Shown piece by piece: positions 1 to 38,839 of a stretch of DNA of 38,839 nucleotides; positions within the stretch are counted from its first letter, which is position 1; every line of letters begins with the position of its first letter. The notes beneath the pieces are model-generated. The model worked only from the letters and a program-made list of their open reading frames with translations, was not told the DNA's origin and made no database searches. The DNA is from Planctomycetota bacterium (GTDB lineage: Bacteria > Planctomycetota > Planctomycetia > Gemmatales > Gemmataceae). The position numbers and the translations under genes are program-made. The stretch spans positions 1 through 38,839 of the forward strand of contig JACPPF010000127.1 in NCBI GenBank assembly GCA_016191165.1. Reading direction: 5' to 3'.

Positions 1-59
1 CTGGCGTGCAGATCGATGCCGCAGTAGAATTGGTGTTGTTGGTTGTAGAACCGCATCAT
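1..59 (-). CDS. IS110-family transposase, N-terminal fragment cut by the window edge
   Basis: Reading leftward from an ATG at 59-57, the strand encodes MMRFYNQQHQFYCGIDLHA and runs off the window. The CGIDLHA motif is the start of the RuvC-like DEDD domain of IS110 (COG3547) transposases, and its Asp is the first catalytic acid. An AAGGAG ribosome site lies just upstream (complement of about 61-67). The gene points away from the second IS110 at 363, so the two elements are head to head. Only 19 residues are visible, so whether the copy is intact cannot be judged. The family call rests on this motif alone. Confidence 0.7.
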   Translation of the reverse strand, partial: MMRFYNQQHQFYCGIDLHA

Positions 60-362
60 GGTCTCCTTGGGTTGGGCGGGCTTGATCCCGCACACATTTG
101 GGACGAGAACTCGTCGCTGGGTGTCTCGATCCCTTATACCATCTTGGGACAGGTTTCCGCCCATCCCAACGAGGCCATGAACAGTATCAAACGGATGAAG
201 CTGACCGGGGCCGCCATCCTGGTTTCGCGCGGCATAAAGGTCTTGCAGGCGGCCCCGGCAGCTTATCCTTATCGTTCGATACCATGTAGCCAGCAAGGTA
301 TCCGAGGTGGTACAAGTCTCCATCAGGTAGGCCACCATAACCCCTGATTACGGAGACCAAAC
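60..362. other. Shared non-coding region between two divergent IS110 genes; possible bridge-RNA region
   Basis: No gene is convincing here; the reading frames that cross it lack family resemblance. It holds a perfect 11-bp inverted repeat (205-215 with 248-258, CCGGGGCCGCC) around a 32-nt loop. IS110 elements are known to encode a structured bridge/seek RNA next to the transposase, often in the left-end non-coding stretch. This hairpin is therefore a candidate part of such an RNA for the gene at 363. That assignment is inference; element ends cannot be fixed because IS110 lacks clear terminal repeats. Confidence 0.4.
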
Positions 363-1542
363 ATGACCACCACAACCACCACCGGCACCCTGTACGTGGC
401 CCTTGAACTCGGCTGCGAGAAGTGGGTTCTCGCCAGCGCGACCCAGGCTGCCGAGAAGCCACGCTTTCGCACCATCGCGGCTCGCAATCTCGCCGCGCTC
501 AAGGAAGAGATCGCCAAGGCCAAGGCACGCTTCGGACTATCGGCCAACGCGCCGGTCTGCACGTGCTACGAAGCGGGACGCGATGGCTTTTGGCTGCACC
601 GCGCACTTACGAAGATGGGGATCAACAACATCGTCGTCGATGCCAGTTCCATCGAAGTCAACCGGCGGCAGAAGCAAGTTAAGAGCGATCCGGTGGACGC
701 GGCCAAGCTCGTCAACATGCTGTGCCGCTACCATTCGGGCGAGCGCAAGGTGTGGAGCGTCGTCAACGTGCCGAGCGTGGCAGACGAAGACGGTCGGCAA
801 CTGCACCGGGGCATGAAGGATTTGCAACGGCAGAAGACCGAGTGCAGCAATCGCATCAAGGGCCTGCTGGCATCGCAGGGTCTGACGGCCGCGGTCGATG
901 CCAAGTTCCGCGCGACGCTTCGCCGGGTTGCGTGACTGGGCAGATCAGCCGGTGCCCGCGGGGATGCAGATGCGCTTGCTACAAGAGTACGCAGCGTGGG
1001 AGACGCTGCATCGGCAAGAGCGCGACGCGGCCAACGAGCAGGAACGTCAACTGCGTGAAGGGCAGGGTCGGCAACAGGAGTTGATGCGTCGTCTGATGGG
1101 GCTGAAGGCGGTGGGCGCGCGAACCGCCTGGATTCTGGTGATGGAGTTGTTCTCCTGGCGCGCCATCAAAAACGGCAAAGAACTGGGATCGCTGGTGGGA
1201 TTGACGCCGGTGCCGTATGACAGCGGCAAGAGTCAACGCGAGCAAGGCATCAGCAAGGCGGGCAATCGGCACGTGCGTTGTCTGATGGTCGAGTTGGCCT
1301 GGATGTGGTTGCGTTGTCAGCCAGACAGCGCGCTGAGCCAATGGTATGAGCGTCGTTTCGGCGCGGGCAACAAGCGGGCGCGCAAAGTCGGCATCGTGGC
1401 GTTGGCGCGAAAGTTGTTGATCGCGCTGTGGCGCCTGGTGGAGCACGGCGAGTTGCCCGAAGGCGCCCAGGAGAAGGACTGGCGTCTGAACGTCAGTTCG
1501 ACGGCTCGGCGTCATGCGCGGCAAGCGGCTGCAGCGGTGTGA
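363..1542 (+). pseudogene. IS110-family transposase, broken by a +1 frameshift
   Basis: The 5' frame (363-935) carries the DEDD half: ALELG (Glu at the first acidic position), CYEAGRDGFW, and KSDPVDAAKL with the last acids. The 3' frame (to 1542) carries the C-terminal Tnp_20 half, including LVGLTPVPYDSGKSQREQG, where the nucleophilic serine is expected, and the following GNRHVR. The halves join if one G is dropped from the GGG run at 925-927: ...FRATLRR then LRDWADQPVPAGM. As written, frame one ends at a TGA at 933-935. IS110 enzymes are not known to use programmed frameshifting, so this is a decayed copy or a sequencing error in a G run. A GGAGACC ribosome site precedes the ATG. Confidence 0.85.
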
Positions 1543-1867
1543 GAAAAGTGGATACGTGAACGAGCAAGCAACGAATCATAAGGGAGAGACGTGACCGCCG
1601 CGGAAGAAGCGGGCGAAGGCAGTCGGAGAGAGTCGCCGTTATGCCGCCGGGTGACCTGCAAGGGCACCGTTCGTTCGATGGGTGGACTCTTGATTTGGCG
1701 TTCAGTACGCTCAGGGCGTACAAGGTAAGGGGTGTTGGCGTTCGTGGCGAACGTCACACGGATAGACGGTTGTCCGGGCGCACTGCTCGGTCCGTTGAAG
1801 ACGCCAGCCGACACGATGGCATTCGCCAGCACCGAGCCGCGGCAGGAAGCGACCGCCAAGACGGGCA
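1543..1867. other. Gene-free stretch downstream of the IS110
   Basis: I see no supported gene here. It presumably contains the right end of the IS110 element, but no terminal repeat or target duplication is recognisable. Overlapping frames on both strands have no family-like motifs. Confidence 0.4.
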
Positions 1868-2019
1868 TTCTTTCTGCCCCGCCGCTCTCCCCCACGTCAG
1901 GGTGAGGGGAGAGCGGCGGGGATGAAAGAATGCCAAGACAGAGTTCTTTCTGCCCCGCCGCTCTCCCCCACGTCAGGGTGAGGGGAGAGCGGCGGGGATG
2001 AAAGAATGCCAAGACAGAG
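1868..2019. repeat. Perfect 76-bp tandem duplication; each unit is a long palindrome
   Basis: Bases 1868-1943 are repeated exactly at 1944-2019. Each unit contains a hairpin whose 16-base arms read CCCCGCCGCTCTCCCC and its complement, with a 13-nt centre. The arms are extended by an outer TTCTTTC/GAAAGAA pair, and a tail ending GCCAAGACAGAG follows. The same C-rich/G-rich arm style recurs at 15786-15807 and inside kdpA at 29308-29352. Two adjacent copies without variable spacers rule out a CRISPR array. It is a REP/MITE-like intergenic element. Confidence 0.9.
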
Positions 2020-2093
2020 GAAGCAAGGACGCGCGGGCAAGATGCCCGATCGTGAGCGTGGCCGGTCCGCGCCATGACAAAAAAAGTAGTAAG

Positions 2094-2759
2094 ATGCCTG
2101 AATGGGGCTTGACGCGAAACCTCATAGACGGCGGCAAGGCATTCCAGAAATATGGTGGACCTGAGGTGCATACCATTGGCAAGTTCAAGGACATTCCACG
2201 CTCTGATAACCTTGCGGCATGGGGTGTTGGACACGGTATCGCTAAGGAAATAAGCACCACACAGTTTTTCAAAAAATACTTGGCGCCGGGGAAGTCTCCC
2301 TTTAAGGTCGGGGGAAAAATCACATCAATTGGATTGGCTGGTCTGTATAAGGGCGAGGTAACTGGCAAGTTTACTGCGTCTAATGCCGAAGTTGCGCAGT
2401 TTGAAAAAGACCTCGTAAGAATTATCAATTTTACTCTCAAGGAAGGCTTAGCACGTCGCACGGGAAGGTACAGCAAGTATTTGCAAGAGGCGACGGGGAA
2501 TAATATGATTAGAGTATCACCGAGAGCATTGACGTTTATTGCCGACGGAAAGAAAGGCTACAACACTGCCGATCTTGGTCCAACAAAACAAAAATACGAT
2601 CCAAATAACCTGACGAGTATCGACTATTTTTACCCAAAGTTCTATCCAGAATATGAGAATTACAAAAAAACCAAAGGAGCAAACGCTTTGGACATGTTGG
2701 ATTACCTGAATAAGCGGTATCTTCAGCACTCGAAGTATGGTCCTCAGCCAGTTGATTGA
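2094..2759 (+). CDS. Hypothetical protein of an AT-rich gene pair, possibly 5'-truncated
   Basis: 221 residues from the ATG at 2094. The open frame extends back to 1998, but that part is translated repeat and low-complexity sequence, so I start at MPEWGLTRNL. No good ribosome site precedes this ATG, which leaves open that the gene is a displaced 3' part of something longer. There is no signal peptide or membrane segment; the protein is rich in Lys, Tyr and Asn. Codon use is clearly AT-richer than in the neighbours, suggesting transfer. I do not recognise the family. A loose C-terminal polymorphic-toxin module would fit the repeat-adjacent, truncated-looking context, but no catalytic motif supports that. 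Confidence 0.6.
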   Translation: MPEWGLTRNLIDGGKAFQKYGGPEVHTIGKFKDIPRSDNLAAWGVGHGIAKEISTTQFFKKYLAPGKSPFKVGGKITSIGLAGLYKGEVTGKFTASNAEVAQFEKDLVRIINFTLKEGLARRTGRYSKYLQEATGNNMIRVSPRALTFIADGKKGYNTADLGPTKQKYDPNNLTSIDYFYPKFYPEYENYKKTKGANALDMLDYLNKRYLQHSKYGPQPVD

Positions 2760-2780
2760 TCACAGTTTTGGGAGGATTGT

Positions 2781-3914
2781 ATGCGTAAGTTTTGGGTTTC
2801 CCTTTTTCTTGTTATAGTAGTTGTGATTTTGGCCAGCACTGGAGTGGTTTCAGTAGTTCTGCCCATTGATCGACGCTCCGAAGCGAAACAGGACATCGCC
2901 GCTCATGTTTCTGCCGGCAAAAAGCTTGCAAACCAAATACGCGCGTTTCGATCGAGGACCGGCCTTTGGCCAATCTCCCTAGACGAATTGGACCTTTACG
3001 AAGGCAAATGGTCTTATACATGGGATGCATCTGGAAACTGGAAACTCCGCCAGTTCGTTGAGTTCCCATCGCTTGCTATTGTCTGCGACGGAAACGATGA
3101 GGGGACAATCTGGAAATTGACAGACAGCGAGGGCGAAAAGATCCTAAATTCGGATGTGGTATCTGCCAATTCATCTAACCTAACTAAACTAAAGCTGTCT
3201 ACTTTGGAAAAACGCATCAAACAGCATTGGCGCCAAGTAATCCACTACCAAGGGCTCTATAGCATTCTAATGGAAGCCGGTGCTGTTCAGGAAGCAAAAA
3301 TTGTAGGCAGACGCGCCCGAGATGTATTCCCTGGCCATTGGTGGGGTTATGCGGCTTGCGCGGAAGCAGCAGAGAATACAAGACCCAAGGAATTTAACGA
3401 ATTGGCGCAATTTGTCGAGAAAAAGGATGATTTCCCCCACTCTACGATACTTGCTTTCTTATCCATGACACTCAATGACAGGGAATTTGCGCGCCGCCTA
3501 CTCCGAAACCTACCGTCAAAGCGAGTTTGTGACCTGCCAATTCCAGAAATGACCGAATCTTCTCCTAAGCTGTTGATGCCCGATTACGTGTTCTTTTATG
3601 AATCGGCCACGATCGCGAACAGAATCGAAGACAATCATGCGTTGGAAGAAATATGTGCTCTCTGGGAATCACATTGGAAAAAAAACGGACGTACCACTGA
3701 TCATAGTTTTCTTGCGTTCCGAGCGGCAATTCTTGCGAAGGCTGGAAACTTCTCTGGCGCCCGTTGCAATTTGGATTTGTACGAACGTGAATCAAGGAAT
3801 GGGTTAGTTGGCGATCTTACAAAGCTGAAAAATGCCATAGCAAATAAACAGTCAAAAGTGGGGTTTTTGCCGCGACCGATCGATCAAATCAAAGTTAGAA
3901 TAGTTTACAAATAA
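2781..3914 (+). CDS. Membrane-anchored protein of unknown function
   Basis: 377 residues with a GGGAGG ribosome site, starting 21 nt after the previous stop, so the two are probably co-transcribed. Residues about 5-27 form one hydrophobic helix (VSLFLVIVVVILASTGVVSV) after MRKF, giving a single-pass anchor with the rest outside. The segment after it (SAGKKLANQIRAFRSRTGLW, then WSYTWDASGNWKL) has the feel of planctomycete pseudopilin-like or lipoprotein-like proteins. The C-terminal two-thirds looks all-helical, possibly TPR-like. It is AT-rich like its partner. I assign no function; an accessory or immunity role for the upstream product is only a guess. Confidence 0.7.
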   Translation: MRKFWVSLFLVIVVVILASTGVVSVVLPIDRRSEAKQDIAAHVSAGKKLANQIRAFRSRTGLWPISLDELDLYEGKWSYTWDASGNWKLRQFVEFPSLAIVCDGNDEGTIWKLTDSEGEKILNSDVVSANSSNLTKLKLSTLEKRIKQHWRQVIHYQGLYSILMEAGAVQEAKIVGRRARDVFPGHWWGYAACAEAAENTRPKEFNELAQFVEKKDDFPHSTILAFLSMTLNDREFARRLLRNLPSKRVCDLPIPEMTESSPKLLMPDYVFFYESATIANRIEDNHALEEICALWESHWKKNGRTTDHSFLAFRAAILAKAGNFSGARCNLDLYERESRNGLVGDLTKLKNAIANKQSKVGFLPRPIDQIKVRIVYK

Positions 3915-4409
3915 GGCTCATCCGGGTTTCTTGTGGGTGGAATTTATTGGTGCACCTATCCAGGTTGAAAAACGACGGAAAGCAAGGCGTTTTCCACTCG
4001 AAAACCAGAGCGATGGATGCCAGCCAGCCACACCGCGCAGCGGGTGGCTGAGGCGGAGCGAAGCGACGCAAGATAGAGGACAGGCATTCAGCGGGCAAGA
4101 CGTGATGACGGTTTGGCAGGCGCTCGCTATGGGGATTGACTCACATCGGCTATTCTCTTCAAGGCCGCCGACGGCAACCGCGCGATAACCAATCGACCAT
4201 GCTCAGGCATCCAGACTCTCCTGCAAGCTCCATTTCGCGGCGGTTCCAGGCGTTTTTTCACGGTCGGCGCGCACCCCGGACGCCGGGCGAGCGCGCAGCT
4301 CGAACAAGAACATGGAGGCGATTGCACTTTGTGTCTCCGCGGCGGTTACACAAAATCCCGTAGTGCGGCATGCACGGCATCGGCAGGTCGTTTCGTGTGC
4401 GGGGCGAGC
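3915..4409. other. Gene-free stretch with a short hairpin repeat
   Basis: No supported gene. A GC-rich hairpin occupies 4025-4050 (CAGCCACACCGC against GCGGGTGGCTG, one bulge). Nothing else is recognisable; composition returns from AT-rich to GC-rich across this stretch. Confidence 0.4.
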
Positions 4410-5063
4410 TCATTCCCGATAGTTGATGGTGTATTTGGTCAACCCGAGTGGCTCAAGCAGAAAGCGATGCGTGGTCTTGCGATCAATGATCCACGGCGCC
4501 AGGTGGTCGCGTACCATTTCGCTGGCGGCATTGCCGAATGCGGTCCCGGTTTCCAGCAAAGGCCCATCGACCAGATCGCTGATGGCGTGAAAGCAATTCG
4601 TCGCGATGTCTCGACGTAGCCCGCGGTCCAATGCCTTGTAGGCTATTTTTCCGCTCTCGAGCCTTATGATCTGGGCGAGGGCCTTGTCGTACAACTCTTT
4701 CTTGATTCGATAGGGGCCCCATGCGGTTACCTGCGCGTTTACAGCGCTGGCCTGCCGCATCGTCGATGGCAGGTCAAAATTCTTTCCCCGTTCAGGAGCG
4801 CGCAAAAGGGACACGTTCCAGGTCGCGGCGATCCAGCTGATGGAATGGATTTCACAACGCGACGTGAGCGCCTTGCCGTCCTTGTCTTGGGGCACCTTCA
4901 CAAACGTTGCAAAGCTGTGTGCCAATCTGGGCACCTTCGGATTACCCTGGTACGCGAATATCACCATGTAGTAGGCATCGTCCGCGCGCGCACCCGGCAC
5001 AAGCCAAAACCAGGCCAAGGCAACGAAACCAGCAAGTACGAATTGATTCTTAATGCATCGCAT
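4410..5063 (-). CDS. Secreted protein with an LRAT/NlpC-like His...Cys pattern
   Basis: 217 residues. I start at MRCIKNQF (5063) because GGAGA sits 7 nt upstream and a signal peptide follows (hydrophobic QFVLAGFVALAWFWLVPG, cleavage near ARA-DD, residue 28). The mature protein has AHSFATFVK (His49) near its start and TNCFHAISDL (Cys157) later. That order, an early His in a beta strand and a late Cys in an NC-x-H helix context, is the layout of circularly permuted papain-like proteins (the LRAT/YiiX branch of NlpC/P60). The protein could thus be a periplasmic cysteine hydrolase or acyltransferase. This is motif reading, not a recognised family match. It stands alone, transcribed away from the DUF892 cluster. 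Confidence 0.65.
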   Translation of the reverse strand: MRCIKNQFVLAGFVALAWFWLVPGARADDAYYMVIFAYQGNPKVPRLAHSFATFVKVPQDKDGKALTSRCEIHSISWIAATWNVSLLRAPERGKNFDLPSTMRQASAVNAQVTAWGPYRIKKELYDKALAQIIRLESGKIAYKALDRGLRRDIATNCFHAISDLVDGPLLETGTAFGNAASEMVRDHLAPWIIDRKTTHRFLLEPLGLTKYTINYRE

Positions 5064-5369
5064 TGCCAAGTCTCCATCAGGATTGCTGGGTTCCACTCTC
5101 CAAGGCAAAATGTGTGCCGAATGAGCGAGGCATCGCCTTGCGAGTCCAACGAGCCAAAAAGGTTAGGCGACGCTCTGCAAGGATCCGTCGCTGACACGTC
5201 CCGCTCGCAGGGTGGCCGACGGTCATGCCAGGCGCCTACGTGAAAACACGGAACGAGGAAACTCGCTGCCCATCGTTGTGATGTCAATTTCACAGCGAGG
5301 ATGCAAATCATGGCCCGTTCTCAAGGATTCGCAGCCCCCACAACACGCGGAAAACACAACGCGCGACTT
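5064..5369. other. Divergent intergenic region
   Basis: It separates the minus-strand secreted protein from the plus-strand DUF892 cluster. I find no gene and no clear sigma-70 promoter; the -24/-12 element at 5370 lies at its right end. Confidence 0.35.
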
Positions 5370-5384
5370 TGGCATACGAAGTGC
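5370..5384 (+). promoter_or_regulatory. Putative sigma-54 promoter of the DUF892 cluster
   Basis: TGGCAT-ACGAA-GTGC has the invariant GG and GC separated by exactly 10 nt. It differs from TGGCAC-N5-TTGC at two positions. The -12 GC lies 105 bp before the DUF892 start, so a leader of about 90 nt is predicted. Confidence 0.5.
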
Positions 5385-5488
5385 GTTGTCGTTGCATTCG
5401 GTGACCAATGCCCGGCCGTGAATCAAAAACTCTTGAACGGCATCAATGACAGGCATAGGCCGTCTTCGAGTTTGCCGGAGTGAGAATG

Positions 5489-5983
5489 ATGAGACTCGAA
5501 TCCCTGCGTGATCTGTTTGTGGAGGAGCTCAAAGGCCTCTACACCGCTGAAAAACAACTTATCAGGGCGTTGCCCAGGATGGCCAAAGCGGCGGCATCCG
5601 ATGAACTGCGCATGGCCATGCAAGAACACCTGGAAGAAACGGAACAACAGATCGACCGGCTGAAAACGATATTCAAGGAACTCGAGGCCAGCCCACGTGG
5701 AAACAAGGGTAAGTCGATGAAGGGCCTCATCGACGAGAGTATGGAAGCGATCGACATCGAAGCCGAACCTTGTCTCAAGGATGCCGCGCTCATCGCCACC
5801 GCCCAAAGAGTCGAACACCATGAGATGGCAGGCTACGGCACCGTGCGGAAGTATGCCCACTTGCTCGGGCTCGACGAGGCGGCCAACCTCCTTCAGGAAA
5901 CGCTCGACGAGGAAGCCGCCGCCGACCAAAGGCTTGGCGAAATCGCTCAAAGCATAAACGAAGCAGCCCACGCACAGGCCTGA
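5489..5983 (+). CDS. DUF892 (YciE/YciF-like) ferritin-fold protein
   Basis: 164 residues. The opening MRLESLRDLFVEELKGLYTAEKQL is typical of the DUF892 family (PF05974), whose E. coli members YciE/YciF are stress-induced ferritin-like four-helix proteins. Acidic and His residues recur in the helices (EELKGLYTAEKQ, EHLEETEQQID, RVEHHEMAGYG, ETLDEEAAADQRL), as expected for a dinuclear metal site. I chose the third of three clustered starts (5480 GTG, 5486, 5489) because the GGAG at 5477-5480 is then 8 nt away and the product begins like its relatives. It heads a run of stress-type genes and has a sigma-54-like promoter upstream. Confidence 0.88.
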   Translation: MRLESLRDLFVEELKGLYTAEKQLIRALPRMAKAAASDELRMAMQEHLEETEQQIDRLKTIFKELEASPRGNKGKSMKGLIDESMEAIDIEAEPCLKDAALIATAQRVEHHEMAGYGTVRKYAHLLGLDEAANLLQETLDEEAAADQRLGEIAQSINEAAHAQA

Positions 5984-6085
5984 GCGGGTCGGGCTTGGAC
6001 CTTGGCGGGCGACCATGAAGGGGCGTCGGCCCGTCCATGAAAGACCAATCAACCGCCTCTTCGCATCTCGGCAAAGGAGAGTGTC

Positions 6086-6283
6086 ATGAACTGGGATCAA
6101 ATCAAGGGAGACTGGAAACGCTTCACCGGCAAGGTCAAGGAAAAGTGGGGCAAGCTCACGGACGATGACCTGATCACTGCGGCAGGACAGCGCGATCAGT
6201 TGCTTGGGCTGATTCAAAAGCGGTACGGCCTGGCGAAGGAAAAGGCGGAGACGGAGCTGGAAGAATTCACCAGGTCGCTCTAG
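6086..6283 (+). CDS. CsbD-family stress protein
   Basis: 65 residues, AAAGGAG at 6073-6079. The opening MNWDQIKGDWKRFTGKVKEKWGKLTDDDL is diagnostic of CsbD-like proteins (PF05532), small hydrophilic charged helical proteins induced by general stress (sigma-B in Bacillus, YjbJ in E. coli). The C-terminal half contains the usual AAGQRDQLLGLIQKRYG segment. The molecular role of the family is unknown. It lies 102 bp after the DUF892 gene and 20 bp before the DUF3309 gene and probably shares their transcript. Confidence 0.93.
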   Translation: MNWDQIKGDWKRFTGKVKEKWGKLTDDDLITAAGQRDQLLGLIQKRYGLAKEKAETELEEFTRSL

Positions 6284-6303
6284 GCGACGGAAAGGAGGGA
6301 ATC

Positions 6304-6471
6304 ATGGGGCTTCTATTATTGATTCTCCTGATTCTACTGCTTCTCGGAGGCCTCCCCACCTGGCCCCACAGCCGACAGTGGGGATATGCGCCCAGCGGCA
6401 GCATTGGTCTTTTACTTTTGATCTTGCTGTTGCTGCTGATCTTCGAACGATTCCCCGGCGGCTGGTATTGA
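6304..6471 (+). CDS. DUF3309 small membrane protein
   Basis: 55 residues: a Leu/Ile-rich helix (MGLLLLILLILLLLGGLPTW), a short loop with HSRQWGYAPSGSIG, a second helix (LLLLILLLLLIFERF) and the end PGGWY. This two-helix arrangement with WGYxPSG in the loop is the DUF3309 (PF11752) pattern, common in stress clusters beside CsbD genes. GGAGG at about 6294-6298 gives a good start. Likely an inner-membrane peptide of unknown function. It is short enough to be missed by length-filtered gene callers. Confidence 0.88.
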   Translation: MGLLLLILLILLLLGGLPTWPHSRQWGYAPSGSIGLLLLILLLLLIFERFPGGWY

Positions 6472-6515
6472 CGCGAACAACCGGCCTGCCAATTCGACCC
6501 TGTTGAACGCTCAAG

Positions 6516-6561
6516 CCAACCCGGATTCGCCACCCGACTCAACACAGCGAATTCGGGTTGG
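6516..6561. repeat. 15-bp-arm hairpin between DUF3309 and the TIGR03000 gene
   Basis: CCAACCCGGATTCGC at 6516-6530 pairs with 6547-6561 with one mismatch and a 16-nt loop. There is no T run, so it is either a factor-dependent stop signal or an mRNA-processing hairpin within the cluster. Confidence 0.6.
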
Positions 6562-6585
6562 AAGGCGTTGGCAAGGAGAGCTAAC

Positions 6586-6621
6586 CATGGCAACTACAAC
6601 ACAACAACCGCGCACCAAATG
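6586..6621 (+). CDS. Possible 11-codon leader peptide before the TIGR03000 gene
   Basis: An ATG at 6586, 8 nt after a good GGAG site, opens MATTTQQPRTK and stops at 6619-6621. The next ribosome site and the TIGR03000 start follow 24 nt later. The strong, well-spaced ribosome site is the only reason to list it; no attenuator pairing is obvious. It could equally be the relic of an alternative start. Confidence 0.25.
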
Positions 6622-6645
6622 AGTCCCAACGCAAAGGAGAAAGTC

Positions 6646-7173
6646 ATGCGAAAAACCGTCTGCACCTTGAGCCTGGTCGCCCTGGCCCTGTTGGTTTTGA
6701 CCGGCGACCTGTTGGCCCAGCGCGTGCGCGTCGGTGGCGGCCGCTTTGGCGTCTCGGTTGGCGTCGGCGGCGGCTACTATTATGGGTCACCCTACTACTA
6801 CGGCCGCCGCGGTTATTACTACCCGGGCTGGGGGTACAACTATGTCCCTTACTACTACAACCCCCCGCCGGTTTACTATTATCCCAGCCCGATCGTTCAG
6901 GTTCAGGCGCCGGCAATCCGGCAGGCCAACTATTACGATCCGAACACGGCGACCATCACCGTGCGGGTTCCGGACGCCAACGCGCAGGTATGGTTCGACA
7001 ACTCCCCAACCGCGCAGCGCGGTCTCGAGCGATCGTTCTACACCCCAAACTTGCAACAGGCCGGCACCTATGTGATCCGAGCGCGCTGGATGGAAAATGG
7101 CCAAACTATGGATCAGGAGCGCCGAGTTTTCGTTCAGCCGGGGCAGTCCGTCATGGTTGATTTCCATAGGTAA
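6646..7173 (+). CDS. TIGR03000-domain secreted Gly/Tyr-rich protein
   Basis: 175 residues, starting at MRKTVCTL with AAAGGAG upstream; longer in-frame starts lack a signal peptide. Residues 1-24 are a signal peptide ending LLAQ. Next come a Gly/Tyr-rich low-complexity stretch (GGGYYYGSPYYYGRRGYYYP) and a Pro/Tyr segment. The C-terminal 75 residues (ATITVRVPDANAQVWFD to SVMVDFHR) form a beta-rich TIGR03000 domain. This domain is a hallmark of planctomycete secreted or envelope proteins; its function is unknown. The Tyr-rich part resembles the small secreted peptide at 27077. It sits in the stress cluster and may be an envelope or extracellular-matrix component. Confidence 0.88.
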   Translation: MRKTVCTLSLVALALLVLTGDLLAQRVRVGGGRFGVSVGVGGGYYYGSPYYYGRRGYYYPGWGYNYVPYYYNPPPVYYYPSPIVQVQAPAIRQANYYDPNTATITVRVPDANAQVWFDNSPTAQRGLERSFYTPNLQQAGTYVIRARWMENGQTMDQERRVFVQPGQSVMVDFHR

Positions 7174-7198
7174 GGAGACTGAGTCAACGCCGTGGGCA

Positions 7199-7233
7199 AG
7201 CAACCCGGCGGTTTCACTTCCGTTCGGGTTGCT
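7199..7233. terminator. GC-rich hairpin after the TIGR03000 gene
   Basis: AGCAACCCGGCGG (7199-7211) pairs with CCGTTCGGGTTGCT (7220-7233) around an 8-nt loop. It begins 25 bp after the stop, but only a pyrimidine-rich stretch follows and no T run, so terminator function is uncertain. Confidence 0.45.
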
Positions 7234-7277
7234 GACGGCCCCGCTTTCCCCCCTCAGCTCACATCGAGGTTTTTCCC

Positions 7278-7469
7278 ATGAATCTTTACACAATCATCCT
7301 GGTGGACGGAACCGCGGTGGAAGTGAACGGCGAGTCCATTGAAGACGCCATCCGGCAGACGCAGGCGAAATTCGGCAAGGCCGTTGCCAACGTCAGCCTT
7401 GAAAAGGAAATCAAGGAAGAACCATCGAGCACGTATGAAAGTCTCCGAAAGGGAGGACCCAACTTCTGA
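7278..7469 (+). CDS. Small protein of unknown function
   Basis: 63 residues: MNLYTIILVDGTAVEVNGESIEDAIRQ and onward. Predicted beta-beta-alpha start, then a charged helix (IKEEPSSTYESLRKGG). No signal or membrane segment. A weak GAGG precedes the ATG by about 10 nt. It reads like a small single-domain cytoplasmic protein; I do not recognise a family. It lies between the TIGR03000 gene and the degenerate kinase, in the same direction, and may belong to the same unit. Confidence 0.6.
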   Translation: MNLYTIILVDGTAVEVNGESIEDAIRQTQAKFGKAVANVSLEKEIKEEPSSTYESLRKGGPNF

Positions 7470-7561
7470 AAACCTGTGTGGATCGCGCAGTCGGTCCCGC
7501 TCCCGGTCTCACTTCGTCCCGGCTTGTCTGGCTACCGGTCACGGCGTATCCTGTCGATACC

Positions 7562-8233
7562 ATGAAATCCAGCGAACAAACGGACCTGGAACACCTGGCC
7601 CTTTCTGGTGAGGTCGCCAGGCAGCTCGCTCACGATTTCAGCAACTTTCTGTACACACTTCTGTTACGGATTGACACATGGGAAGGCGCGCCAAAACCGC
7701 AGGCGCCCGATTGGCAGCGCCTCAAGGAAGACGCCAGGCAAATCTCCCAGATGCTTCATGAATGGAGTCGTTTTCATAACCGGGTTCTGCCTGGCGAGCC
7801 GACCGATATCGACCTGAATCAACTGATTCGACAGGTGCTGAGCCAATTCCCCTCGGGTAACATGCCAGGCGTCGAACGAACCGCAGCGCTCTCGGTCCAA
7901 TCTGCGAGGATTCGCCGTCACGCCCTGGATGTGAAACACCTCGTGTTACTCCTCCTGGAGGAAATCGTGCAAAGATGTCAAATATCGGAATGGATGAATC
8001 CACGTATCGCGATTCAGACGGAGACAACGCAACAAGGCGCCGTGGTGCGAATGGTCGTGAGCCATGATTCCGGCGCCGACGGTCATCGCGAGTTGGCGGA
8101 AGAATGTCCGCCGTTCCTCGTGCGGACCGCGTGCGATTCGCTCGCCTTGCGTCTCGATGCGAAAATCCGGCGCGACGCGGGGACGCACGGGGGCTTTACC
8201 ATCGTGGTTGAGTTACCCCACCTGCCCGGGTAA
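7562..8233 (+). CDS. Degenerate histidine kinase or phosphotransfer protein
   Basis: 223 residues from ATG 7562 (an upstream GTG at 7478 is possible but adds atypical sequence). EVARQLAHDFSNFLYTLLLRI is a DHp H-box (phosphoacceptor His24, HDFSN like the HDFNN class). The C-terminal half aligns by order with an HATPase domain but is degraded: the N-box asparagines are replaced (LLLLLEEIVQRCQ), and the G1 box is HDSGADG rather than DxGxG. It has no sensor or membrane segment. It could be a phosphotransfer dimer or an inactive partner kinase for the sigma-54 activator 470 bp downstream in the same direction. That pairing is inference from position. Confidence 0.7.
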   Translation: MKSSEQTDLEHLALSGEVARQLAHDFSNFLYTLLLRIDTWEGAPKPQAPDWQRLKEDARQISQMLHEWSRFHNRVLPGEPTDIDLNQLIRQVLSQFPSGNMPGVERTAALSVQSARIRRHALDVKHLVLLLLEEIVQRCQISEWMNPRIAIQTETTQQGAVVRMVVSHDSGADGHRELAEECPPFLVRTACDSLALRLDAKIRRDAGTHGGFTIVVELPHLPG

Positions 8234-8279
8234 AGCTACATCGCCATTTCCGTGGCAAACGACGGCCAGGTTAAAAATC

Positions 8280-8421
8280 GGCCTGGTTCAATTCAATCGA
8301 TTCTAGGGTAACAAACAATCCGCGAGCCGCCGGGCTTGTCCGGGCGGTGCATCTCGATTCGGCCTGGCTCCCCGCCGGGACAAGCCCGGCGGCTCGCCGT
8401 GACCTTCACTTGAACCAGGCC
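8280..8421. repeat. Nested long inverted repeat (planctomycete palindrome)
   Basis: Inner 26-base arms at 8322-8347 and 8372-8397 (starting GCGAGCCGCCGGGCTTGTCC) pair with one mismatch around a 24-nt centre. Outer 12-base arms GGCCTGGTTCAA (8280-8291) and its complement (8410-8421) bracket it. A GAACCAGGCC motif also borders the palindrome at 13386, suggesting related outer ends. It occupies most of the gap between the kinase-like gene and the activator. No transposase is encoded, so it is MITE/REP-like. Confidence 0.85.
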
Positions 8422-8703
8422 TAAAGATCCATTGCCATCGAGTGATGCATTTCTTGGCACGCGCCGCTAATCGTATGATTTCGCGCACGGTTTTTCGCGC
8501 CGAATTAGCCGACCAACCGCATGCGGTACCGGCATTTCCAAGACGTCAGTCACGCCCTGGGTTGCCAATTTTCCGTGTGGCGCCTGGTTTCTGATTTTGC
8601 CTTGTCGAGCGCCGTGCCATAGAGCAATCCTCGTGGCGTTGACGCTGTCCAAAGAGGTTTGGCCAGAATAAGGTCTATGTCAAGGTGAGATACCCGGGAG
8701 AGC
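8422..8703. other. Upstream region of the sigma-54 activator
   Basis: No supported gene. A TGGCAC at 8456-8461 looks like a -24 box but has no GC at the correct distance. No confident promoter was seen. Confidence 0.35.
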
Positions 8704-10197
8704 ATGACGATGGCCAAGCAGATGCCCAAGGGGACAAACCAATCGGAATTGCCGGCCGTTGAGCCCGCTCATGCCGGTCCGCGCCGCCGACTTCTGGTGG
8801 TGGATGATCGCGAGGCAACCTGCCAGCACCTCAAGCAAGTTCTTCAGAGCGAGCAGCTCGACGTGGACTACCACATCGACGGCCACCAGGCTCTCCAGGC
8901 CATGCAGAAAACGGCGTATAGCATTCTGCTCACCGATTTGAAAATGCCGCGCATGAGTGGCATGGATCTCATTCGTGAGGTGCAAAAGCTTGCCATTCCG
9001 GTAACGATCATCGTCATCGCCGGGCATGGAAGCATCGACGAGGCGGTGCAGGCAATTCGCCTGGGGGCTTATGATTTTCTGACCAAGCCGGTGGAGGCCG
9101 TCCATCTGCGGCTGGTGATCGAGCGTGCGCTGCGCGATCGCGCCTTGCAGGATGAGCTGGCGCAGTTGCGGATCAATCTCCAGAATCAGTATTCCTTCCA
9201 GAATATCCTGAGCAAGAATCACCGCATGCACGCGATTTTTGAACTGATCAGCAATGTCGCGCATACCAATAGCACGGTCCTCATCGAAGGGGAAACCGGC
9301 ACCGGCAAGGAGCAGGTGGCGCGCGCCGTGCATGCGACCGCCAGCGAACGTAGCGGACCGTTTGTCGCCATCAACTGCGCCGCGTTGCCGGAAACCCTGC
9401 TGGAAAGCGAACTATTCGGACACGAAAAGGGAGCCTTCACGAGCGCAGTGGGCCAACGAAAGGGCCGCTTCGAGATGGCGGAAGGCGGGACGATATTCCT
9501 GGACGAGATCGGCGATATGCCCGCGTCGATGCAGGCGAAATTGCTTCGCGTTCTCCAGGAGCGCTCCTTCGAACGCATCGGCGGCACGGAGACCATTCAC
9601 GTCGATGTGCGGGTCATCACGGCCTCCAACCGGTCGCTGCCTCAGATGGTCAAGGATGGGAAATTCCGGGAGGATTTATACTATCGCCTGAACGTCATCA
9701 AGATTGATTTGCCTCCCCTGCGCGAACGGCGCGAGGATATTCCGTTGCTGGCGACCCATTTCGTCGCGAAATACTCGCCGGCCAGCACCAGTCCCAAGAA
9801 GATTGCTCCGGACGCCATGCAGGTTTTGCTCGCGTATTCCTGGCCTGGCAACGTCCGCGAGCTGGAAAACGCGATCGAGCGCGCCTGTGTCACGTCACGC
9901 GAGCAAACGATCCAGATTGAAAATCTGCCTCCCGATTTGGTCCATCCGCCCAGGGCGAAGTCGCCGTTCGCGATCGACTTGCAACGTCCGCTCACGGAGC
10001 ACCTTCACGAGGCGGTCGCTCAAATCGAGAAAGAGTTTATCAGTAGAGCCCTTGAAAAAACGCGTGGCCACATTGGGCAGTGCGCGCGAATATGCGGATT
10101 GTCGCGGCGAAGCATCACCGCGAAGATGAATGCCTATGAGCTGGACAAGGATGCTTTCAAGACTAGCGAGTTGGGAGCCACAGAACCGGAAGCATGA
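8704..10197 (+). CDS. Sigma-54-dependent response regulator (NtrC type)
   Basis: 497 residues, GGGAG just upstream. Receiver domain about 28-145: acidic pair D34/D35, phosphoacceptor D78 (LTDLKMPRMSG), K128 (FLTKPVE). AAA+ domain about 168-400: Walker A GETGTGKE (196-203), sigma-54 contact loop GAFTSA (243-248), Walker B TIFLDE (264-269), WPGNVRELENA near 380-390. A Fis-type helix-turn-helix lies near 455-478 (HIGQCARICGLSRRSITAKM). Two oddities: the usual GAFTGA is GAFTSA, and the receiver switch Thr/Ser is Ala106 (VIAGHG). The protein should bind upstream DNA and open sigma-54 promoters by ATP hydrolysis. Several candidate -24/-12 promoters in this window are plausible targets. Confidence 0.93.
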   Translation: MTMAKQMPKGTNQSELPAVEPAHAGPRRRLLVVDDREATCQHLKQVLQSEQLDVDYHIDGHQALQAMQKTAYSILLTDLKMPRMSGMDLIREVQKLAIPVTIIVIAGHGSIDEAVQAIRLGAYDFLTKPVEAVHLRLVIERALRDRALQDELAQLRINLQNQYSFQNILSKNHRMHAIFELISNVAHTNSTVLIEGETGTGKEQVARAVHATASERSGPFVAINCAALPETLLESELFGHEKGAFTSAVGQRKGRFEMAEGGTIFLDEIGDMPASMQAKLLRVLQERSFERIGGTETIHVDVRVITASNRSLPQMVKDGKFREDLYYRLNVIKIDLPPLRERREDIPLLATHFVAKYSPASTSPKKIAPDAMQVLLAYSWPGNVRELENAIERACVTSREQTIQIENLPPDLVHPPRAKSPFAIDLQRPLTEHLHEAVAQIEKEFISRALEKTRGHIGQCARICGLSRRSITAKMNAYELDKDAFKTSELGATEPEA

Positions 10198-10257
10198 GGC
10201 GGGCCGAACGTCAGGATCTGCCGCCCAACGCTTCCGGGTTGAACCCTTGGCGCCGCG

Positions 10258-10434
10258 CTAGACGGGCGGTCCACTCCCGCGCATGGCGTTTGCGAGCAGG
10301 GACACGACAAACAAGACGAAGAACACGACAAAGAGAAGCCAGGCGATTTCGGCCGATACGGCCGCGACGCCGCTCACCCCCAGGGCGCCAGCGATAAGGG
10401 CCACGATCAAAAACACCAGTGCCAGGCGTAACAT
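10258..10434 (-). CDS. DUF1328 (YtjA-like) small membrane protein
   Basis: 58 residues: MLRLALVFLIVALIAGALGVSGVAAVSAEIAWLLFVVFFVL and a short polar tail. Two hydrophobic helices joined by GVSGVAAVSAEIA match the DUF1328 family (PF07043), small inner-membrane proteins found in stress gene sets. AAGGAG lies 7 nt upstream. It is convergent with the activator gene, 60 bp from its end. A near-perfect sigma-54 promoter lies 61 bp upstream, with its own transcript start predicted after the iron-permease-like gene. Length and sequence are normal for the family; the function is unknown. Confidence 0.9.
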   Translation of the reverse strand: MLRLALVFLIVALIAGALGVSGVAAVSAEIAWLLFVVFFVLFVVSLLANAMRGSGPPV

Positions 10435-10494
10435 GGGATTCTCCTTTTTTTTAGTTGTGGTGTGAACTTCTCAACTTCCGCCAAGGCTCAAAAG

Positions 10495-10509
10495 GCAAAC
10501 GATGTGCCA
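10495..10509 (-). promoter_or_regulatory. Sigma-54 promoter of the DUF1328 gene (consensus match)
   Basis: Read on the minus strand, TGGCAC-ATCGT-TTGC is an exact match to the consensus TGGCAC-N5-TTGC. It sits 61 bp before the DUF1328 ATG and inside the 112-bp gap after the iron-permease-like gene. This is the strongest of the seven such sites in the window. Confidence 0.75.
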
Positions 10510-10546
10510 TTGCGGAGTGAACCGTAGCCGGCATGGCGGGCGACGA

Positions 10547-11032
10547 TCATGCGCGCCGCTTTTTTCGGTGGTGCCTTTCGGCCGCTTCCTCGATGGAATG
10601 GGATTCGGTCAGGCTGCGATCCGCCCGGGCGAGTTCGACCAGGTGCGAATAGTGAGCATGAAGAGTCTGGATTTCCTCTTCGGTCAGGCCTTCGATATTG
10701 ATCAGGCGGTTGCTGGCTCCATTAGTGGCTGCCACGATTTCGTTTAGCTTGAGGTGGATAGCTTGCGAGTCCTTGTTCTGCGCGCGCTGAATCAGAAACA
10801 CCATCAAAAACGTGACGATGGTGGTGCCAGTGTTTATCACGAGTTGCCAGGTGTCCGAAAAGCCGAAGACGGGACCACTGATGAGCCATACGACAATGGT
10901 CAAAACCGCCAGGCCAAACGCGCTGGAGCCACCCGTCCACGCGGTGGCCCAGCCAGAAAGCCGGGCCAGCCAGGATTCGCCCTTCACCGCTTCCCGGGGC
11001 GTGCGTTGAGGCGCCCCGACGGAGGTTTTCAT
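10547..11032 (-). CDS. Low-affinity iron permease family membrane protein
   Basis: 161 residues with the layout of PF04120: a polar N-terminus, helix one ([20 protein letters not shown]), [15 protein letters not shown] and helix two ([16 protein letters not shown]). A cytoplasmic helix with [20 protein letters not shown] follows, then a His/Lys-rich tail. The family was named after yeast Fet4, but the bacterial members are short and transport has not been shown for this type. The ATG overlaps the stop of the preceding gene (ATGA at 11029-11032), so translation is coupled. Its presence with ferritin-like genes hints at an iron or metal-stress theme. Confidence 0.85.
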
Positions 11033-11514
11033 GGTTCACCATGCGTTTGAAATGCCGTGAGGTCCGCCTTGGTACTGGCGGACCGCCGAGGCTGTCTGGC
11101 CGTGGAATCGATGGTTCGCGTGAATTTGCGCGTGCCGCGAACGAGACTCGCGACCAGGTGGGGACCAATGCGCGTGTGCGTCACGGCTGCCGTGTCCCCT
11201 TCGCGCAACTCCGTCAGGCGGCTCGGCCGCCCATTGAGCAGGATCGTGGTGTCTTTGGTCAGTTTGAAGGTCAGATTCTTGAACGTTTCGGTGAGTACGA
11301 GTTCACTCCTGACCGGATCGACGCGAGCAATGCGTCCCTTGGCTTCCAGGGCATTCACGGCACTTGGCCCTCTGCCGAGTTCTGGAGGCGCCAGAATGAC
11401 CGCGCGTTCGCGGTCCACCGATGCGGCGGCCATCGCCCACGCGTTCAGGGAAATCGCGGCGCCAATTGCTGCGGCGATCGACATGAAAATGAAACTGCAA
11501 ACGGGGACTCGCAT
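11029..11514 (-). CDS. Secreted DUF5666-like protein
   Basis: 161 residues from MRVPVCSF (11514), chosen for its AGGAGAA site and signal peptide; the frame extends 25 codons further without either. Residues 1-30 are a signal peptide ([20 protein letters not shown]). The core [39 protein letters not shown] and AVTHTRIG has the short-strand OB-like pattern of DUF5666 or similar periplasmic domains that contain a 'KDT-x-I-x-NG' motif. The tail is Arg/Ser/Thr rich. It is the middle gene of a three-gene minus-strand unit and is translationally coupled to the iron-permease-like gene. Confidence 0.7.
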
Positions 11515-11564
11515 GGCACATTCTCCTGTAGTAGGTTTCAAAGCAGGCCGACTCCCGGGGATCG

Positions 11565-11894
11565 TCAACCGATGCCGAAGAGGATCCAAAGGAATATCGT
11601 TCCGTACATCAGCAGTCCGAACGTGAACGTGGCCAGCAACAGGCCCACGACCCGCGTGGCGGCCTGGACGTTCTCCTCGCGCATGCCCTGAATTTCCATC
11701 TCCGTAAAGCCGGCGCGATGCGGCGGGTCAGCCGCGGGCGAACGAGCTATCAAGGGCGCCCACGACGGGGGGTCGCTTGCTGGGAAGGATGCGTCCAGGG
11801 CCTCATCGACCCGATCAGGAATCGACGTGGCCCGCGACTGCCCATTTTGCGGCGCTGACGGTTGATTGGCAGGACTGGTAATTCGCGTGGACAT
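11565..11894 (-). CDS. Small membrane protein with an SFPASDPPSW motif
   Basis: 109 residues, GAGGAGG upstream. The N-terminal half is polar and contains VDEALDASFPASDPPSWAP, a short motif shared by many small bacterial proteins of unknown function. The C-terminus is one hydrophobic helix (VVGLLLATFTFGLLMYGTIFLWILFGIG), so the polar part is probably cytoplasmic. It leads the unit 11894-10547 and has a sigma-54-like element 45 bp upstream. No function is known. Confidence 0.75.
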   Translation of the reverse strand: MSTRITSPANQPSAPQNGQSRATSIPDRVDEALDASFPASDPPSWAPLIARSPAADPPHRAGFTEMEIQGMREENVQAATRVVGLLLATFTFGLLMYGTIFLWILFGIG

Positions 11895-11938
11895 GGCTGC
11901 CTCCTCTTGGGCTGATAGTTTGGCACGTTATTCCCATC

Positions 11939-11953
11939 GCAAACGCAATGCCC
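11939..11953 (-). promoter_or_regulatory. Putative sigma-54 promoter of the 11894-10547 unit
   Basis: Minus strand: GGGCAT-TGCGT-TTGC. GG-N10-GC spacing is exact and the -12 half is perfect; the -24 half differs at its first and last base. It lies 45 bp before the ATG at 11894. Confidence 0.55.
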
Positions 11954-12099
11954 AATCAGACGGTGCATGAAACGCGATGCAAATTCCGCTCAAGCCAGAT
12001 TGGCATCGCTAACACGGGCATCGTCGTTCCCACTGTTGGGAAATCCAGCGCACGGTGGGGCCTTGGGTTGCTTGGCGTTGCGCCGCCGAGGAGTTGATC

Positions 12100-13362
12100 G
12101 TGAACGAATCCACACCGGGTACTGGCGGGCATCGCTCGGGCATTTGGACGCTTGCGGTGTTGTTTTCGATCGACGTGACCGTGTTCATGGATCGGGCCGC
12201 CCTTGCCGCGGTGCTCTTGCCGATCGAGCGACGCTTCGAGCTTTCTGATACGGCCGCCGGGTTTCTCATCGCGGCTTTTAGCGTCAGTTATTGCGTGGCG
12301 CTCCCGGTCGTGGGCTGGCTGGCGGACCGGATACCGCGACCCTACGTGTTGGCGGGCGGCGTGGGCCTGTGGGGTCTGATGTCGCTTGCGACTGGGTTGG
12401 CGCAAAGTTGGGAACAGTTGCTGATCGCGCGTTGCCTCACGGGTATAGGCGAAGCGACGTGTGCGCCATTGGGACCGGCGGTGATTGCGGACCATTTCCC
12501 GCCCCGCCAACGCAATCGGGCCCTGGCCTTCCTTTTTCTTGCCATTCCAGTCGGATCCGCCCTGGGGTACCTCGTTGGGGCGCAGGCAACGCTCTGGCTG
12601 GACTGGCGCTTTGCCTTCTTCTGTTCCGGGGCCCTCGGCGTAGCGGCCGCGGGTTTGGCCCTCACCCTGGGCGAGGCCGACCAACCGCCCGAATGCCCTT
12701 CGGATGCGATCTCGAGTTTTGAAGCCTGGAAAGGTCTGCTTGGCGAGCGCCGATTTGTGTTGACTACGATCGGGATGGCGTTCCTGGTTTTTGCGCTCAT
12801 GGGCTGGAATGCATGGGCGCCGACGTTTCTCACGGCGGTGCGGGGCATGTCGCTGGACGATGCCGGCATGGCGTTGGGCGTTATTGTCGCGCTCGCCGGA
12901 GTCGGCGGGGCAACGCTGGGGGGCTGGCTTGGTGACCGGCTGCATCGTCGCGGCCCGGGGGCCACGATGGCGCTGGTAGCCGCTACGACTTGTATGGCCG
13001 TCCCCTGCTTCGCGGCGGCGCTCTGGGCGCCTTCGGCACTACTTTTGCTTGGAGGCCTTGGGCTCGGCTTGACGTTGGTTTTTTTCAATGTGGGGCCGCT
13101 TGACGCCGTCCTGATTTCGATCACGTCGCCGAGGGCGCGTGGCCGGGCTTTGGCGCTCAACGTTTTGGTCATCCACCTGCTGGGTGAAATGCCGGCGCCG
13201 TGGGTCGTGGGAATATTCTCGGACCTGACCGGAACGTTGCGGTCCGGCCTGGCCTTTGCCCTGGCGGTGCTGCTCATCGCCGGCGTATTGTTCTGGTTGG
13301 CCGCGGGTGTTTTGCTGCTTGGATTTAGGCAGCGAGGACCACGACCCACCGCCCATGCGTAG
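12100..13362 (+). CDS. MFS transporter, Spinster-like
   Basis: 420 residues from a GTG at 12100 with GAGGAG 6 nt upstream; the frame opens earlier but without a ribosome site. Twelve hydrophobic segments are visible. Features of the major facilitator family include MDRAALAAVLLPIERRFELSD after helix one, the loop GWLADRIPRPYVL, GIGEATCAPLGPAVIADHFP in helix four/five, and GGWLGDRLHRRGP in the second half. The helix-one MDR and GEA motifs fit the Spinster (lysolipid or organic-anion exporter) group. The substrate is unknown; proximity to an alpha-oxoamine synthase 400 bp on could suggest a lipid link, but spacing argues against one operon. Confidence 0.88.
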   Translation: MNESTPGTGGHRSGIWTLAVLFSIDVTVFMDRAALAAVLLPIERRFELSDTAAGFLIAAFSVSYCVALPVVGWLADRIPRPYVLAGGVGLWGLMSLATGLAQSWEQLLIARCLTGIGEATCAPLGPAVIADHFPPRQRNRALAFLFLAIPVGSALGYLVGAQATLWLDWRFAFFCSGALGVAAAGLALTLGEADQPPECPSDAISSFEAWKGLLGERRFVLTTIGMAFLVFALMGWNAWAPTFLTAVRGMSLDDAGMALGVIVALAGVGGATLGGWLGDRLHRRGPGATMALVAATTCMAVPCFAAALWAPSALLLLGGLGLGLTLVFFNVGPLDAVLISITSPRARGRALALNVLVIHLLGEMPAPWVVGIFSDLTGTLRSGLAFALAVLLIAGVLFWLAAGVLLLGFRQRGPRPTAHA

Positions 13363-13765
13363 GCGCCGCCTTGCCGAATCGGCGTGAACCAGGCCGAAGG
13401 CCTTGCTACGCAATTGTAGGTCAGGCTTTCCAGCCTGACGCGAAGCGCCCATTATCAATTAACATGGGCTACGCTGTCAGGCTAGAAAGCCTGACCTACG
13501 AAATGCGTAGCAAAGCTCAGGCCGAAGTGAGAAGGTCCACTCCAGCCATAACTCTCAACTAAACGTGATGTTACAGCGTTTTTTTGGGGACTTCTCACGG
13601 AACGGGGGGTACTCCCCACTGACATTGCGGCCTGCCTCAAGCCGGGGGGGGAGTGGCGCGTTTCCTGGCGCCCGTGAACAGCGCAGCGATGTAACGCTAT
13701 TGAAGATTCCCCGGCGCATTCGCCCACCCAGCCGATAATTCCGCCATGAACAAAGGGGGAAAGTC
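13363..13765. other. Intergenic region between the MFS and oxoamine synthase genes
   Basis: No gene. Most of the left half is the palindromic element at 13391-13523. The right half has a GGGG/CCCC pair around TACT near 13605-13618 and G-rich runs near 13640, with no clear promoter. Confidence 0.35.
13391..13523. repeat. 133-bp nested inverted repeat of the 'GTAGGTCAGGC' family
   Basis: Arms 13416-13439 and 13476-13499 pair over 24 bases with one mismatch. They are extended by TTGCTACGCAATT on the left and AAATGCGTAGCAA on the right, with AGGCC at both outer ends. Inside lies a smaller GCCCAT/ATGGGC pair. A relative is at 16845-16905. There is no coding capacity, so it is MITE/REP-like. Confidence 0.85.
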
Positions 13766-15025
13766 ATGTTCAATTCACAAACGTTTACGGAATTGCCGTG
13801 CGGTCTGAACTCGTTGACGCAACGACTTTCAGACGACGGCGTTGTCCAGTTCTACCTTTCCATGCGCGATCAGTTTCCGGATGGTCACATGAAGGATCTC
13901 GTGGCCCAGGACCTGGACGGCGCGCGGCATATCCGCATTGGCGACCGAAACGTCGTCAACTTTGGGTCGGATAGTTTCCTCGGCCTGGACCAGGACGCGC
14001 GGGTCCAGGCGGCAATCACGGCGGGCGCCAAAAAATGGGGAACCCACAATGGCTCATCGCGCGCCTTCTATAGCGTGCAGGCCAACCTGGACGCCGAATC
14101 CCGGCTCGCGGACTGGCTCAATGTCGAAGATGTGTTGATCTTTCCCAGTGTGACCCTGGCCAACATTGGCCTGATCCCGGCCGTTGCGGGCGCGCATGAT
14201 TTACTCATCGTCGATCGTCAGGCGCACAACAGCATTCACGAAGGAGCGAAGATCGCCAAGGCGGACGGGGCAGTGGTCCGGAAGCTTTTTCCGTGCACGG
14301 CCGAGAGGCTCTCGGAAATGCTCGCCGGGCAGGCGCACTCGGCGAGCGTCGTGGCCATGGATGGCGTCTACAGCATGTCCGGGAGTTCCCCGCCTCTGGC
14401 GGACCTCGATCAGGTCGCCCGCGCCAGCGGGGGCGTTCTTTATGTGGACGACGCTCATGGCACTGGCATCTTTGGCCCGCGCGGCAACGGGATGGCGGCG
14501 CGCGAACTGGGGACGCTGGACAACGTGCTCATGGTCGGGTCGCTTTCCAAGGCGTTCAGCTGCATGGGCGCCTTCGTCACCTGCACCACCGAATTGAAAC
14601 TGCTGCTGAAGATGAAGTCGAGCACCTACATTTTCGGCGGCCCCGTGCCGCCGCCGTACCTGGAGGCCGTTTGCGTGGTGTGCGACATCCTGATGTCAAC
14701 GGAATACGACCAGATCATGCGCCGCCTCAATCGACTCATTCGGCGTCTGGTGGCAGGACTCGAGCGCCTCAATCTGGTTGTCCTCGGGCGAGAATCCCCA
14801 ATTGTCGCCGTGTTGATCCGCGACGAAGAATTGACTTTGCGCGCCGGAAAGTGGTTATTCGATCACGGATTCTATGTGCAATCCGTCCTCTTCCCGGCTG
14901 TGGGTATTAATCAAGGTGTGCTTCGTATCCAGGTAAACGCCAATCACACGCCCGAGGCGGTCGACGGGTTGCTCAACGTCCTGGCGGACCTGAGTAAGCA
15001 AATCAACTTACCCCACGCGGCATAG
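13766..15025 (+). CDS. PLP-dependent alpha-oxoamine synthase (serine palmitoyltransferase/BioF/KBL type)
   Basis: 419 residues, AAAGGGGG upstream. Fold-type I aminotransferase class I/II. Seen in order: NFGSDSFLGL (residue 65 on), GSSRAFYSV in the glycine-rich entry, D228 and H231 in VDDAHGTGIFG (PLP ring contacts), and catalytic K262 in GSLSKAF. The family condenses an acyl-CoA with an amino acid and releases CO2: serine palmitoyltransferase, AON synthase or KBL. The N-terminal 45-residue extension and the low-identity K-loop do not match BioF or KBL closely. It stands alone rather than in a bio cluster, so a lipid (long-chain base) role is plausible. The substrate cannot be read from sequence alone. 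Confidence 0.85.
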   Translation: MFNSQTFTELPCGLNSLTQRLSDDGVVQFYLSMRDQFPDGHMKDLVAQDLDGARHIRIGDRNVVNFGSDSFLGLDQDARVQAAITAGAKKWGTHNGSSRAFYSVQANLDAESRLADWLNVEDVLIFPSVTLANIGLIPAVAGAHDLLIVDRQAHNSIHEGAKIAKADGAVVRKLFPCTAERLSEMLAGQAHSASVVAMDGVYSMSGSSPPLADLDQVARASGGVLYVDDAHGTGIFGPRGNGMAARELGTLDNVLMVGSLSKAFSCMGAFVTCTTELKLLLKMKSSTYIFGGPVPPPYLEAVCVVCDILMSTEYDQIMRRLNRLIRRLVAGLERLNLVVLGRESPIVAVLIRDEELTLRAGKWLFDHGFYVQSVLFPAVGINQGVLRIQVNANHTPEAVDGLLNVLADLSKQINLPHAA

Positions 15026-15088
15026 GTTGCGCGGAACCAATCAATCAAGCTGCGTCGAGTTCACGCTCGCCCCGGGGAGGAAACGATC

Positions 15089-15526
15089 ATGACTCAAGAA
15101 AAAACGAATGCCCTCCCGGCGGCGGTGCGGCAACTGCGCTTCGCGCTGACCACCATGGGTGGCTGCGAGACAACCTGGGTCGACGACCTCTACGCGACAC
15201 TCGGCTATCTCGCTCAGGCAATTCAGGAGGAGGTCCAGAGGGCCGAGGAAACCAAGGCCAATCTGGACGCCCTCAACCCGGATTTTCAGAATGCGCCCGT
15301 AAACGAGCGCCACGTTCGGTCGGCGCGAAAACAATTCATCCAGCTCGGCGAACAGGCGCATCAGTTGCGCGCCGACTTGCAGATGCTCCGAGCGACGGCA
15401 TGTCTGGACGCGATTCTGTTCAGGCAGCGATGTGAACGGATTTGCGGCGCCGTCGAAAAAGTGCAGCTGACCCTGGGCGAGTTTTTTGTTGAAACGATGA
15501 ACTCAAATCCCGGCGCCGGCGAATGA
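15089..15526 (+). CDS. Helical cytoplasmic protein of unknown function
   Basis: 145 residues, GGGGAGGAAA upstream. Predicted almost entirely helical, with long amphipathic stretches (YLAQAIQEEVQRAEETKANL, RSARKQFIQLGEQAHQLRA) and no signal or membrane segment. It begins 63 bp after the oxoamine synthase in the same direction, so co-transcription is likely. I recognise no family. A coiled-coil adaptor or a four-helix bundle would fit, but no metal ligands are evident. Confidence 0.65.
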   Translation: MTQEKTNALPAAVRQLRFALTTMGGCETTWVDDLYATLGYLAQAIQEEVQRAEETKANLDALNPDFQNAPVNERHVRSARKQFIQLGEQAHQLRADLQMLRATACLDAILFRQRCERICGAVEKVQLTLGEFFVETMNSNPGAGE

Positions 15527-15785
15527 GCGGCCCGGTCGGGTCCGATCGCCGGTTCCGATGAATTCAGGGATTCCCCGATTGAGTCCCGTCTTGGAAAGGT
15601 TACAATGGAATTGTCCTGCACGAAGGTTTCGGTGATTGGGCGACACCGGTTCCTGAGTGCGGGACTTTTCATGCGCCAGTAAGAATTCATTCCAGGATCA
15701 AGCCATACGCGTCGCCATCCGGTCCCCGAAATGAGTCCTCCTGGCCATGAACGCGTGCTTTCAGGCGAGCGGCAGGTATTCTTCT

Positions 15786-15807
15786 CCCCTCTTCCCTGGG
15801 AGAGGGG
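15786..15807. repeat. C-rich/G-rich hairpin of the REP type
   Basis: CCCCTCTTCCC then TGGGAGAGGGG forms a compact stem with one mismatch, followed by a G-rich tail. It belongs to the same style as the repeats at 1868 and 29308. Confidence 0.7.
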
Positions 15808-15839
15808 CGGGGGTTGCCCATGCCAGCCCCTCTGCGCAC

Positions 15840-15886
15840 GAGCACGCCGCGCAAGCAAGTGCCGACCTTGCTTGCGCGGCGTGCTC
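15840..15886. repeat. Perfect 20-bp-arm palindrome
   Basis: GAGCACGCCGCGCAAGCAAG (15840-15859) is exactly complementary to 15867-15886, with a 7-nt loop. CTTTTTG follows 7 nt later, so it may also end the plus-strand transcript. The GCGCAAGC core resembles that of the hairpin inside kdpA at 29850. Confidence 0.85.
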
Positions 15887-15936
15887 ACAGCGCTTTTTGT
15901 ACAGCGGTCAATAACACCGGCAGATCGCCTTTAGCG

Positions 15937-16146
15937 CTACACGGGTTCCGCTGCCATGTCAGCTGCGATGGTGAGGCCGTTATCGGACGCAAGCCGGCGA
16001 TCGCGAACCTCCTGGCGATCCACGCGAATGGCCGACGGCGCTTCGACGCCGAGGCGGACCTTGTTGCCCTCGATCATCACGACAGTGACAACGATGTTGT
16101 TGCCGATGACGAGCTTTTCTCCAGGTTTTCGTGTCAATACAAGCAT
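15937..16146 (-). CDS. csrA: Carbon storage regulator CsrA
   Basis: 69 residues, GGAGG upstream. MLVLTRKPGEKLVIGNNIVVTVVMIEGNKVRLGVEAPSAI with IRVDRQEV is the full CsrA (RsmA) signature, including Arg44 after GVEAPSAI... in the expected RNA-binding position. The dimer binds GGA motifs in mRNA leaders and alters translation or stability. The C-terminal 20 residues extend a little beyond the E. coli protein. It follows the lone receiver gene by 33 bp in the same direction, so the two are probably one transcript. That is an unusual partner for csrA, which in many bacteria accompanies flagellar genes. Confidence 0.95.
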   Translation of the reverse strand: MLVLTRKPGEKLVIGNNIVVTVVMIEGNKVRLGVEAPSAIRVDRQEVRDRRLASDNGLTIAADMAAEPV

Positions 16147-16179
16147 GACATGCCTCCATGAAAAGAGAGGGGTTGAAAT

Positions 16180-16626
16180 TCAGACCAAACGTGATTTGGT
16201 GGGCTCGGCCTTGTCGAGGTAGGCCAGGACCGAACTCAGCGGAAATGGCTTTGCCAGGACCGCGATCGCGCCGGTTTGCAGCAGTTGCTCCTGGGTATAC
16301 GGACGACTGTCGCCGCTCATGTAGCAACAGCATACGCCGGCATTGATTTTCTGGAGCTGAAGCAGGGTGTGCGGGCCGTCGAGTTCTGGGAGTCGTACAT
16401 CGAGCAACACGTAGGCAATCTGGTGCTGAAACCGGCGATAGACCTTGACAGCTTCACGGCTATTTTGGACGTACCACGCAGGCACGCCGTGCAGCGTCAA
16501 AAACCGCATCAGGAGCCCGCCGATCGATTGATCGTCATCGACAATCAAGACACCCGCGGAAGGAGTTTGCACGGCTTCCGAAGGATTTGGGACGGCGTCT
16601 GGATGTGGGGCTTGAGCCAGTGACAT
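16180..16626 (-). CDS. Stand-alone receiver-domain protein
   Basis: 148 residues from MSLAQAPH (16626, AAGGAA upstream); the frame is open 24 codons further. After a polar 25-residue lead come VLIVDDDQSIGG (acidic pair), VLLDVRLPELDG (phosphoacceptor Asp), YMSGD (switch Ser) and VLAKPFP (conserved Lys). It has no output domain. Residues CCCY just before YMSGD are an unusual cysteine run. Single-domain receivers act as phosphate shuttles or by binding partners. The next gene on the same strand is csrA, 33 bp on, and a multi-PAS histidine kinase is divergently encoded. Confidence 0.88.
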   Translation of the reverse strand: MSLAQAPHPDAVPNPSEAVQTPSAGVLIVDDDQSIGGLLMRFLTLHGVPAWYVQNSREAVKVYRRFQHQIAYVLLDVRLPELDGPHTLLQLQKINAGVCCCYMSGDSRPYTQEQLLQTGAIAVLAKPFPLSSVLAYLDKAEPTKSRLV

Positions 16627-16980
16627 GGGATTCGTTCCTTTCGAGCCGAGTGACGAAAATGCACGTGGAATTGTCGCTGGCGAAATGCCCGAAAACAATC
16701 GGGGGAATCATGACTTTCGATGCTGGTTCGGCTGAATGCGGGATGAGGGAATGCCTGATAATTTCGCAAACCCGGTATTTCCGCGCCGTGGTAAGGCATT
16801 TGCTGGTTTGATCGCCCTGGCGGCGGGTCGTGGTCCAATTTGAAGTAGGTCAGGCATTCTTGCCTGACAGCCGTCGCGAAACGTCAGGCTGGAAGGCCTG
16901 AGCTCCGGCAAACTGTACCACTACCCGGCAGCGCTTGAGATTGACTTCCCGAGGCAAGTTGGCTGAATGCGGAGACGTCG
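16627..16980. other. Divergent region between the receiver/csrA unit and the histidine kinase
   Basis: No gene. It contains the palindromic element at 16845-16905. I found no convincing sigma-70 or sigma-54 promoter for either direction. Confidence 0.35.
16845..16905. repeat. Second 'GTAGGTCAGGC' family inverted repeat
   Basis: The left part GTAGGTCAGGCATTCTTGCC pairs imperfectly with the right part CGTCAGGCTGGAAGGCCTGA. It is a shorter relative of the element at 13391-13523, here without the long outer arms. Confidence 0.75.
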
Positions 16981-19900
16981 ATGTGGGTGCGGATACTCCT
17001 GGTTGCCGCGACCTATTTCGTGGCTGGGCGTCTGAGCTTGCTGTTGGCCATTCCCCCTGGCTATGCGGCCCCGTTTTGGCCAGCGGCAGGTTTTGCGGTG
17101 GCGGCGCTGCTAGTCTGGGGCAATCGCGTATGGCCTGGCGTGATGCTGGGTTCCTTTCTCGTCAATGTACCGACTACGTTTGACTCCCACAGCGCGGTAG
17201 CTGTCACCATGTCGCTGGCGTTGCCCCTGACGATCAGCGCCGGCGCTGCGCTGGAGGCATTGGTTGCCGCGGTGTTGGTTCGGCGATGGGGCGGGTATCC
17301 CGATTTGAATCGCGAGCAAACGGTAGCCAAGTTGTTGATCCTCGGCGGGCCCGTCAGTTGCCTGATCAATGCGACGGTCGGGGTGGCGGCGCTATGGTCC
17401 ATGGCCCGCATCACGAACGTGGACCTGGCTTACAGCTGGTGGACCTGGTGGGTGGGGGATTCCATCGGCGTCTTCGTGGCCACGCCGCTGGCGATCTTGT
17501 GGGCCAATCGCACGCGCGGAACTCGCCTGCAACGCCCGTTGACGGTGTCGGCGCCGCTTGGAATTCTGGCGGCCGCCGTGGTTGTACTGTTCGTTCAGGC
17601 CGGGGCCAGTGAGGAGGAACGCCTGCGCAATGAGTTCCGTTTCCAGACGGAGATTTTGACCCGGGCCCTGGAAAATCGAACCGACCTGATCCTGCGGGAA
17701 CTGCACCGGGCCAGCCGATTCCACGGCAACAATCCCAATGCAATCAACCAGGAAAAGTTCATCACCGCGGCACGCACCCTATTGAATGAGCGCGACCATG
17801 TCGATGCCCTGTCGTGGGCGCCGCGCACGCGCGGCGCTGACCGGCAAGAGTTCGAGGATGCCGCGAAGTTCGTCATTCGGCAAACGGGCCCGGGGGGATT
17901 CGTCGCGGCGGCGCCGCGGGCTGAGTATTATCCAATCCTTTATCACGAGCCGGACGATCCGCGGATTCTTGGTTTCGACATCGCCAGCGATCCGGTACAA
18001 CTCGACGCGCTAAATCGCGCCATCAGGATGGCCAGACCGATTGCCAGCGCCGCTGTGCCGGATCGCATTGACGTTGACAAGAAACGCATTCTGGTGTTTT
18101 TACCCATTTACCGCGAAAATGAGGTACCCGAGGCAGGCCCGGATCGCACCCAAACAATTCTTGGCGTCGTGATCGGGGTCGTGCAGCTGGAGCGGTGGAT
18201 TGAGGCAGCCTGGCGCGATCGCCCAAATGAGGGGATCGATTTTTGCTTTTTCGATGGCCTGACATCGCATTCAGAACAAGCGGTCTTGTGCCGCAGAAAC
18301 GGAGCGTGGGTCCCTCCACCCCAAACCGGGGCGCCCCGCGCCGAGCCGTCCGACGTCATCGTGGAAACCACGGCAATTGACGGGGCGGGGAGGAACTGGA
18401 CACTGCAATTTACGCCATCCGAGACCTATCTGGCCGAGCATCGCTCCTTGCAGGCGTGGACCGTGCTCGCGGGCGGCATGTTGTGTACCGGCCTGCTGGG
18501 CGCCGTCCTCCTGGTCGTGACGGGGCGCGCCGAACTCGTGGCCGAGCTTGTTGACGAACGAACCGCCGAACTGGCCCAGACGAATGCAGCCATGCGAACG
18601 GAGATCGCGGAACGCATCCTCGTGGAACAGGAACTGCGCAATCGTGAAGAATCGTTGCGGCAAAGCGAGGAACGCTTTCGGATTCTGGTTGACGGCACCA
18701 CGGATTACGCCATTTTCATGCTCAACGGCGACGGAAATGTCGTCAGCTGGAACGCCGGCGCCGAACGGATTAGTGGCTACGGCGCCCAGGAAATCGCCGG
18801 TCACCACCTTCGGCAATTCTTCACCAGGGAAGACATTCAAGACGGCGTGCCAGAGAGACAGCTGGACACGGCTGCCCGGCTTGGACGCTGCGAAGATGAA
18901 GGATGGCGCGTCCGCAAGGACGGTTCGCGGTTTTGGGTCCACGCGGTCCTGACCGCCTTCCATGACCAGCGCGGCGACTTGCGCGGGTACTGGAAGATCA
19001 TTCGCGATCTCACCGACCGCAAACGCACCGAGGAAAAATTCCGCGGCCTGCTCGAATCGGCGCCGGACGCCGTCGTGATTGTGCGGGATGACGGCAACAT
19101 CGTCTTGGTCAATCGACAGGCCGAGCTCCTCTTCGGTTACTCCCGCGCCGAATTGCTTGACCAGCCCGTTGAAATCCTCATCCCGGCGCGGTATCGCGTG
19201 CAACACGAGGCGTATCGAAACAACTATCAAGCCCAGCCCAGCGCGCGACCGATGGGTGCGACTCTCAACTTATATGGCTTGCGCAGGGACGGGGTCGAGA
19301 TTCCCGTAGAAATCAGCCTCAGCCCGCTCGTGACCGATGAGGGCGTTCTCATTTCGAGCGCCATTCGCGATATCAGCGAGCGCAAGCGCGCCGAGGCGGC
19401 CCTGGAGGAATCTCGCCGATTCGTGCAGCAAGTGGCGGAAATGACTCCCAGCGTGCTGTACGTATACGATCTTAGGAAACACTGCAATGTCTTCGTCAAT
19501 CGTCGCCTGGAGACCTTTTTGGGCCATGCCTGGGAGGAAAACCAGGACCTGGCTCTGCCGACCGTGTTGACGGAAGTTCATCCGGATGACCTGCCCCGCG
19601 CCGAGCGCGCGTTTGAGCAATGCCTGGCGGCCGAGGATGGAGAGGTCATTGAGACCGAATATCGTATTCGGCATGCCAACGGAGAATGGCGCTGGCTTCA
19701 CTGTCGCAATACCGTCTTCATGCGCGACGACGAAGGCAACCCAACGCAGATACTCGGCGCCGCGCAAGATATTACCGACCAGAAGCGCCTGGAGGAGGAA
19801 GTTCTGGAGATTGCGGCTTCCGAGCAACGACGCATCGGTCAGGAACTACACGATGGCACGGGGCAGGAATTGACCGGCCTCTCCATGCTGGCGGACAACC

Positions 19901-20424
19901 TGGCCGATGCCATTCGCCATGACCGCCCCGACGACGCACGCCGCGCGGAACGCATCGCCGAGGGCCTGCGCCACGCCCTTCGCGAAGTGCGCCTTCTGTC
20001 GCGTGGCCTGGTTCCGGTGGAAGTGGATGCCGAGGGCTTGATGGCCGCCCTCAGTGAGCTGGCGGCGCGCATCACCGCCCTTCATGCCACTCGGTGCGTG
20101 TTTGAATACCGCCAGCCGGTTCTCGTCGAGGATAATTTCCGTGCCACGCAACTTTTCCGGATTGCCCAGGAGGCGGTCACCAATGCGCTCAAGCATGGAC
20201 AGGCCAAGAGTATTCGCATTAGCCTCGAGGCGCAAGGGCAATATATCACCCTTCGGGTTGCCGATGACGGAAATGGGTTGCCCGATCTGGACGAAGCGAC
20301 TGAAGGGACCGGTTTCCGCATCATGCGCTACCGCGCCGGACAGATTGGGGCGCATTTCTCGGTTGGCGATGGCGCAACCGGCGGCACCATGGTTACCTGC
20401 ACGATCTACCGGGGATTGCCATGA
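16981..20424 (+). CDS. MASE1-CHASE-PAS3 hybrid-sensor histidine kinase (NarX-like core)
   Basis: 1147 residues, GGAGA upstream. About 1-200: eight or so hydrophobic helices of MASE1 type (LLLAIPPGYAAPFWPAAGFA). About 215-430: a periplasmic CHASE-like sensor (LENRTDLILRELHRASRFHG, then VDALSWAPRTRGADR). About 488-512: one membrane helix. Then a coiled linker and three PAS domains starting near 565 (RFRILVDGTTDYAIF), 686 (FRGLLESAPDAVVIV) and 812 (MTPSVLYVYD). HisKA_3 has the phosphoacceptor H957 (EQRRIGQELHDGTGQ). HATPase follows: NALKHGQAKSIRI and VADDGNGLPD. The HisKA_3 type pairs with LuxR-class regulators, as found here: the next gene overlaps by 4 bp. Confidence 0.92.
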   Translation: MWVRILLVAATYFVAGRLSLLLAIPPGYAAPFWPAAGFAVAALLVWGNRVWPGVMLGSFLVNVPTTFDSHSAVAVTMSLALPLTISAGAALEALVAAVLVRRWGGYPDLNREQTVAKLLILGGPVSCLINATVGVAALWSMARITNVDLAYSWWTWWVGDSIGVFVATPLAILWANRTRGTRLQRPLTVSAPLGILAAAVVVLFVQAGASEEERLRNEFRFQTEILTRALENRTDLILRELHRASRFHGNNPNAINQEKFITAARTLLNERDHVDALSWAPRTRGADRQEFEDAAKFVIRQTGPGGFVAAAPRAEYYPILYHEPDDPRILGFDIASDPVQLDALNRAIRMARPIASAAVPDRIDVDKKRILVFLPIYRENEVPEAGPDRTQTILGVVIGVVQLERWIEAAWRDRPNEGIDFCFFDGLTSHSEQAVLCRRNGAWVPPPQTGAPRAEPSDVIVETTAIDGAGRNWTLQFTPSETYLAEHRSLQAWTVLAGGMLCTGLLGAVLLVVTGRAELVAELVDERTAELAQTNAAMRTEIAERILVEQELRNREESLRQSEERFRILVDGTTDYAIFMLNGDGNVVSWNAGAERISGYGAQEIAGHHLRQFFTREDIQDGVPERQLDTAARLGRCEDEGWRVRKDGSRFWVHAVLTAFHDQRGDLRGYWKIIRDLTDRKRTEEKFRGLLESAPDAVVIVRDDGNIVLVNRQAELLFGYSRAELLDQPVEILIPARYRVQHEAYRNNYQAQPSARPMGATLNLYGLRRDGVEIPVEISLSPLVTDEGVLISSAIRDISERKRAEAALEESRRFVQQVAEMTPSVLYVYDLRKHCNVFVNRRLETFLGHAWEENQDLALPTVLTEVHPDDLPRAERAFEQCLAAEDGEVIETEYRIRHANGEWRWLHCRNTVFMRDDEGNPTQILGAAQDITDQKRLEEEVLEIAASEQRRIGQELHDGTGQELTGLSMLADNLADAIRHDRPDDARRAERIAEGLRHALREVRLLSRGLVPVEVDAEGLMAALSELAARITALHATRCVFEYRQPVLVEDNFRATQLFRIAQEAVTNALKHGQAKSIRISLEAQGQYITLRVADDGNGLPDLDEATEGTGFRIMRYRAGQIGAHFSVGDGATGGTMVTCTIYRGLP

Positions 20425-21092
20425 ATGAAGTCACAACCAAGCCGAAGATCAAGATCCTGATCGTTGACGATCACCCCATCGTTCGCGAAGGTTTGGCCGC
20501 TCGCCTGGGCCGGGAGCCAGACCTCGACGTGTGCGGCGAAGCCGAGGACGTGGCGGATGCCCTTGAGAAAGTGAAGAACTGCCAGCCGGACCTGGTGATC
20601 ATTGACCTGTCCCTGAAATCCAGTCAGGGGCTCGACTTGATCAAACGAATCAACGCCAGTTCGCCGTCGACCCGGACGCTGGTGTCGTCCATGTTCGACG
20701 AGTCCCTTTACGCCGAGCGCGCCTTGCGGGCCGGGGCGCAGGGTTATGTGAACAAGCAGGAAATGTCGGAGAAAATTGTCGATGCCATTCGCCAGGTGCT
20801 CGATGGAAAAATCTACCTCAGTTCCCCCATGACCGAAAGGCTGCTCCAGCGGGCCGTGGGCGCACCCCCGGAACTTTCCAAGTCCACGACCGACATTCTG
20901 TCCGATCGGGAACTGGAGATCTTCAGGTTCATCGGTCAAGGAAAGACCACGCGGCAAATCGCGGGCGACTTGCACCTGAGCATCAAGACGATTGAAACTC
21001 ATCGCGAAAACATCAAGAGCAAGTTGAACATTGGCAACGCCGCTGAACTGAGCCGGGAAGCGGTGCGCTGGGTCATGGAGAACGGGGGGTGA
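20421..21092 (+). CDS. LuxR/NarL-family response regulator
   Basis: 223 residues; its ATG overlaps the kinase stop (ATGA 20421-20424), a typical cognate pair. Receiver 9-125: acidic pair DD at 16-17, phosphoacceptor D62 (IIDLSLKSSQG), VSSMFDE with the switch Ser, and K755-equivalent replaced by NKQ (GYVNKQEMSEK keeps a Lys). C-terminal LuxR HTH near 155-215: LSDRELEIFRFIGQGKTTRQ, IAGDLHLSIKTIETHRENIK. It should bind DNA as a dimer on phosphorylation by the upstream kinase. Targets are not evident; the adjacent CBS gene is convergent. Confidence 0.93.
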   Translation: MNEVTTKPKIKILIVDDHPIVREGLAARLGREPDLDVCGEAEDVADALEKVKNCQPDLVIIDLSLKSSQGLDLIKRINASSPSTRTLVSSMFDESLYAERALRAGAQGYVNKQEMSEKIVDAIRQVLDGKIYLSSPMTERLLQRAVGAPPELSKSTTDILSDRELEIFRFIGQGKTTRQIAGDLHLSIKTIETHRENIKSKLNIGNAAELSREAVRWVMENGG

Positions 21093-21113
21093 CGCCGCGG
21101 CCGGCGCCACCCC
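21086..21113. terminator. Hairpin between convergent genes
   Basis: Arms 21086-21097 and 21102-21113 (GGGGTGACGCCG against CGGCGCCACCCC, one mismatch, 4-nt loop) overlap the regulator stop codon. The site lies between convergent genes and has no T run; it may stop transcription from both sides. Confidence 0.55.
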
Positions 21114-21129
21114 GTTGGACTGACGCGCT

Positions 21130-21561
21130 CTACCGGATGGGCGACGACGGCGTGGAAATGCCTTCCAGAGCATGCCCCGCCAACGGCTCGCCACCTTCCT
21201 CCACCGCCAGGTCGCCCAGGGCGATGATGCCGACGAGCCGATGGTCGTGATCGAGTACCGGGAGTCGGCGGACCTGCTTTTCCCTCATCAGCTCCGCTGC
21301 TTCCGCGACGTCGTTGTCTTCTTGACAGTGATAAACGTAGGGCGTCATGGCGTCGCGCACGGTATCCCTGCGCGGGTCGTGGCTGTCGGCCACGCAGCGG
21401 ACCGTGATGTCGCGATCCGTGAGCACACCCACGAGCCGGTCATCTTCACAGACTGGCAGCGAGCCCACATCGAGTGCCCTCATGCGCTCGGCCGCCTGTT
21501 GAAGCGTCGAATCGGGCCGGATACACTCGGCATTTCGGGTCATCACATCGCTGACTTGCAT
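21130..21561 (-). CDS. Tandem CBS-domain protein
   Basis: 143 residues, AAAGGAG upstream. Two CBS motifs: VSDVMTRNAECIRPDSTLQQ with GVLTDRDITVRCVADSHDPR, and VRDAMTPYVYHCQEDNDVAE with VGIIALGDLAVEE. The GxLTDRDI and GIIALGDL strands are the usual ends of CBS repeats. A Bateman pair like this binds adenine nucleotides and changes partner activity. Without an attached enzyme domain it is a stand-alone sensor, common in bacterial stress gene sets. It lies downstream of two small membrane proteins on the same strand. Confidence 0.9.
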   Translation of the reverse strand: MQVSDVMTRNAECIRPDSTLQQAAERMRALDVGSLPVCEDDRLVGVLTDRDITVRCVADSHDPRRDTVRDAMTPYVYHCQEDNDVAEAAELMREKQVRRLPVLDHDHRLVGIIALGDLAVEEGGEPLAGHALEGISTPSSPIR

Positions 21562-21659
21562 GAGAGGTCTCCTTTACAAAAACATGAAGCGAATCATCGA
21601 ACCGGCATCGCGCGCTTTGCCCACTCGCTTTGCCGAACACGCGGAAAAAATTTGGCTTC

Positions 21660-22070
21660 TCAGGCGCCAAACATCCGGAGCTTATCGAGAAGATGTCGCC
21701 GCAAGGCGGCATTCCGGTCGTCGGTTCCGGGCTGGACGGTGGAGTTTTCCAGGAGCGACATGAGTTCCTTGCGCTCTTGATCGTTCAATTCGATGACGAA
21801 ATCATCCAGTGCTGGCGTAACGTTGTCCACGGGACTCGAATCCCGTTGCGGCCGCCGACGAATCACCATCCACGTGAACCCACGTCCCCAAAGGAGGTAG
21901 TGAAACGATGCCAGGACGGCAAAACAGACGCCCGCCGTAACCACCGTGATGAGCAGGCCAGCACTGACCACGTTGAGGATTGCGAAAAGGAACATGCCAA
22001 ACATGAAGGCCAGCGTGACTTCCCATAGGGTCATCCAGTTTTTCCACAGTGAGTTGCCGACGGATTTCAT
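21660..22070 (-). CDS. Two-helix membrane protein of unknown function
   Basis: 136 residues from MKSVGNSLWK (22070; GGAGA upstream). The frame is open 44 codons further but there runs through a palindromic repeat, so the longer form is unlikely. Residues about 15-60 hold two hydrophobic helices (TLWEVTLAFMFGMFLFAILN, GLLITVVTAGVCFAVLASFH). The rest is a cytoplasmic charged tail with LNDQERKELMSLLENS, which looks helical. No family is recognised. It is followed 98 bp on by the CBS gene. Confidence 0.7.
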   Translation of the reverse strand: MKSVGNSLWKNWMTLWEVTLAFMFGMFLFAILNVVSAGLLITVVTAGVCFAVLASFHYLLWGRGFTWMVIRRRPQRDSSPVDNVTPALDDFVIELNDQERKELMSLLENSTVQPGTDDRNAALRRHLLDKLRMFGA

Positions 22071-22118
22071 GGCTGTCTCCAATCTGAATCTGAACTCGTT
22101 TCCAATCTCTGAGGATCT

Positions 22119-22200
22119 GATTTTTTCGTGGGGCAGGCGTCCAGCCTGCCGATTCTTCGCCGCATGGGCGGGCGGGAAGTCTGCCCCGCGGCGAAAAATC
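22119..22200. repeat. Imperfect inverted repeat with GGGGCAGGC arms
   Basis: GATTTTTTCGTGGGGCAG at the left pairs with the complement of the right end (CTGCCCCGCGGCGAAAAATC), with inner CAGCCTGCC/GGCGGG pairing. It has the same architecture as the other MITE/REP-like palindromes, inserted in the leader of the 22070 gene. Confidence 0.75.
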
Positions 22201-22256
22201 AAACCCTCGGGGCTTGGGAACGCAATGAAAAGCGGCCCTTCCCTTCGCCGCTACGC

Positions 22257-22583
22257 CTAACCACCGCGGGTAGGGTCGTTGTCTTGTTCCCGCAAAAAAA
22301 GCAGGAGGAAAACGAAACCGATCGACGGCACCAGGACTGGCAACAACATGGCGGCGACCACCAATAATCCTGGCTGTAGCGTCGCCATCACCATCGCCAG
22401 TGCAAGAAGGACGATCGGCAGCGAAAGCCCGACGAACGACAGATCGGCCGCCGTCAGACGAAAACCGTCATGGGATGCACGAGAACAATTTGGTCTGGGC
22501 ACCGGCGTCGCAATCGCGAGATCATGGTGTTCGAGGTCACGCTCAGGTGGGCCCGTTTTGCGTTTGAAAAGCATGTTGTTCAT
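22257..22583 (-). CDS. Small two-helix membrane protein
   Basis: 108 residues from MNNMLFKRK (22583; AAGGAG upstream). The N-terminal 55 residues are polar. Two hydrophobic helices follow (SFVGLSLPIVLLALAMVMAT and LLVVAAMLLPVLVPSIGFVFLL), then a short acidic tail. No family is recognised. A well-matched sigma-54 promoter lies 76 bp upstream, so it probably belongs to the same stress regulon as DUF1328 and GlsB. The 187-bp gap to the next gene is filled by a palindrome. Confidence 0.7.
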   Translation of the reverse strand: MNNMLFKRKTGPPERDLEHHDLAIATPVPRPNCSRASHDGFRLTAADLSFVGLSLPIVLLALAMVMATLQPGLLVVAAMLLPVLVPSIGFVFLLLFLREQDNDPTRGG

Positions 22584-22658
22584 GGCTGGCTCCTTTTTCT
22601 TGCCTTGAGGCGAGTTATCCCCCTTGCGAATCGACATGCTTCTGCCGATAGGCAGGTA

Positions 22659-22673
22659 GCAACCGGTGCGCCA
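22659..22673 (-). promoter_or_regulatory. Putative sigma-54 promoter of the 22583 gene
   Basis: Minus strand: TGGCGC-ACCGG-TTGC. Exact GG-N10-GC spacing, perfect -12 half, one mismatch in the -24 half; 76 bp before the ATG. Confidence 0.6.
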
Positions 22674-22986
22674 ATGCTCTTTCGTTTACTTTGTTCATCG
22701 GAACAATCATCATTTCGCGGCAGCCATTCCCCCGTCCTGATTTAATGCGACGTTGGCGTGCGCGCCCTTTTTTCGTTGCCTGAGTCCGTCCGCTGGCTTG
22801 AGCGCGCCTTCTGTTTGAGAGTGTTCAACGTAGTTCGGACGTGCCTACCGTTTCTCAGAGTCGCGCACAACGATGCGCAGTCCGGGGCCGATTTCAGTGT
22901 CCACGGTTTCGCAATATCCCTGGCGCCGGCGCAAAAGTGCAAGCGCACACCATGTTGTTTTTCACGCAAATCCAGCGGCATTTCTT

Positions 22987-23001
22987 CGGCACTGAATGTG
23001 C
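22987..23001 (+). promoter_or_regulatory. Putative sigma-54 promoter of the basic peptide/ferritin-like unit
   Basis: CGGCAC-TGAAT-GTGC: exact GG-N10-GC spacing, one mismatch in each half; 48 bp before the ATG at 23049. Confidence 0.55.
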
Positions 23002-23048
23002 ATCAAGCATTTTGATTATTTTTTCACCAAAAAGTTGAGGTGCGAAAA

Positions 23049-23249
23049 ATGGCAACCAACAGACAGCGGGCCGTTGCCAATAGGAATATTCGCAAGGCGC
23101 AAGCCGCCTGGCAAACGATGACCCCACGCCAGCGTGCGCTGGCACAGCCCAAGGGGCAAAAGCGACAAAAACCCGGAACGGTTGGCGGCGGAGTATGCAA
23201 GGCCGCGGGGAATAGATACCGGCAAATTCCACACCTGAGTGTTCCGTGA
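23049..23249 (+). CDS. Small basic protein
   Basis: 66 residues: MATNRQRAVANRNIRKAQAA, then WQTMTPRQRALAQPKGQKR and a Gly/Lys tail with GTVGGGVCKAAGN. Strongly Arg/Lys/Gln rich, without a membrane segment. The pattern of a helical basic N-terminus followed by 'MTPRQRALAQPKG' and a 'KPGTxGGG' turn is one I associate with small proteins found next to stress or ferritin genes, but I cannot name a family. Nucleic-acid binding is plausible from charge. GAGG lies 9 nt before the ATG; an in-frame GTG at 23040 is less likely. Co-transcribed with the ferritin-like gene 12 bp on. Confidence 0.65.
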   Translation: MATNRQRAVANRNIRKAQAAWQTMTPRQRALAQPKGQKRQKPGTVGGGVCKAAGNRYRQIPHLSVP

Positions 23250-23261
23250 AAGGAGACCATC

Positions 23262-23768
23262 ATGGCAATGCACACCTCAAAAATCGCCTCGCCAGCCAAG
23301 GCAACCCCACCGCGCGAAGCGGGCGATCGCCAGAATGGCGACATCAATCGAGAAACGCTCCTCGAGGGCCTCAACTTCGATCTGGCCGGCGAGTACCAGG
23401 CCATTCTGATGTATACCCACTACGCGGCAAAACTTACCGGGCCGTATCGAAAGGAACTGCGCGCGCTGTTCCAGGCCGAGATCGCCGACGAGCAAGGCCA
23501 TGCCCAGTTCTTGGCCGACAAGATCGCGACCCTGGGAGGTGAACCCACAACCCAGCCGAGGTCGGTTCCAACCGCCAATGGACCTCGCGAAATGCTCGAA
23601 CAGGCGCTACTGGCCGAGCAGGAAACGATCCAGGCTTATGACGAACGCATCGGCCAGGCAGAGGCCTTTGGCGACATCGGACTCAAGGTCGATCTGGAGA
23701 ATCAGATCGCGGACGAGACCCGACACAAGGAGGACATCGAGCGAATCCTTGCCGGCTGGCACCGGTGA
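23262..23768 (+). CDS. Ferritin-like diiron protein (bacterioferritin-type)
   Basis: 168 residues, AAAGGAG upstream. A 30-residue polar lead precedes a four-helix bundle. The full ligand set of a ferritin-like diiron centre is visible: E44 (LAGEYQAILMYTHY), E77 and H80 (EIADEQGHAQFL), E121 (LAEQETIQAY), and E152 with H155 (DETRHKEDI). The family oxidises and stores Fe(II) or detoxifies peroxide. The protein is close in size to bacterioferritin and shows no obvious haem methionine. It shares its promoter with the basic peptide, and with DUF892 it gives the region two ferritin folds. Confidence 0.9.
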   Translation: MAMHTSKIASPAKATPPREAGDRQNGDINRETLLEGLNFDLAGEYQAILMYTHYAAKLTGPYRKELRALFQAEIADEQGHAQFLADKIATLGGEPTTQPRSVPTANGPREMLEQALLAEQETIQAYDERIGQAEAFGDIGLKVDLENQIADETRHKEDIERILAGWHR

Positions 23769-23798
23769 GACGGACGGGGAAACCCGGAGGCTTCCATC

Positions 23799-23948
23799 AT
23801 GATTCGCAAGCTAAAATCGGGACAATACCGTCTCTATGCGCGGAATCCTGATCCGAAGACAGGCAGGCGACGTAACCTTGGAACGTTCAAGTCCCGGGTG
23901 GCGGCACTTCAGCATGAACGCGAGATCCAGTTCTTCAAGCGCCGTTGA
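23799..23948 (+). CDS. 49-residue Arg/Lys-rich protein
   Basis: MIRKLKSGQYRLYARNPDPK, then TGRRRNLGTFKSRVAALQHE, then an end with REIQFFKRR. GGAGG precedes the ATG by about 9 nt. Three short strands (GQYRLYAR, RRRNLGTF) followed by a helix (AALQHEREIQFF) look like the three-stranded-sheet-plus-helix arm/AP2-like DNA-binding domain of tyrosine recombinases, but no catalytic domain follows. I think it is a small stand-alone DNA- or RNA-binding protein. It lies 30 bp after the ferritin-like gene in the same direction and is convergent with MgtC. Confidence 0.7.
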   Translation: MIRKLKSGQYRLYARNPDPKTGRRRNLGTFKSRVAALQHEREIQFFKRR

Positions 23949-23963
23949 CCGATCGTTCCCCGG

Positions 23964-24431
23964 TCATTCATGGTTTTCCGCCTGGGACGGCGTGTCGTTC
24001 GGTCCCGATTGCGAAGGGAAAAGCCGTTCCAATTTGCCCACGGCATACAGGATGATCAGGCTGAATAACGCCGCGACGCTCGCAGCCAGAAAGTTTTGGC
24101 TGCCACACGCCGCGCCGATCGCGGACGCAAGCCAGATGGAGCTTGCCGTCGTGAGCCCCTTGATCTCCAGGGTGCCTGTAAGTTTGAGAATGGTGCCGGC
24201 GCCAATGAATCCAATTCCCGCCGCGATCCCCTGGATGATTCGACTCAGGTCGGCCGATGTTCCCCCACTGGAATCCATGCCCGTATGAACGAACAGGGCG
24301 GCTGCCATGGCAACCATCATATGCGTGCGCAGCCCGGCCCAGCGCCGGTGCAATTCGCGCTCCAGCCCGATCGCGCCCCCCAGCAGGGCCGCGCACCCCA
24401 AAACCAACAAATGGCTGCCAAGGACTTCCAC
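23964..24431 (-). CDS. MgtC/SapB-family membrane protein
   Basis: 155 residues from a GTG at 24431, 36 bp after the GlsB stop. The N-terminal domain of MgtC is present: LGGAIGLERELHRRWAGLRTH (the conserved GLERE), VAMAAALFVHTG, IIQGIAAGIGFIGAGTILK, IKGLTTASSIWLASAIGAAC. Four to five helices are predicted. The family inhibits the F1Fo ATP synthase in Salmonella and is linked to low Mg2+ and acid survival. The cytoplasmic C-terminal ACT-like domain of full MgtC is absent, as in many short SapB-type members. Likely co-transcribed with GlsB. Confidence 0.88.
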   Translation of the reverse strand: MEVLGSHLLVLGCAALLGGAIGLERELHRRWAGLRTHMMVAMAAALFVHTGMDSSGGTSADLSRIIQGIAAGIGFIGAGTILKLTGTLEIKGLTTASSIWLASAIGAACGSQNFLAASVAALFSLIILYAVGKLERLFPSQSGPNDTPSQAENHE

Positions 24432-24467
24432 GACTGGTACGCCTTGCGTTGCCCAGGAAATTGGGAA

Positions 24468-24755
24468 CTATGGAGAGTTCTGCGTCGGCGGTCGCGACAG
24501 AAGACTGATCAACGCGACAAACAACGCAGCGCCGATGATTGACCAGACGATGGGAAATTGTACCCCGCCAACTTCAAGCAGGAAAAGCTCCGGCAGCGAA
24601 AGGGCGCGAGCCAACCAAACCCCGATCAATGCACCGATGAAACCGAGCGCGATCGAGAGTAAACATCCGCCACGCGAATATCCACTGATCGCCATGCCGA
24701 GCGAGCCGCAAATCGCGGCGACAACTAGCAGGATGATGAATTCAAGGATTGTCAT
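24468..24755 (-). CDS. GlsB/YeaQ/YmgE-family membrane protein
   Basis: 95 residues from MTILEFIILL (24755; GGAGG upstream). The frame is open 19 codons further without a ribosome site. Helices: ILEFIILLVVAAICGSLGMA, LLSIALGFIGALIGVWLARA and IVWSIIGAALFVALISLL. The GMAISGYSRGGCLLSIALG stretch matches the 'transglycosylase-associated' family (PF04226), small membrane proteins of stress regulons. The middle portion LSLPELFLLEVGGVQFPI is the usual extracytoplasmic insert. A sigma-54-like promoter lies 54 bp upstream. Confidence 0.88.
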   Translation of the reverse strand: MTILEFIILLVVAAICGSLGMAISGYSRGGCLLSIALGFIGALIGVWLARALSLPELFLLEVGGVQFPIVWSIIGAALFVALISLLSRPPTQNSP

Positions 24756-24808
24756 GGCGCCTCCAAAAAAATCGACGTCGAGACCCGGTTGCAATCGTTG
24801 GATAGAAC

Positions 24809-24823
24809 GCAAAATTCATGCCG
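24809..24823 (-). promoter_or_regulatory. Putative sigma-54 promoter of the GlsB-MgtC unit
   Basis: Minus strand: CGGCAT-GAATT-TTGC. Exact GG-N10-GC spacing, perfect -12 half with the preceding T run, two mismatches in the -24 half; 54 bp before the ATG at 24755. Confidence 0.55.
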
Positions 24824-24932
24824 CTCTCCCGACTCGGATGATCCATTCCGTTTGGCATCCTTTTTTCTACCTTGAAACACCGCGGGGCAAGCACAACCCC
24901 AGGCCTTACTGAACGCTCATGGAGGTCGAGTC

Positions 24933-26924
24933 ATGAATGTGGTTGCGGCAATATTGTGGCTTCTTGTCGCCATTCCGGGTCTCTCAGTAAATTCTCTGAT
25001 TCATGAGCAGACGTTGCCGAAAATGGAGCAGCACGAAGACGCGAACAAAAATGTGAAACCAACTGACCAACAGCGCGCCCCAAAAAAAGAGCGGGTCTCC
25101 GAGGCGGATCAGATTATTCGCCTGCAAAAATACCTGGATATCGATTCCAAGACTCTGGAAAAAACGAGGAACGAACTCAGCAATCCTAAAAGTGAATACC
25201 GGCTGGCTGAGGAGGCGTTCAAGAAACTGGATCTGATTTTGGACCATAAGCGTACCGAGTTGAAAAAGGTCAAATCCACGGGTGCCAAGGCTGCCGCTGC
25301 CAAGCTGGAAGGTGAAATAAGTGCACTGGAACAGCAGCGTTCCCTGGCGCGGGATCGTTTTGAGGTTGCCCTCAAGGAACGCAAGATTCTCCAGGAGCGG
25401 GCCGCACTCCTGACTGTGAAGACCGAAAAAATTCGGCGCGCCATTGCCCTGTTGCAGGGGGCGCCACCCCCTGGGACAAAGGAGGCGCCTGCGACACCGG
25501 ACAGGCGCTCCCCCCCTCAGGCCGCCCCCAGCGTTGAAAATCCCGCGCCCAAGGCGCCGCCGCTGCAGCCCACCCCTCCAGGTGCGCCAGTCAGCATGGA
25601 ATTACTCAAGGCGCAAAAAGAAGCGGCATCCAAGGACGCGGCCGCCAAAAACGCCAAGGACAAGTTGAAGGCCATCGATGACCGCATCATTTTTCTCAAC
25701 AAGAACGTCGACCTCGACAAGCGAATCCTGGAAATCCTTCATGAAAAGGCCGAGAGCGCCGCCGCTATCCGCGCGAACCTGCAAAAGGAATTGGCCAAAA
25801 AACGCGCCGCCAAGATCGCCGAGGACGAATTGACAGGCCTTGTGGCGAAGCTTGCGGAGGCCGAAAAACTCGTCGCCGCCACGGCCACCGACATTCGCGA
25901 AACAGGGGATCGATTGGCAAACCTCCAAACCGGCCTGAAGAAGCTCGCGGCCGACAAACTCGTCGCGCAGGAGCAAGTTGACCGCACCGGAAAAGAAGCG
26001 GTCCATGCCGAGGATCGGGTCAAGTTCCTTCAATCGCCCCTGGCCCCTCACAACCTGATCGCCTGGTCATGGGCGCACGTACCGGCAATTGGTATCGTGC
26101 TCATCGCCATGTTGTTATTGCATTGGATGGTGCGCCTGGCCAGTCAGCGCATCGTGCAGTGGGTGTCACGGTACCAGTTTCGCGGCAATCAACGAGATCG
26201 CGAGAATCGCGCCGATACCCTCGTTGGAGTTTTTCGCAACACGGCGTCGTTCCTCATCATCGTTGGCGGAACCTTGATGATTTTGCAGGCGTTGGGGATT
26301 CCAATTCTGCCCTTGCTCGGCGGGGCGGCTGCCGGTGGGTTGGCAGTGGCTTTTGGCGCCCAAAGTCTCATCAAGGATTATCTCTCCGGGTTCATGCTCC
26401 TGCTCGAGGATCAGTACGGGATCAACGATGTCGTGAAAATCGCCGGCATCACGGGGCAGGTCGAGAATATCACCCTGCGCATGACGGTGCTTCGCGATAA
26501 CGAAGGCACCGTCCATTTTGTTCCTCACAACACGATCGTCACCGTCAGCAACATGACGCACCGGTGGGCGCGCGCCTTCCTCGAAATTCGTGTCGCCTAC
26601 CATGAGGACGTGGACCACGTAATGCTGGTCCTGGAGGAGATTTGCAGGGAACTTCGCGCTGACCCCGCCTTTGGCCCGTTCATCCTGGACGATCCGGAAA
26701 TGCTCGGCGTCGATCAACTCACCGAGAACGGCATCACCATTCAGTTTCTACTGCGGACCAGTCCCCTCAAGCAATGGCCCGTCAAACGCGAACTGCTGCG
26801 CCGCATCAAGGCGCGATTCGGCGAACTTGGGATCGAATTACCTCATAAGGAATTCACCTATACCCAACCCTCGCCTAACGGCATCGCGCCCGCCGATGGC
26901 CGCGCCGACGCACCTGCGCACTAA
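24933..26924 (+). CDS. MscS-type mechanosensitive channel with a coiled-coil N-terminus
   Basis: 663 residues, GGAGG upstream. A hydrophobic start (about 1-18, probably a signal) is followed by Lys/Glu-rich coiled coil (55-175), a Pro-rich spacer (176-225) and a second coiled coil (226-365). Membrane helices lie near 378-400 and 435-465. The pore helix is AAAGGLAVAFGAQSLIKDYL (about 463-482), then GFMLLLEDQYGINDVVKIAG and the beta domain (TVLRDNEGTVHFVPHN), then the alpha-beta vestibule. Small MscS is about 290 residues, so here an extra periplasmic coiled-coil module is fused, as in larger MscK-like relatives. It relieves hypo-osmotic shock. Confidence 0.9.
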   Translation: MNVVAAILWLLVAIPGLSVNSLIHEQTLPKMEQHEDANKNVKPTDQQRAPKKERVSEADQIIRLQKYLDIDSKTLEKTRNELSNPKSEYRLAEEAFKKLDLILDHKRTELKKVKSTGAKAAAAKLEGEISALEQQRSLARDRFEVALKERKILQERAALLTVKTEKIRRAIALLQGAPPPGTKEAPATPDRRSPPQAAPSVENPAPKAPPLQPTPPGAPVSMELLKAQKEAASKDAAAKNAKDKLKAIDDRIIFLNKNVDLDKRILEILHEKAESAAAIRANLQKELAKKRAAKIAEDELTGLVAKLAEAEKLVAATATDIRETGDRLANLQTGLKKLAADKLVAQEQVDRTGKEAVHAEDRVKFLQSPLAPHNLIAWSWAHVPAIGIVLIAMLLLHWMVRLASQRIVQWVSRYQFRGNQRDRENRADTLVGVFRNTASFLIIVGGTLMILQALGIPILPLLGGAAAGGLAVAFGAQSLIKDYLSGFMLLLEDQYGINDVVKIAGITGQVENITLRMTVLRDNEGTVHFVPHNTIVTVSNMTHRWARAFLEIRVAYHEDVDHVMLVLEEICRELRADPAFGPFILDDPEMLGVDQLTENGITIQFLLRTSPLKQWPVKRELLRRIKARFGELGIELPHKEFTYTQPSPNGIAPADGRADAPAH

Positions 26925-26996
26925 TCTTCGCTCAGATGGGAAGCCGTATTCCAAATCGCGCCAATCATCTCGCCTATTTTTGAGAAAGGACGGCTT

Positions 26997-27011
26997 TGGA
27001 ACGGACTTTGC
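26997..27011 (+). promoter_or_regulatory. Putative sigma-54 promoter of the Tyr-rich secreted peptide
   Basis: TGGAAC-GGACT-TTGC: exact GG-N10-GC spacing, perfect -12 half, one mismatch in the -24 half; 66 bp before the ATG at 27077. Confidence 0.6.
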
Positions 27012-27076
27012 ACAACGGGAAAGTCGGATCGCCGTGACGAATCCAGCCCAGGATGCCCACATGAAGGAGGTGCTCG

Positions 27077-27301
27077 ATGCGTATTTTCTTCTTTTCGCTT
27101 GCCCTGGCAGTCTTGCTAACCGGCACGGTTGCCGCGTCGTGGGCCGATGCCCAGTGGCGCCGCGGACGGGTGTACTATTACCCGTATCCGGCACGGACCT
27201 ACTACTACTCGCCTCCCCGAGTGTACTTTTCCTACACGCCGGGCTACTACCATGGCGGGTACTACTATGCCCGTCCCTACCGAGCGTGGCGCTGGCGCTA
27301 A
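27077..27301 (+). CDS. Tyr-rich secreted peptide
   Basis: 74 residues with AAGGAGGTG upstream. MRIFFFSLALAVLLTGTVAASWADAQ is a signal peptide. The mature part (WRRGRVYYYPYPARTYYYSP and onward to YRAWRWR) is about one-third tyrosine, with Arg and Pro, and no Cys. It resembles in composition the Gly/Tyr part of the TIGR03000 protein at 6646. A secreted matrix or envelope peptide is plausible; no family is recognised. It has its own sigma-54-like promoter after the MscS gene. Confidence 0.75.
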   Translation: MRIFFFSLALAVLLTGTVAASWADAQWRRGRVYYYPYPARTYYYSPPRVYFSYTPGYYHGGYYYARPYRAWRWR

Positions 27302-27541
27302 CGCTATCGCCCGGTAACTGGTCACCAGAGCATCGAGGGCGGTTAACGGTTTCCGCTCTCGCGGATTTTTTCTTCGTGTCCATACGATCTGCCCTTTCCC
27401 AGAACTTCGTAACTCAAACCGCACCCTTGGCCACGCGTTTCCCTAGGCTGTGGATTTTTCGGGCGATATTGCCGAGGGGTTGCACTTTCCGAGAAAATCT
27501 AGTCATGCCCATCGGTTGAACCATGCAGGCTGGAAGTAAAA
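27302..27541. other. Gene-free stretch before IS remnants
   Basis: I see no supported gene, promoter or repeat here. Confidence 0.35.
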
Positions 27542-27912
27542 TGGCTCTCCTGGCACGATAGCGGTGCTTAACAAACGCGTCGTCCCAGGGAGAGCCAAGG
27601 ATGGCTGCGTGGGAATTGCCTGCCGATTTGTCGTCGTGGATTGTGCAGATGGCTTTTGTGCTGGTTCGCCGAACCCAGGATCGCTTGTTGTCGCTGGTGG
27701 TTTGCGCCCTGGCAGACCGACGATTTCGTGTTGTACAACAAGTAGGTCAAGAAGACGTACAAAACGTTCCTGGCGACGTATGAACCCGTGGGCGGCAAGA
27801 ACCGCGTGGTGCTGGTGAAAGAGAAGCACGGCTGGTTCGCCTGCTTTTGCACGAAGGCCGACGCGAGCGTTCAGGAAACCTTGGAAGCGGTGGCGGACCG
27901 GGCAGCCGTGGT
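27542..27912 (+). mobile_element. Remnant of a DDE transposase gene, internally deleted
   Basis: A 12-13 bp inverted repeat (27542-27553 with 27585-27597) precedes an ATG at 27601 that opens MAAWELPADLSSWIVQMAFV and RRTQDRLLSLVVCALADRR. This is followed, in another frame, by DDFVLYNK, a TAG stop, VKKTYKTFLATYEPVGG and VVLVKEKHGWFACFCTKADA, ending at DRAAV. The second part is typical of IS4/IS701-like transposases common in planctomycetes. The middle of the gene is missing, there is an in-frame stop, and the sequence ends abruptly at about 27910 where ISAzo13 sequence begins. It is a dead fragment. Confidence 0.65.
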
Positions 27913-28376
27913 TCGCTTGCAAGCCATAGCCCTCTTGGTACAACAGCGACGCCGCCGTGCGATCGCATACGCCGTGACCTTGGCGGCTCAGTTCTTCCGC
28001 CAACTTGCGGGTACTCTTGCAGGTCCAGAGCAAAGGCGACTCCGGATCGCCACGTGTCAAAGCCTCTGCCAAACTTTCCAACACCGACAACAACTGTGGG
28101 TCCAAACTAGTGAGCGGCTTGCGACCAGCGCCCACATTTCGCAACCGAGGACTAACAGGTTCCTCAGAATGTTGTTGTCGAAATTCCAATTCGCGCGGGC
28201 CGGAGTAGACCGTATCCCGAGCCATGCCGGTCCCCTTTGGAAACGCAGGCCACGCCGCCGTATCCCAATTCTTGGACTTCGGTAGGGACCCATTGGCGTC
28301 GGGAGCGTTCGTCCAAGCCGGCGTCCAAAGATTGAAACTTGCGTCGAATCCGGTCGACAACAGCTGCATCGTGCAT
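27911..28376 (-). pseudogene. ISAzo13-family (Rhodopirellula) transposase, N-terminal remnant
   Basis: Starting at an ATG at 28376, the minus strand reads MHDAAVVDRIRRKFQSLDAG, LDERSRRQWVPTEVQELGYG. After a one-base frame change near 28240 it continues GTGMARDTVYSGPRELEF, NVGAGRKPLTSLDPQLL, TRGDPESPLLWTCKSTRKLA and SLLYQEGYGLQAN. The R-R-x-GAGRKP and GDPxSPLxWTCKST motifs are those of the ISAzo13 family (PF07592). The sequence stops at QAN exactly where the plus-strand IS remnant ends, so the catalytic DDE part is gone. The long open frame continuing to 27503 past that point is chance. Confidence 0.8.
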
Positions 28377-28638
28377 CCTGCTCAAATCGCAGATTGTCCT
28401 CATGCGGCCAAGATCAAATTGTCGTTTTTTTTCGCAGTCCCTAAACGGCAAATGCGTCCAAATTCAGTCGGAACGCCCTGACCTGGCTTGAAATCTGACC
28501 TGACAGCACATGCTTCGCGTGCAGGTGTCTTACGTCTTGATACTTTCTTAGCGCGCAACTCGGCAGTCTTAACCCCTTTTTGATGCAACCGTCGGTACGA
28601 TTTGAACGGGCAATCACGGAGCGCGCGAGGGTTTATCG
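28377..28638. other. Upstream region of the kdp operon
   Basis: No gene. The left part is probably the end of the ISAzo13 remnant. Near 28534-28575 there is TTGATA and TCTTAA, but 24 nt apart, so no sigma-70 promoter is convincing. The operon promoter and a KdpE site are expected here, but I cannot place them. Confidence 0.35.
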
Positions 28639-28737
28639 ATGTTGGACGGACTTTTCCTGGCTCTAATCGCGGGCTTCGGCTTGGCATCCTGGGCGTTGAT
28701 CGCCTTGTGCGGTCGGCTCATGGGAGACAACCAATGA
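28639..28737 (+). CDS. Tiny membrane peptide preceding kdpF
   Basis: 32 residues: MLDGLFLALIAGFGLASWAL, IALCGRLMGDNQ. One hydrophobic helix, then a polar end. GAGGG lies 8 nt upstream. Its stop overlaps the kdpF start (ATGA 28734-28737), and kdpF overlaps kdpA in the same way, so translation of all three is coupled. Similar 30-45 residue single-helix ORFs ahead of kdpF are seen in other bacteria and are often left unannotated or labelled as potassium-transport related. The role is unknown; a KdpF-like stabiliser is a reasonable guess. Confidence 0.7.
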   Translation: MLDGLFLALIAGFGLASWALIALCGRLMGDNQ

Positions 28738-28826
28738 GCGGAATCGAACTCGTCGGACTTGTCGTCGCCGTTGGCCTCATGGCGTACTTGATGGTCGCAT
28801 TCCTGAAGCCGGAGTGGTTCGCATGA
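28734..28826 (+). CDS. kdpF: KdpF, small subunit of the Kdp potassium pump
   Basis: 30 residues: [30 protein letters not shown]. One transmembrane helix ending in LxPExF is the KdpF signature. It is a non-essential peptide that stabilises the KdpABC complex in the membrane. GGGAG lies 6 nt upstream. It overlaps the preceding tiny ORF and kdpA by 4 bp each (ATGA). Its length is normal. Confidence 0.92.
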   Translation: MSGIELVGLVVAVGLMAYLMVAFLKPEWFA

Positions 28827-30697
28827 ACCCGAATGCGTGGATTCAGCTGGCGATCTATCTCATCGTTCTGGTTGCTTTGGTCAAGCCGCTAGGCTGGTAC
28901 ATGGCTCGTGTCTATCAGGGTCAACCGTGCGGCCTCGATCGAGTTCTCGGCTGGCTGGAGCCCGGCATTTATCGATTGGCCGGGATCGATCAGCAATCGG
29001 AAATGGGCTGGAAAACCTATGCGTTTGTGGTGTTGCTATTCAACGCCATTGGCCTGCTGGCGGTTTATGCTCTCCAACGACTGCAAGGGTTGTTGCCGTT
29101 CAATCCGCAGGATTTGGACGCCGTGCCGCCCGACCTTGCGTTCAACACCGCCGTCAGCTTTGCGAGCAATACCAATTGGCAGAACTACAGCGGTGAAACG
29201 ACGCTCAGCTACTTGACCCAGATGGTGGGCCTTGGCGTGCAGAACTTTGTCTCGGCCGCAACCGGCATGGCAGTGCTGGTGGCGCTCATCCGCGGTTTGA
29301 CGCGCCATTCCCCCTCACCCCCAACCCCTCTCCCTCAAGGGGCGAGGGGAGACTCGGCGACGATCGGCAACTTCTGGGTCGATCTCGTGCGTTCGAATCT
29401 TTACATCTTGCTGCCCCTCTCATTCGTCCTCGCGTTGCTTTTGGTCTCCCAAGGCGTGGTGCAGAACTTTCAGTCTTACCAACAAATCGATCTCGTGCAG
29501 ACCGCGCTGGACGCGGACAAGAAGCCGGTGACGACGCAGACCTTGCCGATGGGGCCGGCGGCGTCGCAGATCGCGATCAAGCAGCTTGGCACCAATGGCG
29601 GCGGGTTCTTCAACGTGAATGGCGCCCATCCTTATGAAAATGCAACCCCGCTGTCGAACTTCCTGGAACTGCTCGCGATCCTGCTGATTCCGGCGGCCCT
29701 TTGTTACACGTTCGGCGTCATGGTTGGCGACACGCGCCAGGGCTGGGCCGTTCTTGCAGCCATGATGGTCGTCTTTGTACCGCTGACCATCGGTTGTATC
29801 GCTGCGGAACAGGCGGGCAATCCGGCCATCGATCGCGAAGTTCGTTTTCCGTTAGCCGGACGCGCAAGCGACGGCTCGCAGCTTCCGTCGCTTGCGCGTC
29901 CGGCTAACGAGGACGAAGACAGCGGCGGCAACATGGAAGGCAAAGAGGTTCGCTTCGGTATCGCCAGTTCCGCACTGTGGGCCTGCGCGACGACGGCGGC
30001 CTCCAATGGCAGCGTCAATTCGATGCACGATTCCTATACACCGCTGGGCGGCTTGATTCCGATGTGGCTCATGCAGCTTGGCGAGGTCATCTTCGGCGGT
30101 GTCGGCAGCGGACTGTACGGCATGTTGATGTTCGTCATCGTCGCCGTCTTCGTCGCCGGGCTGATGGTCGGACGCACGCCGGAGTACCTTGGCAAGAAGA
30201 TCGAAGCATTCGAGATGAAGATGGCGTCGCTGGTCATCCTCATTCCGCCGCTCGTAGTACTCGTCGGGACAGCGATTGCCGTGCTCGGTCCGGGATTGGA
30301 ATACACGGACAAAGGAGAAATGAAGAACCCGCCGAACCCCGGCGCCCACGGTTTTTCGGAAGTCCTCTACGCTTTCTCATCGGCCGGCAACAACAATGGC
30401 AGCGCGTTCGCGGGCCTGAATGGGAACAACCTGTTCTACAATACGGCGCTCGGCATCGCGATGCTCATTTCCCGTTACTGGCTCATCATCCCGACGCTGG
30501 CCATCGCCGGTTCGTTGGCTCGCAAGAAATACACGCCGTCGGGCGCCGGCACGCTGCCGACGCATACGCCGCTTTTCGTCGTGCTGATCGCCGGAACCGT
30601 GCTGCTGGTCGGTGCCTTGACGTTCGTTCCCGCCCTCGCGCTCGGACCGGTGGCGGAGCATCTGCAAATGACGGCAGGGAACGGAGCCCAACCATGA
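28823..30697 (+). CDS. kdpA: KdpA, potassium-binding channel subunit, with two in-frame palindrome insertions
   Basis: 624 residues from [10 protein letters not shown], about 50 more than usual. Selectivity-filter-type signatures are kept: [55 protein letters not shown] and [18 protein letters not shown]. The channel-forming SKT-like subunit binds K+ and passes it with KdpB driving transport. Two segments are foreign: residues about 162-177 ([15 protein letters not shown]), translated from a C-rich/G-rich palindrome, and residues 343-363, translated from a perfect hairpin at 29850-29909. Both fall in loops between conserved blocks and keep the frame, so the protein is probably functional. Overlaps kdpF and kdpB by 4 bp. 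Confidence 0.95.
29308..29352. repeat. REP-like palindrome inside kdpA (first insertion)
   Basis: A C-rich run (TCCCCCTCACCCCCAACCCC) followed by TCTCCCTCAAGGGGCGAGGGG forms nested imperfect stems. It is translated as [14 protein letters not shown] between ALIRGLTRH and IGNFWVDL, which in typical KdpA lie close together. Related arms occur at 15786 and 1868 in non-coding DNA. Confidence 0.75.
29850..29909. repeat. Perfect 25-bp-arm hairpin inside kdpA (second insertion)
   Basis: Bases 29850-29874 are exactly complementary to 29885-29909, with a 10-nt loop. The element is translated as part of a loop ([20 protein letters not shown]) between AGNPAIDRE and [10 protein letters not shown], blocks that are normally only a few residues apart. 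Its GCGCAAGCG core resembles the palindrome at 15840-15886. Confidence 0.9.
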
Positions 30698-32766
30698 GTT
30701 CGACAACCAAAGCGCGCCCATTATTCGATCCGCCGATTGTCCGGCGTGCCGTCGTCGATGCTTTCAAGAAGCTCGATCCGCGGCGTCAGGTTCGCAATCC
30801 GGTGATGTTTACGGTTTACATCGGCAGCATCCTTACGACCGGGCTCTGGATTCACTCGATCATCGAGCAGACCGGCGAAGCGTTCTTCATCATCAACATC
30901 ACCGCGTGGCTATGGTTCACGGTTCTGTTCGCGAACTTTGCCGAGGCGATGGCCGAGGGCCGCGGCAAGGCCCAGGCGGATTCGCTCCGGCAGACCAAAC
31001 GCGACGTGGTCGCCAAAAGGGTGGACGAGCCGCATCACGGCGCTCGTTTTGCGCTCGTGGCTGCATCGGCTCTGCGCAAAGACGACGTCATTGAGGTAGG
31101 AGCTGGAGAGTTGATTCCCGGCGATGGGGAAATCGTCGAAGGCGTCGCCTCCGTGGACGAAAGCGCGATTACGGGCGAAAGCGCTCCGGTCATTCGCGAG
31201 AGCGGCGGCGACCGCAGCAGTGTCACCGGAGGGACGCGCGTTCTCTCCGATTGGCTCGTCATCTGCATCACCGCCAATCCTGGCGAAACGTTCCTGGATC
31301 GCATGATCTCTTTGGTCGAAGGCGCCAAGCGGCAGAAGACGCCCAACGAGATTGCGCTCGACATTCTGCTCGGCGCAATGACGATCATCTTTCTGATCGC
31401 TTGCGCCACGCTCTTGCCGTTCTCGAAATACAGCGTTGCTGCCGCCGGGCAAGGAACGCCCATCACGATCACCGTTTTGGTGGCGCTACTGGTTTGCTTG
31501 ATTCCGACGACAATCGGCGGCCTGCTTTCAGCGATCGGCATTGCAGGCATGGATCGCATGATCCAGGCGAACGTCATCGCCATGTCAGGCCGGGCCGTCG
31601 AAGCGGCGGGCGACGTGGATGTGTTGCTCCTGGACAAGACGGGCACAATCACGCTCGGCAATCGCCAGGCCGTGGAGTTGATTCCCGCGCCCGGCGTCCA
31701 AATTAGCGTGCTTGCCGACGCCGCGCAGCTCGCTTCGCTAGCCGACGGGACACCGGAAGGCCGCAGCATCGTCGTCCTGGCGAAAGAGAAGTACGGCTTG
31801 CGCGGCCGCAACGTGCAAGAGCTGCACGCAACGTTCATCCAATTCTCGGCGCAGACGCGCATCAGCGGCGTCGATATGGACAGCCGTCTGGTCCGCAAGG
31901 GCGCGGCCGACGCTATTGAAGCGTTCATCCAGGAGCGTGGCGGAACCGTTCCGGCAGAATTGAAACGCCGGGTCGATGACATCGCGAAGCGTGGCGGCAC
32001 ACCGCTCGTGGTCGCGGAAGGTCCGCGTGCACTCGGCGTGATCTATCTGAAAGACATCGTGAAAGGTGGCATCAAGGAGCGCTTCGCCGAGTTGCGCCGC
32101 ATGGGCGTCAAGACGGTGATGATCACCGGCGACAATCCGCTCACGGCGGCAGCCATCGCCGCCGAAGCCGGCGTGGACGATTTCCTTGCTCAGGCGACGC
32201 CGGAAGCGAAGCTCAAGGTGATCCGCGAACATCAAGCCGGTGGCCAACTGGTCGCGATGACCGGCGACGGTACGAACGATGCGCCGGCGCTTGCCCAGGC
32301 CGACGTTGCCGTTGCGATGAACTCCGGCACGCAGGCAGCCAAGGAAGCCGGCAACATGGTCGATCTCGACTCCAATCCGACCAAGCTCATCGAGATCGTC
32401 GAAATCGGCAAGCAACTCCTGATGACGCGTGGCTCGCTGACAACGTTCAGCCTGGCCAACGATGTCGCCAAGTACTTCGCCATCATCCCCGCCGCTTTTG
32501 CGGCCACTTATCCCGTGCTCGACAAGCTCAACATCATGGATCTTGGACACGGGACGGCCATCCTCTCGGCGGTGATCTTCAATGCCCTCATCATCGTCGC
32601 GCTGATCCCGTTGGCGCTGCGCGGCGTGAAATACCGTCCGGTTGGGGCGGCCACACTGTTGCGCGACAACTTGTTGATTTATGGTCTGGGCGGTTTGGTC
32701 GTGCCGTTCATCGGCATCAAGCTGATCGACCTGATCTTGGCCGCTTGCGGCTTAGCGTTTGCATGA
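30694..32766 (+). CDS. kdpB: KdpB, P-type ATPase subunit
   Basis: 690 residues from [14 protein letters not shown]; the frame is open far upstream inside kdpA, but the 4-bp ATGA overlap (30694-30697) fixes this start. Phosphorylated Asp is D314 in [13 protein letters not shown]. Also seen: the actuator motif [28 protein letters not shown], and the hinge [20 protein letters not shown]. The size is normal. KdpB hydrolyses ATP and moves K+ handed over by KdpA. The start of the unit is translationally coupled, while kdpC follows after 40 bp with its own ribosome site. Confidence 0.97.
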
Positions 32767-32806
32767 CACCTCGCGAGCGCTGAGCCGCAAGCGGCTGGAG
32801 GAAAAC

Positions 32807-33388
32807 ATGAAATCGCATGTACGAACCGCGTTCACGGTCTTCGGACTGCTCACCATCCTGACGGGGGCCGTCTATCCCGCTCTGGTAACGCTCATTGCCC
32901 AAGGTGTGTTTCCCTATCAGGCAAACGGCAGCGTGATCATGCGCGACGGCAAGGCAGTCGGTTCGGAATTGATCGGGCAGACCTTCGACATCCCGCGCTA
33001 CTTTTGGAGCCGGCCCTCCGCAACGGGACCGATGCCCTACAACTCGGAAGCGTCCTCGGGCTCGAACCTCGGCCCGACGAATCCAGCTCTGATCGAAGCC
33101 GTGCGTGATCGCACCAAGGCGGTGCGCGAAGCGCATCCCGATCAATCCGGGCCGGTCCCCGTGGATCTGGTCACGGCGTCGGCAAGCGGGCTCGATCCCC
33201 ACATCAGCCCCGCCGCCGCCGAGTATCAGGTCAAGCGCGTGGCAAAAGCACGCGACCTGAAGGACGACGTGGTTCGCGAGTTGGTCCGCAAAAACACGGA
33301 AGCCCGCACGTTCGGCGTGCTCGGCGAGCCGCGCGTCAATGTCCTGCGGGTCAACCGTGCGCTCGATGCATTGAACGTAAAAGAGTGA
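32807..33388 (+). CDS. kdpC: KdpC, potassium pump accessory subunit
   Basis: 193 residues from [10 protein letters not shown], with GGAGG 8 nt upstream; an in-frame TTG at 32759 is less likely. One N-terminal membrane helix ([20 protein letters not shown]), then the periplasmic domain with [50 protein letters not shown] and [12 protein letters not shown]. All KdpC hallmarks are present. It assembles the KdpFABC complex and increases nucleotide affinity. Confidence 0.96.
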
Positions 33389-33390
33389 CG

Positions 33391-33633
33391 ATGAACGACG
33401 AATTGTCGGAGTATGAAGCCCAGTCCGATTCATGTGCCAGCGAACCGAATTGGCTGATGCGGTTGTGGTTGAGCTTTTGGGCCTGGTTGACGGAGCCGAT
33501 GCCCTTTCCGCGTGACCACTGGGATCGGCGTGAAGTAATGATTATCTGGGATGAATTCGATTGCGATGGTGATCCGGCTCTGCCGGAAAGCCGGGCGGGG
33601 GAACCGGTAGACAGCCGGTCTCCTCCGTCATGA
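33391..33633 (+). CDS. Small acidic Trp-rich protein between kdpC and kdpD
   Basis: 80 residues from ATG 33391: MNDELSEYEAQSDSCASEPN, LMRLWLSFWAWLTEPMPFP, RDHWDRREVMIIWDEFDCD and an acidic tail. It starts 3 nt after the kdpC stop; an alternative GTG at 33385 would overlap that stop (GTGA). A central amphipathic stretch with four Trp could associate with the membrane. I do not recognise a family. Its position inside the operon argues for a role linked to Kdp. Gene-finder noise is possible, but the close spacing supports it. Confidence 0.6.
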   Translation: MNDELSEYEAQSDSCASEPNWLMRLWLSFWAWLTEPMPFPRDHWDRREVMIIWDEFDCDGDPALPESRAGEPVDSRSPPS

Positions 33634-33762
33634 AACACCTCGCTCACGCCTTGGTTCCTATCTAACCCGTAGGCTACACAAGCCAGGGTCGTGGGCGAGG
33701 TTTCAGTTCTCCCCTCGCCCAATGCGTGAGCGGCGTTGGCGCCAAGCCGTAGAATGACGAAT

Positions 33763-36483
33763 ATGGCCGACAAGCGCCCCAATCCTGATGAACTCTTGGC
33801 CCGCGTGCAAACCGACGAAGCGCGTGCGCGGCGCGGTAAGCTGAAGATTTTTTTCGGCTACGCCGCTGGCGTCGGCAAAACCTACGCCATGCTCGAAGCC
33901 GCCCGGCGCGAACGCGTGGAAGGAAATGAGATCCTAGTCGGCTACGTCGAGCCGCACGGCCGGCCGGACACGGAGGCGTTGCTCGAAGGTCTCGAAGTCA
34001 TTCCGCCGCGTCAGGTTCCTTACCGCGGTGTGACTTTGCGCGAATTCGATCTCGATGCCGCTCTGGCTCGACGCCCCAAACTGATCCTCGTTGATGAACT
34101 GGCTCATTCCAACGCTGAAGGATCTCGCCATACGAAACGCTGGCAAGACATCGAGGAACTGCTCGAAGCGGGCATCGACGTTTGGAGCACTCTGAACGTT
34201 CAGCACCTGGAAAGCCTAAATGATGTAATTGCGCAGATCACCGGCGTCGTAGTCCGCGAGACGCTCCCGGATTCCGTGCTCGAACGCGTCGATGAAATTG
34301 AGTTGATCGACATCACGCCGGAAGAACTTATCGAGCGGCTCCAGGCCGGCAAGGTTTACATCACGCCCCAAGCCGAGCGAGCGCTTCAGAGTTTCTTTCA
34401 AAGGGCGAATCTCATCGCGTTGCGCGAGTTGTCGCTTCGGCAGGCCGCCAATCGCCTGCGGCGCGACGTGGATGCGGCGCGGCTAGATCGAGCGGCGCCA
34501 GGCCCGTGGGCAACGAGCGAACGCTTGCTGGTCTGTGTCGGTCCCAGTCCGACGACGGCCAAGCTCATTCGCACTGCCAAGCGGATGGCTGCCGCCTTCG
34601 GTGCCGAATGGCTTGCCGTCGCCGTGGAGACGCACGGGGGAAGCCAGACGTTGACGGGAACGCGACAAAAGGTCGCGCAGCACCTGCGCCTGGCCGACCA
34701 ACTCGGAGCGGAGGCGCACACGCTGGTCGGCGCGAACGTCGCCCAATCGATCCTGGAATATGCCCGCTCGCGCAACGTGACGAAGATCGTGGTCGGAAAA
34801 ACCGCCCAGCCTTGGTGGAAGCGCTGGTTCGTCGGCACCGTTGTCGATCAATTGCTGGACAATAGCGGCGATATCGACATCTACGTGATTCGGGGTGAGT
34901 CCGAAGCCGCCGGCTCGATCGAATCGTTGCCTCCGCAAGCGCCGGTTCGCTGGACCGATTACGTCGGCACGGCACTCGTCGTGGCCGTTTGCGGACTGAT
35001 TGGATGGTTGAATCATTTTTTTGGGTTGGCCGAGGCCAACACCGTCATGGTCTTTCTGCTGGGCGTGGCTTTTGTCGCCTCACGCTACGGCCGAGGACCC
35101 TCAATTGCCGCTTCAATAGTCAGCGTAATCATCTTCGATTTCTTCTTTGTGCCCCCCTATTTGACGTTGACCGTTGACGACCCGCAGTACTATCTCGCGT
35201 TTGGTGTCATGCTTGCGATTGCCTTTCTCATCAGCACGCTGACGGCGCGGCTCAAGGAGCAGCTGCGTGCCTCCCAGGAGCAAGAACACCGGACCGCCGC
35301 CCTGTACCGCTTCACCAAGCAGTTGAGCGAGATCACGGGTATGGAATTTCTGGTCCGCGCTGCCGGGCAACAGCTCAGCCAGGTTTTCGCCGGCGAGGTC
35401 GTGCTGTTCTTGCGAGATACCAGGGGTTCCGTCGCTCTACGCTTCGGTGACGATAGCAGCGTAGCCAAGCAATCGGTGAACGCCCTGGTCGCCCAGTGGG
35501 TCGCGGACCATGACCAGATGGCGGGCGCCGGCACCGATACCTTGCCCAATGCCACTGCGCTGTTCGTGCCGTTGATCGGCTCACAGCGGACGATTGGCGC
35601 CCTCGGGATCAAGCCGACGGATTCGCAGTATTTCCTGGACCCCGAGCAACGACGACTCCTGGAAACATGCGCCAGTCTGATCGCCCTTTCGATCGAGCGG
35701 GACCAATCCGTGCTCGAAGCACACGAATACCAACTGCAGGTTCAAGCGGAGCAGTTGCGCAGTTCTCTTCTGAGTTCGGTGTCGCACGATTTGCGGACGC
35801 CATTGGCGGCCATCGCTGGAGCCAGCTCCAGTTTGCTCGATGGCGCGCCGGTGCAAGACGACACGACACGGCGGGAACTGCTACAAAGCATCGTAGATGA
35901 ATCTCACCGGCTCGCCCGATTGGTCGACAATTTGCTCGACATGACGCGGCTAGAATCGGGGATCGTTCCACTCAACAAGCAATGGCACGTTTTGGAAGAG
36001 ATTGTGGGCTCGGCGCGCTCCCGTCTGCGAAAGGAACTCGAACATCATCCGGTTCAAGTAGAGATTCCGGTTGATTTCCCGCTTTTGCAACTGGACGGTC
36101 TCCTGATGGAACAGGTGCTCGTCAATCTGCTGGAGAATGCCGCCCGCTATACGCCCGCCGGCACGCAGATTGACATCTGCGCCCGCCGAGAAGGCATCCA
36201 CGCCGAAATCCGCGTTTCCGATGATGGCCCCGGACTTCCTCCCGGAAGCGAAGCACGCGTCTTCGATAAGTTCTTTCGTGGCTCGACGACGCCGACCGCC
36301 GATGGTCGGCGCGGGGCGGGCTTGGGGCTGGCGATCTGCAAGGGAATCATCCAGACTCACGGCGGGACTATCATCGCCCGCAATCGGCCTGGCGGCGGCG
36401 CGGACTTCGTGATTTCGCTCCCCTGCGTTGAAACGGCGCCACGAGTCGTTCTGGACGAAGTTCCTGTCAGCGGTGGATCTTGA
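33763..36483 (+). CDS. kdpD: KdpD, potassium-responsive sensor histidine kinase
   Basis: 906 residues from MADKRPNPDELLARVQ; starts at 33754 and 33736 are possible, none with a strong ribosome site. N-terminal KdpD domain with P-loop GYAAGVGKT (about 32-41), LVDELAHSNAEGSRHTKRWQ, and DVWSTLNVQHLESLNDV. A Usp-like domain follows (about 240-380), then four membrane helices near 395-500, a GAF-like domain, and the kinase core with H675 (VSSVSHDLRTPLAAI), N-box NLLENAARYTP, DDGPGLPPG and GAGLGLAICKG. It responds to low K+ or turgor and controls KdpE. It has the full-length E. coli architecture. Confidence 0.95.
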   Translation: MADKRPNPDELLARVQTDEARARRGKLKIFFGYAAGVGKTYAMLEAARRERVEGNEILVGYVEPHGRPDTEALLEGLEVIPPRQVPYRGVTLREFDLDAALARRPKLILVDELAHSNAEGSRHTKRWQDIEELLEAGIDVWSTLNVQHLESLNDVIAQITGVVVRETLPDSVLERVDEIELIDITPEELIERLQAGKVYITPQAERALQSFFQRANLIALRELSLRQAANRLRRDVDAARLDRAAPGPWATSERLLVCVGPSPTTAKLIRTAKRMAAAFGAEWLAVAVETHGGSQTLTGTRQKVAQHLRLADQLGAEAHTLVGANVAQSILEYARSRNVTKIVVGKTAQPWWKRWFVGTVVDQLLDNSGDIDIYVIRGESEAAGSIESLPPQAPVRWTDYVGTALVVAVCGLIGWLNHFFGLAEANTVMVFLLGVAFVASRYGRGPSIAASIVSVIIFDFFFVPPYLTLTVDDPQYYLAFGVMLAIAFLISTLTARLKEQLRASQEQEHRTAALYRFTKQLSEITGMEFLVRAAGQQLSQVFAGEVVLFLRDTRGSVALRFGDDSSVAKQSVNALVAQWVADHDQMAGAGTDTLPNATALFVPLIGSQRTIGALGIKPTDSQYFLDPEQRRLLETCASLIALSIERDQSVLEAHEYQLQVQAEQLRSSLLSSVSHDLRTPLAAIAGASSSLLDGAPVQDDTTRRELLQSIVDESHRLARLVDNLLDMTRLESGIVPLNKQWHVLEEIVGSARSRLRKELEHHPVQVEIPVDFPLLQLDGLLMEQVLVNLLENAARYTPAGTQIDICARREGIHAEIRVSDDGPGLPPGSEARVFDKFFRGSTTPTADGRRGAGLGLAICKGIIQTHGGTIIARNRPGGGADFVISLPCVETAPRVVLDEVPVSGGS

Positions 36484-36486
36484 ACC

Positions 36487-37185
36487 ATGGCGATATTTGC
36501 ACCGCTCATTCTGCTGATTGAAGACGAGTTACCGATCCGGCGATTTCTCCGTACCTCGTTGTCGTCTGAAGATTATCGGTTTGTGGAAGCGGAATCAGGT
36601 CAGCAGGCCATTCGCCTCGCCGCACGACAACCGCCTGATCTCGTCATTCTCGACCTTGGACTTCCGGATATCGATGGACAGGACGTGCTGCGCCAGTTGC
36701 GCGAATGGCTCAAAGCACCGATCATCATCCTGTCTGCGCGCGATCAAGAGAAGCAAAAAGTCACGGCCCTGGACAATGGCGCAGACGACTACCTGACGAA
36801 ACCATTCAGCACGGCCGAGCTGCTCGCTCGTATCCGCGTGGCTTTACGGCACGCAAACAAAGGCAGCGGCGAAGCGGAGGCCTCGACGTTTGCGACCGGC
36901 GATCTCAAGGTCGATTTGGCCAATCGCAAGGTGCTCGTGAAGGAGCAAGAAATTCATCTCACGCCGCTTGAGTACAAGCTGCTTACAACCCTGGTGAAAC
37001 ACGCCGGCAAGGTCCTGACGCATCGCTTCCTGCTCAATGAGGTCTGGGGACCGCTGCACGGACGGGAAACGCATTACTTGCGCGTCTTCATGGCGAGCCT
37101 GCGCCGAAAGATCGAAGAAGACGCGTCCCAACCAAGGTATCTGATCACGGAACAGGGCGTTGGCTACAGGTTCACCGCTGAATGA
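36487..37185 (+). CDS. kdpE: KdpE, OmpR-family response regulator
   Basis: 232 residues, 3 bp after kdpD. The receiver has IEDE (acidic pair), D56 (VILDLGLPDIDG), ILSAR and the Lys in LTKPFST. The winged helix shows EIHLTPLEYKLLTTLVKHAG, LTHRFLLNEVWG and YLRVFMASLRRKIE. It activates kdp transcription on phosphorylation by KdpD. As the last gene of the operon, it is downstream of the structural genes, which is the reverse of no known hindrance; the pair lies in the usual order. Confidence 0.96.
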   Translation: MAIFAPLILLIEDELPIRRFLRTSLSSEDYRFVEAESGQQAIRLAARQPPDLVILDLGLPDIDGQDVLRQLREWLKAPIIILSARDQEKQKVTALDNGADDYLTKPFSTAELLARIRVALRHANKGSGEAEASTFATGDLKVDLANRKVLVKEQEIHLTPLEYKLLTTLVKHAGKVLTHRFLLNEVWGPLHGRETHYLRVFMASLRRKIEEDASQPRYLITEQGVGYRFTAE

Positions 37186-37415
37186 AACACGATGAAAACT
37201 CCCGAGGCGGAGTGACATCCGAGCCCTGGTGTACCGTGCTTCGGTCCGACACACGTCCGACACTCCGAAACACGTCCCACACACCGACGCTTTGGTCTAT
37301 TTTGCCTGGAACAGGTTGGCTGGTGACCACGTCGCCACGATCATCAGTGTGCTGGGCCCAGCCACGCAAGTTCGGCAAGGATCGGCTCAGCATCCAACAC
37401 CAACGCTCCATGCGT

Positions 37416-37760
37416 GAGGAGCACGGCCTCACTTTCGTTTCGTCCATGGTGTTGGCCAGCCGAATCAAAGAGGACCAGGAGTAGGAAGGGGTGAGAATCA
37501 CCTGCCCCGTCCGGCTTGGAAACGCTCGTCTCCAACTTCAAATCGATGTCGGATTCGGCGACGCAATCACACCTGCTCCCATTCGTGTGGACTTTCCGAC
37601 AATCCTCGACCTTCCTGCGCCAATTCTCAATGCGTACCCCAAGGAGACGGTCGTCGCCGAAAAATTCCAGGCCATGACTGCCTTGGGAATTCAGAACAAT
37701 TCAGGTTTGAGAACTGGTTTTGAAATGCCACTCGCTGGCTGGTTTTGGAGCGCAAGGTGA
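37416..37760 (+). pseudogene. AbiEii/AbiGii-type nucleotidyltransferase toxin, internal fragment
   Basis: The frame reads EEHGLTFVSSMVLASRIKEDQE, then TAG at 37482-37484, then EGVRITCPVRLG, LQLQIDVGFGDAITPAPIRV, FPTILDLPAPILNAYPKETV and VAEKFQAMTALGIQNN. This is the middle of the AbiEii family (PF08843): RIKEDADYEG, DIGFGD and YPxETVVAEK motifs. A Tyr codon in the normal motif (EDxxYEG) has become TAG. No N-terminal half or start is present, and the sequence diverges after ALGIQNN, losing the C-terminus. It is a relic of a type IV toxin-antitoxin or abortive-infection system; no AbiEi antitoxin is nearby. Confidence 0.75.
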
Positions 37761-37807
37761 CACCTCATGCATCATCTCAATCATCCGATGAATGTCTCTC
37801 CTTCAAT

Positions 37808-38419
37808 TCATGCCTGATCAACCAGCTCGTCGCTCATGTAGGGATTCAGGAGCGTTCGCAACGCTTGTCTCGCCCGATGAAGGCGCGTTTTCACGGCTCC
37901 AGGATTCAGGCCCAAAAGCGCAGCAGTCTGGTCAGTGTCGAATTCCTCGATGTCACGCATCACCAAGACCGTGCGATAGTCCTCTGGCAATTGATTGATG
38001 CACTGGCGTACCTGGGCCTTGGTTTCGGTGTTTGCCATGCGCTCATAACCGCTCTCGGACCATGGGGCCACGGGTTGGGCATGATGGCCAGCCTCATCGA
38101 AGGTAGGGAGCAATTCTTCGATGGAGTAGGTTTTCCGCCGTGATTTTGAGCGAATCTTCATGAGGCAAGTGTCCACGACGATTCGATGAAGCCATGTCCC
38201 GAGCGATGAGTTGCCTTCGAAACGACCCAACGATTTGAACGCAGACAGGAAGGCATCCTGCACCGCATCCGCCGCATCATCCTCGCAGTGCAGGAATCCG
38301 CGAGCCAAGATCAGCATTCGACCGGTGTGTTGGCGGACGAAGAGGGCGAACGCATCTTCATCGCCGGCGCGAAGTCGGCACAGCAGATCGGTTTCAACGA
38401 TCAGGGTGGAAGCCGTCAT
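37808..38419 (-). CDS. ECF-type RNA polymerase sigma factor
   Basis: 203 residues from MTASTLIVET (38419; GGAG upstream, ATGA overlap with the STAS gene). Region 2: DEDAFALFVRQHTGRMLILA, DAADAVQDAFLSAFKSLGRF and LGTWLHRIVVDTCL. Region 4: CINQLPEDYRTVLVMRDIEE, FDTDQTAALLGLNPGAVKTR and LHRARQALRTLL. This is the standard two-domain ECF layout without extra C-terminal domains. It is convergent with the AbiEii remnant. Coupling to a STAS protein is unusual for an ECF factor. Confidence 0.93.
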   Translation of the reverse strand: MTASTLIVETDLLCRLRAGDEDAFALFVRQHTGRMLILARGFLHCEDDAADAVQDAFLSAFKSLGRFEGNSSLGTWLHRIVVDTCLMKIRSKSRRKTYSIEELLPTFDEAGHHAQPVAPWSESGYERMANTETKAQVRQCINQLPEDYRTVLVMRDIEEFDTDQTAALLGLNPGAVKTRLHRARQALRTLLNPYMSDELVDQA

Positions 38420-38673
38420 GATTTCTCCATCTGCAAGAGGGCCGCGACGTAACCGGAGCAAGCGGTGAGCTTCGCGCCGTGCCGGAGCAAGTCGGCCAGG
38501 ACTCGAATTCCCGCCGAGTCGGTGAAAGTAAGAGCTGACAAATCCAGCTCGATGCTGCTCACCGAGCCGTTGATCGAACGCTGCACCTCCTCGATCCAAG
38601 GCTCAAGCATCTTCCCTTCGAGCTTGAGCAAGGTGTTCGATTCGTCAATCGGGTGTCTGGTGATTCTGAGCAT
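38416..38673 (-). CDS. STAS-domain anti-sigma-factor-antagonist-like protein
   Basis: 85 residues from MLRITRHPIDES (38673; GGGGAGA upstream). STAS fold with LEGKMLEPWIEEVQRSI and IELDLSALTFTDSAGIRVLA. The TDSAG serine is the phosphorylation site in SpoIIAA/RsbV-like antagonists. The last 4 bases overlap the ECF sigma start, so the two are translationally coupled. In the usual logic such a protein frees a sigma factor from an anti-sigma kinase; here no kinase gene is visible within the window, and the ECF partner is atypical. Confidence 0.88.
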   Translation of the reverse strand: MLRITRHPIDESNTLLKLEGKMLEPWIEEVQRSINGSVSSIELDLSALTFTDSAGIRVLADLLRHGAKLTACSGYVAALLQMEKS

Positions 38674-38725
38674 GGCGAACGTCTCCCCTTCAGTCGGGAG
38701 GGGTGCCGTCACTCCCTGCCAGGAA

Positions 38726-38839
38726 TTATGCGGCCATTTCGAAAGAATTCGTGTCTACGGTAACCTTAGTTCGCCCTTCTGCCTGAGACGAGCCCTTCAC
38801 ATACGTTGCGAACACGTTGCGCCACAGCTTGCTGATCCA
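38726..38839 (-). CDS. C-terminal fragment of an unknown gene at the right edge
   Basis: Entering from the window edge, the minus strand is open for 37 codons: WISKLWRNVFATYVKGSSQA, EGRTKVTVDTNSFEMAA, then TAA. It ends 52 bp upstream of the STAS gene start and is in the same direction. The composition looks protein-like, but a 37-codon open stretch is short, and no family is recognised. Calling it a gene end is tentative. Confidence 0.35.
   Translation of the reverse strand, partial: WISKLWRNVFATYVKGSSQAEGRTKVTVDTNSFEMAA

Follow-up and report, generated by a model that had tools for sequence, protein, structure and literature searches.

SpoIIAA/SpoIIAB and RsbV/RsbW are partner-switching systems. 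Control of an ECF sigma factor by a sigma-54 activator is best known from HrpL, and SypG, the activator of another locus considered here, is sigma-54 dependent. Transcription of the ECF gene hrpL in Pseudomonas syringae needs sigma-54 and the enhancer-binding proteins HrpR and HrpS (PMC5263251, PMC4145663); HrpL runs type III secretion, and HrpV, which the consulted parts of these papers do not describe as a STAS protein, represses through HrpS. The SypG-activated locus of Vibrio fischeri starts with the gene of SypA, a single-domain STAS protein that is regulated on Ser56 by SypE, and no ECF factor appears in the part of the text consulted (PMC4517449). In BcrS/AbcS-BcrXQP of Brucella and SigF of Azospira (ECF16), the targets are a methionine-rich MXKDX peptide and a system like MsrPQ (PMC8315932). 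Two further systems resemble in part the locus described here. Sigma-SsdA of Actinoplanes missouriensis joins a sigma factor and an anti-sigma antagonist domain in one protein, and it is the partner, SipA, that has the anti-sigma domain (PMC10733313, consulted in part). In the PhyR-NepR-EcfG system of Alphaproteobacteria, partner switching acts on an ECF factor, but PhyR mimics a sigma factor, and the term STAS is absent from the main text of the review (PMC8103513). A 2025 survey of sigma-54 regulons contains neither "STAS" nor "ECF" at the start of a word in its main text (PMC12316311), and we found no description of a cassette or circuit like the one below in titles and abstract openings of the open-licence literature, a source that gives weak evidence on this point.

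The window, that is, the whole stretch of 38,839 nucleotides analyzed here, is a whole contig (C84) of a planctomycete draft genome (G000; G, L and C numbers are our labels for genomes, loci and contigs). The initial annotation had described a STAS protein with a TDSAG site whose gene overlaps an ECF gene by 4 bp, and had proposed that the pair could be a partner switch acting on an ECF factor. The overlap and the TDSAG site are there as described, and both frames are open on the minus strand (Table 1). The STAS protein scored 25.1 bits against Pfam STAS (cut-off 22.6), and its AlphaFold2 model (mean pLDDT 93.2) matched SpoIIAA, RsbV and TM1442 in the PDB; a profile search of the PDB by sequence, not structure, gave no match. 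The sigma factor scored 68.6 bits for Sigma70_r4_2 and 52.6 bits for Sigma70_r2, both above cut-off, and 90.8 bits for the NCBIfam sigma70-ECF superfamily (cut-off 42.9); the best 25 of 93 matches included no equivalog or subfamily model at or above its cut-off. Regions 2 and 4 were the only sigma-70 regions with Pfam models above cut-off, which is the ECF-type layout and not that of a SigB/SigF-type factor. The pair adjoins three Kdp-like ORFs (32759-37185), which we take to resemble KdpC, KdpD and KdpE, and a short ORF at 37491-37760 presumably resembles a piece of an AbiEii-like nucleotidyltransferase.

Table 1. Features of the STAS-ECF pair and its upstream flank in the window.
Feature	Position	Strand	Basis
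STAS gene, 85 aa	38416..38673	-	ORF and translation (ATG at 38673, stop at 38416); Pfam STAS over cut-off
ECF sigma factor gene, 203 aa	37808..38419	-	ORF (ATG at 38419, stop at 37808); Sigma70_r2 and Sigma70_r4_2
ATGA overlap of STAS stop and ECF start	38416..38419	-	sequence
TDSAG codons, STAS residues 51-55	38509..38523	-	alignment of 13 STAS proteins
GGGGAG, plausible STAS ribosome-binding site	38683..38688	-	read from sequence
End of repeated transposon-like element, starts GGGTGCCGTCACTCC	38701..38839	.	copies in other contigs

The initial annotation had staked its proposal on recurrence of the pair, and the pair does recur among planctomycetes. Across 397 genomes of the class, a STAS profile built from three STAS proteins found at least 18 matches in at least 16 genomes, and an ECF gene lay directly behind STAS in nine of the 18 matches (scored with our own STAS, ECF, ZAS and activator profiles, ZAS being the zinc-finger anti-sigma). 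The pair is hence present in at least nine of the 397 genomes, the window's included (G000, G042, G366, G255, G277, G132, G229, G081 and G197), and a tenth pair is found in a named Phycisphaerae record (L063). Loci L060, L061, L062 and L074, whose contigs equal those of G366, G277, G042 and G255 in length, duplicate them and were counted once; L100 (Rokuibacteriota), where 36 bp lie between STAS and a distant ECF, was kept outside the pair counts. In all ten STAS-ECF loci an in-frame ECF start lies -4 to +11 bp from the STAS stop: at -4 (ATG or GTG) in six, one of which also has a start at +29, at -1 in two, and at +10 or +11 in two, one of these with a TTG at -4 as well. Some loci have further in-frame ECF starts upstream, so the measured starts are candidates. 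The arrangement is more than chance, and recurrence together with the conserved junction led us to reject a unique or accidental overlap. STAS lacked a downstream ECF gene in the other nine matches (G010 twice, G196, G133, G130, G035, G103 and G234 twice), one of them near a contig end; in G010 (L031, 11411-12274) a weak ECF-like stretch lies upstream of one STAS gene, the reverse of the pair order. Six other genomes of the window's genus gave no STAS at E 0.001 and no ECF at E 1e-30, and an initial contig scan that used just the ECF as query turned up no relative.

The window's STAS protein has the STAS fold of SpoIIAA and RsbV, and the serine of its TDSAG site (Ser53, which we take to be the SpoIIAA Ser58 position) is at the right place for phosphorylation; moreover, HATPase_c_2 proteins are encoded somewhere in all nine pair genomes, so an RsbW-like kinase could be encoded elsewhere. 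However, a serine at this position was found in just one of 13 aligned STAS proteins, that of the window: in the remaining 12 this residue is A, R, V, E, G or L, and three of these have a serine one residue on. Nor was a HATPase gene seen beside the pair at any of the nine loci, although the contig ends near the pair in G000, G366 and G197 and gives a partial view; the sole HATPase_c_2 genes located on pair contigs are ~17.5, 61 and 200 kb away. Three loci (L116, L117 and L118) have a related STAS gene behind the same type of regulatory region with no ECF found. Because the serine is confined to the window among the aligned proteins, no adjacent HATPase gene was seen, STAS genes occur without an ECF and a sigma-54 activator accompanies the pair (see below), a classic phosphorylation switch is unsupported; we rejected an RsbW-type switch and consider one with the kinase encoded elsewhere very improbable. 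The proposed partner switch on an ECF factor therefore keeps its coupling and recurrence and loses its classic phosphorylation mechanism. A STAS protein without a neighboring RsbW-type partner offers a way to study the role of STAS in such a setting.

The steadiest companion of STAS across the loci is a sigma-54 activator. It is encoded directly upstream of STAS in G042, G366, G255, G132, G229, G081 and L063, and also upstream in G197, where it is cut by a contig end (split contigs). The four activators examined are 640-673 aa long, and each matched GAF, PAS, Sigma54_activat and HTH_8 above cut-off. A GAF-PAS profile found at least 26 copies in at least 25 of the 397 genomes, including eight of the nine pair genomes, G000 being the exception; rpoN was present in 12 of 12 genomes tested. 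We sorted the copies by their downstream genes or by those behind the enhancer at another place in the same genome. Eight belong with STAS and ECF (G366, G229, G132, G081, G042, G255, G197 and G277, the last with its activator on another contig than the pair and no enhancer beside it), nine with an ECF alone (G059, G300, G291, G099, G221, G078, G158, G060 and G285), and three with STAS alone (G133, one G130 copy and G196, on split contigs). STAS is therefore optional, being missing from nine activator-ECF loci, as is the ECF, missing from three activator-STAS loci. The six other copies are those of G150, where what remains of a STAS gene scores 25 bits, G194 and G143, where an MXKDX-like lipoprotein gene follows, G160, G083, where a contig end follows, and a second one in G130. 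We noted that this second G130 copy (L203) precedes a long ORF that looks kinase-like by eye, that the G160 activator (L204) is broken by an internal stop, and that the ECF of G221 (L196) is read in two frames.

The DNA upstream of STAS is equally conserved. Each of 13 loci, 12 from planctomycetes plus L100, has a -24/-12-like box that scores at least 20 of 25 no more than 75 bp upstream of STAS, although two of them, L117 and L118, resemble each other and are not independent. Such a box was seen in none of 11 control loci, where the ECF has a ZAS next to it, and in 1.9% of 20,000 random 75-mers; the scoring weights are our own, set from a sigma-54 consensus, and the 75-bp span was fixed after a first look at the upstream regions. 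One of seven activator upstream regions also scored 22. Further upstream, all 12 planctomycete STAS loci have two palindromes like CACGAnnnnTCGTG, with starts 19-21 bp apart, that begin at -141 to -206 relative to STAS; no such pair was found in the 11 control loci. We regard these tandem palindromes as a candidate enhancer. Searching the 397 genomes for the tandem pattern matched 22 genomes, compared with five for a reversed-pattern control, and the 22 comprised nine known STAS loci, five new activator-ECF loci, and seven further loci (L162 to L168) that we dismissed as chance, having no ECF, STAS or full-length cassette activator; L162 has an AAA+ activator domain ~0.8 kb beyond the pattern. 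The last, G238, was left out of locus inspection. At the activator-ECF loci, the promoter box was present in nine of nine and the palindromes lay just behind the activator gene in seven of nine, overlapping its end in L197 and lying ~100 bp further on in L160. These loci, which have an ECF but no STAS, fall into a single clade within one family, so neither their promoters nor their motif sites count as independent.

The best explanation, to which we give a probability of about 0.62, is descent of the STAS-ECF pair from an operon that forms the output of a sigma-54-to-ECF cascade. This cascade would probably serve an oxidant response, with STAS as a co-expressed modulator. The GAF-PAS-AAA+-Fis activator, encoded upstream or, once, elsewhere, would bind the tandem palindromes and, as the conserved DNA suggests, drive the -24/-12 promoter (box GGCACG-N4-TCGCT) just upstream of STAS. 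Judging by the junction, STAS and ECF would then be made together through overlapping or nearly overlapping translation, and the ECF would read a promoter motif of its own (described below) before the genes of ZAS, which would give feedback, of methionine-rich MXKDX-like lipoproteins and of redox proteins. The layout itself is seen in the relatives, with seven STAS+ECF loci that have the activator directly upstream and nine activator-ECF loci. As in the HrpL cascade, an ECF would be under sigma-54 and an activator; unlike in that system, the activator here carries a GAF and a PAS domain, STAS comes first in the operon, and ZAS seemingly belongs to the regulon. If correct, this extends sigma-54 control of an ECF to environmental bacteria, at nine loci without STAS and in eight genomes with it, and predicts a testable planctomycete circuit of sensor-activator, enhancer, sigma-54 promoter, STAS-ECF operon, ECF promoter, oxidant-repair regulon and feedback anti-sigma.

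For the window copy the cascade is extrapolated from the relatives, none of its upstream parts being visible in the window itself. The contig terminates inside a repeated element whose end begins 27 bp upstream of the STAS ATG, at the place of the promoter in the relatives. The last 139 bp of the window have an identical copy at the end of contig C41, and further copies are found at the end of C170 (135 bp), near the end of C175 (73 bp, 99%) and, inverted, in C149 (30 bp); five copies of the terminus GGGTGCCGTCACTCCCTGCCAGGAATTATG were found at or near contig ends of the same genome. Upstream of STAS, the visible 166 bp showed no -24/-12 box (best score 18 of 25, inside the element) and no tandem enhancer pattern, the latter not being found anywhere in G000, and a sigma-70 scan found no promoter reading into STAS. 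The cassette activator was not found in G000 at E 1e-70 among the matches listed (the draft is ~95% complete), where the matches were a single weak one and the AAA+ parts of other activators. Since the element end lies 27 bp upstream of STAS and a search of the draft genome found no activator ortholog, the window copy has probably lost its native control, and it looks like a cut-off remnant of a cassette rather than a member of the cascade. We considered C149, C41, C170 and C175 as the missing activator side and rejected them, since genome-wide searches of G000 found neither this activator type nor a tandem enhancer; by eye, the flanks of the C149 copy differ from that of the window. Elsewhere in the window, 9142-10131 encodes an AAA+ sigma-54 activator domain (349 bits with our own profile, positions 318-643) with no match to the GAF-PAS part of the cassette activator.

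Next, we considered the ECF lineage and the whereabouts of ZAS. The ECF tree, from which L196 was left out, has a clade of 24 (99/99) that contains all three arrangements, with many weak inner branches, and eight activator-ECF loci without STAS form one derived clade within it (100/98), which suggests that STAS was lost once in the activator-ECF clade. The occurrence of the same ECF clade beside ZAS or behind a sigma-54 promoter makes it a case for studying rewired sigma control. In ECF relatives without STAS, ZAS is encoded directly behind the ECF (11 of 11). Among nine STAS+ECF loci with flanks examined, ZAS was found in six, in places other than behind the ECF: near the activator in G042, G197, G366 (a weak match) and L063, divergent from STAS in G277, and, in G132, separated from the activator by ~5 kb. 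The surroundings of the pair in G229, G081 and G255 yielded no ZAS. No zf-HC2 anti-sigma gene adjoins the window pair, and G000 has one strong, unlinked copy (C74:1522-1746, 88.7 bits; the next two matches scored 25.9 and 22.8 bits). None was found near the nine activator-ECF loci without STAS.

This distribution, and a fold closest to that of SpoIIAA/RsbV, would fit a two-storey circuit: the activator would turn on the STAS-ECF operon, and STAS, acting without a kinase as an anti-anti-sigma, would pull a soluble ZAS off the ECF, whose induction of ZAS would close the loop. We hold this as a tentative alternative; were it true, the cassette would present a STAS anti-anti-sigma that acts on an ECF/ZAS pair. 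The co-occurrence of STAS and ZAS is, however, confounded, because the STAS-less loci in the tree (eight of nine) form one clade of one family, and the search for ZAS in this group covered near-locus flanks only. Moreover, STAS occurs without an ECF in G133, G130 and G196, and we know of no described contact between a STAS protein and a ZAS.

Direct binding of STAS to the ECF as its regulator would account for the tight start-stop distance that is kept in all ten loci. STAS genes without an ECF and same-clade ECFs without STAS argue against it, and we regard it as unlikely. Somewhat less unlikely is that STAS is no more than a co-regulated passenger whose target lies outside the sigma circuit, like SypA or MlaB. 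SypA is, after all, the first gene product of a locus with an activator of its own, and we examined 25 other STAS loci, 23 from other phyla and two from the class (L064-L073, L075-L086, L103, L119 and L120): an AAA+ sigma-54 activator domain was encoded in the fetched stretch in 16, a sigma-54-like box lay upstream in 10, and an ECF directly downstream in none. The overlap or near overlap of STAS with the ECF in ten planctomycete loci is at odds with a mere passenger. Within the preferred reading, STAS as an optional modulator of the cascade, our first guess at its target is feedback on the activator, because the activator is its steadiest companion; we put this short of even odds, ZAS a little behind it and the ECF well behind both. 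In five of the loci from other phyla (L064, L068, L077, L083 and L103), STAS opens long frames of 536-546 aa.

To look for promoters read by the ECF, we made a blind two-box count over 19 chosen upstream regions (of ZAS, MXKDX, b561 and ZAS-linked ECF genes). The top motif, GTAAC-N15..18-CATC, was present in nine of the 19, while ten shuffles reached at most three. The nine activator-ECF loci, outside the discovery set, contained 16 sites (Markov mean 0.83, maximum 3 in 30 runs), and the ten STAS+ECF loci, partly within the discovery set, contained 10 (mean 1.33, maximum 4). By comparison, 19 control loci had 4 sites (mean 2.27, maximum 6), six close ECF-ZAS loci were hardly enriched (3 sites; shuffled mean 1.55), and seven other activator loci had none (shuffled mean 1.25). 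Sites lay upstream of ZAS in G042, G277, G197, G132 and G000. In G197 and G132 they also precede MXKDX-like genes, and, should an ATG ~40-45 bp further on be the true start, sites precede the G366 molybdopterin oxidoreductase and the G059 AhpC/TSA genes as well; exact-motif sites in G229, G255, G059 and G291 led to no ZAS. Genome-wide, the strict form gave six matches in G000 (reversed control 1), one of them ~60-80 bp upstream of the start of the unlinked ZAS, where it falls within the final codons of the ORF before it; the remaining five all lie inside ORFs. Four genomes without a STAS or activator match had 1, 2, 2 and 2, and ten genomes with the pair or an activator-ECF locus, G000 included, had 1 to 10. 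Genome-wide counts are near background, and the support for the motif comes from the positions of its sites.

The neighbors of the loci give a lead on function. They include MXKDX-like methionine-rich lipoproteins (best TIGR02953 score 40.4 bits, cut-off 41), an MsrP-like molybdopterin protein (86 bits, under the cut-off of 207), DUF417 proteins of the RclC family (above the Pfam cut-off, below that of NCBIfam RclC), and cytochrome b561, DUF1223, AhpC/TSA, SDR and DinB-fold proteins. At least one of five oxidant-repair markers was present in 4 of 11 STAS+ECF loci, two of which are contigs from a single genome. Markers were also present at 3 of 3 loci with STAS only, 1 of 9 activator-ECF loci, 5 of 7 of the other activator loci and 3 of 6 close ECF-ZAS loci, and in none of the 25 remaining loci (five distant ECF-ZAS, 13 lone-STAS including L100, and seven chance-pattern loci). 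Six loci from which marker seeds were taken (L026, L063, L116, L117, L201 and L203) are bound to be counted, and L028, L029 and L202 had been inspected before the MXKDX rule was fixed. We take these neighbors as a lead, pointing to a regulon that probably deals with hypochlorite-like oxidant stress and its repair. The hypochlorite regulon of Brucella BcrS resembles these neighbors in its MXKDX peptide and MsrQP, and two of its recognition sites also have TGTAAC in the -35 box; by contrast, its anti-sigma is a membrane protein of the NrsF family (DUF1109) whereas the planctomycete relatives have zf-HC2 proteins, and the consulted part of the text mentions neither STAS nor a sigma-54 activator (PMC8315932). 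In G229 (L250, 2534-4081), divergent SDR and DinB-fold genes have a common intergenic region with two candidate ECF promoters, and similar-looking ORFs adjoin activator-ECF loci.
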